Assembly: GCF_009601765.2 (NCBI RefSeq)
Contig: NZ_CP045699.1
Location: 2,108,001 to 2,172,000 of the forward strand
Source of the DNA: Vibrio algicola
Lineage (GTDB): Bacteria > Pseudomonadota > Gammaproteobacteria > Enterobacterales > Vibrionaceae
Length of the DNA: 64,000 bases
Reading direction: 5' to 3'
A model generated the notes under the pieces. The model saw only the letters and a list, made by a program, of their open reading frames with translations. It was not told the DNA's origin and made no database searches. This document shows, piece after piece, positions 1 through 64,000 of this stretch. Each line of letters starts with the position of its first letter. Positions within the stretch are counted from its first letter, which is position 1. The position numbers and the translations under genes are program-made.

Positions 1-234
1 GGACACCGTAGTCACACCTTCAATGAATAAGGTCTTATCTCGACTGATCACAATGTTCATTCTGCCTGGTAATGGGCGACCTATTGAATCATAGGTTTTT
101 CTTCCCATCACTACTGGCTTACCTAAGGTGCAACGTTTAAACCAAGCAAAATCAGCCGGAAGGTGCCAAGGCATTTGATTATCCTTGCCAATCACTCGAT
201 TGTTCGCCATTGCGGCTATCATGCTAATTTTCAC
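1..234 (-). CDS. folA: Dihydrofolate reductase, N-terminal part (cut by window edge)
   Basis: Reads leftward from a GTG at 234 and runs off the window, giving 78 residues. The translation shows the classic DHFR start: [20 protein letters not shown], with the NADPH/folate-binding VIG and MPWHLPAD segments, then [18 protein letters not shown] and the NIVISR strand. DHFR reduces dihydrofolate to tetrahydrofolate in the cytoplasm. The GTG is chosen because it gives the usual MKISMIAAM start and has an AAGGATG ribosome site about 9 bases upstream; an in-frame ATG at 222 is possible but has a poorer site. Identity is secure; the C-terminus is not in the window. Confidence 0.95.
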
Positions 235-270
235 GCACTATCCATCCTTCAACAGTTAAATATCAGAGGA

Positions 271-735
271 TTATACCACTGACTTACGCCGATAAAATAA
301 TAATCCCGGCATCGCGAGTCCAATCGCTAAACTGGCAATGATAAATATCGCCTGTAAAAAATTATCGATTAATATTGCTAGTAATTCAGGGCTATAACCG
401 ACATGACTCAACTCAACCACTGCGATCATGGCTTTAAAGGCATAAACCCCAGGGATCATTGGGATCATCGCCGCCACAGTGAATACTTTCGGATGAGCTA
501 AGAATCGGTGCGACCAATGCACCCCCACCATCCCCACTAAAGTCGCGGCGCATAATGTCGCCCATTCAATCGGTACGCCATAGTGCAAAAGTAAAAAACG
601 AGTGCCATGACCAAGCGCCCCACCCAGTGCGCAATACTTTAACGCTTTAACCGGCACATTAAACACCAAAGCAAAACCGACCGCTGGAATAGAAGCAAAA
701 AACATATCATTGAGCAGTGCGAGTAATAGATCCAT
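271..735 (-). CDS. yjjB: Threonine/serine exporter family small subunit (YjjB-like)
   Basis: 154-residue membrane protein matching the C-terminal half of ThrE-type exporters (ThrE_2). It has about four or five hydrophobic segments and the family stretch RFLAHPKVFTVAAMIPMIPG. The upstream yjjP supplies the other half of a split transporter. The ATG at 735 overlaps the yjjP stop (TAATG), implying translational coupling; an ATG at 753 would add six residues but would overlap yjjP further. In E. coli the YjjP/YjjB pair has been linked to succinate export, so the substrate here could be an amino acid or a C4 acid. The family is clear; the substrate is not. Confidence 0.85.
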   Translation of the reverse strand: MDLLLALLNDMFFASIPAVGFALVFNVPVKALKYCALGGALGHGTRFLLLHYGVPIEWATLCAATLVGMVGVHWSHRFLAHPKVFTVAAMIPMIPGVYAFKAMIAVVELSHVGYSPELLAILIDNFLQAIFIIASLAIGLAMPGLLFYRRKSVV

Positions 736-1502
736 TAGTGTACCCACCCCCATGCACCAGTGAGCGTCATCGCACCCACAATACCAATACTGGTCGCCAA
801 GGTCAGTAATGTTGCCATCACAAAACGAGCGATTCCCATATTAATATAACCTTTGAGCATATCGGCGGCGGCATTAATTAACGGAAAGCCTGGCACCATC
901 ATTAACACTGAGGAAGCCATAGGAAGAAAAGGGTGACTACCGATTTGATAAATCACCGCTTGTGAGGATATTAATGTGATAACAAAAGAAGTGACGGCAA
1001 AATTAAGCAACGGATTAAAATTTCGGTGAGCTATTTCTTGTCGCACAATCATACCAATCGCTGAGGCGACAAATGTGATAGCAAAGGCAATGCGATCCCC
1101 ACCCGCAAGGTGCGAAAAAGCGGCACAGGATAAACCTATCATTAAAACCACAATCCAACGGTTATGGCGCTTAGGCTTGATTTGTTCGAGTTTATGTTGA
1201 GCTAAGGTAAAATCAAGCACGCGACGCTCAACCATAATACAGATATGTTGAATATCGGTCACAACCGACATATTAATCCCTCGGTCAGGGCTGCGTCTAA
1301 CCGTAGTCACGCAGTTATCATCCATAATGGTGGTGATAATAATAGAACTGGCCGATAACGACACTTCGACTTCTTCCATTCCGCAGGCTAAACCTAAACG
1401 GCGAGTGATATCGGCCACCACCGTGCTTTCCGCGCCGTGGGCTAATAACATCTGTCCCGCATTGATGATAAAGCGGGTTATATTTTTCTGATTTGCTTCC
1501 AT
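735..1502 (-). CDS. yjjP: Threonine/serine exporter family large subunit (YjjP-like)
   Basis: 255-residue protein with a soluble N-terminal domain (about 1-110) and roughly five membrane segments after residue 115, the layout of the ThrE_1/DUF1212 half of split exporters. The segment MVPGFPLINAAADMLKGY (near 205-222) is a typical family motif. The ATG at 1502 has GGAAGAG nine bases upstream; a TTG at 1508 lies too close to that site. It is the first gene of a two-gene unit with yjjB. It probably acts in the inner membrane as one complex with YjjB. Confidence 0.85.
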   Translation of the reverse strand: MEANQKNITRFIINAGQMLLAHGAESTVVADITRRLGLACGMEEVEVSLSASSIIITTIMDDNCVTTVRRSPDRGINMSVVTDIQHICIMVERRVLDFTLAQHKLEQIKPKRHNRWIVVLMIGLSCAAFSHLAGGDRIAFAITFVASAIGMIVRQEIAHRNFNPLLNFAVTSFVITLISSQAVIYQIGSHPFLPMASSVLMMVPGFPLINAAADMLKGYINMGIARFVMATLLTLATSIGIVGAMTLTGAWGWVH

Positions 1503-1533
1503 TGCCAATCACTCTTCCTCATTAAGAAATCAA

Positions 1534-1566
1534 ACTAATAATAGGCTTCCTGCCTATCATTATTAG
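1534..1566. repeat. Imperfect palindrome between yjjP and cgtA
   Basis: ACTAATAATAGGC on the left pairs with GCCTATCATTATTAGT on the right with a small bulge and a short loop. It is not followed by a T-run on either strand. It could be a transcript-end hairpin or a small repeat; no function is assigned. Confidence 0.4.
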
Positions 1567-1602
1567 TGTGCATCACTACGAGATTGGAAAATATGATTTA
1601 AA

Positions 1603-1642
1603 ATAAAAAAGCTGCAAATCTCAAAAGAGAATTGCAGCTTTC
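1603..1642 (-). terminator. Rho-independent terminator of the rplU-rpmA-cgtA operon
   Basis: Arms 1611-1622 and 1627-1638 (GCTGCAAATCTC / GAGAATTGCAGC) form a 12-bp stem with one mismatch and a four-base loop. Read leftward it is followed by a T-run. It lies just after the cgtA stop. Confidence 0.85.
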
Positions 1643-1670
1643 TTGGTATCACTTCAGTTTAAGATGGGGA

Positions 1671-2849
<1,179 letters not shown>

Positions 2850-2938
2850 CTACTCCACCTGCATGTTGGCAAGTCTATTATGAGTGTAGACCACAGACTA
2901 TAAATCCCAGTGATATTGCTATATCTAAATGATTCATT

Positions 2939-2962
2939 CTAGGGGCTAGGGTCTAGGGTCTA
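2939..2962. repeat. Short 7-bp tandem repeat (CTAGGGK, three units)
   Basis: CTAGGGG, CTAGGGT, CTAGGGT, then CTA, in the gap between cgtA and rpmA. It is one of several 7-bp-unit repeats in this window (see amiB-mutL and the broken outer-membrane gene). Confidence 0.6.
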
Positions 2963-2988
2963 TTTCGAATATCAATTGGTACTTTATA

Positions 2989-3020
2989 AATAAAAAACCC
3001 CGCCGTTAAGGCAGGGCTTT
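2989..3020 (-). terminator. Terminator downstream of rpmA
   Basis: On the minus strand CCCTGCC-TTAAC-GGCGGGG is followed by six Ts, a 7-bp GC-rich stem with one G-U pair. It may attenuate read-through from rplU-rpmA into cgtA, so ribosomal protein mRNA would exceed cgtA mRNA. Confidence 0.8.
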
Positions 3021-3044
3021 GAATTCATAATGTAAGTAGAAAAC

Positions 3045-3302
3045 TTATGCAGTTTCGATACTTACAAACTTACGGTTCTTAGGACCTTTAACTTCAAATT
3101 TAACTTTACCTTCAGATAAAGCAAATAGAGTATGGTCTTTACCGATACCAACATTGGTGCCTGCGTGGAATTTAGTACCACGTTGACGAACAATGATGTT
3201 ACCTGCAAGAACAGATTCGCCACCAAAACGCTTCACGCCTAGACGTTTGCTTTCTGAATCGCGACCGTTATTGGTAGAACCACCAGCTTTTTTATGTGCC
3301 AT
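3045..3302 (-). CDS. rpmA: 50S ribosomal protein L27
   Basis: 85-residue protein beginning [20 protein letters not shown], the diagnostic L27 N-terminus that reaches toward the peptidyl transferase centre. The body has the [21 protein letters not shown] core. Its length equals the family norm. It sits 22 bases after rplU in the same operon. Confidence 0.98.
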
Positions 3303-3324
3303 GTTAGCTTCTCCGTTATGTTAA

Positions 3325-3636
3325 TTAAGCGCTGATGCCAGTAATTCTGACTTCAGTGAACCACTGACGGTGGCCCATTTGCTTACGAGAATGCTTACGA
3401 CGACGGAACTTAACGATTTTAATTTTATCGCCACGACCGTGCTTAACTACTTCTGCAGTTACTTTACCGCCAGCAACCAGAGGTGCACCAATAGTGATTT
3501 CCTCACCATTAGCAACCATAAGAACTGAATCAAACTCTACGTTTGCGCCAGTTTCTACGTCCAATTTTTCTAAACGAAGAGTTTGACCTTCGCTTACACG
3601 GTGTTGTTTACCACCAGATTGGAAAACAGCGTACAT
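3325..3636 (-). CDS. rplU: 50S ribosomal protein L21
   Basis: 103-residue protein starting [14 protein letters not shown], the L21 signature, and ending with the basic [19 protein letters not shown] and YTEVRI-like region that binds 23S rRNA. First gene of the leftward rplU-rpmA-cgtA operon, with a strong promoter upstream at 3725-3753. Confidence 0.98.
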
Positions 3637-3724
3637 ATTTTACTCCGCTTTTTCCGCACAGCATCATGTTAGTTATTTTAAACATATCAGGTGTGCGCTT
3701 AAACTTGTCATCAATAGGGCGCAG

Positions 3725-3753
3725 ATTCTACTTGAGAGCTTAGCCTTTGACAA
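3725..3753 (-). promoter_or_regulatory. Sigma-70 promoter for rplU-rpmA-cgtA
   Basis: On the minus strand TTGTCA (-35, at 3748-3753) and TAGAAT (-10, at 3725-3730) are separated by exactly 17 bases. A GC-rich discriminator (CTGCGCCC) follows, typical of growth-rate and ppGpp-controlled ribosomal promoters. The rest of the rplU-ispB gap (3637-4002) holds no other feature I can support. Confidence 0.65.
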
Positions 3754-4002
3754 GATAAATATTAAAAAAAATGGCGAAAAGATCATCGCCTGATTAAAGT
3801 GGTGTAATGATGCCGTTTAGAGCCGTGTTTATCAATATTTTTTAGTGTAGAATCCAACATTATTTTCATTTATCCCCCAAACCAATTGAAGTAACACTCG
3901 GATATGTCTTATTTGCTTCGACTTTCTGACTGATTCACCGTTAATCAAACAAACGGTGGCTTCAAGTAACATGGGGATATATCACGCTTAACTTTCGCTG
4001 GA

Positions 4003-4980
4003 ATGAATATGGATTTTACTGCTATCCAAGCCTTGACTGCTGATGACATGACCAAAGTGAATGAAACCATTCACGCTCAACTCAATTCAGATGTGAGCCT
4101 AATTAACCAATTAGGCTTTTACATTGTCAGTAGTGGTGGCAAACGAATTCGCCCTTTGCTCGCGCTTATTTCAGCCAAGGCGCTTGGTTATCAAGGTCAA
4201 GACCACATTACCGCCGCCTCATTTGTAGAATTCATTCATACCGCGACGTTACTGCACGATGACGTTGTCGATGAATCTGATATGCGCCGTGGCAAGGAAA
4301 CCGCCAATGCGGCATTTGGTAATGCTGCTAGCGTTCTGGTCGGAGATTACATCTATACTCGCTCATTCCAAATGATGACCGCTTTAGGCTCTTTGGAAAT
4401 CCTCAAGCTAATGAGTGATGCGGTAAACGTAATAGCCGAAGGCGAAGTTCAGCAATTAATGAACTGCAATAATCCAGATACCACAGAAGAAAGCTACATG
4501 CAGGTCATCTATTCGAAAACTGCACGTTTATTTGAAGCGGCCACTCAAATCGGTGCCCTTTTGGTTAACGCCCCGCAACAAACCGAAACTGCGCTGCAAA
4601 ACTACGGTCGTTATTTAGGTACTGCATTCCAATTAATTGATGATGTAATGGACTATACGTCTGATGGTAAAGAGATGGGAAAAAATGTCGGTGATGACCT
4701 TGCTGAAGGCAAACCGACGCTGCCACTGCTTTACGCGATGCGTAATGGTACTCCGGAACAAGCAACCATGATCCGTGAAGCGATTGAGCACTCGAATGGA
4801 ATGGAAAAGCTCGATGCCATTATGGATGCGATGCATCAAACTGGCTCACTGGAGTACACCACTCAACGCGCCGAGCAAGAAGCCGATAAAGCGATTGCAG
4901 AGCTAGCGGTCGTTCCGGAGTCTGAATATAAGCAAGCACTGATCACACTAGCGCATATGGCAGTGAGAAGAACAAAATAG
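4003..4980 (+). CDS. ispB: Octaprenyl diphosphate synthase
   Basis: Trans-prenyltransferase of about 324 residues that makes the C40 side chain of ubiquinone and menaquinone. Both aspartate-rich Mg2+/diphosphate motifs are present (LHDDVVDESDMRRG and LIDDVMDYTSDG), along with GGKRIRPLLAL and GDYIYTRSFQMM. The ATG at 4003 gives MNMDFT; homologues usually begin at MDF, so the ATG at 4009 is an equally good start. It lies divergent from rplU, as is common in Vibrio and E. coli. Confidence 0.96.
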   Translation: MNMDFTAIQALTADDMTKVNETIHAQLNSDVSLINQLGFYIVSSGGKRIRPLLALISAKALGYQGQDHITAASFVEFIHTATLLHDDVVDESDMRRGKETANAAFGNAASVLVGDYIYTRSFQMMTALGSLEILKLMSDAVNVIAEGEVQQLMNCNNPDTTEESYMQVIYSKTARLFEAATQIGALLVNAPQQTETALQNYGRYLGTAFQLIDDVMDYTSDGKEMGKNVGDDLAEGKPTLPLLYAMRNGTPEQATMIREAIEHSNGMEKLDAIMDAMHQTGSLEYTTQRAEQEADKAIAELAVVPESEYKQALITLAHMAVRRTK

Positions 4981-4989
4981 CTTCCGTTT

Positions 4990-5155
4990 TTAGCTTTATA
5001 GCAATTCTATAAATTTAATGACCGTTCAAAATTGAGTACAGAGAAAAGTGTCAAAGACCATGGATGACCTTTATCTCAAGCGACCAAGGACAGATTAGCG
5101 TCTTTTCGGCGTATTCAAATTGAGCAAACATTAAATGGAATTGCTATTAGCTTTA
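4990..5155. mobile_element. MITE-like repeat, copy A, with 9-bp flanking direct repeat
   Basis: A ~148-bp non-coding element (4999-5146) bounded by perfect 9-bp inverted ends TAGCAATTC / GAATTGCTA. It is flanked on both sides by the identical 9-mer TTAGCTTTA (4990-4998 and 5147-5155), as expected for a target-site duplication. The interior matches, on the opposite strand, the element at 43346-43498, and more weakly that at 46453-46597. It has no coding capacity and lies between ispB and the mdh terminator. Confidence 0.8.
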
Positions 5156-5205
5156 GGTTTCCGGCCTTAGGCTTCGTGACCGTAAATAGCGAACGAGATT
5201 AAAAT

Positions 5206-5246
5206 AAAACCCCGTGACGGTTTAAGCCATCACGGGGTTTTGTTTT
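5206..5246 (-). terminator. Terminator of mdh (probably bidirectional)
   Basis: A stem built on CCCCGTGA / TCACGGGG with further pairing toward the TTTAA loop. A-runs and T-runs lie on both sides, so it can end mdh from the right and transcripts entering from the left. Confidence 0.85.
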
Positions 5247-5278
5247 TCTAAAATACTTGTGTAGGTTCGTCTGCTACA

Positions 5279-6214
5279 TTATTGAGCGAACTCTTCACCT
5301 AGGGCAATATCACTCTTCAGTGTTTCTAGCATGCTATCAAAAGCTTGTTGTTCGAAATCACTTAGCTCACCATAGCTTAAGATCTCTTCAACCCCTTGTT
5401 TACCTAAACGAATAGGCTGAGCGAAGAAACGGGCATTTGCGCCATCACCTTCAACATATGCACATTCAACAATACCTTGCTCGCCTTGTAGCGCTTTAAC
5501 TAAAGACAGACCAAAACGATAAGCCGCCTGGCCCATCGACAGTGTAGCTGAACCGCCACCCGCTTTAGCTTCGACCACTTCAGTACCGGCATTTTGAATA
5601 CGCTTAGTTAATGCTGCGGTTTCTTCCGTGCTAAATTCAACGCCCTTCACTTGTGAAAGTAATGGCAGAATAGTCACACCAGAGTGACCACCAATAACCG
5701 GTACTTCTAGACCGTCAAGAGATACCCCTTTTAATTCAGACACAAAGGTTTCTGAACGAATAACGTCAAGAGTAGTAATACCAAATAAACGGTTTTTATT
5801 GTAAACCCCCGCTTTCTTTAATACTTCTGCGGCAATAGGAACCGTAGTATTAACAGGGTTAGTAATAATACCGACACACGCTGTAGGGCAAGTTACCGCA
5901 ATTTTTTCTGCTAATGACTTAACAATACCGGCATTAACATTAAAAAGATCAGAACGGTCCATGCCGGGCTTACGCGCCACACCTGCAGAAATCAGCACCA
6001 CATCCGCACCTTCCAGTGCCGGTGTAGGGTCAACGCCAGCGTAACCTTTAATCGAAACAGGGGTTGGAATATGACTAAGATCAGCCGCAACCCCTGGGGT
6101 TACTGGTGCAATATCATATAACGCAAGATCTGAACCTGCTGGCAAGCCATTTTTAAGCAATAAAGCCAATGCTTGTCCGATACCACCTGCAGCACCAATT
6201 ACCGCTACTTTCAT
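5279..6214 (-). CDS. mdh: Malate dehydrogenase, NAD-dependent
   Basis: 311-residue TCA-cycle enzyme interconverting malate and oxaloacetate. The Rossmann start [21 protein letters not shown], the [20 protein letters not shown] loop with substrate-binding arginines, [16 protein letters not shown], and the catalytic histidine in [16 protein letters not shown] are all visible. Length matches the E. coli enzyme (312). It is transcribed away from argR, the usual gammaproteobacterial arrangement. Confidence 0.98.
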
Positions 6215-6505
6215 AAACCTTCTCCTTTGGAAAACAATTTTATAATTACGTCAATAAAGTGACTAAAAACAAACTACAACATAGACATATTGATTACAAT
6301 TCATTAACCTTTAGTTTGAGATCTTCCCCTCATCTGACCTCTTATTTTCAGGTATAAAGGATATTAGGTCAGTGATTAAAATCTCAATAATATATATTAC
6401 ATTTCAATTTTTCTTTTTCGTTAACTCTGCCACCAGTTCTTATTGGCACAAAGTGCCTTTCTATGCGAAAATAATGCAATTCTATGTAAATTAAAGATGT
6501 GTCTC

Positions 6506-6976
6506 ATGCGAAATAGCGATAAACAAGATCAACTCGTCCGTTCATTCAAATCATTATTGAAAGAAGAATGCTTTGGTTCACAAGGCGAAATTGTCGATGC
6601 CCTTAAAGAAGAAGGCTTCGATAATATCAACCAATCTAAAGTCTCTCGCATGCTAACTAAGTTTGGCGCCGTTCGTACCCGCAACGCCAAAATGGACATG
6701 GTGTACTGCTTACCTGCTGAGCTCGGGGTGCCAACAGTATCAAGCTCATTACGAGAATTAGTACTCGATGTTGGTCACAATGATGCGCTCGTAGTGATCC
6801 ATACTGGCCCGGGCGCAGCGCAACTTATCGCGCGTTTATTGGACTCACTAGGTAAGTCAGAAGGCATTCTTGGCGTAGTGGCTGGCGATGATACCATTTT
6901 TATCACCCCGACAATGAATTATACTACAAAGCAACTGTTTGATTCTGTTTGTGATTTATTCGAATACGCCGACTAA
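6506..6976 (+). CDS. argR: Arginine repressor ArgR
   Basis: 156-residue hexameric repressor of arginine biosynthesis. The N-terminal winged helix-turn-helix (about 1-75) contains [20 protein letters not shown] and [19 protein letters not shown]. The C-terminal domain (80-156) has the arginine-binding/oligomerisation stretch [17 protein letters not shown] and [13 protein letters not shown]. The ATG at 6506 (MRNSDKQDQ) matches the family start and length; an in-frame start 63 bases upstream would add an unrelated tail. It is divergent from mdh. I did not find a convincing ARG box in the shared promoter region. Confidence 0.97.
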
Positions 6977-6985
6977 AGCAATATT

Positions 6986-7012
6986 GGCGTTCATGACGTG
7001 AACGCCTTCTCA
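6986..7012 (+). terminator. Hairpin after argR
   Basis: GGCGTTCA-TGACG-TGAACGCC forms an 8-bp stem immediately after argR. The following T tract is short (TTCTC), so termination may be partial. Confidence 0.55.
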
Positions 7013-7179
7013 AATACACAACTTTTCTCGTTTTTTTCTACCCCTTCCATGACATTTGCCTTTCGGATAACTGTGTACCTTGTTATTCCCTGTAGAGCCC
7101 TTTGGTTTTCAACTCTAGCAGCAAGGACTTAACGCGATGGATTGCGTTATTTATGGTTAAAACGACAAGGATCGTTACG

Positions 7180-8163
7180 ATGATTTCACCTGATTCACCT
7201 CTGCGCTTTTGCTGGTTATGGCTCGCGTCTGCCTTATTAGTAATTAGCTCCGCTTTACACGCCCAAGAAAATACCTCTATCACCATTGGTAGCGGTTCGG
7301 TCTCGGGTGTCTATTATCCTGCTGGCGCTTCTATCTGTAAGTTAATCAATAAAGGTCGTAAACAACATCATATTCGCTGCTCGGTAGAATCCAGTAATGG
7401 TTCAATCGATAATCTCACTCAGCTGCAAGCGCAAGATATTGATATCGCGATCACTCAAGCTGATTGGCAATACTACGCCTATCATGGCAGTGGTCCTTTT
7501 GCCAGTGCAGGAGCCTATAAAGAGCAGCGCGCTTTGTTCTCTTTGTATAACGAACCTTTTAATTTATTAGTGCGCTCAGACTCAGCCATTCATGGCCTAC
7601 CCGATTTATTAAATAAGCGAGTCAGTTTAGGCAGCAATGGTTCGGGCGATCGCGCCACTATGAATATTTTAATGGCACAATCAAAATGGGATGATGATAG
7701 CTTTGCCTCAACCCAAGCTCTCGCGGGTTCTCATCGCGCTAAAGCATTATGTGATAATCAAATCGATGCTTTTGTGGCTTTTCTTGGCCACCCCAATGCT
7801 TCAATTAAAGAAGCCACCCAAACCTGTAAAGCCCAACTGATTCCGGTGGTCGGAAAAGGGGTAGATAATATTGTTAAACGCAGTGCATTTTATACTTACA
7901 CCACCATACCTGGCGGAATTTACCCTAACAACCCAGACAGCATAAAAACCTTTGGGGTACTATCAACCGTCGTCACCAGCACCGAACTGCCCGATGAAAA
8001 CGCTTATCAAATAACCAAAGCGGTATTTGAAAACTTTGAGATATTCAAACGTCTGCACCCGGCATTTGCCCATTTAAAAAAGCAGAATATGGTCAAAGAT
8101 GGGATTTCAGTGCCACTTCACCCTGGAGCGATCCGTTATTACAAAGAGGTCGGACTGCTATAG
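7180..8163 (+). CDS. TAXI-family TRAP transporter solute-binding protein (orphan)
   Basis: 327-residue periplasmic protein. A basic start and hydrophobic segment (about residues 9-28, ending SSALHAQ) form a signal peptide. The mature part begins with ITIGSGSVSGVYYPAG, the hallmark of the TAXI family (TRAP-associated extracytoplasmic immunogenic). Further family stretches are LGSNGSGDRATMNIL and TTIPGGIYPNN. The ATG at 7180 has AAGGAT seven bases upstream; upstream in-frame ATGs at 7102 and 7153 would put a long tail ahead of the signal. No TRAP membrane subunit is adjacent, so it may serve a permease encoded elsewhere. The ligand cannot be inferred; family members often bind glutamate-like or dicarboxylate compounds. 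Confidence 0.85.
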   Translation: MISPDSPLRFCWLWLASALLVISSALHAQENTSITIGSGSVSGVYYPAGASICKLINKGRKQHHIRCSVESSNGSIDNLTQLQAQDIDIAITQADWQYYAYHGSGPFASAGAYKEQRALFSLYNEPFNLLVRSDSAIHGLPDLLNKRVSLGSNGSGDRATMNILMAQSKWDDDSFASTQALAGSHRAKALCDNQIDAFVAFLGHPNASIKEATQTCKAQLIPVVGKGVDNIVKRSAFYTYTTIPGGIYPNNPDSIKTFGVLSTVVTSTELPDENAYQITKAVFENFEIFKRLHPAFAHLKKQNMVKDGISVPLHPGAIRYYKEVGLL

Positions 8164-8186
8164 TCAACTTGCTGGTTATTTCAGCC

Positions 8187-8221
8187 ATAAAAAAAGCGAT
8201 CCAACCGGATCGCTTTTTTGT
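8187..8221. terminator. Bidirectional terminator between the TAXI gene and rlmB
   Basis: AAAAAGCGATCC-AACC-GGATCGCTTTTT is a perfect 12-bp stem with a four-base loop, A-run left and T-run right. It serves both convergent genes. Confidence 0.9.
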
Positions 8222-8245
8222 GTATAGCATTGCTTCAATGATGGC

Positions 8246-8998
8246 TTATTTTGCCAAGCGTTGTCTTACCGCTTCAAATAAACATACGCCAGTGGCAACC
8301 GATACATTCAAACTTGAAACACTACCTGCCATTGGGATCTTGATTAAATCATCACAGGTTTCACGAGTTAAACGACGCATTCCATCACCTTCTGCGCCCA
8401 TCACAATCGCCAAAGGTCCTGTTAATTTTGCTTGATAGATATCTTGGGTCGCTTCACCCGCTGTACCCACAAACCAGACACCTTGCTCTTGCAGCGCGCG
8501 CATCGTGCGAGCTAAGTTGGTGACACGCACAAATGGAACACTTTCTGCCGCGCCACACGCGACTTTGCTTACTGTACCGGTTAATGGCGCTGACTTATCT
8601 TTGGGTACGATAACCGCGGCAACACCTGCCGCATCGGCATTACGCAAACAAGCGCCTAGATTATGCGGATCCGTCACACCGTCGAGCACCAATAATAACG
8701 GATGCTCACCTTTGGCTTTGTAAGCGATCATAATGTCATCAAGATGATTCTCATTCAGCTGTTTAGCCGGTTTTACTTTAGCGATAATACCTTGGTGGTT
8801 AGCCCCTTCAGACTTGTCATCTAACGCTTTACGCCCCATTTGCTGTACCGAAATACCATACTTCTTTAGTTGGTTAATTACCGGCATTAAACGGTCGTCT
8901 TCACGGCCTTTTAAAACAAAAGCTTCAATTAAGCGCGCAGGATCTTTTTCTAGAACCGCATTGATGGCGTGGATGCCAAAGATAAATTCGTTACTCAT
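8246..8998 (-). CDS. rlmB: 23S rRNA 2'-O-methyltransferase RlmB (Gm2251)
   Basis: 250-residue SpoU/TrmH-family enzyme methylating G2251 in the peptidyl transferase region of 23S rRNA. The N-terminal L30e-like substrate domain (1-75) begins [18 protein letters not shown]. The SPOUT domain has the three family motifs: [29 protein letters not shown] and [15 protein letters not shown]. It follows rnr by 82 bases on the same strand, the normal rnr-rlmB operon. Confidence 0.96.
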
Positions 8999-9010
8999 GG
9001 TCTACCTTGT

Positions 9011-9062
9011 GGGTCGATCATCGACCCCATATTAATTATGGATCGATCTTAGTGATCGATCC
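9011..9062. repeat. Two adjacent perfect hairpins between rnr and rlmB
   Basis: GGGTCGAT-C-ATCGACCC (9011-9027) and GGATCGATC-TTAGT-GATCGATCC (9040-9062) lie back to back in the rnr-rlmB gap. They share the core GATCGATC. Neither has a T-run, so they are more likely mRNA-stability or processing stems than terminators; the first sits just upstream of the rlmB ribosome site. Confidence 0.6.
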
Positions 9063-9080
9063 TAATGACTGAAAATAATA

Positions 9081-11543
9081 TTACTTACTGCTCGCGCGCT
9101 TCGACGCCGACGGTTTGCTGCGTTTTGGCTTAGTGCCAGGTTTACCCGCCTCTTTTGGCTTACGCTTGGCTTTTTTCTTTTTCGCCGGTTTGCCTAATGT
9201 TTCTTCCGGTCGCTTAGTCGGTTCAATTAAAGGCTTGGCTTTTTTGCCTGGCTTATTGGCTTTTACCGCTTGTTTCTTTTTACTGATTTCTTTTTTATCT
9301 GCATTCGCGGCGCGTTTCTTGGCGGTTTTGCCTTTACCACGCACTTCGCGGCTGCTGCCAACAATTTCAAAATCAATTTGACGGGTTTCAAGATTCACAG
9401 CTAAAACCTTCACCTTAACAGTGTCACCTAAGCGATAAATCAGGCCTGAGCTTTCACCGACTAAGCGTTGACCCATAGGATCAAACTGATAGTAGTCATT
9501 GGCCAGCGATGAAATATGCACTAAGCCGTCAATATGCAAATCACTTAAACGCACAAAGAAACCAAAACCGGTCACGTTTGCGATCACGCCATCAAGCTCT
9601 TCACCGACATGATCTTGCATGTATTCACATTTAAGCCAATCGGATACATCACGGGTAGCATCATCGGCGCGACGCTCTGTGGTTGAACATTGCTCACCGT
9701 AAAAGTCCATTTCATCAACGTTATAGTGATGACCACCGGTTGATGAACTTTCGCCTTGAGAGATGAGATACTTAATCGCACGATGCAGCAGCAAATCTGG
9801 GTAGCGACGAATTGGCGAGGTAAAGTGTGCATAACGTTGCAACGCTAAACCAAAGTGACCACCGTTAGCTGGGTTATACACCGCTTGCTTCATTGAACGC
9901 AGCAACATGGTCTGGATAAGCTCTTTATCTGGACGCTCGGCAATCAATTGGATCAAGGCGGCATAATCGGTTGGTGTTGGGGTTAATCCGCCAGTTAAAC
10001 CTAAACCGAGTTCACCAAGAAAAGATCGAAAACCCGTGAGGCGCTCTTCACCCGGAGTATCATGCACGCGATACAAAGCCGGCTCTTTGGCTTTTTCAAC
10101 AAACGTTGCTGAAGCGATATTGGCTAAGATCATACATTCTTCAATGATCTTATGCGCATCGTTACGCACTACAGGTTCAATGCGATCGATCTTGCGTAAT
10201 TCATTAAAGATAAACTTCGTTTCGGTGCTTTCAAACTCAATAGCGCCACGTTGTTCACGCGCTACTTTCAGCACTTGATACATCTTATGCAACTGCTCGA
10301 GATCCGGCACCACTTTTGAATAGCGCTCACGCAGCTCTTGATTGCCATCTAAAATTGCCCCAACCTTGTTGTAGGTAAGACGAGCATGAGAGTTCATTAC
10401 TGCTTCGTAATGCTTATAACCCGACAGCTTACCCGCCGCTGAAATGGTCATTTCACATACCATACATAAGCGATCTACTTGAGGGTTAAGTGAACATAAG
10501 CCGTTGGACAGAACTTCTGGCAACATCGGCACCACTTGCGCAGGGAAGTAAACCGAGTTACCGCGCTTAATCGCTTCTTTGTCGAGGGATGTTTTAGGGC
10601 GAACATAATAACTTACATCAGCAATTGCCACCCATAAACGCCAGCCACCACCTTTTTTAGCTTGGCAATAAACGGCATCATCAAAATCACGCGCATCTTC
10701 GCCATCAATGGTCACTAACGGTAAATCACGTAAATCAACTCGACCTTGTTTCGCTTCTTCTGGTACTTCTTCGGCTAAATTTTTAACTTGTTGCTCAACT
10801 GCTTGTGGCCATTCATTGGGAATTTGATGAGTATGGATCGCAATTTGGATCTCCATACCTGGCGCCATATTTTCGCCTAATACTTCGATGACTTTACCCA
10901 TCATGGCGCGTGAACGAGTGGCACGAGCGGTCAGCTCAACGATCACCACGTTGCCCATACGAGCCCCAGCACGAAACTCTTCAGGAATGAGAATATCTTG
11001 GCAAATACGAGAGTCATCAGATACCACGTAAGCATGGCCATCTTCCATAAAGAAGCGGCCAACCAAGTTAGTTTTACGCGCTTCAAGAATGCGCACTAAA
11101 CGCCCTTCTTTACGGCCACGCTTATCTTCGCCATTGGGTTGCACTAATACGTAATCGCCATGGATAATAGTGCGCATTTGATGAAATGGTAACAAGACAT
11201 CGTTATCTTTACCTACGCTACCGTCTGGGCGCACCCAACCAAAGCCATCTTTATGACCGATGACGGTACCTTTAATCAGATCGATTTTTTCAGGTACGGC
11301 GTAACATTGGCGACGAGTGAAAATTAATTCACCATCACGCTCCATCGCACGTAAACGACGGCGCAGTCCTTCATAATTATCTTCGCCTGCTAAATTTAGC
11401 GCTTCGAAGAGATCATTACGATTCATCGGCACATTCGCCTTAGTTAAGAACGATAAAATGAATTCTCGACTCGGAATGGGGTTTTCGTATTTTTCTGATT
11501 CTCGCTTGGCAAAAGGATCAATTATTTCGGGACGTTCGGACAT
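9081..11543 (-). CDS. rnr: Ribonuclease R
   Basis: 820-residue 3'-5' exoribonuclease that degrades structured RNA. Order: N-terminal winged-helix region (1-85), cold-shock domains (about 85-240), the RNB catalytic domain with the metal-binding aspartates in [14 protein letters not shown], an S1 domain (about 640-725, [25 protein letters not shown]), and a very lysine-rich tail (about 735-820) as in enterobacterial RNase R. It heads the rnr-rlmB unit. NsrR is encoded upstream on the same strand, separated by 113 bases. Confidence 0.97.
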
Positions 11544-11656
11544 GACAAACCTGCTTATAGACGCAAAGTGTAATTATGATTATATCTGACAGCAGCATTA
11601 AGCTACAGAAATGGTTTGGAAAATGACAAAAATAGCGAAAAAAACGGCCTATATTC

Positions 11657-12082
11657 TTAAACTGGCGTTAAAAACAAAAGTAATTCGTCATTATCCGCCA
11701 AGAGATCTTGCAGTGTCACTTTATCGAGTTCAGCAATAAAAGCTTGTTTTGCTTTGGCAATATGGCTTTTTAAACGGCAAGCAGAAGTAATATGACACGC
11801 TTCAGGAGCACAATTAACTAACTGCATTGGTTCAATACCGCGTACCACTTGGCCAATAATAATATCTTTTGCCGGTAACCCGAGCAAGATCCCACCATTT
11901 TTACCACGGATCGCAGTAATATAACCAAGCTGAGCCAATTTATTGATAATTTTGATCATGTGATTTTTAGGCACATTAAAAACTTGGCTTACGGTGTTGA
12001 TATTGGTTTTTTCACCTTCAGGTAGTGAGGCTAAATAAATTAGCGCCCGCAGTCCATAATCGGTAAAAGTGGTTAATTGCAT
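11657..12082 (-). CDS. nsrR: Nitric-oxide-sensing repressor NsrR
   Basis: 141-residue Rrf2-family regulator. The winged HTH occupies residues 1-65 ([28 protein letters not shown]). The three iron-sulfur cysteines fall at 91, 96 and 102 ([12 protein letters not shown]), exactly the NsrR positions and spacing. NO damage to the cluster releases DNA. A good SD (AGGAG) precedes the ATG at 12082. The divergent hmp promoter carries an NsrR operator, which supports the assignment over IscR or RirA. Confidence 0.95.
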
Positions 12083-12174
12083 ACTATCTCCTGTTGAATG
12101 TGTTCAATATACGCTTAATTAACCTCAAGGTCATCTTGCTGATGTGACTTCATTATAAATATTCATTTGACTAA

Positions 12175-12197
12175 AAGATACATTTTAGATACAACTT
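12175..12197. promoter_or_regulatory. NsrR operator upstream of hmp
   Basis: A 23-bp near-palindrome starting AAGATACATTTTAGATACA and ending ACTT. The known NsrR consensus is two 11-bp half-sites of AAGATGCATTT type; both halves match with few changes. It lies about 40 bases before the hmp start, where repressor would block the promoter, and between nsrR and hmp, so both could be controlled. Confidence 0.8.
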
Positions 12198-12237
12198 ACA
12201 AAGTAATCGTCCATATAACTATAAAGGTGTTCTAACA

Positions 12238-13410
12238 ATGCTCACTCAATCTACTATCGACATCGTAAAATCTACCGCTCCGCTGATCGAACAAGCGGGT
12301 CCGGCTCTTACTGCGCACTTTTACGATCGCATGCTATCGCATAATCCAGAACTGAAAGATATCTTCAATCTCACCCACCAAGAAAGTGGCAGCCAACGTG
12401 AAGCGCTATTTAATGCGATTTATGGTTATGCCAGCAATATTGAGAATATTGAAGTTCTATTGCCAGTGGTTGAAAAAATTGCCCAAAAGCACACTAGCTT
12501 TAATATTACCGCCGAGCAATATCAAATTGTTGGTAGTCACTTACTGGCAACCATTGATGAATTAATGAGCCCAGGACAAGCGGTGATTGATGCTTGGGCT
12601 GAAGCTTATGGCCTGTTAGCTACCGTATTTATTACTCGTGAAGAAGAAATCTACCAAGCAACCGAAAGCCAAAGTGGCGGTTGGCGTGGTACCCGTGAAT
12701 TCAAAGTCATCGAAAAAATCGTCGAAAGCGAAGTGATCACCAGCTTTGTGTTTGCACCAGTTGATGATAATACGGTGGTAGGTTACAAGCCTGGGCAGTA
12801 TATCGGTATTTACCTAAACTCAGATAAGTTTGATAACCAAGAAATTCGTCAATACAGCTTGTCAGATGCGCCAAATGGCAAAACTTACCGCATTTCAGTT
12901 AAACGTGAAGATCAAGGTATTGCTTCAAATCACCTGCATAGCAGTATTAATGTTGGCGATAGCGTTCAGTTAGCTGCGCCAGCTGGAGACTTCTTCTTAA
13001 CCACAGAACCAAATACCCCTATCGCGCTCATTTCAGCCGGTGTTGGTATTACGCCAATGATGGCGATGTTAGAAGCGATTAAAGGAACTCACAGCGCACC
13101 GATCCATTGGTTGCATGCAGCAGATAATAGCCAGCGTCATGGTTTTAAAGCTCGCCTACATGAGCTTACCCAGCAAACCGTTAACTTGAATCAATACACT
13201 TGGTATCAAGAAAAAGATGACGAAATTGAACATCTTGACGGTCTGATCGATTTAAACCAAATTAAAGCCGATATAGATTGGGATAAAACCGATTTCTACT
13301 TCTGTGGCCCTGTGGTATTTATGCAGCATGTTGCTAAGCAATTATTAGCATTAGGTGTCAGCGAAGATCGTATTCACTATGAATGCTTCGGACCACACAA
13401 AGTACTGTAA
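12238..13410 (+). CDS. hmp: Flavohaemoglobin (nitric oxide dioxygenase)
   Basis: 390-residue enzyme converting NO to nitrate with O2 and NAD(P)H. The globin domain (1-140) has distal Tyr29 (AHFYDR) and proximal His85 (AQKHTSF). The reductase part has the FAD motif [17 protein letters not shown], the nucleotide motif [13 protein letters not shown] and the C-terminal [12 protein letters not shown] typical SD-poor start at 12238 follows the NsrR operator. Divergent from nsrR, so detoxification is induced when the repressor is nitrosylated. Confidence 0.97.
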
Positions 13411-13423
13411 TATTTTAGATAAC

Positions 13424-13456
13424 AAAAAGCCGACGCATTATACGTCGGCTTTTTTG
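13424..13456. terminator. Terminator between hmp and purA
   Basis: AAAAGCCGACG and CGTCGGCTTTT form an 11-bp stem around a CATTATA loop, with a T-run on the hmp side and an A-run that serves purA on the other strand. Confidence 0.9.
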
Positions 13457-13512
13457 ATTGTTCATTTAACTTAAATACATTGAAAACCAATCACAGAAGA
13501 TTGGAGCAAGTA

Positions 13513-14844
<1,332 letters not shown>

Positions 14845-14989
14845 CTAGTTAAAAAAGGATTCTAGCATACCAACAATCGTTGTTGCAGTCATTTTTTAGA
14901 TGAATTTTTATGCAGTTTCATTTTTTGCTGATTTTTTCTTACTTGACAGTATGTTGTGGCTGGTATCAATGATATATCAGCGTTAATCA

Positions 14990-15184
14990 CTACGACTTTA
15001 ACAACATAAATACCATTACCCCACCGGCAACCACTAATGCGCCACCCACTCGTCTTAATTGAGCATCTGGCAGTTGAGCGACTTGAGCCACCATATTACG
15101 CCATGCTTTTGGTGCAAATGCTGGGCCTAAACCTTCAAAAACCAATACCAAGCCTAGCGCTATTAATAAAGATGTCATGTTCAT
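14990..15184 (-). CDS. yjeT: DUF2065 small inner-membrane protein (YjeT-like)
   Basis: 64-residue protein with two hydrophobic segments (about 3-20 and 45-62) joined by a loop containing APKAWRNMVAQVAQLPDAQLRRVGG. This matches E. coli YjeT in sequence, size and location between hflC and purA. Its function is unknown; conserved linkage to hflKC suggests a membrane role. Start at the ATG at 15184 (MNMTSLL). Confidence 0.88.
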   Translation of the reverse strand: MNMTSLLIALGLVLVFEGLGPAFAPKAWRNMVAQVAQLPDAQLRRVGGALVVAGGVMVFMLLKS

Positions 15185-15292
15185 TACTCATATTTTGTCT
15201 ACGATTTATCATCATAGATTTCATGAAAAAAAGGGAGCCAATTCGGCTCCCTAGTTTATATCGATATTGATTGAGTATTCATCAATAGATAA

Positions 15293-16279
15293 TTATTTGT
15301 CAGTTTTACGTCCATCACTGGCATTCATGTACTTGAAGAAGTCGCTCTTAGGATCGAGTACTAACAAGTCGCTCTTATTGCTAAACGATTTCTCGTAAGC
15401 TTTAAGTGAACGCAAGAAGCTATAAAACTCAGGTGCTTTTTGGTACGACTGTGCATAAATCGCCGCCGCTTTTGCATCAGCGTTACCACGAGTCACTCGA
15501 GCTGTTTTATCCGCTTCTGCTATTGTAGTTGCCACTTCAAGTTCCGCTTGAGCACGAATGATTTCGGCTTTTTCACGACCTTGAGAACGGTGCTTACGAG
15601 CAACAGATTCACGTTCAGCACGCATACGACGATAAATAGATTCGCTGATTTCATCAGGTAAGTTGATTTTCTTCATACGGAAGTCAACCAGTTCAACCCC
15701 TAAATCTTTCATTGCACTATCACGCGTATCATCCAATACATCTTGCATGATCTTATCGCGTTCACCATCAACTTCTAATGCTTCTTTAGCTGATTCTGGC
15801 AACCCTTCATCATCTTTAATGGTATCTGCTGCAACGATCTCACTACGAGGACCAGAAACAATTTGCTTAATTTCACGCGAACCAATTTCAGAACGAAGAA
15901 CATCAGTCACTTTACGCTCAAGCAATGCTTCTGCTGTTAATGCGTTACCACCACCAGTGGCTAGGTAATACTTACCAAAGTCACTGATTTTCCATTTGAC
16001 ATAGGTATCAATGATGACGTCTTTTTTCTCTGATGTAACAAAACGATCCGCTTTGCCATCCATAGTTTGGATACGAGCATCGAGCGTTCTGACGTTATCA
16101 AAGAAAGGCATTTTAATATGCAAACCTGGTGGATAAATTCTTGAAGACACATCATTGGTATCTTTAAGCACTCGTCCAAAACGGATCACGATTCCGCGCT
16201 CACCTTCAGGAATAACAAACACTGACATCAGTGTCACAACAATTAAAATCGCCACTAAAGGGATAAATAACTTACGCAT
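15293..16279 (-). CDS. hflC: FtsH protease modulator HflC
   Basis: 328-residue SPFH/prohibitin-family protein. One N-terminal membrane anchor (about 4-22) is followed by a periplasmic SPFH domain (EGERGIVIRFGRV), then a long charged coiled-coil (about 200-290, rich in RAERE, RSQGREKAE). HflC assembles with HflK into a large cage around FtsH that limits its access to membrane substrates. It follows hflK with a two-base gap. Confidence 0.96.
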   Translation of the reverse strand: MRKLFIPLVAILIVVTLMSVFVIPEGERGIVIRFGRVLKDTNDVSSRIYPPGLHIKMPFFDNVRTLDARIQTMDGKADRFVTSEKKDVIIDTYVKWKISDFGKYYLATGGGNALTAEALLERKVTDVLRSEIGSREIKQIVSGPRSEIVAADTIKDDEGLPESAKEALEVDGERDKIMQDVLDDTRDSAMKDLGVELVDFRMKKINLPDEISESIYRRMRAERESVARKHRSQGREKAEIIRAQAELEVATTIAEADKTARVTRGNADAKAAAIYAQSYQKAPEFYSFLRSLKAYEKSFSNKSDLLVLDPKSDFFKYMNASDGRKTDK

Positions 16280-16281
16280 GT

Positions 16282-17475
16282 TTAGAATCTCCCTTTACGT
16301 GTTGAAGTCGAACTTGAATGTTGATCAGTTTCATCACCATTTGGTTTGCTTGCATCTAGCTGAATGCCATCATACTCAGAAGAGGATTTATCTCCGGTGC
16401 GGGCTTTCGCTGGTTTTGATTTAGCGTCCGAAATTAACTTATCAATCGGTAAATACAACATGTTGCCAGATGACTCAGAATCAATCAGCACTTTCGAACT
16501 GCGGGTGTAGATTTTTTCCATCGCATCAAGATACAGACGATCACGCGTTACTTTTGGCGCCGCGTTGTATTCAGGCAATAGTTTATTAAACTGAGCCACT
16601 TGACCTAATGCTTCGTTCACTGTGCGTTCGGTATAACCTTGAGCTTCTTTCTTCAAGCGCTCGGCACGACCGGTTGCTTTCGGTAAAATCTCATTTTTAT
16701 ACGCTTCGGCTTCACGAATGAAACGCTCTTCATCTTCTCGAGCTGCAATCGCATCATCAAAGGCATCTTTTACTTGCTCTGGTGGGCGAGAAGATTGGAA
16801 GTTAACGTCCGTTACCGTTAGACCCATATCGTACTTATCAATAATTTGGTTTAACGTTTCTTCTGTGGTTTGACGAATTTGCTGACGACCACTGGTTAGA
16901 ATGCTGTCCATCAAAGAATCACCAATTACGGCACGAAGCGCAGAATCGGTTGCTTGACGTAGGCTGTCATCAGCATTGGTTACGCGATATAGGTATTTAT
17001 AAGGGTCTGATACTCGGTATTGAACCCCCATTTCTACCGTTACCACGTTTTCATCTTTGGTTAGCATGAGACCGCTAGCGCGTAATGAACGAATCGCTTG
17101 TACGTTAACAGGCGTCACTTCATCAATAAAACGAGGACGCCAGTTTAGACCAGGGTCAACCATTTTCTCATACTTACCTAAGCGAAGTACCACACCGCGC
17201 TCAGCTTCACCAACGGTATAGAAGCCAGAGAAAACCCAGATTAAGACTGCGATCAGAGCAATAGCACCAAAGCCCATTGCACCGCCGCCACCAAAGAGTG
17301 GTTTTCCATTTCCTTTTTTACCGAATGTTCCACCTAATTTTTGGCTGAGTTTATTAAACACCTCATCCAAATCAGGTGGTCCTTGATCTCGACCGCCGCG
17401 ATTTTTATTCTTACCCCAAGGGTCTTTATCGCTGCCATTATTGTCGTTGTTATTTCCAGGCTCGTTCCACGCCAT
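16282..17475 (-). CDS. hflK: FtsH protease modulator HflK
   Basis: 397-residue partner of HflC. It has a Gly/Asn-rich cytoplasmic N-terminus (MAWNEPGNNNDNNG), one membrane segment (near 75-95) and an SPFH domain (GEAERGVVLRLGKYEKMV), then a coiled coil. The ATG at 17475 has GGAG eight bases upstream and gives the family start MAWNEPG; a longer frame starting 60 bases upstream adds an unrelated hydrophobic tail and is rejected. Cotranscribed with hflX and hflC. Confidence 0.96.
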   Translation of the reverse strand: MAWNEPGNNNDNNGSDKDPWGKNKNRGGRDQGPPDLDEVFNKLSQKLGGTFGKKGNGKPLFGGGGAMGFGAIALIAVLIWVFSGFYTVGEAERGVVLRLGKYEKMVDPGLNWRPRFIDEVTPVNVQAIRSLRASGLMLTKDENVVTVEMGVQYRVSDPYKYLYRVTNADDSLRQATDSALRAVIGDSLMDSILTSGRQQIRQTTEETLNQIIDKYDMGLTVTDVNFQSSRPPEQVKDAFDDAIAAREDEERFIREAEAYKNEILPKATGRAERLKKEAQGYTERTVNEALGQVAQFNKLLPEYNAAPKVTRDRLYLDAMEKIYTRSSKVLIDSESSGNMLYLPIDKLISDAKSKPAKARTGDKSSSEYDGIQLDASKPNGDETDQHSSSTSTRKGRF

Positions 17476-17597
17476 TAGAAAGCTCCATCGTGTAGATATG
17501 ACGTTCATACCAATCATTAATAATAAAAAGTTCATACAAAATAGTTTTTAATCAAACCATTAGTCGTAAACCACTTAATAATATCGCTGTTTTGATA

Positions 17598-18905
17598 TCA
17601 TATTGTAGTAGTTAAGTCTGTGACGATAAGGTCACTCAAAACCACCTCTTCTCTTTTTTCTAATTTTAACCAATCAACTTGTTGCATTCGAATATCAATC
17701 AATAAGTTACCATCTTGATCGTACTCTTCTGCTTGGATCGCATTCATTTGAAAGAATAAACTACGAATACGTCCTTGATGCATAGGTGGAATACACAGCT
17801 GATATTGAACAATTTGTGTCGCCAAACGCTCAGTAAGCGCGGTAAACAACAAATCTAAGCCAATTCCATTCATGGCAGAAACCCAAACCACACGAGGAAG
17901 ACCTTCTTCATCTCGATCTATTCTTGGTTTTTGTCCATCCATACTATCAATTTTGTTCATCACTAACAGTGACGGTACTTCATGCGCATCAATTTCTTCT
18001 AAAACCACATCAACCGCATGAATGTTCTCACGAAAACGCTCATCACTGGCATCGACAACATGTAACAAAATGTCTGCTTCTTGCGTCTCTTGCAAGGTCG
18101 CTTTAAATGCTGCAACTAGATCATGAGGAAGGTGACGAATAAAACCAACCGTATCGGCTAGGATTGCATCGCCCACATCTTCTAGTTCGATTTTACGTAA
18201 CGTGGGATCCAATGTCGCAAATAACTGATCGGCAGCATACACTCCGGCTTCAGTAATTCGATTGAATAACGTCGATTTACCCGCATTGGTATAACCAACT
18301 AATGAAACGGTCGGAATTTCAGCTCTCTGCCTGGCTTTTCGGCCCTGTTCGCGTTGTTTTGCAACTTTAGCTAAACGACGCAAAATGGCTTTAATTCGCT
18401 CACGCAGTAATCGTCTATCCGTTTCTAGTTGAGTTTCACCCGGTCCACGTAAGCCAATCCCGCCTTTTTGACGCTCTAAGTGGGTCCAGCCTCGGATCAA
18501 ACGCGTCGATAAATGACGCAACTGCGCCAATTCAACCTGCATTTTACCTTCATGGGTTCGAGCGCGCTGAGCAAAGATATCTAAGATCAAGCCGGTACGG
18601 TCAAGTACTCGACACTGGCACAACATTTCTAAGTTACGCTCTTGCGCCGGTGTTAATGCATGATTAAAGATAACAATTTCAGCACCTTGAGCTTGCACTG
18701 TATCGGCAATCTCTTGTGCTTTGCCGGTCCCTACATAATATTTAGCATGCGGGGATTGGCGACTACCTGTCACAACCTGTAACTTATTAACCCCAGCGGA
18801 AGAAACCAGCATTTCAAATTCTCTGAGATCTTCCCACTCACCTTCTTGGGTGAAGTTGATATGAACAAGCACTGCCTGTTCACCAGATTCATAACGGTCA
18901 AACAA
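17598..18905 (-). CDS. hflX: Ribosome-associated GTPase HflX
   Basis: 435-residue GTPase that splits stalled or heat-damaged ribosomes. It has the N-terminal ribosome-binding domain (1-200, with GPGETQLETDRRLLRERI), then a G domain with the P-loop GYTNAGKSTLFNR, DTVGFIRHLP and NKID. The start codon is a TTG at 18905, preceded by a strong AAGGAG eight bases upstream; the resulting MFDRYESGEQAVLVH matches homologues, so the unusual codon is likely real. The gene sits between hfq and hflK as in other gammaproteobacteria. Confidence 0.95.
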   Translation of the reverse strand: MFDRYESGEQAVLVHINFTQEGEWEDLREFEMLVSSAGVNKLQVVTGSRQSPHAKYYVGTGKAQEIADTVQAQGAEIVIFNHALTPAQERNLEMLCQCRVLDRTGLILDIFAQRARTHEGKMQVELAQLRHLSTRLIRGWTHLERQKGGIGLRGPGETQLETDRRLLRERIKAILRRLAKVAKQREQGRKARQRAEIPTVSLVGYTNAGKSTLFNRITEAGVYAADQLFATLDPTLRKIELEDVGDAILADTVGFIRHLPHDLVAAFKATLQETQEADILLHVVDASDERFRENIHAVDVVLEEIDAHEVPSLLVMNKIDSMDGQKPRIDRDEEGLPRVVWVSAMNGIGLDLLFTALTERLATQIVQYQLCIPPMHQGRIRSLFFQMNAIQAEEYDQDGNLLIDIRMQQVDWLKLEKREEVVLSDLIVTDLTTTI

Positions 18906-18940
18906 GTAGTTCGCTCCTTAGTTTTGGTAATAAAATAGTC

Positions 18941-19513
<573 letters not shown>

Positions 19514-20449
19514 TCAGCCGTCACTGGTTATCGCATTTGATAAAGTTTCTACTGATGCGTCAATTTTTTCACTGTCTAGCCAAGTTAAATCACCCCAACT
19601 ACGCAGCCAAGTGATTTGTCTTTTCGCCAATTGACGAGTAGCGCACACCCCTTTAAATACCGCTTCATCTAGTGTGCCATTTCCATCAAGATATTCCCAC
19701 ATTTGTCGGTAACCTACGCACCGAATTGATGGTAGATCAAGATGTAGATCACTGCGTTGATGTAAACCGCTCACTTCTTGTTCAAACCCTGCCTCGATCA
19801 TTTTCTCAAATCGCAGCTCAATCCGACGATGCAATTCCGCTCGCTCTTTCGGCATAACCGCAAACTGCTTGACTCGATACGGGATCGGCTCGCCTTTTTG
19901 CTCGGTTAGTTGAGTTAAGGTTTTACCTGAAATACGGAAAACTTCTAACGCACGAGATAAACGCTGTGGATCATTCGGGTGGATTCTTTTAGCTGCAACT
20001 GGATCGATACTGGCAAGCTCTTGGTGCAGTGCTTCCCAACCAATATCTTGTGCTTGCTGCTCTATTTGTTGGCGAATAACCGGATCGGCAGCTGGCAATG
20101 GGGATAAACCTTCTAGCAGTGCTTTGTAGTACAACATGGTCCCGCCAACTAATAATGGAATTTTGCCTTGCGCGACAATTTCCGCCATTTGTTGCAGTGC
20201 ATCACGACGAAAATCCGCCGCCGAATAAGATTCGCTAGGATCCAAAATATCAATCAATCGATGGGGCGCTAATGCCAGTTCTGCAGCATCTGGTTTAGCG
20301 GTGCCGATATCCATACCTTTATAAATCAAGGCGGAATCGACACTGATGATTTCCACTGGATACTTTTGACGTAAACGTATTGCCAGCTCGGTTTTACCTG
20401 AGGCTGTCGGCCCCATCAAAAATAATGCTAAAGGTAATGTTTGGCTCAT
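19514..20449 (-). CDS. miaA: tRNA dimethylallyltransferase MiaA
   Basis: 311-residue enzyme adding a dimethylallyl group to A37 of tRNAs reading UNN codons. It has the P-loop [11 protein letters not shown], the substrate motif [18 protein letters not shown], and [18 protein letters not shown]. The ATG at 20449 overlaps the mutL stop by four bases (ATGA), so the genes are translationally coupled, the usual mutL-miaA-hfq order. Confidence 0.97.
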
Positions 20450-22446
20450 GATTGCAGCACCGCTAGAGTAGATGAAAAATCAACGGGTTGAACCCAGTTA
20501 TATTGTTGTAATGGCAAAGCGGTTCCCCAAATTTGTTCAAGTTCCGACACCAATTGAATGGCTTGCGATAAAGTATAGCGAGTCTGAGTAACACTAATAT
20601 GTTTTGTGAGCCATAAACTCAAAGCCTGATAAGTGATTTCTTCGCCACCACTTTGGTTGTCATATTGGTGACGGTTAAGGTAGCCTAAAAGCTCAGGGAT
20701 CAAGATTTGTAAATTCTGTTGTCTTAACGGTTGTGGTACCCCCACCACCATTAAATGCTGCCCTTTGGCTTGTAATTCAACCCCCAGTTGCGCTAATAGT
20801 GCATGCTGACTTGCTGCGGTCGTTATCAAATCCAGCGATAGCGGAAGACTTAACGGGATCAATAGAGGCTGAGCTTTCAAGCTTGGTTCGCCATTAAGCA
20901 AAAATTGGCCTTGTATCTTTAAACTCGCCGCCTTGTTGAGATCCACCAATAGACAGCTTTGAGGATTTTGCATCAACAAATAACACTCTTGCACCACCGC
21001 TAGAGACTTACCCAAACTGGTGATAATGTTCGGTTCAGTTGACTCTGAGGCATGACTGGATTGGTGATTTTCTGGTTGCTCTACGCATTCTGGTTTTTCA
21101 ATTGGGTCGAGTGTTTGAAATAAGGCGCGATAGACTTCTGATTGCTTAGGGTGATAACTTGTCGATGACGCTCTTGGGCGACTCGAATGAGCTTTAGTAT
21201 TAGCATTAGCATTAGCATTAGCATTAGGGCGCGAGTTTTCATCTTGATCGTCCGTTTGCCAAGCCTGATGAGTCGATACAGTATAACCTTGTCGCTGATC
21301 GCTAATGTATTGGCTCGCATTGCGCTTACCTTGCGCGCTGTCATCTCGGCCCTGAAGATCCTCGTTTTGAGATGAATGTTCAGTTTGTTCATCCACTTGA
21401 GGCGGGCTAGCATACGCTGATTTAGCAATAGCAGGAGCGGTAATATCGACCACTTGCGATAATCCATCGCGCAATGCTTGATAAATAAAATCATGCACTA
21501 AGCGCGCTTGATGAAAACGGACTTCATGTTTCGCAGGGTGCACATTGACATCAACTTGATGTGGATCGATTTCAATAAAGAGTACATAGGTGGCAAATTG
21601 ATCTGGGCGCAGCGCCGACTCGTAACTTTGCCTAATCGCATGATTAATAAGCTTATCTCGCATCATACGGCCATTAACATAGCAGTACTGCAAATCACTT
21701 TGACTGCGCGCACCGTCGGGAGTAGTGATCCAGCCTTTTAGTTTGAGATCGTTGTGATCTAAAGCGATCGACACCGCATGCTGCATAAAGCTCGAACCAC
21801 AAGCGACGCCGATACGTTTTTCGATTTGAATATCGTTTTTTGCCGCGCGATATTGGCGGATCACTTTGCCGTTATGACGCAGGGTAATCGACACCTCGAA
21901 GCAACTGAGCGCAATTCGCTTTAACAGTTCATCAATATGGGTAAATTCGGTTTTTTCCGTGCGTAAGAATTTGCGTCGCGCTGGAGTATTAAAAAATAAA
22001 TCCACCACTTCAACTGTGGTGCCAATAGGGTGAGCGGCTGGGGTTAATTGCACCGCCATATCTCGCCCTTCAGCATAAGCAGACCAAGCTTCGCTTTGAG
22101 TGGCAATACGCGAGGTTAAGGTTAAACGAGAAACCGAGCTAATACTGGCCAGCGCTTCACCGCGAAAACCAAGGCTAATGATCGCTTCTAAGTCATCTAA
22201 ACTGTGTATCTTTGAAGTGGCATGGCGACTTAACGCTAAACCCAATTCATCTTTGGCGATCCCCGAGCCATTATCTCGCACTCGAATGAGCTTGCTACCG
22301 CCTTTTTCAATATCAATATCAATACGGGTCGCACCAGAATCAATACTGTTCTCAACTAATTCTTTCACCACAGATGCAGGGCGTTCTACCACTTCACCAG
22401 CGGCGATTTGGTTGGCCAGTCGAGCTGGTAAAATTTTAATCGCCAT
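20446..22446 (-). CDS. mutL: DNA mismatch repair protein MutL
   Basis: 666-residue mismatch-repair ATPase linking MutS to MutH. The GHKL ATPase domain (1-330) shows [47 protein letters not shown] and [11 protein letters not shown] variable linker follows (about 330-470), and the C-terminal dimerisation domain ends at 666. Within the linker is an Asn-Ala dipeptide run encoded by GCATTA hexamers (21199-21228). ATG 22446 gives the family start; a GTG at 22467 is possible. Two 7-bp tandem arrays lie just upstream. Confidence 0.97.
21193..21228. repeat. Hexanucleotide repeat (ATTAGC) inside mutL
   Basis: Four perfect ATTAGC units (21199-21222) flanked by one diverged unit on each side. On the coding strand they read GCTAAT, giving Ala-Asn repeats in the flexible linker of MutL. 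The unit is a multiple of three, so copy-number change alters linker length without shifting the frame. Confidence 0.85.
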
Positions 22447-22492
22447 CGCTACACCACTGATTTTCACTATGAATACTAATACCTCAACAAAC

Positions 22493-22534
22493 GTTTAATG
22501 TTTAATGTTTAATGTTTAATGTTTAATGTTTAAC
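22493..22534. repeat. 7-bp tandem array 1 upstream of mutL (GTTTAAT)
   Basis: Five perfect GTTTAAT units from 22493 to 22527 plus a sixth GTTTAAC. It lies 46 bases before the mutL ATG, inside the amiB-mutL gap. Confidence 0.9.
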
Positions 22535-22550
22535 GCTATCTCAGATTATC

Positions 22551-22585
22551 GTTTATTGCTTATTGCTTATTGCTTATTGCTTATT
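22551..22585. repeat. 7-bp tandem array 2 upstream of mutL (GCTTATT)
   Basis: GTTTATT followed by four perfect GCTTATT units ending at 22585. The last unit overlaps the amiB stop codon (22581-22583). Gain or loss of units would leave the AmiB protein unchanged but alter amiB-mutL spacing. Confidence 0.9.
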
Positions 22586-24344
22586 GAGGAATAGTTAACT
22601 TCTGACCCACCGCCAAACTATCAGAGCGCAAATTATTGGCTTTACGGATTTCGCTCACCTTGACGTTATATTTTTGTGCGATACCACTTAAATATTCACC
22701 ACTTTTTACTTGGTGCGTGACGGTCTTAGTCGATTTTGGCACCGCGATTTTAAGCTTCTGACCTAACTTTAGCGTATTGCTGCGCAAGTTGTTTTGTGCC
22801 TTAATTTGTCTGATCGATACATTGTATTTTTCAGCTATTTTACCTAAGTAATCCCCACGTTGAACCACATGAGTAATGTCTTGCGTACCGATTGACAACG
22901 AAGAAGCTTGAGTGCTTGAAGTGGAAGCCGTTGTGCTTGGTGCGGTTACTTTTAATTGCTGCCCCACCTTTAAGCTCGAGCTTTTTAAGTTATTCCACTG
23001 CATTAGATTGGCTGTGCTGATGTTGTATTTCTTAGCGATAACCGAAAGCGATTCACCACTTTTTACTTTGTGAGTGCCAGAAGAAGCATGATTAACCACC
23101 ATTGCTCCTTGTACTGGGTTATCTTTAAAGTATTGCTGAATAGCCTTAGATATAGCTCCTGAAAGTTGATTTTGATGATAGTTTTGCACCAATAACTTCT
23201 CTTCCGCAGGATTGGAAATAAAACCAGTTTCAACCAAGATTGATGGAATATCAGGAGACTTCAAAACCGCTAAACTGGCATAAACGGGTTTAGAGGTATG
23301 CATCCGTGTTACTTGACGCAATTGCTTGATCACATGCAGTGCTAGCTTGTTACCTTCAGTTTGTGAATAGCCAAATTGGAGATCGAGTACCGTTTGGCTG
23401 ACGTTTTTATCATGAGCATTTTTGGCTAGCAATAGACCACCACCGCCCAATAACTCAGATTGCTCTTCTTTTTTTACCACCCAACGACCAATTTCAGTAT
23501 TGGCTCGACGAGTACTTAATACGAACACCGACGCACCACGCGGGCCTGATGTGGTGTAACTATCAGCATGGATTGACACTAATAACAGCGCTTTATTCTT
23601 ACGTGCGATCTCTGAACGTTCATTTAAGTTAACGTAATAATCCCCTTTACGCGTCAATATCGCATGAATATTAGGGGTCTTCTTATTAAGATCATTCACC
23701 ACTTTTTTAGCGATCGCTAACGTGACGTTTTTCTCATATTTTCGGGTTGGGCCAATAGAGCCTGGATCTTTGCCTCCGTGCCCAGGATCTATCGCCACTA
23801 TAATTCGAGTTGGAGTTCTCGACACTGTACTCGGTATTGCTTGAGGTTTAGTCGCAGGTTTTATTACTGTTGGTTTAGCGACTACCGGCAAAGTATGGCT
23901 AAATTGCCCTGATTTTTGGTTGCTAACTGCCGCTGATCCATGTTTAAAATCCACCACCAAACGATGACCATATTGACCATTGGCGGTAGGGGCTAATTTA
24001 AACACTTCAGGATTTTGCTTCGATTTTAATTCAAACACTAACCGATAAGTTGAAGCAACCGGCGCGCCACTGCGACGAATTTTGGTCAAAACAGGGCTAT
24101 CGGTAACTTTGACGGGTAGTTTTGTTTTTAAACTGGTGTTTTTAATGTCCACGACTAAACGGTTAGGCCCAGAGAGGGTAAAATAACTAAAGGTGGGTTC
24201 ACTTCCCATGTCCATCACAACACGGGTATCGGTTGCTGAGGGCCATACACGAATAGTATTTAAAGAATTAGCCCATACGGTCGATGAAAAAGCCGCCAGT
24301 ATCATGACTAAAAAGAAAGTTTTTGCTTTAACTAATTTAATCAC
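22581..24344 (-). CDS. amiB: N-acetylmuramoyl-L-alanine amidase AmiB-type with three LysM domains
   Basis: 587-residue periplasmic cell-separation amidase. Order: signal peptide (about 1-25, ending VWA), AMIN septal-targeting domain (about 27-140), linker, amidase_3 zinc catalytic domain (about 180-410; [36 protein letters not shown]), then three LysM peptidoglycan-binding repeats (about 420-465, 488-532, 543-587). E. coli AmiB is shorter and lacks the three LysM repeats, which are the Vibrio form. Start is a GTG at 24344 overlapping the tsaE stop (GTGA). Confidence 0.95.
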
Positions 24345-24805
24345 AGCGTCAACTCGCTTAATAAAGATTGTCCATATTCATTATTGGCGGTCAACACCAC
24401 TTGTCTATGGGTTTCAATGTAGCGCAATTCAATATCTAAATCGGCCAGCGGCAAAATGCCCTCGCCCTTTTCAGGCCACTCAACCAAACAAATCGCATCT
24501 GGGGTAAAGTAATCTCGGATCCCCATAAACTCCAACTCTTCAGGATCGGCCAAGCGATACAAGTCAAAATGATAGACCTGCCATTTATCTAATATATAAG
24601 GTTCAACTAAGGTATACGTTGGACTTTTTACATTGCCTTGATGACCTAATGCTCGAACAAAACCACGACTGAATGTGGTTTTTCCAGCACCAAGATCACC
24701 ATGCAAATAAATCGTAGTTTGTTGTGAGCATAAATGGGCTAATTGAGTCCCTAAATCTATAGTAGCGGCTTCATCCATCAATAATGCTTGTTTGATTTTT
24801 GTCAT
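24341..24805 (-). CDS. tsaE: tRNA threonylcarbamoyladenosine ATPase TsaE
   Basis: 154-residue P-loop protein ([20 protein letters not shown]) with [11 protein letters not shown] and [21 protein letters not shown], all TsaE hallmarks. It partners TsaB and TsaD in making t6A37 on ANN-reading tRNAs; tsaD lies 30 kb away at 54801. The ATG at 24805 ([15 protein letters not shown]) matches the E. coli length and has an AAGAG site; ATG 24820 and TTG 24868 are alternatives without a good site. First gene of the leftward superoperon. Confidence 0.95.
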
Positions 24806-25172
24806 GTTACTCTTGCTCATCAAAAGGTAATGGTCTAACGCTATATACCCACCAACATAAAGCTTCAATTTCAGTGGGTATAAAAAGAGTTTAAATACAG
24901 TGTTAAGAGTAATATTCTCTTAAGCACGTCATTATTCTACATATTGCCAATAAATTCTAAACAAAGTGTCAGAATTTAACTCAATATCCGCTTTATTCTG
25001 CTATCTATACCCAAGTAAGGTCAAGATGCAGAATTAAGAGCACTCTGGCAAGAAGTGGCTCAAGTAAGATTGGCGAAAGAATATAATTAATAAATAACCA
25101 TTAAGAGCCATCGCAACCCTGGATTAGATTGGTTAAAATCTGCCCTCGATTATCACTTAAAAGCCAACCGCC
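24806..25172. other. tsaE-queG divergent gap with a small Vibrio-type repeat
   Basis: 367 bases between divergent genes. Position 25006-25031 carries TATACCCAAGTAAGGTCAAG, a sequence repeated almost exactly at 54027-54048. In E. coli nnr (yjeF) lies between queG and tsaE; no nnr frame is visible here. The rest is AT-rich and holds nothing I can name. Confidence 0.5.
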
Positions 25173-26291
25173 ATGAATTACACCGAACTTGCACAAAACA
25201 TCAAACAGTGGGGCCAAGAGCTTGGCTTTCAAAAAGTGGGGATCTGTGATGTCGATTTATCCGAACATGAAGCTCAACTGCAGCGCTGGTTAGATGCAGG
25301 TCACCATGGCAACATGGACTGGATGGCAAGACATGGCATGATGCGTGCGCGTCCGGCCGAACTTCACCCTGGCACAGTGCGAGTGATCAGCGTGCGAATG
25401 GATTACCTTCCACCGCAAGCCCAGTTTGCCGCCAACCTTGCCGATCCTACCCAAGCTTATATTAGTCGTTACTCATTAGGTCGTGACTATCATAAATTAA
25501 TGCGTAACCAACTGAAAAAGCTCGGTCAGCGTATTGAACAAGAAGTTGGCGCTTTTGGTTATCGCCCATTCGTAGATTCCGCACCTATTTTAGAACGTCC
25601 ATTAGCTCAAAAAGCCGGACTTGGTTGGACAGGAAAACACTCGCTTATTCTTGATAAAGATAAAGGCTCTTGGTTTTTCTTAGGTGAACTACTGATTGAT
25701 CTTCCTCTTCCAGTTGATGAACCGCAGAGCAATCAATGTGGAAAATGTACCGCTTGTATCACCTCTTGCCCGACTGGGGCGATATTAAGTGATGGCGTGG
25801 TGGATGCTCGTCTATGTATTTCTTATCTCACCATTGAGTTTGATGGCGTGATCCCAGAAGAGTTACGCAGCAAGATGGGTAATCGAATTTATGGTTGTGA
25901 TGATTGCCAGTTAGTTTGCCCGTGGAACCGTGAAGGCGATATTACCGAACAAGACAGTTTCCATCGACGCCCTATATTTAATGACAGTAATCTCATCGGA
26001 TTATTTACATGGGACGAAGCGGCTTTCCTAAAAAATATGGAAGGCTCTGCTATTCGCCGAATTGGTCATATTCAATGGCTAAGAAATATCGCGATTGCTT
26101 TAGGCAATGCCCCTTATCAGAACAAAATTTATGACGCCTTAAATGCAAGGTTAGGGTTAAATGCGCTATTAGATGTTCATATCCATTGGGCTTTAGAGCA
26201 GCAAGACAACAAAAAAGAAGTCGCGGTAAGAAACATTAAATTGGAGCGGTTAGTCAGAATTATTGAGAAAGGTTTACCGCGCGATGCTTAA
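25173..26291 (+). CDS. queG: Epoxyqueuosine reductase QueG
   Basis: 372-residue cobalamin- and Fe-S-dependent enzyme performing the last step of queuosine synthesis, reducing epoxyqueuosine in tRNA. The catalytic aspartate is in RPFVDSAP (D135). Two [4Fe-4S] sites are visible: C189/C192/C195/C199 (CGKCTACITSC) and C215 with C242/C245/C249 (CDDCQLVCPW). Length fits the family (about 370). Transcribed away from tsaE and toward the DnaA-box tract and tRNA array. Confidence 0.96.
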   Translation: MNYTELAQNIKQWGQELGFQKVGICDVDLSEHEAQLQRWLDAGHHGNMDWMARHGMMRARPAELHPGTVRVISVRMDYLPPQAQFAANLADPTQAYISRYSLGRDYHKLMRNQLKKLGQRIEQEVGAFGYRPFVDSAPILERPLAQKAGLGWTGKHSLILDKDKGSWFFLGELLIDLPLPVDEPQSNQCGKCTACITSCPTGAILSDGVVDARLCISYLTIEFDGVIPEELRSKMGNRIYGCDDCQLVCPWNREGDITEQDSFHRRPIFNDSNLIGLFTWDEAAFLKNMEGSAIRRIGHIQWLRNIAIALGNAPYQNKIYDALNARLGLNALLDVHIHWALEQQDNKKEVAVRNIKLERLVRIIEKGLPRDA

Positions 26292-26316
26292 CACCCAAGC
26301 CGAGGATAGTGATACT

Positions 26317-26625
26317 GATCTCAAAAAAAATTGTAATGTGGAAAAAGTATCAAGATAGGCAACGTGACAAGGTGTAACGAAAAGTTAAACACATTCAAAT
26401 TTCATGATAAAGATCAAGTAAAAATTAAATAAAGATCTTTTATTGAACCTGATCTTTTATACAGTTACTTTTTTTTTAATATAAAAAACAATAGCTTATG
26501 ATGATTTAATTCGCTTTTTAATTTATTAAAAACCAGAAAGATCCAAATGAATATCGAAATATCAACGGCTAAAAAACAACTTACACACCAAGTTATCCAC
26601 AAAAATCAATCTGTGGATAAACTTG
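26317..26625. other. Candidate DnaA-binding locus (datA-like) between queG and the tRNA-Gly array
   Basis: This tract has two perfect DnaA boxes in inverted orientation, TTATCCACA at 26593-26601 and TGTGGATAA at 26612-26620, ten bases apart. Upstream are five GATC sites within 227 bases (26317, 26412, 26434, 26451, 26540) and a direct repeat GATCTTTTAT (26434-26443, 26451-26460) in very AT-rich DNA. An IHF-like site TATCAACGGCTAA, one mismatch from consensus, is at 26560-26572. E. coli datA, the DnaA-ATP titration/hydrolysis site, lies in the same neighbourhood, between queG and glyVXY. Sequence features are seen; function is inferred from position and boxes. Confidence 0.5.
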
Positions 26626-26672
26626 TAGATAGCTTTTTCATCACCAATAAAAACGGTGCTTACAGCGGGTAA
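26547..26672 (+). CDS. Possible 41-residue small ORF overlapping the DnaA boxes
   Basis: ATG at 26547 to TAA at 26672, encoding a mildly basic 41-residue peptide beginning MNIEISTAKKQLTHQVIHKN and ending KNGAYSG. An AGAAAG stretch lies a few bases upstream. It contains both DnaA boxes, so it may be a chance frame in a regulatory tract or the remains of a gene. I recognise no family. Confidence 0.2.
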   Translation: MNIEISTAKKQLTHQVIHKNQSVDKLVDSFFITNKNGAYSG

Positions 26673-26810
26673 TCGTTTTGAGAGTATGACAACTTGAGAA
26701 GTGACACTAACATCAAGGTAAGGAGTCAAACTAAAAAGAGCTATAATCCATTAATTATGGATTAACGATGAAATCGATTCGCGGTATGCAAATCACTATA
26801 TTGCAGGGAA

Positions 26811-26846
26811 TAAAAAACGATCTCAGATGAGATCGTTTTTTATTTT
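26811..26846. terminator. Terminator of the tRNA array
   Basis: CGATCTC-AGAT-GAGATCG flanked by A6 and T6 runs. Read leftward it closes the tRNA operon; it also works for rightward transcripts from queG. Confidence 0.9.
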
Positions 26847-26850
26847 TAAT

Positions 26851-26954
26851 TAGGCTACACGAGGTTCCTGCTTCTCTTTAAGCAAAGAGGCAAGGCTTAG
26901 GTGTGACCTCAACCTTGGCAAAGATGCGCTCTGCCACAAGCATGTCGTGTTTCG
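26851..26954 (-). pseudogene. tRNA-Gly-like degenerate element 1
   Basis: The most diverged of four tRNA-Gly-derived elements. It keeps the anticodon-arm stretch TTTGCCAAGGTTGAGG but replaces the T-arm with a longer insert (about 30 bases) containing CTCTTTGCTTAAAGAG, itself a perfect small hairpin. The 3' end lacks an intact CCA. It lies last in the array, before the terminator. Confidence 0.7.
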
Positions 26955-26963
26955 TTTACAAAT

Positions 26964-27056
26964 TGGAGCGACACACGAGGCTCCCTGATCTTCAAGGTAT
27001 TGGCGTGACCTCAACCTTGACAAGGGTGCGCTTTGCCACAAGCGCGTCGTGTTTCG
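26964..27056 (-). pseudogene. tRNA-Gly-like degenerate element 2
   Basis: About 93 bases, nine bases after tRNA-Gly 1. Retains a GTC-containing anticodon arm (CCTTGTCAAGG instead of GCC), the 3' end GTGTCGCTCCA and a GCGC/GCGC D-stem. The normal T-arm is interrupted by about 17 extra bases, and the 5' end is rewritten as CGAAACACGA, which pairs with the 3' TCGTGTGTCG. Confidence 0.75.
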
Positions 27057-27065
27057 TTTACAAAT

Positions 27066-27141
27066 TGGAGCGACACACGAGGCTCGAACTCGTGACCTCA
27101 ACCTTGGCAAGGTTGCGCTCTACCAGCTGAGCTAGTGTCGC
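27066..27141 (-). tRNA. tRNA-Gly(GCC), copy 1
   Basis: 76 bases including encoded CCA. Acceptor GCGACAC/GTGTCGC, D-arm GCTC/GAGC, anticodon loop TTGCCAA, T-arm ACGAG/CTCGT around TTCGAGC. Sequence identical by eye to the other four copies. Last intact tRNA of the leftward array. Confidence 0.97.
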
Positions 27142-27189
27142 GTTAAACTATGTGCTCTCATCGTTATAAAATAACAATGAAAACTAATG

Positions 27190-27263
27190 TGGTTCCAGAA
27201 GCAGGGTTTAAATCTACGTCCTTCGCCGATTTTATGAAGTGCTGAGCCCGACGAGCTATAGCG
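27190..27263 (-). pseudogene. Degenerate tRNA-fMet copy
   Basis: Resembles the fMet genes at its 3' half (ACCA end, TTTAAACCCTGC in place of TTCAAATCCTGC) and in the segment GCTCGTCGGGCTCA. The anticodon stem is replaced by unrelated sequence and the CGCGGG acceptor 5' half is lost. Flanking spacers match those of intact units, so it arose from a complete repeat unit. Confidence 0.75.
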
Positions 27264-27284
27264 TTTTCACAAAATCTTTTAATG

Positions 27285-27361
<77 letters not shown>

Positions 27362-27440
27362 TCCGGATGTCATTGTTAAGTACAATGAGAACTTTACCTT
27401 CCACTTAAAAGAAACTGAGTAACTCAACTTCATTTTAAAT

Positions 27441-27516
27441 TGGAGCGACACACGAGGCTCGAACTCGTGACCTCAACCTTGGCAAGGTTGCGCTCTACCA
27501 GCTGAGCTAGTGTCGC
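27441..27516 (-). tRNA. tRNA-Gly(GCC), copy 2
   Basis: Same 76-base sequence as copy 1, anticodon GCC, encoded CCA. Lies inside the first 280-bp duplicated unit and is followed by a plain spacer, not a degenerate element. Confidence 0.97.
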
Positions 27517-27564
27517 GTTAAACTATGTGCTCTCATCGTTATAAAATAACAATGAAAACTAATG

Positions 27565-27641
<77 letters not shown>

Positions 27642-27720
27642 TCCGGATGTCATTGTTAAGTACAATGAGAACTTTACCTTCCACTTAAAAGAAACTGAGT
27701 AACTCAACTTCATTTTAAAT

Positions 27721-27796
27721 TGGAGCGACACACGAGGCTCGAACTCGTGACCTCAACCTTGGCAAGGTTGCGCTCTACCAGCTGAGCTAGTGTCGC
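27721..27796 (-). tRNA. tRNA-Gly(GCC), copy 3
   Basis: 76 bases, anticodon GCC, CCA encoded; identical to the other copies. Part of the second 280-bp unit. Confidence 0.97.
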
Positions 27797-27844
27797 GTTA
27801 AACTATGTGCTCTCATCGTTATAAAATAACAATGAAAACTAATG

Positions 27845-27921
<77 letters not shown>

Positions 27922-27983
27922 TCCGGATGTCATTGTTAAGTACAATGAGAACTTTACCTTCCAATATCTTTCTTAAAAGAAAT

Positions 27984-28075
27984 TGGAGCGACACACGATG
28001 CTCCCGATCTTCAAGGCTTAGGCGTGACCTCAACCTTGGCAAGGATGCGCTTTGCCACAAGCGCTTCGTGTTTCG
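27984..28075 (-). pseudogene. tRNA-Gly-like degenerate element 3
   Basis: About 92 bases beginning nine bases after tRNA-Gly 4. The 5' CGAAACACGA pairs with 3' TCGTGTGTCG over ten positions with one A-G mismatch. The D-stem is GCGC/GCGC, the anticodon arm CCTTGCCAAGG keeps GCC, and the 3' end keeps CTCCA. Replacing the T-arm is CCTAAGCCTTGAAGATCGGG, which can pair back to AAGGTTGAGG. Not a functional tRNA by standard rules. Confidence 0.75.
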
Positions 28076-28084
28076 TTTACTATT

Positions 28085-28160
28085 TGGAGCGACACACGAG
28101 GCTCGAACTCGTGACCTCAACCTTGGCAAGGTTGCGCTCTACCAGCTGAGCTAGTGTCGC
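28085..28160 (-). tRNA. tRNA-Gly(GCC), copy 4
   Basis: 76 bases, anticodon GCC, encoded CCA; identical to the others. Followed directly by degenerate element 3. Confidence 0.97.
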
Positions 28161-28208
28161 GTTAAACTATGTGCTCTCATCGTTATAAAATAACAATGAA
28201 AACTAATG

Positions 28209-28285
<77 letters not shown>

Positions 28286-28377
28286 TCCGATTTTTTTAGT
28301 TGATTAGAATCGAGTCTCTAATCTAGAGACTTCCAGCTTTCGAAATTAAATTCGCATAAACTAAAAGTCTTTTTATT

Positions 28378-28470
28378 TGAAGCGACACACGAGACTCCCG
28401 ATCTTCAAGGCTTAGGCGTGACCTCAACCTTGGCAAGGATGTGCTCTGCCACAAGCACTCTCGTATTTCG
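28378..28470 (-). pseudogene. tRNA-Gly-like degenerate element 4
   Basis: Ten bases after tRNA-Gly 5. Same layout as element 3, but the D-stem is GTGC/GCAC instead of GCGC/GCGC, a compensated change that keeps pairing. The 5' CGAAATACGA still pairs with TCGTGTGTCG using one G-U. The 3' end has CTTCA rather than CTCCA, so no CCA tail. Confidence 0.75.
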
Positions 28471-28480
28471 TTTTAAAATT

Positions 28481-28556
28481 TGGAGCGACACACGAGGCTC
28501 GAACTCGTGACCTCAACCTTGGCAAGGTTGCGCTCTACCAGCTGAGCTAGTGTCGC
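28481..28556 (-). tRNA. tRNA-Gly(GCC), copy 5
   Basis: 76 bases, anticodon GCC, encoded CCA. First gene of the leftward array, about 63 bases downstream of the promoter -10. Confidence 0.97.
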
Positions 28557-28619
28557 ATAACGTTTCTCACTATTTCAGAGATTCGCAGGTCTAAACAGTT
28601 TCTCCGTTTAGGGGTGCGA

Positions 28620-28647
28620 ATTATAAGAGCATTTGATTTTGATGCAA
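28620..28647 (-). promoter_or_regulatory. Stable-RNA promoter of the tRNA array
   Basis: On the minus strand TTGCAT (28642-28647) and a perfect TATAAT (28620-28625) are 16 bases apart, followed by the GC-rich discriminator TCGCACCCC. That pattern is typical of stringently controlled rRNA/tRNA promoters. It drives about 1.8 kb of tRNA and tRNA-like sequence. Confidence 0.75.
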
Positions 28648-28727
28648 GCCCTAGTTTGCAAAAAAATGAAAATAATTGTTTGATTGATTGAAAATAAAAC
28701 AAATTGCTCTTATTGCCTGCAAAAGCG

Positions 28728-29291
28728 TTAGATTTTAAACACTGTTGAACGGTAATATTTCAATTCAGCAATCGACTCACGGATGTCATCTAATGCTAAA
28801 TGACTGCCACTTTTAGAGAAACCCTCTAAAGTTTCTGGCTGCCAGCGGCGTGTTAATTCTTTAATCGTGCTGACATCAAGGTAGCGATAATGGAAGTATT
28901 CTTCCAGCAATGGCATGTGTTTATATAAAAAACGACGGTCTTGACCAATGCTATTACCACAAATTGGTGATTTCCCTTTTGGTACCCATTGCTCTAAAAA
29001 GGCAATAGTTTGAGCAATTGCATCATCTTCTGTCACAGTAGTCTCTTGCACACGCTTCACTAATCCACTGTTAGTATGGGTGTTAGTGCACCAATCATCC
29101 ATTTTTGCCAATTCTTGTTCCGATTGATGGATAGCCAGCATTGGACCTTCAGCTAAAATATTTAATTCGCTATCGGTAACAATCGAAGCGATTTCGATGA
29201 TTTTATGCGTTTCTGGATCCAATCCAGTCATTTCAAGATCAACCCAAATTAAGTTATCTTGATGAAACTTAGGATTTTGAGACTGTGTCAT
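28728..29291 (-). CDS. orn: Oligoribonuclease
   Basis: 187-residue DEDDh 3'-5' exoribonuclease that finishes RNA decay by cutting 2-5-mers and pGpG. Motifs: [23 protein letters not shown] (ExoI, in part), [17 protein letters not shown] (ExoII) and [18 protein letters not shown] with the catalytic His and Asp (ExoIII). Divergent from rsgA, the usual arrangement, and next to the tRNA-Gly genes as in E. coli. Confidence 0.97.
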
Positions 29292-29398
29292 AGCATTTCC
29301 TATTCGATGAATTGTCTATTTAAGACATAATAGGTGTATCATACCCTGCTAGGGTTAAATCCAAAACCCTCTTAATTATTACGGAATATATATTACCT

Positions 29399-30451
29399 GT
29401 GGCTAAGAAGAAAAAGCTGACTAAAGGTCAAGTACGTCAAGTACGCACTAATCAAAGCAAACGCCTCAAACGCGAAGATTCCATCCAATGGGATGATGAA
29501 ATGTTGGGTGAATTGCAAAAAGGATTGGTGATCACTCGCTTTGGTCAACATGCCGATATCGAAGATACACAGAGCGGAGAGATCCATCGTTGTAATTTAC
29601 GTCGTGGCATTGAAAGCTTAGTGACGGGCGATCGCGTTATTTGGCGCCCTGGTTTAGAATCGATGGCGGGCATTTCAGGCGTGGTTGAGGCGGTAGAACC
29701 AAGAACCTCTATTCTGGTTCGTCCTGATTATTACGATGGAATTAAGCCAGTTGCTTCAAATGTCAATCAAATGGTAATTGTTGCTTCTGTTTTGCCAGAA
29801 CTATCATTAAACATTATTGATCGCTACCTGATTGCAGCAGAAACCTTACAGATCGCACCATTAATCGTATTAAATAAGACCGACCTTATTCCAGCAGGTG
29901 AGCTGGCACAATATCAAAAAGCGCTCAGTCATTATCAATCGATTGGTTATGAGGTATTGTTCGTCAGCCGTGAAACAGAAGAAGGTTTAGACCAGCTACA
30001 AACTGCTCTAATTGATCGCTTAAATATCTTTGTTGGTCAATCTGGTGTGGGTAAATCCAGCCTAGTCAATGCGCTGATCCCAGAAGTGCAAATACTCGAA
30101 GGGGAAGTATCGGAGAACTCCGGTTTAGGTCAACACACTACCACTACCGCACGTTTATATCATTTCCCTAAAGGTGGTGATTTAATCGACTCACCTGGGG
30201 TGCGTGAATTTGGTTTATGGCACTTAGAGGCTGATGCAGTCACACAAGCCTTTATTGAGTTTCGCCCTTACTTAGGCGGCTGTAAATTCCGCGACTGTAA
30301 GCATAATGATGACCCTGGCTGTATCATTCGTGATGCAGTCGAAAAAGGCACGATTCATCGTATTCGCTTTGATAACTACCATCGTATTATCGAAAGCATG
30401 GGCGAAAATAAAGCCAATCGAACCTTTTCTAAAAACAAGAAAGATTTGTAA
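29399..30451 (+). CDS. rsgA: Small ribosomal subunit biogenesis GTPase RsgA
   Basis: 350-residue circularly permuted GTPase that checks late 30S assembly. An OB-fold (about 40-110) precedes the permuted G domain with NKTDL (G4), [12 protein letters not shown] (G1) and [11 protein letters not shown] (G3). A C-terminal zinc-binding domain has [14 protein letters not shown]. The start is a GTG at 29399 giving [11 protein letters not shown], a basic N-terminus typical of the family; no strong ribosome site is visible. Followed by psd. Confidence 0.96.
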
Positions 30452-30564
30452 AATTCACATTAAGTAACGTCAAATGAAAACTCTGACAGAGGTCGAGTTT
30501 TAATAATACTATCGTCCCTTTCATTTAACTCTGTTATAGAGTCAAACCGAAAGCCCTGATAAGA

Positions 30565-31479
30565 ATGGATAACAACGTGATAGATAAAATTAAAGTAACT
30601 TTGCAATATTGGATCCCGCAACATGGTTTAACTCGCCTAATGGGCAAATTAGCCTCTGCTAAAATGGGCAGTTTAAGCACCGCAGTGATCCGTTGGTTTA
30701 TTAAACAATACAAAGTCAACATGGATGAAGCTGTTCACTCTGATCCAGCTTATTTTAATAGCTTTAACGAGTTTTTCGTTCGTGAACTTAAAGATGGCAT
30801 GCGCCCAATTGCAGAAGGTGAGAATGTGATTGTTCACCCTGCCGATGCTCGTACAAGTCAATTTGGCCCAATTGAAAATGGTCGTTTAATTCAAGCTAAA
30901 GGCCATGACTTCTCTGCGCAAGAATTATTAGGTGGCGATGCCGCATTAGCAGAAGAATTTACTGACGGTGAGTTTGCCACTTTATACCTATCACCAAGTG
31001 ATTATCATCGCGTCCATATGCCATGCGATGGTGTGCTGCGTCAGATGATTTATGTCCCAGGGGATTTATTCTCGGTCAATCCATTAACTGCCGCGAATGT
31101 ACCGAACTTATTTGCCCGTAATGAGCGTGTAGTGTGTATCTTTGATACCGAGTTTGGCCCAATGGCGCAAGTACTGGTTGGCGCAACGATTGTCGGCAGC
31201 ATTGAAGTCATTTGGGGTGGCACCATTACCCCACCAACCGGATCGTCGGTGCATCGTTGGAACTACGAAGGCGAACAAGCTATCACCATCAAAAAAGGTG
31301 AGGAAATGGGTCGCTTTAAATTAGGCTCAACCGTGATTAACCTATTTTCTAAAGACTCAATTCGCTTTGATAACAGCATGCAAGAAGGTGAAAAAACCGT
31401 ACTGGGTACGCCTTATGCTCACAACAATGTGTCTGAAGCAGCGGAAAACAATGCTGAAAATACCGATATTGCCAAATAA
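30565..31479 (+). CDS. psd: Phosphatidylserine decarboxylase proenzyme
   Basis: 304-residue membrane-associated enzyme making phosphatidylethanolamine. The self-cleavage site that generates the pyruvoyl group is the LGST in [12 protein letters not shown] near residue 257. [19 protein letters not shown] and [10 protein letters not shown] are family stretches. The ATG at 30565 gives [11 protein letters not shown]; a GTG at 30577 with GGATAA upstream fits the E. coli length slightly better. The rsgA-psd order is conserved; the usual downstream mechanosensitive channel gene (mscM) is absent. Confidence 0.96.
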
Positions 31480-31502
31480 ATACATAATATAAGAACAACC
31501 AA

Positions 31503-31536
31503 TCAGGGTGAGTATGATAAATGTTCACCCTTTTTT
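31503..31536 (+). terminator. Terminator after psd
   Basis: AGGGTGA and TCACCCT arms with a 13-base loop followed by TTTTTTATAT. Confidence 0.75.
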
Positions 31537-31585
31537 ATATACTTATGATATCCGTTATGAATACTGACAATGGTGGTTAACTATT

Positions 31586-32299
31586 ATGCTCATCATCGCT
31601 CACCGTGGCGCACGCTCAACTCATCCAGAAAACACACTGTCTGCCATTCAAGCTGCATTAGATGTTGGTTGCCAAGCAATTGAAATCGATGTGCAGGAGC
31701 ACGATGGTCAATTTTGGGTGATCCACGACAAATGGCTTAATCGCACCACTGACCATATTTGTAAATTGCATTGGCTTAGTGCTGAGAAACTCAAAAAAGT
31801 GAAAGTGGCCAAAACCGAAACCATTCCAACCTTAATCGAAGTGTTGAAACTGATTGATGGAAAATGTGCATTAAACATTGAACTCAAAGGGGTTCAACAT
31901 CTTGAATTGCTTTATCACCATCTTGATTTCGCGCTTGAACAATGCAATTTCGACGCTGATCAGTTAATTATTTCGTCCTTTAAGCACGATTGGTTAAAGC
32001 AGATAAAACAACAACAACCACAATGGTTACTCGGCGCACTAAGTGCCTCAAAGGGTATAGATAAATCGCAATTTGCCAAAGATCTGGGGGCGACAAGTAT
32101 TAACCTCGATCTGGATATTGTGGATGAGGATTACGTTCATCATGCCAAGCAATTAGGTTTGTCGGTATTTGTGTATACCGTTAATCAGCCTGAAGATTGG
32201 CAATGGTTAGCGGATATTGGTGTCGATGGGGTGTTTTGTGATTGTCCGGCAGAGGCAATCGCGCAGTTTGCTCAGCCGAGTGGTTTTAAGTGGCTGTGA
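31586..32299 (+). CDS. Glycerophosphodiester phosphodiesterase (UgpQ-like)
   Basis: 237-residue TIM-barrel enzyme without a signal peptide, so probably cytoplasmic. It hydrolyses glycerophosphodiesters to glycerol-3-phosphate and an alcohol. The catalytic HRGAR...PENT motif (residues 6-17), EIDVQEHDG and IHD (metal/acid-base residues), and ALNIELKG are visible. It ends with VDGVFCDCP, as in UgpQ. The ATG at 31586 follows a weak site. No ugp transport genes are adjacent. Confidence 0.9.
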   Translation: MLIIAHRGARSTHPENTLSAIQAALDVGCQAIEIDVQEHDGQFWVIHDKWLNRTTDHICKLHWLSAEKLKKVKVAKTETIPTLIEVLKLIDGKCALNIELKGVQHLELLYHHLDFALEQCNFDADQLIISSFKHDWLKQIKQQQPQWLLGALSASKGIDKSQFAKDLGATSINLDLDIVDEDYVHHAKQLGLSVFVYTVNQPEDWQWLADIGVDGVFCDCPAEAIAQFAQPSGFKWL

Positions 32300-32442
32300 A
32301 TCTGTCATAAATCAAATCATTCGATACGAGAGTCACAACAGATAAGGGGGCTCGCTTATTATTCTATAACCAATAAAAGCGAGCTCACGAATAGCCTCTT
32401 CCGAGCTGACAAAATTAAGCGATTAACGATCAATATCTTAAT

Positions 32443-33411
32443 TTAAGCCCTTGGAAAAGAAAACGCGGTTACTTGATCGATATGATCCACCCCGATCGCC
32501 AGCATAATTAAGCGATCAATCCCTAATGCCACCCCGGCGCATTGCGGCAAACCAGCTTCAAGTGCGGCAATTAAATGGTGATCAATCGGTTGTGGGTTTA
32601 ACCCCATTTGAATGCGCTGCTGATTGTCATGTTCAAAACGGGCTAATTGCTCCTTAGCATCGTCCAGTTCATGGAAGCCATTAGCCAGTTCAATACCTTT
32701 AAAATACACTTCAAAGCGATCGGCCACTCTTGGATCTTGTTGATTTATCTTAGCCAGTGCCGCTTGTGAGGCCGGAAAATCGTACACCATGACGGGAACG
32801 TTCTGCCCTATTTTCGCTTCAACTCCGACACTGAATAATAACTGTAATAAGGTATCTCGATTGTCTTCTGGCTCGGCAATATCTTGCAACCCTAATTGCG
32901 CTGCGACCACTTTCAATTCAGTCATTGACGCTTCAAGCGGACACACCTTTAGTACTTGTAAAAAAGCGTGTTGGTAAGTGATTTTCTCACACCTTTCACA
33001 GGCTAAAACCGCTTGTAATAATGCGTCCATTTCCGCCATCAGATCATGATGATCAAATCCAACTCGATACCACTCTAACATAGAGAACTCTGGGTTGTGA
33101 TAACGGCCATTTTCTTCATTGCGAAAGGCTTTGTTGATTTGATAAATACAGCCACTGCCCGCTGCCAATAAGCGCTTCATGTGAAACTCGGGGCTGGTCA
33201 TCAAAAACACCGTTTGACCATGCGCATAATCAGGACCAACAAACTCGGTTTTAAAAGTATGCAGATGCACGTCAGTCACGGTGGCATGACTCATGGCGGG
33301 GGTGTCCACTTCTAACACATTGCGCTCACTAAAAAAGGCGCGAATCCTTTGAATGACTTGTGCTCGTTGTTGAAGCTGAGGAATAGAAGCGGAAGGTTGC
33401 CAAGTGTGCAT
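32443..33411 (-). CDS. epmA: EF-P--(R)-beta-lysine ligase EpmA (PoxA/GenX)
   Basis: 322-residue truncated class II lysyl-tRNA synthetase paralogue lacking the anticodon domain. It attaches beta-lysine to Lys34 of EF-P. Class II motifs 2 and 3 are present ([21 protein letters not shown] in part, and [13 protein letters not shown]), with [12 protein letters not shown]. The ATG at 33411 gives [10 protein letters not shown]; a GTG directly upstream is the alternative. Its substrate (efp) and the lysine 2,3-aminomutase (epmB) are 11 kb to the right. Confidence 0.95.
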
Positions 33412-33498
33412 CACAAAATCTCATTGATGAAATAGAGGCGTGATAATAAATCGAGTGGCATAACAAAGAAAGCACAACCGTTCTTCAGTTAGAAAGGT

Positions 33499-34246
33499 TT
33501 AATTAAATTGATACTTATACCCAATACCAATTTTATCGTCGTCGCCATAACTATTATGCTGCACCTTACCATGTAAACTGAGCGATTGATGCTTGGTAAT
33601 ATGGTAACCCACTCCGCCGCCAAACACATAACCAGAGTAATCATCCGAACCGCGAGAATAAGCCGTCGCTGCGATTAATGTCCAGTCTTTACCTAGAGGT
33701 TTCATTGCTTTCATGCCGACATAACCACCAGCAGAATGACTGGGGGTTAATACATAATCATCGTCAAAGTTATCACTGGTTTCAGCGCAATCATCTTTAT
33801 TTACTTCACAGGCAGCATCACCATCATTGTAATTTGCTCCCCCCATAACAAATAACTGCCAGCCAAGGGGTTCAAAATTAAAATAACTTAGCGGAACAAA
33901 AGTGCCGGCACTATAGTTGGTTTGCTCGGCGCCATGATCCATTTGGTGTTTGCCAAAATTAAAATTCACTATGCCAATATCAAATAACCAAGAACCAAGA
34001 ACCGCCTAAGCGCCACTCATCACCATCAGGGCTAATACTAGCATTAATTTTCTTGGTATTACCGACATTAACCGAACCCATAATATGCACTGAACTGCTG
34101 TAACTGATCCCCACTTGCGTCACGACTTTAGTCGGATCTTCCGGCAGTTTGTCTTTTTCTTCTTTCACTTGTGCCATCGATATTGTCGGTAACAATAAAG
34201 CGACGGCACATAAGCATAAAGTGACAAAGCGTGACAGGTGATTCAT
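33499..34246 (-). pseudogene. Outer-membrane beta-barrel protein gene disrupted by a 7-bp duplication
   Basis: Two adjacent frames encode one protein. The first part (34246-33980) starts MNHLSRFVTLCLCAVALLLP, a signal peptide ending SMAQ, and stops early after GGSWFLVI. The second (from about 33990 down to 33499) continues LFDIGIVNFNFGKHQ and ends GIGYKYQFN, a terminal aromatic typical of outer-membrane barrels. The break coincides with a tandem CCAAGAA duplication on the plus strand at 33988-34001; removing one unit restores a continuous frame of about 246 residues. No specific family recognised. Confidence 0.8.
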
Positions 34247-34678
34247 TAGATATTCTTATTCGGGAATGAGTGCGCACACCATAGAGGGTTTTATAGCCAG
34301 AGCCAACAAATCAAGCTGTAAATTAATGTAAAACTAGGGGCGGTTGATCTTTTGTGATTCAATTTTGTTCGAGATAAAAGCCTTTTAATCGAGGCAAAAC
34401 AACCACGAAAGATCAACAGCCCCTAACTAAGCAATAAACTTTAAAAACAAACACAATTTCATTCAATGAATAGATGCCACTCATTAAAAATCTGAAAACA
34501 CGCGTGATGTAACATTTTTAACTACTTATTACCTACTTAGTATTATGAATTACCACCATATACCTTGTCAGATCAATTTATTCTGCTGTTGAATTACCTA
34601 CAATTACTCCTAGCAAAAACAAAAACTATTTTTCCAATCGTGTTCAGTATTAGAACACACCAACTCTGGAGGATAACT
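34247..34678. other. frd upstream region
   Basis: 432 bases between the broken outer-membrane gene and frdA. It holds the palindromic element at 34337-34423. The last ~150 bases are AT-rich and must contain the frd promoter, but I cannot mark a -10/-35 or a clean FNR box. Confidence 0.4.
34335..34425. mobile_element. 87-bp palindromic MITE-like element flanked by TA
   Basis: From GGGGC at 34337 to GCCCC at 34423 the sequence folds back on itself. The outer arms GGGGCGGTTGATCTTTTGTG and CACGAAAGATCAACAGCCCC pair with only two mismatches, and weaker pairing extends toward the centre. TA dinucleotides sit on both sides, the insertion footprint typical of IS630/Tc1-type elements. It lies upstream of frdA. 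Confidence 0.7.
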
Positions 34679-36493
34679 GTGAAAGTCATAACCACAGATA
34701 TCGCAGTAATCGGAGCCGGCGGCGCTGGCTTACGTTCTGCAATTGCGGCAGCAGAAGCAAACCCTGAACTTGAAGTTGCACTGATTTCAAAAGTGTATCC
34801 TATGCGTTCACATACGGTTGCTGCCGAAGGCGGTTCAGCAGCAGTTATCAAGGAAGAAGACAGCTTAGACAACCATTTCAACGATACCGTTGGTGGTGGT
34901 GATTGGCTATGTGAACAGGATGTTGTTGAATATTTCGTTGCGAATTCTACTCGTGAAATGATCCAAATGGAGCAATGGGGTTGCCCTTGGAGCCGTAAAG
35001 AAAATGGCGATGTAAACGTACGCCGTTTTGGTGGCATGAAAATCGAACGCACTTGGTTTGCGGCCGATAAAACTGGCTTCCACATGCTTCATACTCTGTT
35101 CCAAACCTCTATCAAATACCCAAATATCAAACGTTTCGACGAATACTTTGTTGTCGACCTTCTGGTTGATGGAGAGAATGACGCGAAAGAAGCACAAGGT
35201 ATTGTTGCCATTCACATGTCTGAAGGTGAATTGGTGGCGATTAAAGCAAAGTCTGTGGTTCTTGCTACAGGTGGCGCAGGTCGTGTTTACCATACCAACA
35301 CCAATGGCGGTATTGTAACCGGCGATGGTATGGCAATGGCTTACCGTCACGGCGTACCACTACGTGATATGGAATTTGTTCAATATCACCCAACCGGCCT
35401 ACCTGGCACTGGCATCTTGATGACGGAAGGTTGTCGTGGTGAAGGCGGTATCATCGTCAATAAAGACGGCTACCGTTACCTACAAGATTACGGCATGGGT
35501 CCTGAAACCCCTATTGGCGAGCCTAAGAACAAATACATGGAACTCGGTCCGCGTGATAAAGTTTCTCAAGCGTTCTGGCACGAAATGCAAAAAGGCAACA
35601 CCATTAAGCACCCACTAGGTGATGTGGTGATGCTTGATTTGCGCCACTTAGGTGAAGAGTACTTAAATGAGCGTCTACCGTTTATTTGTGAACTTGCTAA
35701 AGCTTATGTCAACGTTGATCCAGCTAAAGAGCCAATTCCAATTCGTCCAACCGTGCACTACACCATGGGCGGTATTGAAACCAATGGTCAATGTGAGACT
35801 CAAATTAAAGGTCTCTTTGCGGTAGGCGAATGTGCATCAGTTGGTCTACACGGCGCAAACCGTTTAGGGTCTAACTCATTAGCCGAGTTTGTTGTCTTTG
35901 GTCGTGTTGCCGGTGAAAATGCCGCTGATCGCGCTAAAGAATTCAAAGGCTGGAATGAGGAAGGCATCAAAACTCAAATGCAAGCGGTTGAAGCTCGTAT
36001 CGCGGCACTGATGAATCAAGAAGGCGATGAAAGCTGGTCAGATATTCGTACTGAAATGGGCCACTCAATGGAAGCCGGTTGTGGTATCTATCGTGAAGAA
36101 GCATCAATGCAAGCGACGATCGACAAGCTGACTGAACTTAAAGCTCGTTACAAGAAAATCAGCATTAAAGATAAAGGCCAAGTGTTTAACACCGACCTGC
36201 TTTACGCGATTGAAATTGGTTACGGCTTAGATGTTGCTGAAGCGATGGCTCAATCTGCGATTCGTCGTACTGAATCTCGTGGTGCTCACCAGCGTTTAGA
36301 CGAAGGTTGTACAACTCGTGATGATGACAACTTCTTGAAGCACACGCTTTCTTTCTACCAAGAAGATGCAGCACCAGTGATCGATTACAGCGCAGTAAAA
36401 ATCACCAAATCTCAACCTAAAGCTCGCTTATATGGTGCTGCTGCTGAAGAAGCCGCCGCCAAAGAAGCCGCTGCAGCGAAGGAAGCCAAATAA
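34679..36493 (+). CDS. frdA: Fumarate reductase flavoprotein subunit
   Basis: 604-residue catalytic subunit. The dinucleotide fold [19 protein letters not shown] is followed by the covalent-FAD histidine in [13 protein letters not shown], and the active-site region [20 protein letters not shown] (in part), [15 protein letters not shown] and [13 protein letters not shown]. The start is a GTG at 34679 with GGAGGA upstream; an upstream ATG frame would add 38 unrelated residues. The C-terminus carries a low-complexity Ala/Lys/Glu tail. It overlaps frdB as TAATG. Reduces fumarate with menaquinol in anaerobic respiration. Confidence 0.97.
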
Positions 36494-37239
36494 TGTCAAT
36501 AACTGCGACCCGTATGCAAAAAGTACATATGTCACGTTACAATCCAGAAGTGGATGACGCGCCATACCTACAAACATTTGAAGTCCCTTGTGATGACACA
36601 ACATCAATCTTAGATGCGATTGGTTATATCAAAGATCACCTTGATAAAAATCTGTCTTACCGCTGGTCTTGCCGTATGGCGATCTGTGGTTCGTGTGGCA
36701 TCATGGTGGATAACGTGCCAAAACTTGGTTGTAAAAGCTTTATGCGTGACTACCCAAATGGCGTCACGATTGAGCCTTTAGCTAACTTCCCAATCGAGAA
36801 AGATCTTATCGTTGATATGAGCCCTTTCATCGAGCGCTTGGAAGCGATCAAGCCATACATTATTGGTAACGACCGTAAACCTGAAGATGGCACCAACAAG
36901 CAAACTCCAGCACAGATGGAAAAGTATAAGCAATTTGCTAACTGCATCAACTGTGGTCTTTGCTACGCGGCTTGTCCTCAATTTGGTTTGAACCCAGAGT
37001 TCATTGGTCCTGCGGCACTAACCCTTGCACATCGTTACAACCTCGATAACCGTGATAACGGTAAAGCAGAGCGCATGAAACTGATCAACAGTGAAAATGG
37101 CGCTTGGGGTTGTACCTTTGTTGGTTACTGTTCAGTGGTTTGTCCAAAACATGTCGATCCTGCTGCTGCGGTAAACCAAGGCAAAGTAGAATCTTCAATG
37201 GATTTCGTTATCTCTATGTTTAAGTCTGAGGAGATCTAG
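36493..37239 (+). CDS. frdB: Fumarate reductase iron-sulfur subunit
   Basis: 248-residue subunit carrying three clusters: [2Fe-2S] in [13 protein letters not shown], [4Fe-4S] in [12 protein letters not shown], and [3Fe-4S] toward the C-terminus ([14 protein letters not shown]). It relays electrons from FrdCD to FrdA. Start ATG overlaps the frdA stop. Confidence 0.97.
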
Positions 37240-37240
37240 G

Positions 37241-37624
37241 ATGAGCAAACGTAAGCCTTATGTTCGCGCAATGGAGCGTACTTGGTGGAGCAAACATCCG
37301 TTCTACCGTTTTTACATGGTTCGTGAAGCAACCGTTCTACCATTAATCTTGTTCACATTGTTTATGCTATGTGGCCTTGCAAGTTTAGTGAAAGGCCCAC
37401 AATCTTGGGTTGAGTGGCAGCACTTTATGCAAAATCCACTGGTGATCGCGATTAACATCGTGGCACTGGCAGGCAGCTTATTCCATGCGACCACCTTCTT
37501 TAGCATGATGCCTCAAGTAATGCCTATTCGCGTAAAAGGTAAACTACTGAGCCCGAAAGTAATTATTGCCGCACAATGGGGCGCAGTTGCTGTGATCTCA
37601 TTGATTGTATTGGCTTTGGTGTAG
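37241..37624 (+). CDS. frdC: Fumarate reductase membrane anchor subunit C
   Basis: 127-residue inner-membrane protein with three hydrophobic segments. It begins SKRKPYVRAMERTWWSKHPFYRFYM, the family's N-terminal motif. With FrdD it anchors the complex and binds menaquinol. One base separates it from frdB. Confidence 0.96.
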   Translation: MSKRKPYVRAMERTWWSKHPFYRFYMVREATVLPLILFTLFMLCGLASLVKGPQSWVEWQHFMQNPLVIAINIVALAGSLFHATTFFSMMPQVMPIRVKGKLLSPKVIIAAQWGAVAVISLIVLALV

Positions 37625-37633
37625 GAGATAGAC

Positions 37634-37996
37634 ATGATTAATCCAAATCCAAGACGTTCAGACGAGCCAATTTGGTGGTCTTTATTTGGCGCTGGCGGTA
37701 CATGGTTCGCCATGATCACCCCTGTAACGATTTTAGTACTTGGCATCTTAATGCCGTTAGGTGTGTTCGATATGGGCACCTTTAACTTCTTAAGAGCTCA
37801 TGCTTTTGCTAGCAGCTTTATTGGCGGATTATTTTTAATCGCCTCTATTGCGCTACCAATGTGGCATGCAATGCACCGTGTTCATCACGGCATGCACGAC
37901 CTAAAATTCCACACTGGCTTAATTGGCAAAATTGCTTGTTATGTTATTGCGGCAATTGTTAGCGTATTAGCTATCGTGTTTATTTTCTTACTATAA
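37634..37996 (+). CDS. frdD: Fumarate reductase membrane anchor subunit D
   Basis: 120-residue protein with three membrane segments and the conserved [15 protein letters not shown] start and [16 protein letters not shown] loop. Last gene of frdABCD, nine bases after frdC. Confidence 0.96.
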
Positions 37997-38003
37997 AAGA
38001 AAA

Positions 38004-38034
38004 TTACGAGGCTTGGGATCTCAAGCCTCGTTAC
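38004..38034 (+). terminator. Hairpin after frdD
   Basis: ACGAGGCTTG and CAAGCCTCGT form a perfect 10-bp stem (38006-38031) around GGATCT. The T tract is minimal, so it may be an mRNA-end stabiliser or a weak terminator allowing read-through to the transporter. Confidence 0.6.
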
Positions 38035-38170
38035 TCGAAGATAAAAGGTACTAGATTGTGGTATGGGTAGACTTAAACATTGGCCGTCGTGTTTATCACG
38101 CACGCAGGTGTAAAGTTATCCCGATAGGACATACTTGTTTCACGGAATGAAAACATCATAGATAGCCCCT

Positions 38171-38196
38171 TCACCGTTTCCTTGACGGTGATTTTC
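38171..38196 (+). terminator. Possible attenuator upstream of the DASS transporter
   Basis: TCACCGT-TTCCTTG-ACGGTGA followed by TTTTC. A short stem in the 297-base frdD-transporter gap; could reduce read-through from frd. Confidence 0.4.
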
Positions 38197-38293
38197 AAGC
38201 AACGAGACACGCAATCCATTTTATTTTGGATATGGTGATATCATCCAAGCTTCATTATCTCTTAGTCGTTTGTTGTAACTGAGATTAAAAAAT

Positions 38294-39748
38294 ATGAATA
38301 CCCCCTTTGATAAATCAACCAACTGGTTGGCAGTAAAACCGATCCCATTTTTTGTCATTTTGATCCTTTCTGCCATTGTTTGGCAATTTGATGCACCAAC
38401 TGGCTTAGCGCAACCGGCCTATCATACTGCGATTATTTTCATCGCTACCATTGCGGCAATTGTTGCCAATGTGATGCCAACTGGTTCGCTGGCAATATTA
38501 AGCCTTGCTTGCTATGCCACCTTAAAAGCAGGCGGCGAAGTGAATGGCGCGCTTGCGATCAAAAACGCGATGACCGATTTTAATAACGGCTTAATTTGGC
38601 TGATCGTCATCGCCTTTATGATTGCTCGCGCCTTTACTAAAACCGGTTTAGGCCGTCGTATTGCCTTGATGCTGCTGAGTAAATTTGGTCAATCGACATT
38701 ACGCATCGCTTATTGCTTAGGCATCGCCGATTTCTTAATTGCACCAGCAACGCCAAGTAACACTGCGCGTTCTGCCATTGTGTCGCCAATCGCCGATTCA
38801 CTCGCTAAAACCGTCAATGCTGAAGATCGTAAATTAGGTCAATTCTTAATTTCATCATCAAGTGCGATGAACGATGCCTCCGCCATTGGTTTTCAAACTG
38901 GTTTTGCCGGTAACTTAGCCCTAGTCGGTATTGCCTCAAGCGTGGCAGGTATTACGTTAACCTTTACCGATTGGGCGCTGTACTTATTGGTTCCCGCTTT
39001 ATTCTTGTTGGTGTTACTACCATTTGTACTTTATAAAACCATTAACCCAGAAACTAAGAAAACACCTGAAGCACCTAAATTTGCCAAAGGTGAACTAAGC
39101 AAAATGGGTTCGGTCTCATTAAGTGAATGGAAACTGGTTGGCGTTTTTATTGGTTTAATTGTGCTTTGGGTTGGCGGTGCGGCATTTGATTTAAATGCTA
39201 CGACTGCAGCCTTCATTGGCCTTGCCGCTTTATTGGTCTTTGGCGTATTAAGCTGGGATGATATTAAAGGCGAGAAAGGTGCATGGGATACCTTAGTGTG
39301 GTTCTCGGTATTAATGGGTATGGCCGATAATTTAAAAACACTGGGCTTTACAAACTGGGTTGGCGATATGGTTTCAAACTTCCTAACCGTCCATTTAGGC
39401 GGTGCCAGTGCCATTATCTTCCTGCTGGCGATGATGTCTTTCTTCCTATTTACCGCTTATTTCTTTGCTTCGGCAACCGCGAAAGTTGTGGCGTTAGGTC
39501 CGGTAATTTTAGGGGCATTAGTATCATTGCACGTATCACCTTTAATGGCGGTATTAGCGATTGCCGGTATTATGAATATTGGTTGTAACTTGGCGACTTA
39601 TAGCCATGCACGTAACCCATTATTGCTCGGTTACGGTTACCACACTGACAGCGAATGGATGAAAATCGGCTTAGTGATTTCCATTGTTGGTGCGATTGCC
39701 TTTATGGCGGTTGGCTTAAGTTGGTGGAACATACTTGGCGTTGCTTAA
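38294..39748 (+). CDS. DASS-family anion/dicarboxylate transporter
   Basis: 484-residue inner-membrane protein with about 12 hydrophobic segments. The stretch APATPSNTARSAIVSPIADSL (in part) near 150-170 is the substrate/sodium-binding SNT motif of the divalent anion:Na+ symporter family, closest to bacterial CitT/TtdT/YbhI and plant 2-oxoglutarate/malate translocators. Family members exchange succinate for citrate or tartrate, or import C4 acids. Its position after frdABCD suggests fumarate/succinate or malate exchange, but the substrate is an inference. Confidence 0.88.
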   Translation: MNTPFDKSTNWLAVKPIPFFVILILSAIVWQFDAPTGLAQPAYHTAIIFIATIAAIVANVMPTGSLAILSLACYATLKAGGEVNGALAIKNAMTDFNNGLIWLIVIAFMIARAFTKTGLGRRIALMLLSKFGQSTLRIAYCLGIADFLIAPATPSNTARSAIVSPIADSLAKTVNAEDRKLGQFLISSSSAMNDASAIGFQTGFAGNLALVGIASSVAGITLTFTDWALYLLVPALFLLVLLPFVLYKTINPETKKTPEAPKFAKGELSKMGSVSLSEWKLVGVFIGLIVLWVGGAAFDLNATTAAFIGLAALLVFGVLSWDDIKGEKGAWDTLVWFSVLMGMADNLKTLGFTNWVGDMVSNFLTVHLGGASAIIFLLAMMSFFLFTAYFFASATAKVVALGPVILGALVSLHVSPLMAVLAIAGIMNIGCNLATYSHARNPLLLGYGYHTDSEWMKIGLVISIVGAIAFMAVGLSWWNILGVA

Positions 39749-39767
39749 ATCGTCGATATTGAGCGGT

Positions 39768-39811
39768 AAAAAAAAGCGAGCCACTTCAATGTAAGTGGCT
39801 CGCTTTGTTTT
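39768..39811. terminator. Bidirectional terminator after the DASS gene
   Basis: AAAAAAAGCGAGCCACTT and AAGTGGCTCGCTTTGTTTT arms around CAATGT. It separates the transporter from the convergent DUF1007 gene. Confidence 0.9.
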
Positions 39812-39832
39812 ATCTTTGAGGTATTGCCCTCG

Positions 39833-40456
39833 TTAGTGACAATCAAGCTTGATCGTTTGAGCAAATAGATTCCCCAAATCAGGATCGCCTGTTACATCAA
39901 TTGGTATTGAAGCGGCATAACTAATCTGTTTAGCGGTCGGATGTGGTTGCACTAGCGTGGTTTTGCATTGCTTTGCTAGCTGCTCCGATAAACTCACATC
40001 CGATGCCTTCTGCCACTCCATATCCACATAATAGGTTGGCTCATACACTTGTAATCGAATATCTGAGCTTGATAATGGGATTGGGTGTTGCAGGGTTAAA
40101 TCAAACATCAAGGTCAACTTCGCGCCATCTAATCGATAATGCCCTTTGCTCGTTTTGACAAAATCAATCGATTTATTCCCCACCAGCATTTGAGTCAGAT
40201 AATGCTGTTGGTACATATTACTGACCGCTTCATAAGCTAACGCATCTAAGGTTTTTTTGATTTTAGCCGGAGAAACATCTTCACCATCGAGTGCATAAGC
40301 CGATGTCATAGGGTCCATCTGCCAAGCCATAGAAAGCTTCGTGATATAACCATCACTACCCACTATTTTTGTTTTCATGCTAATCCATGAATGAGGGTGC
40401 GCTTGTACTGGCAAGCACACCCAGAACATCAGTAATAACAGCCCATATCGTTTCAT
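39833..40456 (-). CDS. DUF1007 periplasmic protein, paralogue 1
   Basis: 207-residue secreted protein: signal peptide (about 1-19, ending VQA), then mature HPHSWISMKTKI, a histidine-led N-terminus that could bind metal. Family landmarks are SMAWQMDPMTSAY, YEPTYYVDMEW and a C-terminal AASIPIDVTGDPDLGNLFAQTIKL. It follows znuA by 57 bases on the same strand, so it is probably in its operon. DUF1007 proteins usually accompany NicO permeases. Function unproven; a zinc-delivery role is inferred. Confidence 0.85.
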   Translation of the reverse strand: MKRYGLLLLMFWVCLPVQAHPHSWISMKTKIVGSDGYITKLSMAWQMDPMTSAYALDGEDVSPAKIKKTLDALAYEAVSNMYQQHYLTQMLVGNKSIDFVKTSKGHYRLDGAKLTLMFDLTLQHPIPLSSSDIRLQVYEPTYYVDMEWQKASDVSLSEQLAKQCKTTLVQPHPTAKQISYAASIPIDVTGDPDLGNLFAQTIKLDCH

Positions 40457-40513
40457 TGTAAAACCTATGATGATTGATAGAGGCTTATCATACGATAAAA
40501 ACAGAACCCCGTC

Positions 40514-41434
40514 TTATCCTTGCTGTAAACACGACTTAAAACCCGTGGCGACTGAGGTTAAGAAGTTAAAATAGGCACCAGGTTCAATTTTAATATCGCT
40601 GCCAAGTGGATCAACCTCGCCATGTTTTGCCGGCGTACCCTGGATTACCGTGGTCACGATGGCTGGGGTAAATTGCGGCTCAGAAAATACGCAGACGGCT
40701 TTATGGCTCAGTAACGCTTGATGAATCTTTGCCACTGTTTTAGCGCCAGGCTTGCGCTCAGGATCAACGGTAAAATAACCTAAATTATCCAAACCAAATT
40801 TGTTTTCAAAATAATCATACCCATCATGGAAAACAAAATATCCTTGATCGCGCACTGAGGCCAATTGCTGTTGAATGCTGTCGACCGTATGTTGTAAGTT
40901 AAGTTTAAACTTCACCAAGTTGGTTTGATATTGCTCTTTATGCTGAGGATCGATTTGTGACAGACGGTTGGCTATCACCGTTGCCGCTTGCAGCGCTTGA
41001 TCTGGCCCCAACCAAATATGTGGATTTAAGTCGCCATCACCATCCTCAAAATCGCCAATAGAAATTTGCCCTTCATGGGTAAAGTGCTGGAACTCAATAC
41101 TAGGTTGAGCAGACAATGCCAATGAATTTGAAGCATCCGTTAAGGTATTGTTGAGAAAATGCTCTAGGACGGGCCCAACCCAAATCACTAAATCGGCTTG
41201 CTTTAACTTCACCATGTCGGAAGGTTTTAAAACATAATCGTGTGGGCTTGCGGTTTTATTCAGCAACACATCGGCTTCGGTTACCCCTTGAGTAATTTCA
41301 TTACTAATCAAAGCAAGCGGCTTGATTGAAGCTAAAACCTTAGGGCTAACATCCGATTTAGCGAAACTATTATGCGTAAAAACAGTCAATAATATAACAA
41401 TACATGTTTGGATCTTTGATAGAAAACAGCGCAT
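40514..41434 (-). CDS. znuA: Zinc ABC transporter substrate-binding protein, ZnuA-like
   Basis: 306-residue periplasmic cluster A-I binding protein with a signal peptide (about 1-25). Metal ligands fit ZnuA: His65 (TASPHDY), His139 (LNPHIWL), His203 (FHDGYDYFE) and Asp275 (EVDPLG). The usual His-rich loop is reduced to a short acidic segment (GDFEDGDGD). No znuB or znuC is adjacent. A Zur-box-like palindrome lies about 45 bases upstream of the start. An adhesin or manganese-binding relative is less likely given the regulatory site. Confidence 0.88.
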   Translation of the reverse strand: MRCFLSKIQTCIVILLTVFTHNSFAKSDVSPKVLASIKPLALISNEITQGVTEADVLLNKTASPHDYVLKPSDMVKLKQADLVIWVGPVLEHFLNNTLTDASNSLALSAQPSIEFQHFTHEGQISIGDFEDGDGDLNPHIWLGPDQALQAATVIANRLSQIDPQHKEQYQTNLVKFKLNLQHTVDSIQQQLASVRDQGYFVFHDGYDYFENKFGLDNLGYFTVDPERKPGAKTVAKIHQALLSHKAVCVFSEPQFTPAIVTTVIQGTPAKHGEVDPLGSDIKIEPGAYFNFLTSVATGFKSCLQQG

Positions 41435-41476
41435 TTCAACCTCGTTTATTTATAGAAACAACAAAAATATTTATTA

Positions 41477-41491
41477 TGTTATATCATAACA
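41477..41491. promoter_or_regulatory. Zur-box-like palindrome between znuA and DUF1007-NicO
   Basis: TGTTATATCATAACA is a near-perfect palindrome and differs at two positions from the core TGTTATAATATAACA of gammaproteobacterial Zur sites. It sits between divergent znuA and DUF1007 paralogue 2, so one site could control both transcripts. Confidence 0.7.
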
Positions 41492-41615
41492 ATTAAAGTG
41501 TTTCAAAATATGAATGAGAAAAACTCTCGAAAAGGTTGGCGTGGCAACAAGTGACAAGTACTATTCTACTTTCTAAGCCCATCATTTTTTGTCAATCAAT
41601 CTAAACAGGCACCCA

Positions 41616-42239
41616 ATGAAAGTTATCTCGTTATTTCTCTTTTTCGTCTTACTGCCGCTATCAGCCAATGCGCACCCGCACGCTTGGATTGATATGCAAA
41701 CCACATTCCATGGTGATGGGAAAAGCATTGATAAAATTTCCATGAGTTGGCGTTACGATCCGATCATCAGTGCTTATAACCTTGACGGACTCGATACGTC
41801 GCCGCCACACATAGATAAAACCTTACAATCATTGGCCGATAATGTGATTAAAAACCTGTTAAATGAGCATTACTACACCTATTTCTACCAAGGTGAGACA
41901 CCTATTCGTTATTTAGAAGCGGAGCGAGCAAACTATCGCTATGATAAGAAAAGGTTGATCTTATCGTTTGATTTAGAGTTAGCTCAACCGGTACCAATCA
42001 GCAGTAAAAACCTAACCTTGAAAATATATGAACCGACCTATTATGTTGATATGTCATGGAAAAATACGTCATCAATCCAATTTTCGGATCAATTAAAATC
42101 ACATTGCCAAGCATCTATTGATAAGGCCAATCCAAGTCCAAAACAAATGATGTATGCAGCCTCGCTCCCACCGGATGTAGTGCCTGACATACCACTCGGG
42201 CAGTTATTTGCCCAAACCATTCACCTTAACTGTCAATAA
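41616..42239 (+). CDS. DUF1007 periplasmic protein, paralogue 2
   Basis: 207-residue paralogue of the protein at 39833-40456: signal peptide (about 1-19, ending ANA), then HPHAWIDMQTTF, SMSWRYDPIISAYNLDG, YEPTYYVDMSW and the same C-terminal PDIPLGQLFAQTIHL. The ATG at 41616 is used; an in-frame TTG 27 bases upstream would precede the signal. Twelve bases separate it from the NicO permease gene, so the two form a unit. Probably a periplasmic metal-handling partner of that permease. Confidence 0.87.
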   Translation: MKVISLFLFFVLLPLSANAHPHAWIDMQTTFHGDGKSIDKISMSWRYDPIISAYNLDGLDTSPPHIDKTLQSLADNVIKNLLNEHYYTYFYQGETPIRYLEAERANYRYDKKRLILSFDLELAQPVPISSKNLTLKIYEPTYYVDMSWKNTSSIQFSDQLKSHCQASIDKANPSPKQMMYAASLPPDVVPDIPLGQLFAQTIHLNCQ

Positions 42240-42251
42240 AGGCTGATATTC

Positions 42252-43316
42252 ATGCTCACTATTAAACCGTCAACATCAACAGCGAAGTTGACTGCGAGAA
42301 AAACCAATCCTAATGCCCTGTTTTTTATCTTGGCATTGTTATTCACTGGTTTATTGTATTTTCTCTATCAAATCTGGCCTTACTTGCTGGTGCAAAGTAT
42401 GCATTGGCAAAAAGAAATCAATGATGTACTGGCTAACTTATTGATTGAAAGTAAATCAAATAATCTGCACGCTATTTTATATTTCTCGGGGTTAAGTTTT
42501 GCTTATGGGATTTTGCACTCGCTCGGCCCAGGCCATGGCAAAGTGATCGTCACTACCTACTTATCGACCCACCCAACCAAAGTAAAAACCAGCTTATGGT
42601 TGACGGTGACCGCCTCTATCACTCAAGCGTTAGTCGCGATTTGTTTAGTCACGACATTATTATGGGTATTTAATGCCTCGATGCGTGAAGTGAACAATAA
42701 ATCGTTTTATTTTATGGATGCTAGTTCGTTGATCATGGCATTACTGGGCATATTGATGATTTATAATGGGGTTAAAAACTTTGTCAAAGCGCGTAAGAAT
42801 CGCGAGCCTGCCGGATTATCAATACAAAAAATGACGCCGATAACTGACGCTGCTCATTCGATGCAACCGCTCACCTCATCACTCAATCTGCAGAGTTACG
42901 ATACAACCCATCAGCACGATGCAAACTGTGGTTGTGGCCACCAGCATTTCGTGGCAGCCGATGACATTAATAATGCCAATAACTTTAAACAATACTTATT
43001 GATCATTCTGGGGATAGGCATGCGCCCTTGTACGGGTGCGATCATGGTGTTGCTGTTTTCGCATGTGATGGGATTGTACTGGCTCGGGGTATTAAGCAGC
43101 TTTTTAATGGGAATAGGTACTGCGTTGACGATTTCAGCTATTGCCTTATTAACCCTGTCTGGTAAGAAGATCATTCAGATCTATCAAGGCAGCTCTCGAT
43201 TTAATATGCAGTATGTCTCACTTATAGGTAAAACGGTTGCCGGCTTATTGTTGATCATTATTGGCTTGCTTATGGCGCAAACTCAGAACTTCGCCGTAGC
43301 GCCATTTTTACGCTAA
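42252..43316 (+). CDS. NicO-family metal permease (nickel/cobalt-type)
   Basis: 354-residue protein with about seven membrane segments. HSLGPGHGKVIVTTYLSTH after the second segment and GIGMRPCTGAIMVL are NicO/RcnA family signatures. A central cytoplasmic loop (about 180-245) holds the metal-binding string HQHDANCGCGHQH. The family is named for Ni/Co, but pairing with DUF1007 and a Zur-like site suggests zinc transport; direction and metal are inference. Confidence 0.85.
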   Translation: MLTIKPSTSTAKLTARKTNPNALFFILALLFTGLLYFLYQIWPYLLVQSMHWQKEINDVLANLLIESKSNNLHAILYFSGLSFAYGILHSLGPGHGKVIVTTYLSTHPTKVKTSLWLTVTASITQALVAICLVTTLLWVFNASMREVNNKSFYFMDASSLIMALLGILMIYNGVKNFVKARKNREPAGLSIQKMTPITDAAHSMQPLTSSLNLQSYDTTHQHDANCGCGHQHFVAADDINNANNFKQYLLIILGIGMRPCTGAIMVLLFSHVMGLYWLGVLSSFLMGIGTALTISAIALLTLSGKKIIQIYQGSSRFNMQYVSLIGKTVAGLLLIIIGLLMAQTQNFAVAPFLR

Positions 43317-43332
43317 ATTTAAAACCAATCAC

Positions 43333-43511
43333 TCAACTAAGCAACTGATATCAATTCCATTTAATATTTGCTCAATTTGAATACGCCGAAAAGACGCTGA
43401 TCCGTCCTTGGTCGCTTGAGAAAAGGCCATCCATGGCCTTTGACACTTTTCTCTGTACTCAATTTTGAACGAGCATTACATTTATGGAATGGGTATAATC
43501 AACTAAGCAAC
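43333..43511. mobile_element. MITE-like repeat, copy B, with 13-bp flanking direct repeat
   Basis: Reverse-complement relative of copy A (4999-5146). The element runs about 43346-43498 with ends TGATATCAATTCC and GGAATGGGTATAA. It is flanked by the identical 13-mer TCAACTAAGCAAC (43333-43345 and 43499-43511). Its centre is a perfect 20-bp palindrome AAAGGCCATCCATGGCCTTT. It lies just after the NicO gene. Confidence 0.8.
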
Positions 43512-43555
43512 AAAAAAAAACGAGTCACTTCAAAATGGAAGTGACTCGCTTTTTT
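43512..43555. terminator. Terminator after the NicO gene
   Basis: CGAGTCACTTC-AAAATG-GAAGTGACTCG with A9 to the left and CTTTTTT to the right. The copy B insertion lies between this terminator and the NicO stop. Confidence 0.9.
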
Positions 43556-43611
43556 ATATCTCCCCTCGCTATCATTACCCCATCATTAAATTAATGATTA
43601 ATAACAATATT

Positions 43612-43727
43612 AGTCATTCCGGAAACGAGGGACGAGTTATCCGGAATCTCGCTCTTAATTCATCAGTAAGATAAAAAGCGAGATCCCGTATCTTCTTCGC
43701 TTAGGATCAGGTATGGGATGTCGTCTG
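43612..43727. repeat. REP-like inverted repeat near efp
   Basis: GTCATTCCGGAAACGAGGG opens a region whose arms CGGAATCTCGCT and AGCGAGATCCCG are complementary around about 33 bases. It resembles the extragenic palindromes common in Vibrio and other Proteobacteria (CATTCC...GGAATCTCGC type). The remainder of the 448-base gap (43556-43764) has no gene. Confidence 0.5.
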
Positions 43728-43764
43728 AAACATAGAGTGTGAATTAAACTTAGTACGATGAAAA

Positions 43765-44331
43765 TTACTTAACACGACCAACATATTCACCAGTACGAGT
43801 ATCCACTTTCACTACTTCACCAATGGCGATAAAGAGTGGTACACGAACCACGGCGCCAGTGCTCAATGTCGCTGGTTTACCGCCAGTACCTTGAGTATCA
43901 CCTTTAAGGCCAGGATCGGTTTCTGTTACCGCTAGTTCAACAAAGTTTGGTGGAGTGACTGTGATCGGGGTATCATTCCACAACGTTAGAGTACAAACGT
44001 CATTTTCAACTAACCATTTCGCCATATCGCCAACCGCTTTTACATCAGCTGCGATTTGCTCAAACGTTTCGTTGTTCATGAAATGGTAGAATTCACCATC
44101 GCTGTATAGGTAACCGAGTTCAACATCAACCACGTCAGCCTGTTCAAAGCTTTCACCCGATTTGAACGTTTTCTCTAACGTTTTGCCAGACAAAAGTTTG
44201 CGCAGTTTTACGCGGTTAAACGCTTGGCCTTTACCTGGCTTAACGTATTCGTTGTCGATGATTGAGCAAGGCTCATTATCCAACATGAATTTTAAACCGC
44301 CTTTGAATTCATTAGTGCTAACTGTAGCCAT
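43765..44331 (-). CDS. efp: Elongation factor P
   Basis: 188-residue three-domain beta-barrel protein that relieves ribosome stalling at polyproline. The modification site is Lys34 in VKPGKGQAF; EpmA and EpmB in this window supply the beta-lysyl group. The EF-P signature [23 protein letters not shown] (in part) and C-terminal GEYVGRVK are present. Divergent from epmB by 33 bases, as in E. coli. Confidence 0.98.
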
Positions 44332-44364
44332 GATGTCCTCTTACAGATCTTTGAGTTAATTTCA

Positions 44365-45453
44365 ATGCCGCATATCATAACCCGAAAAGTCGAGTCTGTT
44401 GAGCAAAACAGCCTAAATTCCTCGTCTTGTTGCTCACAAAAGCCATTACAAGAGCATTCTAATGACCCAAATCAATGGTTAACGCAGCTCAATGGTGCCA
44501 TTTCGGATCCATTACAATTACTCGTTCAACTTGAAATTGATGCTGCGCCATGGCTTGAAGGCATAAAAGCACGTCAACTTTTTGCCCAACGAGTACCACA
44601 AAGTTTTGTCGATAGAATGGAAAAAGGCAACCCACACGATCCCCTATTGCGTCAAGTGCTGCCTTTAAGTGAAGAATTTGAAGTGCATGAAGGTTACTCA
44701 ACCGACCCACTTGATGAACAAGATAACGATATTCCGGGCTTGTTGCATAAATACCAAAGCCGAGTATTAATGATAGTCAAAGGGGGGTGTGCGATTAACT
44801 GTCGTTATTGTTTCCGTCGCCATTTTCCTTATCAAGATAACAAAGGCAATAAAAGCGCGTGGCAAATCAGCTTAGATTATATTGCCGCCCATCCTGAGCT
44901 AGATGAAGTGATCTTGTCGGGCGGAGATCCTTTGATGGCCAAAGATCAAGAGTTGCAATGGTTAGTTGATGCGATCAGCGCCATTGAGCATATTAAAACC
45001 CTGCGCATTCATACCCGCTTACCTGTGGTGATCCCCGCCAGGATCACTGAGCGATTATGCCAACTATTGCACAACACTCGGCTACAAGTGGTGATGGTGA
45101 CTCATATCAACCATGCGAATGAGATCAATCACGATCTCACTCACTCGTTAAATAAACTCAAGCAGATTGGGGTGATGTTACTCAATCAAAGTGTATTATT
45201 AAAAGGGGTGAACGATGAGGTGCAAGCGCAAGCTAATCTCAGTCGAGCTTTATTCCAAGCTGGCGTGTTACCTTATTATTTACATGTGTTAGATAAAGTC
45301 CAAGGCGCGGCGCATTTCTTTGTTAGTGATAAGCGAGCACGAGAAATCATGGCTGGACTACTGACGCAAGTTTCAGGCTATTTGGTGCCAAAACTTGCCC
45401 GTGAAATAGGCGGAGAGAAAAGCAAAACCCCGCTCGATTTGCACTTGTCATAA
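44365..45453 (+). CDS. epmB: EF-P beta-lysylation lysine 2,3-aminomutase EpmB
   Basis: 362-residue radical-SAM enzyme converting (S)-alpha-lysine to (R)-beta-lysine for EpmA. The cluster motif is C142-C146-C149 in KGGCAINCRYCFRRHFPY. ILSGGDPLMAKD and VMVTHINHANEI are family stretches, and the PLP lysine lies in the C-terminal region. The N-terminus has an extra Ser/Cys-rich segment (about 10-30) not seen in the E. coli protein. A LysR gene follows 28 bases later. Confidence 0.95.
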   Translation: MPHIITRKVESVEQNSLNSSSCCSQKPLQEHSNDPNQWLTQLNGAISDPLQLLVQLEIDAAPWLEGIKARQLFAQRVPQSFVDRMEKGNPHDPLLRQVLPLSEEFEVHEGYSTDPLDEQDNDIPGLLHKYQSRVLMIVKGGCAINCRYCFRRHFPYQDNKGNKSAWQISLDYIAAHPELDEVILSGGDPLMAKDQELQWLVDAISAIEHIKTLRIHTRLPVVIPARITERLCQLLHNTRLQVVMVTHINHANEINHDLTHSLNKLKQIGVMLLNQSVLLKGVNDEVQAQANLSRALFQAGVLPYYLHVLDKVQGAAHFFVSDKRAREIMAGLLTQVSGYLVPKLAREIGGEKSKTPLDLHLS

Positions 45454-45481
45454 TTTTATTCGCATTAACGGAAGCATTGAG

Positions 45482-46423
45482 ATGGAACTTGAAGATATCT
45501 ATCGCCGCGACTTAAATCTATTAGTTGCGCTACGCATATTGATCGAAGAAGGCAGCGTCAGTAAAGCGGCGGTGCGTTTGAATCTAAGCCAGTCTGCCAT
45601 GAGTCGAATTCTAGCTCGCTTACGTTTATTGCTCGACGATCCGTTATTTACCCGCCAGGGGCAATCGTTAATCCCTACCCAAAAAGCACTCGATTTTAAT
45701 CGCTCTTTAGCCACGCCATTAGAAAATTTACGCGATTTATTATCACCGCAAGATTTTGCACCCCAAGCTTGTCAGCAAAAATTCACTATTGCCGCGACCG
45801 ATTATGCCACTCAGACTATTTTGCCGTTTGCCTTGCCACGCATCTACCAAGAAGCGCCCGACATTAGATTAGAATTGATGCCATTACAACATGGTCAATT
45901 GACTCAACAGTTGACCACCCAAGGGGCCGATCTGGCGATCTGTCGCCCAACTTATGCGGTTGCACCTTTGCACAGCGAAGTGCTTGGTAAAGTCAGTGTG
46001 TTTTGCTTAGTCTCAAAGTCTCATCCGCTGGCAGAAAAAACGCTCACTTTAGAGGATTACTTAAACGCTCGTCATGCCATGATCGCGATCAGTGACGGTG
46101 TTAAAGCCTTGATTGATGATGCATTAGCTGAACAACCCGAGCTCAAACTGGTTTTACGCTCTTATCATTTAGAAGCCGCTCTTGCGATAATCAATACCGT
46201 TCCCTTGATTATCACCGTTCCGGCCGATCTGGCCTACTTAGTGGCTAAGCGTTACAACTTAATCATTAAGACCTTGCCGTTTCGTCTCGAGCCATTTGAT
46301 TATTCGATGATTTGGCATGATCGCTGTCATCATTCACCCGCACAAGAGTGGCTCAGAAAAGTCGTAAAACAAGAGTGTGGCAAGTTGATCGCCGAGAGGA
46401 TTGAGGTGATGGGAATAGCGTAA
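45482..46423 (+). CDS. LysR-family transcriptional regulator
   Basis: 313-residue regulator. The N-terminal winged HTH (1-65) has LNLLVALRILIEEGSVSKAA and LNLSQSAMSRILARLRLLLDDPLF. The rest is a LysR effector-binding fold (about 95-300), including ADLAICRPTY. It lies 28 bases after epmB and is probably cotranscribed. Target genes and effector unknown; the convergent uraA is not an obvious target. Confidence 0.9.
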   Translation: MELEDIYRRDLNLLVALRILIEEGSVSKAAVRLNLSQSAMSRILARLRLLLDDPLFTRQGQSLIPTQKALDFNRSLATPLENLRDLLSPQDFAPQACQQKFTIAATDYATQTILPFALPRIYQEAPDIRLELMPLQHGQLTQQLTTQGADLAICRPTYAVAPLHSEVLGKVSVFCLVSKSHPLAEKTLTLEDYLNARHAMIAISDGVKALIDDALAEQPELKLVLRSYHLEAALAIINTVPLIITVPADLAYLVAKRYNLIIKTLPFRLEPFDYSMIWHDRCHHSPAQEWLRKVVKQECGKLIAERIEVMGIA

Positions 46424-46452
46424 AATTGAGAGTTCTTAAATAGCAAACAACA

Positions 46453-46597
46453 CTATACATTAACTTTCTCGCTCATATTGTTGATTAAGAAAAAACGTTT
46501 AAACCCTCCTTGGGCACTTGAAAAAGAACGTCCCTGTTCTTTGACATTTTTCATCACCAACAATATAGAGAGATCATTAAGTTTCTTGAATTGGTAT
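46453..46597. repeat. Diverged member of the copy A/B repeat family (copy C)
   Basis: Shares the layout of copies A and B in the same orientation as B: CCTTGG, CTTGA, a central palindrome (AAAGAAC-GTCCCT-GTTCTTT read on the minus strand), then TTTGACA, and an end near AATTGGTAT. Inner inverted arms CATATTGTTG / CAACAATATAG are also seen. The right end abuts the uraA stop. No flanking direct repeat found. Confidence 0.6.
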
Positions 46598-47847
46598 TAT
46601 TCTTTATCCACTTCCATTTGAGCACTGTCTACTACATGGTTTTCGCCAAGATCTTTTGGTAATAGTAGATTCAATAAAATCGCCACAATACCGCTTAAGC
46701 TCACACCCTGTAAGCTAAACTCTCCAATACCAAATGCCATGCCACCGATACCAAACACTAAGGTCACCGCCACGATCACAAGATTGCGTGATTTATGCAG
46801 ATCGACTTGGTTTTTAATTAAGGTGTTTAAGCCCACCACCGCAATCGAGCCGAACAATAAGGTCATAATACCGCCCATGACAGGGACAGGAATAGTTTGT
46901 AAAATCGCGCCCAGTTTACCCACAAACGCCAACACTAACGCCGTTACCGCAGCCCATGTCATGATCACTGGATTAAATGCTTTGGTCAGCATTACCGCGC
47001 CAGTTACTTCTGAATAAGTGGTATTCGGTGGCGCGCCAAACATCGATGCCGCCATAGTGGCAAAACCATCGCCCATCATAGTGCGGTGTAGGCCCGGCTT
47101 TTTAAGGTAATCTTTACCGGTCACATTGGAAATCGCCAGAATATCGCCCACATGCTCGACTGCCGGTGCAATGGCTACCGGGATCATAAATAACATGGCG
47201 TTAATATTAAACTCAGGGAAGGTAAAGTTAGGCAGTGCCAACCATGCCGCTTGTTGTACTGGGGTAAAGTCAACTACCCCCAAAAATAAACTGGCGATAT
47301 AACCCGAGGTAATGCCACCTAAAATAGGCACTAACTTAAAAAAGCCTTTGCCAAATACGCTTAGTAATATGGTAACGAACAGTGAAATTGCCGAGATCCA
47401 CAATGCGGCATCATGCGCCACAATTTGCACCCCGCCATCACCACTTTTACCGACTGCCATGTTAACCGCTGCTGGCGCAAGCCCTAAACCGATCACCATG
47501 ATCACTGGGCCAACCACAACTGGTGGTAGTAATTTATGAATAAAACCAACCCCACGAATGCGGATCACCGCACCTAATAACACATAAACCGCACCGGCTG
47601 TCATCAGGCCGCCGAGCATACTTGGTACGCCCCACATTTGGATACCATAAATAATCGGAGCGATAAAAGCTAAAGAAGAGGCAAGAAAAATTGGAACGCT
47701 ACGCTTAGTGATCACCTGAAAAATCAAAGTACCCAGACCGGCACCAAATAGTGCAACGTTGGGATCAAGCCCAGTTAATAACGGTACTAATACCAGCGCG
47801 CCAAATGCGACAAACAACATTTGAGCACCTTGTAAAACCTGTAACAT
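46597..47847 (-). CDS. uraA: Uracil:H+ symporter UraA-type
   Basis: 416-residue NAT/NCS2 transporter with about 14 hydrophobic segments. Conserved uracil-site glutamates are in APAVEHVGDILAIS and GAPPNTTYSEVTGAV, matching UraA rather than xanthine/uric acid members. No upp gene is adjacent, unlike the E. coli upp-uraA operon. The ATG at 47847 gives MLQVLQGAQMLFVAFGALVLVP. Confidence 0.93.
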   Translation of the reverse strand: MLQVLQGAQMLFVAFGALVLVPLLTGLDPNVALFGAGLGTLIFQVITKRSVPIFLASSLAFIAPIIYGIQMWGVPSMLGGLMTAGAVYVLLGAVIRIRGVGFIHKLLPPVVVGPVIMVIGLGLAPAAVNMAVGKSGDGGVQIVAHDAALWISAISLFVTILLSVFGKGFFKLVPILGGITSGYIASLFLGVVDFTPVQQAAWLALPNFTFPEFNINAMLFMIPVAIAPAVEHVGDILAISNVTGKDYLKKPGLHRTMMGDGFATMAASMFGAPPNTTYSEVTGAVMLTKAFNPVIMTWAAVTALVLAFVGKLGAILQTIPVPVMGGIMTLLFGSIAVVGLNTLIKNQVDLHKSRNLVIVAVTLVFGIGGMAFGIGEFSLQGVSLSGIVAILLNLLLPKDLGENHVVDSAQMEVDKE

Positions 47848-47988
47848 ACATCACCCTTCTTTTGATATGAAAAACAAACTCGCGAATTCTACCATCAAAA
47901 ACACAACAAACATTGCGCTAAATGCTGCCATTATCAATAAGAAATCGATTACGTTGCGAAAATGGCGCGCATTTAAAAATATCAAGCA

Positions 47989-48022
47989 AAAAAAATCGTG
48001 GCACTAGACCACGATTTTTATG
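47989..48022. terminator. Terminator after gspB
   Basis: AAAAAATCGTGG and CCACGATTTTT arms around CACTAGA. Read leftward it ends gspAB. Confidence 0.85.
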
Positions 48023-48054
48023 TTTTTTCTAGATTATTTGGTAGGAAAAATTGC

Positions 48055-48918
48055 CTAACCACCCCATTCATATAAAGCGGGAATTTGAATATTCTGCCCA
48101 TCAAAATGCACCACTAAACTACCCGGTAGAATTTTTTCTAACTGCACCGTATCGTCGATGATCCAATCTCCTTCGTGCATATCTTTGCCATTGACTTTAA
48201 GCCAACGACTGCTCGATTTAGAAGAATACATGTGCGTTTGGAAATTCATTTTAGGCAGTCGACCTTTATAGCGTTTTTCATTACCCACTAAGTTCACCAT
48301 CGGCTTATCAAAAGTCGGATTAGGTTGGGGCTTGCTAGCATAAGACTTCGGATTTTTATAAGTCTGAGTGGTGCTTTTTTCGCTGATTGACGTTGGCGTA
48401 TCGTCTGAGACTTCTTGAGCTTCCATTGCTTGCTTAAAGCGTTCGGCAATATCCGAAGACACACCTGACATATCAATATCATCGACATTCCATGCTTGGT
48501 TTTGCTCTGATGAAGCATTGACTTGATTGGTTTTGATCACGCGACCTTGCGATTTTGATTCCTTAGGTTTACTCGCCACTGTAGTGACTTTTCTTACTGC
48601 TGGTTTTGGCTTTATTTTTTTAGCAGGTAACGGACGTAAATCCCCCACCGATGGAAAAGGTAATAACTCGGCAGTTGGCTTTGATTGCACCATCGCTGTC
48701 GGTAGTGCTTTTTCAATCGGTTTTGGCGTTATTAGTGGCTTAATCAACAACCAAGCCAGCACCACCAAACAAGGTAAAACAAACAAAGCGACCATCAACC
48801 ATTTGCGCGCTGTTTTTTGTACTGGAACATAACGATAACTGGCGACATCAGGCTTAGGTTGCAGTTGAGATTGATGTGCTTGTTCTGATTGTTGTAGTGC
48901 CTTCATCATTTGCGACAT
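48055..48918 (-). CDS. gspB: General secretion pathway protein B (ExeB-type)
   Basis: 287-residue inner-membrane protein: cytoplasmic N-terminus (1-38), one membrane segment (about 39-60), a proline/lysine-rich periplasmic linker (60-200), then a T2SSB domain (about 225-287) with WLKVNGKDMHEGDWI. With GspA it inserts and multimerises the type II secretion secretin GspD through peptidoglycan. Overlaps gspA as TAATG. The main gsp operon is not in the window. Confidence 0.92.
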   Translation of the reverse strand: MSQMMKALQQSEQAHQSQLQPKPDVASYRYVPVQKTARKWLMVALFVLPCLVVLAWLLIKPLITPKPIEKALPTAMVQSKPTAELLPFPSVGDLRPLPAKKIKPKPAVRKVTTVASKPKESKSQGRVIKTNQVNASSEQNQAWNVDDIDMSGVSSDIAERFKQAMEAQEVSDDTPTSISEKSTTQTYKNPKSYASKPQPNPTFDKPMVNLVGNEKRYKGRLPKMNFQTHMYSSKSSSRWLKVNGKDMHEGDWIIDDTVQLEKILPGSLVVHFDGQNIQIPALYEWGG

Positions 48919-50657
48919 TAGCTCTCACTCCCAATTTTTGGAGAAACCGCTTTGGTCGGTGAAACCAACAATTGAGGTGCATTCGTATTGGAATAGCTAT
49001 CGAGAAGCATCAAAGTTTTTTTACCGGCTATACCATCGACATTGATCCCTTGCCACATTTGAAAGGCTTCAACTTTACTTTTCACCCTCTGATCAAACAC
49101 TGAAGTTTGTGATAATGAGTCACCTAAAACCTGAGATAACTCATTATTTAACTGAGTCACATTTGAACCACGATCATTGATTTTTAAGGTTTGATCGGCC
49201 ATTTTACTATGCCAAAGTAATTGATACTCTCCGTTCCAATTCTTTGCCAACCACTGATTGGGTACTCGCACCCGTTTATCAGCTAACAACAATTCCGATT
49301 GGCTTTTATTTACTCGGTAAAGAATAGCAAAATAGGTGCGATAATTGGCTTGTAGCGTCAACATTGCCGGGCGATTGATCACTGCCAGATCATTTAAACT
49401 GCCTTTCGATTGATAGCAATATAAATCGGCTCGAACCGCTTGGTCACAATTGGCATCAGAACTATCAACTTGATAACCCCATAATGAAAATAATGACTGC
49501 ATCGCACTAATTGGATTATGGCTTAATTGAATATAAGGGGAAATAAGCTGCTCAACCTGTTCGGTATTCGTGCTAATAACAGGGTCGGTTTGGTTATTTT
49601 TTTGTTGGGTTGAACTTTGATTGGATAAGGCTATTTTGGAGGTTAAACCCGTGGCTTTATTTAATAATTGCGGGGCATACAACCAAGCTGATACTGCGAC
49701 CGCAACGCCAAGTATCAGACTTATGCTGTAACTCAACCAAGGTTTTTTTGACTTAGCTGCCAATTGAAAACCCTGATGCTGTAAACCTGCATGAGTTTGT
49801 TGAGAGCCCATTCGCACCAATCCATTGGCCAGTTGAGTAGACGTAGGACGCTGAAATGTCATCACATCTTCACACGCTTTGGCGGCGATCGCCCCCGACA
49901 CCATCGGCTCGCCGCCATAGTAGGCATACAACAAACATTTATCACACACTAAATTAATCAGTCGAGGTACACCATAAGTTTGCTTGGCTATTTTTTTGAC
50001 TGCTTTGGCGCTAAACATATCGTAACTGCCGCCAGCAACTTTTACTCGAAATTGAATATATTGCGCCACCTCTTGGGTGCTCAAAGGCAATAAATGATAA
50101 CGACCGGTGATACGCTGAGCTAATTGGCGCAACTCTTCCGTTTGCAGTTTATATTGCAATTCTGGCTGGCCAATTAATAGCACTTTAAGTAGCTTCTGGC
50201 TTTCACTTTCTAGGTTAGTCAATAAGCGTAACTGCTCAAGCACTGCTGCCGATAAATGCTGGGCTTCATCAATCAATAATAGGGTTTGCAGCCCTTGGCC
50301 GTGGTTCTCAAGTAGGTAGAGGTAAATCGCTTGAGTCAATTGCTTTAATGATGCCGATTCTTGATATTCAATTGAGAACTCATCACAAATCGCTTCCAAT
50401 AAATCCGAACCGCTATAAGTTGGATTGAGCAATAATCCGGTTTTGACGTTATCTTCCAGTTGCGTCAACATGACTTTGGATACCGTGGTTTTACCGGTTC
50501 CTACTTCCCCCGTTAATAACGCAAACCCGCCGCCACCACCTAAACCGGCTTGCAAGTGATTCATCGCCTCTCGATGACGGGCACTTAAAAAGATATAACG
50601 CGAGCTCGGCACTATGGTAAACGGTAATTCTGATAGGCCAAAAAAGTCCTTGTACAT
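48918..50657 (-). CDS. gspA: General secretion pathway ATPase GspA (ExeA-type)
   Basis: 579-residue protein: AAA ATPase (1-280) with P-loop TGEVGTGKTTVSK at 49-61 and Walker B LLLIDEAQHL, one membrane segment (about 305-325), then a periplasmic part ending in a peptidoglycan-binding domain (about 500-560; LKINDRGSNVTQLNNEL, WQGINVDGIAGKKTLMLLD in part). It forms the ExeAB complex that helps place the type II secretin. First gene of the pair. Confidence 0.94.
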   Translation of the reverse strand: MYKDFFGLSELPFTIVPSSRYIFLSARHREAMNHLQAGLGGGGGFALLTGEVGTGKTTVSKVMLTQLEDNVKTGLLLNPTYSGSDLLEAICDEFSIEYQESASLKQLTQAIYLYLLENHGQGLQTLLLIDEAQHLSAAVLEQLRLLTNLESESQKLLKVLLIGQPELQYKLQTEELRQLAQRITGRYHLLPLSTQEVAQYIQFRVKVAGGSYDMFSAKAVKKIAKQTYGVPRLINLVCDKCLLYAYYGGEPMVSGAIAAKACEDVMTFQRPTSTQLANGLVRMGSQQTHAGLQHQGFQLAAKSKKPWLSYSISLILGVAVAVSAWLYAPQLLNKATGLTSKIALSNQSSTQQKNNQTDPVISTNTEQVEQLISPYIQLSHNPISAMQSLFSLWGYQVDSSDANCDQAVRADLYCYQSKGSLNDLAVINRPAMLTLQANYRTYFAILYRVNKSQSELLLADKRVRVPNQWLAKNWNGEYQLLWHSKMADQTLKINDRGSNVTQLNNELSQVLGDSLSQTSVFDQRVKSKVEAFQMWQGINVDGIAGKKTLMLLDSYSNTNAPQLLVSPTKAVSPKIGSES

Positions 50658-50829
50658 GTCACACTCTCAAATCGTCGGGAGATTCACTCTCTAATGCGTC
50701 CTAAACTACACTAATCGCCACTTTATTTATAGCTACACACATGCGGTGTACTTCGCTTTCTTGTTAGAATGTTGGCATATTAGGTGTAAATGAATAGCAT
50801 ATTGCTAGCGAATGGAAATAGGATTGATG

Positions 50830-52056
50830 ATGGAGATATTCTTAGTAGGCGGGGCGGTGCGCGATAAATTGCTTGGCATTGCCAGTCACGACCAAGATTG
50901 GGTAGTGGTCGGCAGTTCGCCCGAGCAAATGCTAAGCCAAGGCTTTCGCGCGGTCGGGTTAGACTTTCCGGTATTTTTACACCCCAAAACCCAACAAGAA
51001 TATGCCCTTGCTCGCACAGAACGTAAATCGGGCCAAGGCTATAACGGCTTTGAGTGCTTTTACGCCCCCGATGTCACCCTCGAACAGGATTTGGCTCGGC
51101 GCGATCTCACCATTAATGCCATTGCTGAAGATGCACAAGGTACCTTGTACGATCCTTACGGTGGCCAAGCCGATCTTGAGAATAAGATCTTGCGCCACGT
51201 TTCCGACGCCTTTAGTGAAGATCCTCTGCGAGTGCTGCGTGTGGCTCGTTTTGCGGCTAAGTTAGCACCGTTAGGGTTTCGCGTAGCGCCAGAAACTCTA
51301 ACCTTAATGAAAAGCATGGCAGACAGTGGAGAACTGACTCACCTAACTGCGGAACGTGTATGGCAAGAGTGGCATAAATCGTTAACAACATCCGCCCCAC
51401 AAGTGTTCTTACAAGTGCTCAAAGATTGCGACGCTTTAAAGGTGATCTTACCGGAAATCGACGCATTATTTGGCGTACCTCAACCTGAAAAATGGCACCC
51501 AGAAATCGACACCGGCATTCACACTTTAATGGTGGCAGAGCAAGCGGCATTACTAAGCTCACAAGTCAGTGTCCGTTTTGCTGCTCAAGTGCACGATTTA
51601 GGCAAAGGGGTCACTCCTGAGTCCGAATGGCCAAGTCATAAGATGCATTGTCATACTGGCCTTAACTTAATCAAAGCCCTCAGCACGCGCGTGAAAGTGC
51701 CAAATGAATGCCGAGAGCTAGCACTACTGGTTTGCCAGCATCATTCCAATATTCATCGCGCGGCGGAACTAAAAGCTTCAACCGCCCTCAAACTCCTGAG
51801 TCAACTCGATGCTTGGCGACGACCTGAACGTTTTAAGCAAGTATTACTTTGCTGCCAAGCGGACCATCAAGGGCGCAAAGGCTTGGAGCGACAACCGTAT
51901 CCTCAAGCCAAGCGCCTACAAGCTTATTATCAAGCTGCAAACGCGATTGATGTCAGTGATATTATTGCCCAAGGTTTTCAGGGTAAAGCGATTCGAGGAG
52001 AGCTGGATAAGCAGCGCATTGCCAGTATTGAGCAGATCAAATTAGCACTGTCATAA
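50830..52056 (+). CDS. cca: CCA-adding enzyme / multifunctional tRNA nucleotidyltransferase
   Basis: 408-residue class II nucleotidyltransferase that adds or repairs the tRNA 3' CCA. The catalytic GGAVRDKLLG...HDQDWVVVG with DxD-type aspartates, RRDLTINAIAED and EDPLRVLRVARFAAKL are present. The HD phosphohydrolase domain follows (VHDLGKG, HCHTGLNLI). The ATG at 50830 gives MEIFLVGGAVRD with AGGA upstream; an ATG at 50812 adds six residues. Confidence 0.95.
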   Translation: MEIFLVGGAVRDKLLGIASHDQDWVVVGSSPEQMLSQGFRAVGLDFPVFLHPKTQQEYALARTERKSGQGYNGFECFYAPDVTLEQDLARRDLTINAIAEDAQGTLYDPYGGQADLENKILRHVSDAFSEDPLRVLRVARFAAKLAPLGFRVAPETLTLMKSMADSGELTHLTAERVWQEWHKSLTTSAPQVFLQVLKDCDALKVILPEIDALFGVPQPEKWHPEIDTGIHTLMVAEQAALLSSQVSVRFAAQVHDLGKGVTPESEWPSHKMHCHTGLNLIKALSTRVKVPNECRELALLVCQHHSNIHRAAELKASTALKLLSQLDAWRRPERFKQVLLCCQADHQGRKGLERQPYPQAKRLQAYYQAANAIDVSDIIAQGFQGKAIRGELDKQRIASIEQIKLALS

Positions 52057-52211
52057 GTACGATATAAGTAAGGTTATTGTCAATAACGCAAATAAGCCCG
52101 TTACAAGGTTGATTGTTAACCGTTAGCAAGGCAAAGTGTGCATAATTTTTTAACATTAACGCTAAATCGCCATTATTGATGTAATGGAATGTATAAGGAT
52201 CACAACTCGAT

Positions 52212-52982
52212 ATGCATATTTTTCACGCTATTATTCTCGGTATCATTGAAGGGATCACGGAATTTTTACCTATCTCGTCGACCGGACATATGATTGTTGC
52301 CAGCCAATGGTTAAACATTCCTGATACTGCCTCAAATAAAGCCTTTGAAGTTATCATCCAAGTTGCGGCTATTTTAGCGGTCATTGCCAATTATAAAGAA
52401 AAATTCCACCCTAAATATTTCTCGTTATGGGTCAAAGTTGCAGTGGCATTTTTACCGATTGGTATTATTGGTTTCTTGATGAGTGATATTGTGAAAGCGT
52501 TGTTTAGTGTCACTATTGTTGGCACTATGTTTATTATCGGTGGTATCATCTTTATTTGGGTTGAGCGCTTTTATAAAGAAGAACAATGCCCGACTACCGA
52601 TGTAAATGACGTCACCATGAAGCAAGCTATGTGGATTGGTTTTGCGCAGATTTTTGCTTTAATTCCCGGCACAAGCCGCGCGGGTTCAACCATTATTGGC
52701 GCGATGTTAGTTGGCTTGAATCGTAAAACTTGTGCTGAATTTTCATTCTTGCTTGGCTTGCCAGTTTTAGCGGCGGCATCAGGTTATGACTTATTAAAGC
52801 ATTATCAAAATTTCACTAGTAGCGACTTTATCAACTTAGCAGTTGGCTTTATCACCGCATTTATCGTGGCCTACTTTGTGATCAAATGGTTTATCAATTT
52901 CTTAGCCAAATTTACCTTTGTCGGCTTCGGTATTTACCGCATTCTATTTGGTTTGTTATTGCTGGGCATGGCGTGGTTGTAA
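52212..52982 (+). CDS. uppP: Undecaprenyl-diphosphatase UppP (BacA)
   Basis: 256-residue inner-membrane phosphatase recycling undecaprenyl diphosphate for cell-wall synthesis, a cause of bacitracin resistance when abundant. Both active-site motifs are visible: [19 protein letters not shown] and [17 protein letters not shown]. About eight membrane segments. Slightly shorter than the E. coli protein (273). Confidence 0.96.
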
Positions 52983-53016
52983 TAACCCTAACCAGCTATT
53001 CATAACAGCTAAATCA

Positions 53017-53049
53017 AAAAAGCAGAGATCATATTCTCTGCTTTTTTTA
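53017..53049. terminator. Bidirectional terminator between uppP and folK
   Basis: AAAAAAGCAGAGA and TCTCTGCTTTTTTT arms with a TCATAT loop; serves both convergent genes. Confidence 0.92.
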
Positions 53050-53089
53050 TGTTCATTTTCGAACCATTAGAACTTATTGTCATTAGAGC

Positions 53090-53578
53090 TTAAGGCGTAA
53101 ATTTAAACTCAACCACCGTTAAACTGCCTTTTTTTTCAAACTGCTGCCATACCTTCGCAACCGTTCGGCAATCATCAGGTAAGACTAAATAAGGGTTTAG
53201 TTGATACAATGGTTTCAGCACAAATTCATAGTTGAAAATATCGCTTCGCGGTAACACTGGGTTATCGATTGAAACCTGCTCACCAAACAGCAATATATCC
53301 AAATCAAGAGTACGATCTTGCAGCTTCTGGGCATCTTTGGCTCGACCCCATTTTAGCTCGATTTGCTTTAACCTTTGTTGCAGTTCAAGCAAAGACAGAG
53401 AGGTTTCTATCTCGATGACCAAATTATAAAAAGCATGACTATCAAAACCAACCGGTTGACACTCATACACAGCAGAACAGCGTAAGTGATTACTTACTTT
53501 TAATAATTCTTGATAGCTTGCTTGGATATGCTGATGCCGCTCAAGATTACTGCCTACCCCAATGTAAGCTAGGGTCAC
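53090..53578 (-). CDS. folK: 6-hydroxymethyl-7,8-dihydropterin pyrophosphokinase
   Basis: 162-residue folate enzyme. It has the start TLAYIGVGSNLERHQHIQ and the HPPK signature RAKDAQKLQDRTLDLDILLFG (in part) with Mg2+-binding aspartates, followed by PVLPRSDIFNYEFVLKPLYQ. Start is a GTG at 53578 overlapping the folB stop (GTGA), which couples the two folate genes. Confidence 0.93.
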   Translation of the reverse strand: MTLAYIGVGSNLERHQHIQASYQELLKVSNHLRCSAVYECQPVGFDSHAFYNLVIEIETSLSLLELQQRLKQIELKWGRAKDAQKLQDRTLDLDILLFGEQVSIDNPVLPRSDIFNYEFVLKPLYQLNPYLVLPDDCRTVAKVWQQFEKKGSLTVVEFKFTP

Positions 53579-53934
53579 AGACGGCCTCGTTCAATGATCA
53601 CGCCAACACCTTTAGCTTGTGGTACTGCGCCTGGTTTGGTTAAGTGGATTTTAACCCAAGGCACATTAAAGCTTTGCATAATTAATTGCGCCACTTCTTC
53701 TGCTACTCGCTCTACCAACAAGAATCGACCACCCTCAATATGCGCCAACACCGCCTGACTCACTTTGGCATAATCTAAAGCATCTTCTACATCATCACTT
53801 GAACCGGGTTTTCTATTATCATGCGCCATTTCAATAGTAAGTACTAACTTCTGCTTAATCTCTTGCTCCCAATCGTACGCGCCAATGGTGGTGATCACTT
53901 CGAGTTGGTCGATAAATACTTTATCCAAAGCCAT
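53575..53934 (-). CDS. folB: Dihydroneopterin aldolase
   Basis: 119-residue enzyme making 6-hydroxymethyldihydropterin, the FolK substrate. MALDKVFIDQLEVITTIGAYDWE and the C-terminal VKIHLTKPGAVPQAKGVGV are typical. The ATG at 53934 has AAGGAAT upstream; a longer frame to 54045 adds an unrelated hydrophobic tail. Next gene folK uses its product. Confidence 0.95.
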   Translation of the reverse strand: MALDKVFIDQLEVITTIGAYDWEQEIKQKLVLTIEMAHDNRKPGSSDDVEDALDYAKVSQAVLAHIEGGRFLLVERVAEEVAQLIMQSFNVPWVKIHLTKPGAVPQAKGVGVIIERGRL

Positions 53935-54026
53935 GTTGATTCCTTTTGATTGGTTTTTCCCCTTGAGTGTGACTGATCGGATACCCAAGCGGTATAAAAA
54001 CACGTAAGATGCTGAGCATAATATTA

Positions 54027-54048
54027 TATACCCAAGTAACTTCAAGAT
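54027..54048. repeat. Small intergenic repeat TATACCCAAGTAA..TCAAGAT
   Basis: Nearly identical to 25006-25027 (TATACCCAAGTAA, then TCAAGAT). A related ATACCCAAG lies at 53981. Found between divergent folB and plsY. Confidence 0.5.
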
Positions 54049-54072
54049 AATACACTACCTCCAAGGAAGACT

Positions 54073-54669
54073 ATGAGCATAGTGGTACTCATAATGATCA
54101 TTCTCGCCTATTTACTCGGATCCATTTCGAGTGCGGTGCTGATCTGTCGTGTCTGCCATCTTCCCGACCCTCGCACCCAAGGCTCAAACAACCCCGGCGC
54201 CACCAATGTATTAAGAGTCGGCGGTAAATGGGCGGCCGTTGCTGTATTATTATGTGATGTGTTAAAAGGCATGATCCCGGTATGGGCCAGTTACTTTCTT
54301 AATATTCAACCTTTAATGTTAGGCTTTATTGGCTTAGCGGCTTGTATCGGCCATATCTATCCGTTATTTTTTCACTTTAAAGGCGGTAAAGGGGTGGCGA
54401 CGGCATTAGGAACACTGGCCCCGATTGGACTGGATTTAACCGGCATGGTGATCACCACTTGGTTAATGACCTTTTTCTTTACTCGTTACTCATCACTGGC
54501 GGCGATTATCACCGCGCTGTTGATCCCGTTTTACACTTGGATGGTGAAGCCGCAGTACACTATTCCGGTGGCAATGCTGTCGTGCTTAATTATCTTTCGG
54601 CACTATCAAAATATCAAACGCCTGATCGATGGCAGTGAGCCAAAAGTGAAATCGAAGAGTACGATCTAG
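54073..54669 (+). CDS. plsY: Glycerol-3-phosphate acyltransferase PlsY
   Basis: 198-residue inner-membrane enzyme acylating glycerol-3-phosphate with acyl-phosphate. Motifs: [11 protein letters not shown], the glycine-rich [19 protein letters not shown] and [14 protein letters not shown]. About five membrane segments. Divergent from folB; the plsY-folB-tsaD neighbourhood is conserved in gammaproteobacteria. Confidence 0.95.
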
Positions 54670-54693
54670 CCCCGAATCAAAAGCATACCCAAC

Positions 54694-54726
54694 AAAAACG
54701 GCAACCTTCAATAGGTTGCCGTTTTT
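54694..54726. terminator. Bidirectional terminator between plsY and tsaD
   Basis: AAAAACGGCAACC and GGTTGCCGTTTTT arms around TTCAATA. Confidence 0.92.
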
Positions 54727-54753
54727 AGTTTATGGATAGAGCTGAAGTTGTGG

Positions 54754-54803
54754 TTATACCCATTCCAGATATTTAATAATTTATCAAAATGGAGTGGGTA
54801 TTA
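54754..54803. repeat. 50-bp inverted repeat sharing its ends with the copy A/B family
   Basis: TTATACCCATTCCA at the left and TGGAGTGGGTATTA at the right are inverted with two mismatches. The left end equals the terminal sequence of copy B read on the minus strand. It looks like a minimal or internally deleted relative. Its right end overlaps the tsaD stop codon. Confidence 0.6.
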
Positions 54804-55820
54804 CTCAGTGATCGGTTTTAATTGATCAATCGGCCAGCGAGGTTGCGCTTGCACCGATAAATCAGTCATCTCACCATTGCGTAGACGCTGCATTCCGGCA
54901 TACGCGATCATCGCGCCATTATCGGTACAAAATTCAGTTCGTGGATAATACACTCCACCACCGACTTTCTTCGCGAGCGCTTCTAATGACAAGCGCAATT
55001 GCTTGTTGGCACTCACGCCACCGGCAATCACGATACGTTTTAAACCAGTTTGTTCTAGCGCGCGGCGACATTTAATCACCAAGGTGTCACATACCGCTTC
55101 TTGGAACGCATAAGCGATATCTGCGCGAGTTTGCGGATCATCGTCATTGGCGCGAATGGTATTAGCGGCAAAAGTTTTTAAACCGGAGAAACTAAAATCC
55201 AAGCCCGGACGATCGGTCATTGGGCGTGGGAATCGAAAACGCCCTTTGGTGCCCGTTTCTGCCAGCTTCGATAATAATGGTCCACCAGGGTAATCCAATC
55301 CCATCAGCTTAGCGGTTTTATCAAACGCTTCACCGGCGGCATCATCGACCGACTCCCCTAAAATAGTGTATTCACCAATCGCTTTCACTTCGACCATCAT
55401 GGTGTGACCACCCGATACCAACAATGCCACAAATGGGAACTCTGGCGGATTGTCTTCTAACATTGGTGCAAGTAAGTGCCCTTCCATGTGATGCACAGGT
55501 ACAGCAGGAACGCCCCACGCATAAGCCAAACTGCGGCCTATAGTTGCGCCAACCAATAGCGCCCCGACTAGTCCAGGACCTGCAGTATAAGCCACGCCAT
55601 CAATATCTTTTGAGGTTAAGCCAGCTTCTGCTAAGGCCGCCTTAATTAAAGGGATGGTTTTTTTAACGTGATCTCGCGATGCCAGCTCAGGCACTACGCC
55701 ACCATAATCGGCGTGTAATTTTACTTGGCTGTACAGTTGATGTGATAACAAACCCTGTTGTTCATCAAAAATAGCGATGCCAGTTTCATCACACGATGTT
55801 TCAATTCCTAAAATGCGCAT
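54801..55820 (-). CDS. tsaD: tRNA N6-threonylcarbamoyltransferase TsaD
   Basis: 339-residue catalytic subunit transferring threonylcarbamoyl to A37 of t[22 protein letters not shown], the iron-binding [24 protein letters not shown] and the ASKHA stretch [14 protein letters not shown] are visible. The ATG at 55820 matches the family start. Divergent from rpsU, the standard arrangement; tsaE is at 24341. Confidence 0.97.
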
Positions 55821-55923
55821 AAAATTTCTCACGACCAATGGTGTCGAATAGTTGATTTTTCTTAAATTATGGGTAATCTTACCGCCTCGGAAAAAAATTA
55901 ACCAGTTCTTACCTTGATAATGC

Positions 55924-55953
55924 TTTACAAATAGGTAGTGATCGGATTAAAAT
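55924..55953 (+). promoter_or_regulatory. Candidate promoter of the rpsU-yqeY-dnaG-rpoD operon
   Basis: TTTACA (55924-55929) and TAAAAT (55948-55953) are 18 bases apart, followed by the GC-rich TCCGCACC. It is 100 bases before rpsU in the tsaD-rpsU divergent gap. Confidence 0.5.
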
Positions 55954-56052
55954 TCCGCACCATTTTGATCTGGCTGATTAATATCTACTCTAACTTTTTA
56001 GGGTCGATTGTAAGAATCAGCATTAAATAATAACCCCTGAGGTGAAAGGCAT

Positions 56053-56268
56053 ATGCCAGTAGTTAAAGTACGTGATAACGAACCGTTTGACGTAGCATTA
56101 CGTCGTTTCAAGCGCTCTTGCGAAAAAGCAGGTGTTCTTTCTGAAGTGCGTCGTCGTGAGCATTACGAAAAACCAACAACTGTACGTAAACGCGCTAAAG
56201 CAGCAGCTCAAAAGCGTCATGCTAAGAAGCTGTCTCGCGAAAACGCTCGTCGCGTTCGCTTGTACTAA
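56053..56268 (+). CDS. rpsU: 30S ribosomal protein S21
   Basis: 71-residue basic protein, [20 protein letters not shown], with the [20 protein letters not shown] core; needed for mRNA binding at initiation. First gene of the macromolecular-synthesis operon. Confidence 0.98.
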
Positions 56269-56295
56269 TAACTTATTCCAATTAAGGACTGAGTT

Positions 56296-56739
56296 ATGGC
56301 TCTAATTGAACAACTCAAAGAAGAGCAAAAATCAGCGATGAAAGCCAAGGACAAACCGCGCCTTGGCACTATTCGTTTAGCTCTATCAGCCATTAAGCAA
56401 CGTGAAGTCGATGAGCGTATTACGCTTACCGATGAAGACATCATTGCGATAATGACTAAGATGGTTAAACAACGTCGCGATTCTGTTACGCAATTTGAAG
56501 CAGCAAATCGTCAAGATCTTGCTGATGCTGAAAAAGCAGAAATTACCGTACTTGAGGAATTTATGCCTCAACCGTTAAGCGAAGAAGAAGTGATTGCACT
56601 GATTGAAAGTGCTATTGTTGAATCTGGTGCTGCGGGCATGCAAGACATGGGTAACGTAATGGGGGTATTAAAACCTCAACTTCAAGGTCGTGCAGATATG
56701 GGCAAAGTAAGTGGTTTAGTTCGTTCTAAACTGGCCTAA
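56296..56739 (+). CDS. yqeY: GatB/YqeY domain protein
   Basis: 147-residue protein of the YqeY family, related to the C-terminal tRNA-binding domain of GatB. It has MALIEQLKEEQKSAMKAKDK, LGTIRLALSAIKQREVDER and the terminal GRADMGKVSGLVRSKLA. No GatA/GatC present. Function uncertain; its place between rpsU and dnaG is typical of Vibrio and Pseudomonas. Confidence 0.93.
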   Translation: MALIEQLKEEQKSAMKAKDKPRLGTIRLALSAIKQREVDERITLTDEDIIAIMTKMVKQRRDSVTQFEAANRQDLADAEKAEITVLEEFMPQPLSEEEVIALIESAIVESGAAGMQDMGNVMGVLKPQLQGRADMGKVSGLVRSKLA

Positions 56740-56776
56740 TCTTAGGTAGCTTAATTTCCCAAGCTTAAGTTTTAAT

Positions 56777-56813
56777 AAGCCGTGCACTCCTTCGGGATCG
56801 CACGGCTTGTTTG
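56777..56813 (+). terminator. Internal terminator/attenuator before dnaG
   Basis: AAGCCGTGC (56777-56785) and GCACGGCTT (56800-56808) form a 9-bp stem followed by GTTTGTATTTT. E. coli has an equivalent partial terminator between rpsU and dnaG that lowers primase synthesis. Confidence 0.8.
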
Positions 56814-56837
56814 TATTTTAAGGACTCAAACTTCTTT

Positions 56838-58598
56838 ATGGCTGGAAGAATTCCCCGCAACTTTATCGACGATGTTATTTCTCGCACCGATATTATCGAT
56901 GTGATAGATCCGCGCGTTAAGTTAAAAAAGCAAGGGAAGAACTACACCGCCTGCTGCCCTTTCCATAACGAAAAATCCCCTTCTTTTAACGTCAGCCAAG
57001 ACAAGCAGTTTTACCATTGCTTTGGTTGTGGCGTCAGCGGGAATGCGATTGGTTTTTTGATGGAATACGAACGTCTCGAGTTCGTAGAGGCAATAGAAGA
57101 GCTAGCCAGCAAGTTGAGTTTAGAAGTGCCACGCGAAAGCGCAACTGGCCAAGAAATCCAATCAAACACGCCCAAAGTTAACGCTGAACAAAAACGCAAT
57201 CTTTATGATTTATTGGGCAGTATTAGCCAATATTATCGCTCTCAGCTTAAACTGGGCGCTAATAAAGCGGCGATTGATTATTTAAAAAATCGCGGTCTAT
57301 CGGGTGAAATCGTTCAAAAGTTTGGTATTGGTTATGTGCCCGATGAATGGGACAGCGTGCGCAAAAACTTTGGCCAACAAAACCATATTCAAGACATGCT
57401 GGTTGAAGGCGGCATGTTGGTTGAGAACGAAAAAGGCAACCGCTACGACCGTTTTCGTGGTCGAGTGATGTTCCCGATTCATGATCGCCGTGGCCGAGTT
57501 ATTGGCTTTGGTGGCCGTGTACTTGGTGATGAAAAACCCAAATACCTTAACTCACCAGAAACCCCCGTATTCCATAAAGGCAAAGAGCTATACGGCTTAT
57601 ACGACGTATTGCAGAGTCACAAAGATCCAGAACAGATCTTAGTGGTTGAAGGCTATATGGATGTGGTGGCACTGGCGCAATATGGCGTCGATTACGCTGT
57701 TGCGGCATTGGGCACGTCAACCACAGGCGATCACATGCAACTCTTGTATCGTCAAACCGGGACTGTGGTGTGTTGTTATGATGGTGACCGCGCTGGCCGA
57801 GAAGCCGCTTGGCGCGCAATGGAAAATGCCCTGCCTTATCTTAATGATGGCCGACAACTAAAATTTATGTTTTTACCCGATGGTGAAGATCCTGATACTT
57901 ACATTCGCCAGCACGGTAAAGAAGCGTTCGAGCAACAAGTTTTTCATGCCACCTCATTGTCTGAATTTTTATTTGGCACCTTGATGAAGGAAGTCGATAC
58001 CAGTAGCAATGAAGGTAAAACTAAACTTACAGCATTAGCGGTCCCTTTGATCGAAAAAGTCCCTGGTGGCACATTACGACTATACTTACGAGATTTACTC
58101 GGTAAAAAACTCGGACTATTGGACGAAAGACAACTGCAACAGTTGATTTCAAAAACCAGCCAACAGCAAAGCGTGCCTCAACCACATAAAGAAATAAAAC
58201 GCACCCCAATGAGGGTAGTTATTGCTCTGCTTTTGCAAAAACCGAGCTATGCTGAATTAGTACCGGATCTAACCAGTATTAAAGATATAGACATACCCGG
58301 ATTAAGTTTATTGCTCAACGTACTTGATATTTGTCGAGAAAAGCCCCATATCAAGTCGGGTCAGTTAATAGAAAACTGGCGTGAAACCAAAATTGAAGCA
58401 TTATTGTCAAGATTAATGAATTGGGATATCCCCCTCAATGATGATAATGAACAAGATGTTTTTTTAGATACATTGGATAAAATACTAGCTCAATGTATCA
58501 GTAAACAAATTGAAACTTTGCAAGCGAGAGAAAGAAGCTCCGGCTTATCAGTCGAGGAGAGACGGGAGTTGCAAGACTTGATTCTTCAACGTCCTTAG
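56838..58598 (+). CDS. dnaG: DNA primase
   Basis: 586-residue primase. The zinc-binding domain has C40, H43, C61 and C64 (CCPFHNEKSPSF, HCFGCG). The TOPRIM domain (about 260-340) has VVEGYMDVVAL and CYDGDRAGREAAWRA. The C-terminal helicase-binding domain (about 440-586) is more variable. The ATG at 56838 gives MAGRIPRNFIDDV; its AAGGA site lies unusually far upstream (14 bases), which fits low primase translation. Confidence 0.97.
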   Translation: MAGRIPRNFIDDVISRTDIIDVIDPRVKLKKQGKNYTACCPFHNEKSPSFNVSQDKQFYHCFGCGVSGNAIGFLMEYERLEFVEAIEELASKLSLEVPRESATGQEIQSNTPKVNAEQKRNLYDLLGSISQYYRSQLKLGANKAAIDYLKNRGLSGEIVQKFGIGYVPDEWDSVRKNFGQQNHIQDMLVEGGMLVENEKGNRYDRFRGRVMFPIHDRRGRVIGFGGRVLGDEKPKYLNSPETPVFHKGKELYGLYDVLQSHKDPEQILVVEGYMDVVALAQYGVDYAVAALGTSTTGDHMQLLYRQTGTVVCCYDGDRAGREAAWRAMENALPYLNDGRQLKFMFLPDGEDPDTYIRQHGKEAFEQQVFHATSLSEFLFGTLMKEVDTSSNEGKTKLTALAVPLIEKVPGGTLRLYLRDLLGKKLGLLDERQLQQLISKTSQQQSVPQPHKEIKRTPMRVVIALLLQKPSYAELVPDLTSIKDIDIPGLSLLLNVLDICREKPHIKSGQLIENWRETKIEALLSRLMNWDIPLNDDNEQDVFLDTLDKILAQCISKQIETLQARERSSGLSVEERRELQDLILQRP

Positions 58599-58786
58599 TT
58601 ATCTCGCTCCAACCACTTAGTCATTAACACTCAGGCAATCAAAACTTAAAGCGTACCGCGTTTAAAGTTGGTATAACTTTGGGTTGTTAAAGCTCGGTGG
58701 TCAGCAATGAATAAATTTGTTATTATTGGCGGTTTGCATTTCGCATACTAATATTCTTCACTCAGACCTCAAGTTGGATATCGTCG

Positions 58787-60631
58787 ATGGATCAAAATCC
58801 GCAGTCACAGCTAAAGTTACTTGTCGCAAAAGGTAAGGAACAAGGCTATCTGACCTACGCCGAAGTAAATGACCACCTACCTGAAGAAATCGTAGATTCA
58901 GAACAGGTAGAAGACATCATTCAAATGATTAACGACATGGGCATCCAAGTCGTTGAAACCGCACCAGATGCGGACGATCTAATGTTGAATGAAGCCGTAG
59001 CCGATGAAGATGCAGCCGAAGCCGCTGCTGCCGCACTTTCAAGCGTAGAAAGTGAAATTGGCCGCACCACCGACCCAGTCCGTATGTACATGCGTGAAAT
59101 GGGAACAGTGGAACTACTGACTCGTGAAGGTGAAATCGACATTGCAAAACGCATTGAAGATGGCATCAACCAAGTACAGTGTTCGGTTGCAGAATTCCCT
59201 GGCACTATTTCTTACATCCTTGAACAGTTCGATAAAGTTCAAGCTGAAGAGCTTCGCCTTACTGACATCATTTCAGGCTTTGTTGATCCTGATGATGATG
59301 GCAATGCTGCGCCAACCGCAACACACGTTGGTTCTGAGCTTGCTGTTAGTGATGATGACAGTGATGACGAAGATGATGAAGACAGCGATTCAGATGAGGA
59401 CGAGGAAGAAGAAGACACAGGTATCGATCCTGAGCTTGCTCTTGAACGCTTCACTGAGCTTCGTAATACTTATCAGAATCTCCAATTGTCGATCAATGAA
59501 CACGGTCGTCAAAGCAAAGCGATTAACGCCAGCAAACAAGAATTCTTGGATGTTTTCCGTCAATTCCGTTTGATCCCAAAACAGTTTGATTACCTTGTTA
59601 ATGGTTTGAAAAACTCAATGGATCGTGCACGAACTCAAGAACGCTTGATCATTCGTACCGTGGTTGAATACGGAAAAATGCCGAAAAAAGCATTTGTCCA
59701 AGCCTTTACTGGTAATGAATCTTCCGATGCATGGTTAGATGACGTATTAGCGTCAGGCAAACCTTACTCTGAGAAAATTCGTCAAAGTGAGGAAGATCTT
59801 CGTCGCTGCATCTACAAGCTAAAAACCATTGAAGATGAAACGTCGTTAAGCGTACAAAACATTAAAGACATTAGCCGTCGTATGTCTATCGGTGAAGCAA
59901 AAGCTCGTCGCGCCAAGAAAGAAATGGTTGAAGCGAACTTGCGTCTGGTTATTTCTATCGCGAAGAAATACACCAACCGTGGCTTACAATTCTTGGATCT
60001 GATCCAAGAAGGTAACATTGGTTTGATGAAAGCAGTTGATAAGTTTGAATACCGTCGTGGTTATAAGTTCTCAACTTATGCGACTTGGTGGATCCGTCAA
60101 GCAATCACTCGTTCAATTGCCGACCAAGCACGTACTATTCGTATTCCGGTACACATGATCGAAACCATTAACAAATTGAACCGTATCTCTCGTCAGATGC
60201 TACAAGAAATGGGTCGTGAACCGTTACCAGAAGAATTGGCTGAACGCATGCAAATGCCGGAAGACAAGATCCGTAAAGTACTGAAAATTGCTAAAGAGCC
60301 AATCTCAATGGAAACACCTATCGGTGATGACGAAGATTCGCACTTAGGTGACTTTATTGAAGATACTACCCTAGAGCTACCTTTAGACTCTGCAACCTCA
60401 ACCAGCTTGAAGTTTGCCACTAAAGATGTTCTAGCAGGTCTAACGCCACGTGAAGCGAAAGTGCTGCGTATGCGTTTTGGTATCGATATGAACACCGACC
60501 ACACGTTAGAAGAAGTGGGCAAGCAATTCGACGTAACACGCGAACGTATCCGTCAGATTGAAGCGAAAGCACTGCGTAAACTTCGTCATCCAAGCCGCTC
60601 AGAAACATTGCGCAGCTTCCTAGACGAGTAA
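58787..60631 (+). CDS. rpoD: RNA polymerase sigma-70 factor RpoD
   Basis: 614-residue primary sigma factor. Order: region 1.1 (1-80), region 1.2 ([21 protein letters not shown] in part), a non-conserved insert with a highly acidic stretch (about 190-215), regions 2.1-2.4 ([20 protein letters not shown] in part, [12 protein letters not shown]), region 3, and region 4 with the -35-binding HTH ([20 protein letters not shown]). Last protein gene of the operon. Confidence 0.98.
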
Positions 60632-60672
60632 TATTCTTTATTGAATACGCACATTTGCTGTAATGAATAATT

Positions 60673-60702
60673 AAAAAGGTGGGCTTAGCTCACCTTTTTT
60701 GC
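60673..60702 (+). terminator. Terminator after rpoD
   Basis: AAAAAGGTG and CACCTTTTTT arms; loop includes GGCTTAGCT. Confidence 0.85.
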
Positions 60703-60764
60703 GTCTAGAATAGAATATTGGTTTAAGTGGTTATAAAGCGTACACAATTGGGCAACCTAGAGTC

Positions 60765-60793
60765 TAGACAGCTTTCACTCATTCCCCTATAAT
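60765..60793 (+). promoter_or_regulatory. Promoter of tRNA-Ile2
   Basis: TAGACA (60765-60770), 17-base spacer, perfect TATAAT (60788-60793), 15 bases before the tRNA. Confidence 0.75.
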
Positions 60794-60807
60794 CACAGCA
60801 CAAATTT

Positions 60808-60884
60808 GGCCCCTTAGCTCAGTTGGTTAGAGCGCACGACTCATAATCGTTAGGTCCCCAGTTCGAGTCTGGGAGGGGCCACCA
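60808..60884 (+). tRNA. tRNA-Ile2 (CAU anticodon, lysidine type)
   Basis: 77 bases with encoded CCA. Acceptor GGCCCCT/AGGGGCC, anticodon loop CTCATAA. The acceptor and anticodon stem (CGACTCATAATCG) match E. coli ileX rather than elongator tRNA-Met (which starts GGCTACG), so the C34 is expected to be modified by TilS to read AUA. ileX lies near rpoD in E. coli too. Confidence 0.88.
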
Positions 60885-60892
60885 TATTAAAG

Positions 60893-60930
60893 AAAGGCGT
60901 AGCAGGTTAATTCCTACTACGCCTTTTTTG
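60893..60930. terminator. Terminator after tRNA-Ile2
   Basis: AAAGGCGTAGCAGG and CCTACTACGCCTTT arms (one mismatch) around TTAATT, followed by TTTTTTG; also serves the convergent dehydrogenase. Confidence 0.9.
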
Positions 60931-60967
60931 TTTGTATTGCTTGAGGTTTTAGCAAGCGACAACAGTA

Positions 60968-61896
60968 TTAATGCTTGGTTTTTGCCACCATTTCAGCCAC
61001 TACGTCGTAGTTCGGCACAGATAAGAAATCGTCTGATTCAAACGCTGGGTTTGGATAGGTGTAGAAGCCTTGGCCGCTTAATACGCCAAGGTGACCTTTA
61101 TCGGCGTAATGGGTTTTTAGGTATTCAGCATTGGTGAGCATTTGCTGATCGTTACCGACATTACCCCAGTAATTAAGAATATTGATCGCGGTGTTCATAC
61201 CAACCATATCCAGCATTGCGAGTGGACCCATTTTACCGCCACGATTAAATAGCATGTATGAACGGTCGATATTTTCTGCCGAGCCGACACCGTTAACCAA
61301 TAGCGTTAAGCTGGCTTGGCATAAAGGCATAAACCAATCATTTAGCACGTAACCGTTACTTTCTTTTTCAACTGGTACTGGCACCATGCCAATTTCAATC
61401 GCGAATTTGAATACTTGTTCTAGTGTCGCTTCACTCGTAGTGGCATGAGCCATCACTTCGGCAAAGTTATATTCCCATACATAATTGGCAAAATGCAGCG
61501 CACAGAATTTTTCTGGACGACCAGTCACGGCAGCAAAATCACTTGGTAAAAGCGTTGAAGAATTGCTGGCGATAATGGTTTTTTCAGGTAGGCATGCCGC
61601 TAATTGTGCATAAAAGCTATTTTTAATTTCTGGTACTTCTGGCACAGCTTCAATCACAAAATCCACACCTTCCACCGAACCTTCTAGATCAGTGGTATAA
61701 GTGAGGCGCTGAATCGCCGCGTTAATTTCAGCTTCAGTAGCACCAACTTGATCTTTGTATATCGCATGATAGCTCGCATGCGCAGCACAACAGCGATCTA
61801 ACGCTTCATCATTAATATCATAAAAATGACATCTTTGCCTTTAAATGCACTTTGGAAAGCGATTTGACCGCCAAGTACACCTGAACCAATAATCAT
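60968..61896 (-). pseudogene. 3-hydroxyacyl-CoA dehydrogenase, frameshifted
   Basis: The N-terminal frame starts at ATG 61896 with the NAD-binding MIIGSGVLGGQIAFQSAFKG and stops after about 33 residues. The remaining protein (YDINDEALDRCC onward, to KTKH at 60968) is in the next frame. The shift falls in a run of five As at 61822-61826 (plus strand); one more A would restore one reading frame of about 309 residues. DFVIEAVPEVPEIK and IIASNSSTLLPSDF match the family. Either a recent pseudogene or a homopolymer sequencing error. Confidence 0.8.
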
Positions 61897-62031
61897 GATT
61901 TTATTTAGTGTTGATGTTTACATTTTGTTGCCTCTTTTTATGTGCTACTAACGATCCAGTAATTAAACGCCAGTTTGAAAAATAAAAATCACGCTTACAT
62001 CACATTCATGGAGAGTATTTTGCTAGCGGCA

Positions 62032-62071
62032 TAAAAAAACCTCGAACCTGGTTATTTTCGGTTCGAGTTTT
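62032..62071 (-). terminator. Terminator after ribB
   Basis: CTCGAACC (62041-62048) and GGTTCGAG (62060-62067) arms; read leftward followed by GTTTTTTT. Confidence 0.88.
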
Positions 62072-62100
62072 CTAATCTAGCTTCGACTTATTGGTGAGCG

Positions 62101-62763
62101 TTACGCTTGCTTCTTCATTAACGCTTCGCGATATAACGCTATATCATCAATGGTTAAGACTGGCATATTATGCAATTTACCAAAAGCGACAATCTCGGGT
62201 GCTCGTGCCATAGTGCCATCTGGATTGGTCACTTCACACAATACGCCCGCAGGATTTAAACCGGCTAATTGCATCAGATCGGTTGTGCCTTCGGTATGAC
62301 CGCGACGGCTCAGCACCCCACCTTTACGCGCACGCAATGGGAACACATGACCAGGACGCGCCAGATCATCAGGCTTGGCATCCGCAAAAATAGCAGTTTT
62401 AATGGTTGTGACGCGATCAGCTGCTGAAACGCCAGTTGTCACGCCTTGCTTAGCTTCAATCGACACGGTAAAAGCCGTTTGGTTTTGGCTGTTGTTATTA
62501 ACTACCATTGGCGGCAATGCCAGTTTCTCGGCTTGCTCATCAGACAAGCATAAACACACAATACCGCTGCCTTCTCGGATCATTAATGCCATTTGTGCAT
62601 CGGTCAGATTTTCTGCTGAATAAATGATATCGCCTTCGTTTTCGCGATCTTCATCATCAAGCACTAATACGCCATTACCTTGCTGTAGTGCCACTAATGC
62701 CGCTTCAACACGTTCGATTGGGTTACCGTATTCGGCAAGTAGAGAAGGTTGGTTCTGATTCAT
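62101..62763 (-). CDS. ribB: 3,4-dihydroxy-2-butanone 4-phosphate synthase
   Basis: 220-residue riboflavin enzyme converting ribulose-5-phosphate to the four-carbon precursor. Metal and substrate motifs: [48 protein letters not shown] (in part) with [13 protein letters not shown]. The ATG at 62763 has CAGGAG seven bases upstream; longer frames to 62841 are rejected. It is a stand-alone RibB without the RibA half. Controlled by the FMN riboswitch upstream. Confidence 0.97.
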
Positions 62764-62921
62764 GGTAAAGCTCCTGTAGGTACCAGAATCAGGGCTATTG
62801 CAGAAGGGGTAAGACAGTGCCATGCATTTTAAATCGCGCAAGCAAGGTCAAACTCACTTAGTAAAATACTAAATGTCATACCCGTCATCGTGAAGTATTA
62901 ACTTCAACGCAACGCGTATAT

Positions 62922-63068
62922 TTATCCTCTCCCATCCAGACTATCACTGTCGGCTCTGGGTTCTCACCAGATCTGCTGACCTTGATCATGAGATCAAGCG
63001 CTCGCGGGCTGATAACGTCGTATTGCGCTATATACCGCCGGTGGGGAATTGCGCCCCGCCCTGAGAAT
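62922..63068 (-). ncRNA. FMN riboswitch (RFN element) upstream of ribB
   Basis: On the minus strand the region opens with CTCAGGGCGGGG and CAATTCCCCACCGGCGGTA, continues with CAGCCCGCGAGC, a variable hairpin CTTGATCTCATGATCAAG, then GTCAGCAGATCTGGTG, GAACCCAGAGCCGACAGT and a closing TCTGGATGGGAGAG. These are the conserved RFN blocks in order. FMN binding should shut off ribB; about 158 bases of expression platform lie between it and the start. Confidence 0.95.
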
Positions 63069-63152
63069 AATTAATAAAATTGTTAACACCTAATGGTGTG
63101 GTTCAATAGTATTACAGCCTCAAAATAAAATCTATCTCATAAATCGCAAACA

Positions 63153-63184
63153 ATAAAAAACCCCAGCCATATGACTGAGGTTTT
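63153..63184 (-). terminator. Terminator after the acetate transporter gene
   Basis: AACCCCAG and CTGAGGTT arms (one G-U) around CCATATGA; read leftward it ends in a T-run. Confidence 0.8.
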
Positions 63185-63207
63185 CATCGTGTTGCTTTTA
63201 TTCAGTA

Positions 63208-63822
63208 TTAAGCAGCGGCTTTAATAGACTCTACCGATGCTGATACTTTTTTCTCGCCGATTGGCAATACCGTACGACCAAATTCATTGTTGATCACGGT
63301 GGCCATTGCAAGGTAAATCGCGCTTGAGCCACAGAAGATGCCCACTACGCCAGCAAGGTGACCAATCGCCACACTGCCGGTGAAGTCACCAGCCGCTAGT
63401 AAGAAGAACAATACTGCTAGGCTGCCAAATACGGTTTGTTTGGCTACTGGGTAGCGCGCTAAAGTGGCTACAAACATGAAAGTCGTGAAGATACCCCAAA
63501 TCGCAAGGTAAGAGGCAAGGAATGCTTCCGACGTTGCTTCGCCTAGACCCATGCTTGGCATTAAGATCAAGCCAACTAATGATAACCAGAACATACCGTA
63601 AGAGGTGAATGCAGTGGTACCAAAGGTGTTGCCGTTTTTGTATTCCATGATACCGGCGATAACTTGCGCGATGCCGCCGTAAAAGATGCCCATGGCTAAA
63701 ATAACAGAGCTTAATGGGAATAAACCTACGTTATGTAGATTTAATAAAATAGTGGTCATACCGAAAGCCATTAGGCCTAATGGTGCTGGATTTGCTGGTT
63801 TTGCAGAATTTGGCGTTGACAT
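63208..63822 (-). CDS. satP: Acetate/succinate transporter, GPR1/FUN34/YaaH family (SatP-like)
   Basis: 204-residue inner-membrane protein with six hydrophobic segments. The family motif NPAPLGLMAFGMTTILLNLHN is at about 11-31. Related E. coli SatP carries acetate and succinate with protons. The C-terminus is hydrophilic. No other gene of acetate metabolism is adjacent. The 178 bases upstream to the window end hold no feature I can support. Confidence 0.92.
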   Translation of the reverse strand: MSTPNSAKPANPAPLGLMAFGMTTILLNLHNVGLFPLSSVILAMGIFYGGIAQVIAGIMEYKNGNTFGTTAFTSYGMFWLSLVGLILMPSMGLGEATSEAFLASYLAIWGIFTTFMFVATLARYPVAKQTVFGSLAVLFFLLAAGDFTGSVAIGHLAGVVGIFCGSSAIYLAMATVINNEFGRTVLPIGEKKVSASVESIKAAA

Positions 63823-64000
63823 AATATTACCTGGTTAAAATATGATCGGAACAAAGAAAAGCGGCGTATTATTGTCGATGATTTTAGGTTTGTAAATTAT
63901 TTTTACGAGTTAAATCACAAAAAACTATTTTAAATCATGTTATTTAGAATGAATTCGATATAAAAACCGAATTCAATCTAAATTAAAATGATTAATATTC

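Follow-up and report, generated by a model that had tools for sequence, protein, structure and literature searches.

A probable Vibrionaceae counterpart of the DnaA-inactivating site datA in the gap between queG and the tRNA-Gly genes

Does the non-coding gap between queG and the tRNA-Gly genes of Vibrio algicola hold a counterpart of datA, the site whose deletion in Escherichia coli raises the number of origins per mass and disturbs synchrony? The E. coli site is characterized by two strong DnaA boxes (boxes 2 and 3) and a weak box 7, which share one direction and follow the order 7-2-IBS-3 from the tRNA side; Kasho and Katayama 2013 and Kasho et al. 2017 are reportedly the papers that define it. 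A preliminary description of the V. algicola gap had proposed a datA-like DnaA reservoir, functionally analogous to datA. We analysed the gap within a window of 64,000 nucleotides (contig NZ_CP045699.1, positions 2,108,001 to 2,172,000), and compared it with the corresponding region of other genomes.

Two transcription units converge on the gap holding the site: queG (25173–26291, + strand) on one side and a tRNA-Gly/fMet array (from 27066, − strand) on the other. The complete order is tsaE (24341–24868, −), queG, gap, tRNA-Gly/fMet array and orn (28728–29291, −), with tRNAs called by ARAGORN and protein names taken from an earlier reader and from our reading of the open reading frames. Coordinates and strands fit the flanking order described before. 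Because the gap contains the downstream ends of two convergent units, it includes no promoter of either neighbour, and the promoter of a neighbouring gene is ruled out as an explanation. The tRNA genes point at the site with a likely terminator in between. The terminator is a hairpin with a T run (26809–26844, −) that separates the first tRNA from the site, lying upstream of the latter in the tRNA direction. It folds at −20.3 kcal/mol (z = −8.5), which 0 of 200 shuffles equalled, and is missing from the output of a consensus terminator scan. From the hairpin to the first intact tRNA-Gly gene, degenerate tRNA-Gly-like copies are seen by eye (26860–27060). Elsewhere in the window, an FMN riboswitch is located at 62920–63072 (115.9 bits).

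The elements of the site are arranged from the queG side as box 3 (26337), an IHF-like site (26486), two inverted boxes (26593 and 26612) and a weak box (26624). The counterpart of datA box 3, TTTTCCACA (26337–26345, −), matches the consensus; it lies inside the segment previously described and was absent from that description. The arm on the queG side contains a weak DnaA box TTAAACACA (26385–26393, +), at a place where TTAANCACA is conserved family-wide. The IHF-like site AAACAATAGCTTA (26486–26498, +) agrees with WATCAANNNNTTR at 8 of 9 consensus positions and is preceded by an A/T tract; it is 149 bases from box 3 on the queG side and 126 from box 2, and the genome contains ihfA. The two inverted consensus boxes TTATCCACA occupy exactly the positions given before: the one on the − strand (26612–26620) is the counterpart of datA box 2, and the other (26593–26601, +) is its inverted partner. 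Both are flanked by weaker sequences, namely TTACACACC (26581–26589, +), which was judged by eye as box-like and ends 3 bases before the inverted box, and a weak box beside box 2 (26624–26632, −; TGTAGATAG on the + strand), a drifted match that represents the counterpart of datA box 7. In addition, five GATC sites within 227 bases (26317, 26412, 26434, 26451 and 26540) and a direct repeat of GATCTTTTAT at 26434 and 26451 were found as described. Three of the GATC sites (26412–26415, 26434–26437 and 26540–26543; offsets −200, −178 and −72 from box 2) are at family-wide positions.

When the 450 bases after queG were dinucleotide-shuffled 2000 times, this density of elements was rarely or never reached: the mean was 0.10 boxes, three boxes and the inverted pair never arose, and five GATC sites were reached in 0.25%. 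Across the whole 64 kb window, TTWTNCACA is without enrichment (8 found versus 8.9 expected). The 3.51 Mb genome contains 46 copies of TTATCCACA, and the queG-adjacent site is the sole occurrence of the convergent pair TTATCCACA N5-25 TGTGGATAA in the 3.51 Mb searched. Two other close TTATCCACA pairs are found in the genome, at G000:C1:38731-38917 and C1:1991769-1991895.

Conservation of the boxes in related genomes had been set beforehand as a test of the preliminary description, and the site passed it. A first set of 80 named queG loci was scanned in the region after queG, and a family-wide search of Vibrionaceae detected queG in 156 of 159 genomes. The 121 loci from this search (21 + 100 stretches) and 40 earlier ones give 161 Vibrionaceae loci, 124 of them distinct, and the inverted pair together with box 3 is present in 120 of the 124; the motifs were derived from the same sequences as were counted, and related genomes are not independent. 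Box 3 is located 262–281 bases before box 2 in all 120 pair-bearing loci, reading TGTGGAAAA in 115 and TGTGGACAA in 5 on the + strand. The footprint of the family runs from TGTGGAAAA over 48 bases to TTAANCACA, GATC sites, the IHF-like site and a further GATC to the box pair, and ends with TTATCCACA or TTACCCACA, 9–10 bases and TGTGGATAA, mostly followed by [CG]TCTGT. Particularly, TTAANCACA starts exactly 48 bases past box 3 in 99 of 120 loci, and at 46–51 in 110. The inverted partner is TTATCCACA in 74 loci, TTACCCACA in 44 and TTATTCACA in 2, separated from box 2 by 19 bases (103 loci) or 18 (17 loci). Box 2 itself is TGTGGATAA in 118 of 120 Vibrionaceae loci, and NTCTGT follows it in 110, with drifted forms in the window and its nearest kin. 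At the datA site of the close kin (L175–L178), these extensions include ACTTGT, TTTGT and ATCTGT.

The pair has a mirrored layout. The 12-base spacing between box 2 and the weak box is repeated by the inverted strong box and the box-like sequence 12 bases before it, whose commonest forms are TAATCAACC (19 of 120 loci), TTATCAACC (16) and TTACCCACC (14). GATC sites also keep their places relative to box 2, at −202 to −196 in 63, −180 to −174 in 80 and −74 to −68 in 64 of the 120 loci, versus 0, 2 and 6 of 120 for three other windows of equal width. In the 450 bases after queG, 120 GATC sites are observed versus 45 expected in 38 Vibrionaceae loci, and 55 versus 56 in 41 enteric-type loci. As a guess, GATC at fixed places may add control by Dam/SeqA. 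The four loci that miss the pattern differ from one another: one has the pair with box 2 altered to TGTGGACAA (L332), one keeps TGTGTATAACTCTGT in a rearranged setting (L337), one, with tRNA genes within its stretch, belongs to a genome of 74% completeness (L320), and one has nothing recognisable in its stretch (L273).

The inverted boxes fold as RNA (z = −4.0 on the + strand and −3.2 on the − strand), and an open frame of 41 codons from 26547 spans them in the window. An RNA hairpin or a small protein could accordingly be the conserved entity and the boxes its by-product, which we regard as a nearly negligible prospect. In 44 of 120 loci the partner is TTACCCACA, with which box 2 TGTGGATAA loses one pair; this one-sided change, which abolishes full pairing, speaks against the RNA hairpin, and no Rfam match reaches the gathering score at the site. 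The frame is not kept either, as a start codon is in frame in only 7 of 38 distinct loci (window included), giving 24–47 codons. Both the hairpin and the small open reading frame were therefore rejected.

The corresponding gap of enteric bacteria contains the same parts at other distances. Our enteric-type set comprises 41 loci: all 36 enteric loci of the first 80, two of five from family f19, and three from families f5 and f11, which were grouped with the enterics because of their enteric box geometry. Boxes 3 and 2 are 159–165 bases apart in all 41 loci. Box 2 is TGTGGATAA and is followed by NTCTGT in every one of them, and the sixth base of box 3 is G in three (L036, L039 and L049). The inverted pair was found in none of the 41, and neither was a TTAANCACA-type weak box at the Vibrionaceae place. 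In the gap of E. coli strain E69 (L042), counted from the queG stop, TGTGAATAA is located at 14, TATCAACACGTTA at 107, TGTGGATAA at 176 and TGTTTACAA at 188. The naming of these boxes is our own assignment, guided by excerpts of PMC5742627 and PMC10950094, the latter of which places box 2 of datA between the tRNA operon and the IBS. By this assignment, box 3 to box 7 measures 183 bp in E69, equal to the minimal datA length given in the excerpted text of PMC5742627.

In 44 loci from other families, the 450 bases following queG contain neither of the two geometries. This set excludes L135, a second copy of the Vibrio locus L176 that has the pair and three boxes, and L070, which offers just 377 bases after queG and no box there; L121 likewise has no box. 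Some of the 44 have tRNA-Gly near queG (L056, L073, L076 and L166), indicating that the neighbourhood alone brings no boxes.

The two groups share the placement of the IHF-like site relative to the boxes, with an equal offset from their midpoint. In our scan, WATCAANNNNTTR was scored at every position between boxes 3 and 2 and the scores were sorted by a − b, where a is the distance from box 3 to the IHF-like site and b that from the IHF-like site to box 2. The best 2-bp bin is 22–23 in 38 distinct Vibrionaceae loci (mean 7.11 of 9) and likewise in the 41 enteric-type loci (mean 7.07 of 9), and the top bin means among 300 single-base shuffles are 4.45 and 4.39, respectively. The commonest arms (a,b) are (92,69) among enteric-type loci, and (149,126) and (152,129) among Vibrionaceae, where each arm is about 57 bp longer; a − b is mostly 22–25 bp in both groups. 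Matches of 8–9 occur at 35 places in 30 of 41 enteric-type loci; 27 of these places have a − b of 17–29, all 27 at 22–25, and the other 8 lie elsewhere in the interval. The Vibrionaceae have such matches at 131 places in 91 of 120 loci, with 79 places (in 79 loci) at a − b of 10–36, of which 74 are at 22–25 and 5 at 14, and 52 places elsewhere in the interval. No match of at least 8 exists in 29 of the 120 Vibrionaceae loci and in 11 of the 41 enteric-type ones; 12 of the remaining 91 Vibrionaceae loci have a strong match elsewhere only. Two loci with enteric box geometry (L150 and L151) contain no IHF-like sequence at the expected place.

Independent change of the two arms would give equal variances of a − b and a + b. 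The variance of a − b is 0.51 versus 8.53 for a + b at 26 Vibrionaceae places taken from 17–29, a range that itself limits a − b, and 5.16 versus 22.85 (r = 0.73) at the 79 places from 10–36. Within Vibrionaceae the two arms mostly vary in step, and the paired lengths found are (147,124), (148,125), (149,126), (150,127), (151,128) and (152,129). Since related genomes are not independent, the arm claim rests on the offset shared by two groups and on these several paired lengths. Six loci with a box distance of 262 bases (L010 from V. splendidus, L011 from V. tasmaniensis, L137, L249, L254 and L257) form a group in which 10–11 bp, about one helix turn, are lost from the queG-side arm. Five of the six have a strong IHF match with arms (138,124), a difference of 14 that breaks the rule, and in L010 and L011 a second place scores equally for IHF.

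Both spacings are reported to matter in E. coli datA (PMC4585315, in excerpt). The 57-bp step between the groups corresponds to 5.4 turns, a non-integer, so that the helix face relative to IHF differs between them; equal arm changes would preserve the relation of box 2 to box 3, not their relation to IHF. We tentatively propose, at somewhat less than even chances, that the selected property of datA is the placement of boxes 2 and 3 at matched distances from the IHF bend, with no absolute spacing. The hydrolysis complex would then be a two-oligomer contact across the apex of the bend that predates the split of Vibrionaceae and enterics, and the Vibrionaceae would later have added the mirror pair and perhaps a Dam/SeqA layer. 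The arms would be free to lengthen or shorten if they do so equally, as by about 57 bp between the groups and 1–3 bp within Vibrionaceae, or alternatively one arm might shift by about one helix turn, as in the distance-262 group. The bent structure could be an IHF-bent hairpin or a plectoneme.

The site is also fairly close to the origin. In V. algicola, oriC lies between mnmG and a frame read as mioC, just upstream of mnmG (approximately C1:2,511,300–2,511,650), with DnaA boxes in the region at 2,511,558 and 2,511,631. From the site (2,134,6xx), the distance is 377 kb on a contig of 2,518,765 bases, or, assuming a circular contig, 0.30 of the replichore. For five further near-complete genomes, with oriC taken as beside mnmG, the value is 0.17 (G065, G099 and G080), 0.22 (G010) and 0.28 (G126). 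The side of oriC varies: the site is on the mnmG side in V. algicola, G239, G126 and G010, and on the other side in G065, G099 and G080. For E. coli, the positions 84.6 and 94.6 min given in an excerpt of PMC4585315 translate into 0.20 of the replichore.

Taken together, the site is probably the Vibrionaceae counterpart of datA, acting by IHF-dependent DnaA-ATP hydrolysis, to which we assign a probability of roughly three in four. Its observed basis comprises element order, direction, conservation, the arm rule, the gene neighbourhood and the distance to oriC. From the same parts in the same order as in E. coli datA we infer the same action, including protein binding, looping, hydrolysis and control by tRNA transcription. 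After initiation, IHF would bind at 26486–26498 and bend the DNA sharply, so that the DnaA-ATP bound at box 2 and its weak neighbour would come to lie beside the DnaA-ATP at box 3. ATP hydrolysis in the oligomer formed across the bend would then prevent refiring of oriC. An IHF bend that could join DnaA on boxes 2 and 3 and lead to DnaA-ATP hydrolysis is described for E. coli in the excerpted PMC5742627. Before initiation, transcription running on from the tRNA array may prevent IHF from binding; in E. coli, such read-through is reported to reduce IHF binding (excerpt of PMC10950094). The equal arms would fit a contact across the apex of the IHF-bent loop. Vibrionaceae would also have gained a mirrored copy of box 2 with its weak neighbour, as well as the GATC sites at fixed places.

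The boxes could instead titrate DnaA, soaking it up as the region is copied early, without hydrolysis and with IHF merely aiding binding. Titration was the first view of datA, and three consensus boxes with several weak ones, fairly near oriC, would suit it. Yet titration needs no fixed order, direction or arm rule, all of which are kept, and two strong boxes among 46 in the genome make a small sink; we hold it to be improbable. The reservoir of the preliminary description belongs to this older view, and a site of IHF-dependent DnaA-ATP hydrolysis would be the better reading. The datA-like character stands through the shared element order, direction and IHF offset, which give sequence-level support to a functional analogue of datA. 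A roadblock is a further alternative, in which the site stops tRNA transcription running antisense into queG and DnaA is merely a convenient DNA-binding protein. The site does lie in the path of tRNA read-through, and substitution of DnaA box 2 raised read-through in E. coli (PMC10950094, in excerpt). In the window, however, the strong hairpin with its T run precedes the site in that direction, and a roadblock accounts for neither box 3 nor the IHF offset, which makes it very unlikely.

The comparison suggests that the proposed DnaA brake would predate the gut bacteria that first revealed it. The simplest reading would be a single origin preceding the divergence of Vibrionaceae and enterics, with absence or loss of the site in other lineages. 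In a first queG tree (80 rows, thinned), the two groups stand apart with weak support and three changes of state, and absolute spacings and the inverted box differ between them, as would be expected if the two sites had independent origins within one gap and came to share their architecture by convergence. We consider such convergence unlikely, if still worth weighing: the gap, order, direction, arm difference and the run TGTGGATAA[CG]TCTGT are shared, although the run also occurs at other loci and thus alone proves no descent. Moreover, a second queG tree from a thinned set of 67 rows, in which five long-branch rows and L142 are among those omitted, requires two changes; the constraint holding both groups together scores slightly above the free search and is not rejected (p-AU 0.644, log-likelihood 9.57 higher). 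The queG tree was rejected for dating the site, its support being too weak.

The run TGTGGATAA[CG]TCTGT is present in 263 of 394 genomes of the order, with 0 hits for a reversed-pattern control among the matches listed. Among 31 other genomes of the window's genus, 26 have 3–5 copies and one has two; the window's genome, G083, G209, G229 and G239 have none. With so many copies in the genus, the run appears as a general DnaA module and not a datA tag, and was rejected as a datA-only hallmark. Other copies in Vibrio genomes (L201–L217) are possibly further DnaA-controlled sites; those of G065 are near frames with ALAD, PAPS-reductase, sigma-70/rhodanese and endonuclease/exonuclease domains. In family f9 (Pasteurellaceae as a guess), none of 14 genomes chosen for the run has a box at datA distance, and the queG matches obtained include no f9 genome. 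The run is single-copy there (L187–L200), and tRNA-Asn is located 191–241 bases away in 6 of 14.

If the proposed action holds, a non-coding site that actively shuts down DnaA is not confined to enterics and has been kept across Vibrionaceae, a family with two chromosomes in which the timing of chromosome 1 sets that of chromosome 2. Under the equal-arm rule, the importance of spacing would become a matter of geometry: the site is predicted to withstand matched insertions in the two arms but to fail with an insertion in one. No account of datA in Vibrio turned up in the literature searched, partly as excerpts and outside the two papers defining datA.

Among known systems, DARS1 and DARS2 are also non-coding clusters of DnaA boxes, and DARS2, composed of a three-box core, IBS1-2 and Fis sites 2-3, shares the use of IHF. 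V. cholerae reportedly has DARS-like sequences (excerpts of PMC6090056 and PMC8682772), one of them between uvrB and mutH (PMC6090056, in excerpt), whereas the present site is flanked by queG and tRNA genes. On V. cholerae chromosome 2, the RctB sites have been compared with datA as extra initiator-binding sites near the origin that restrain re-initiation (excerpt of PMC3937223). In contrast to the present site, which has DnaA boxes and is located on the oriC contig, they bind RctB and act on chromosome 2.

E. coli datA differs from the V. algicola site mainly in spacing. Box 3 to the weak box spans 296 bp here versus 183, so that the 183-bp minimal region of E. coli is not matched here, and box 3 to box 2 spans 275 versus about 161 bp in E. 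coli (162 in strain E69). In addition, box 3 is TTTTCCACA here, and Vibrionaceae have an inverted strong box and a weak box-like sequence beside box 2, a weak TTAANCACA box in the queG-side arm and an excess of GATC. Because of this spacing, we call the site a counterpart and a variant, not an E. coli-type datA. Judged from its letters, it is a variant that family-wide conservation and the equal-arm rule lift above annotation. It shares with E. coli datA the gap between queG and tRNA-Gly genes that point at the site, consensus boxes 3 (−) and 2 (−) with a single IHF-like site (+) at a conserved place between them, the identical order and direction up to box 7 (−), here as a weak, drifted match, fair proximity to oriC (0.30 versus 0.20 of the replichore), and an arm difference that agrees within 1–2 bp.
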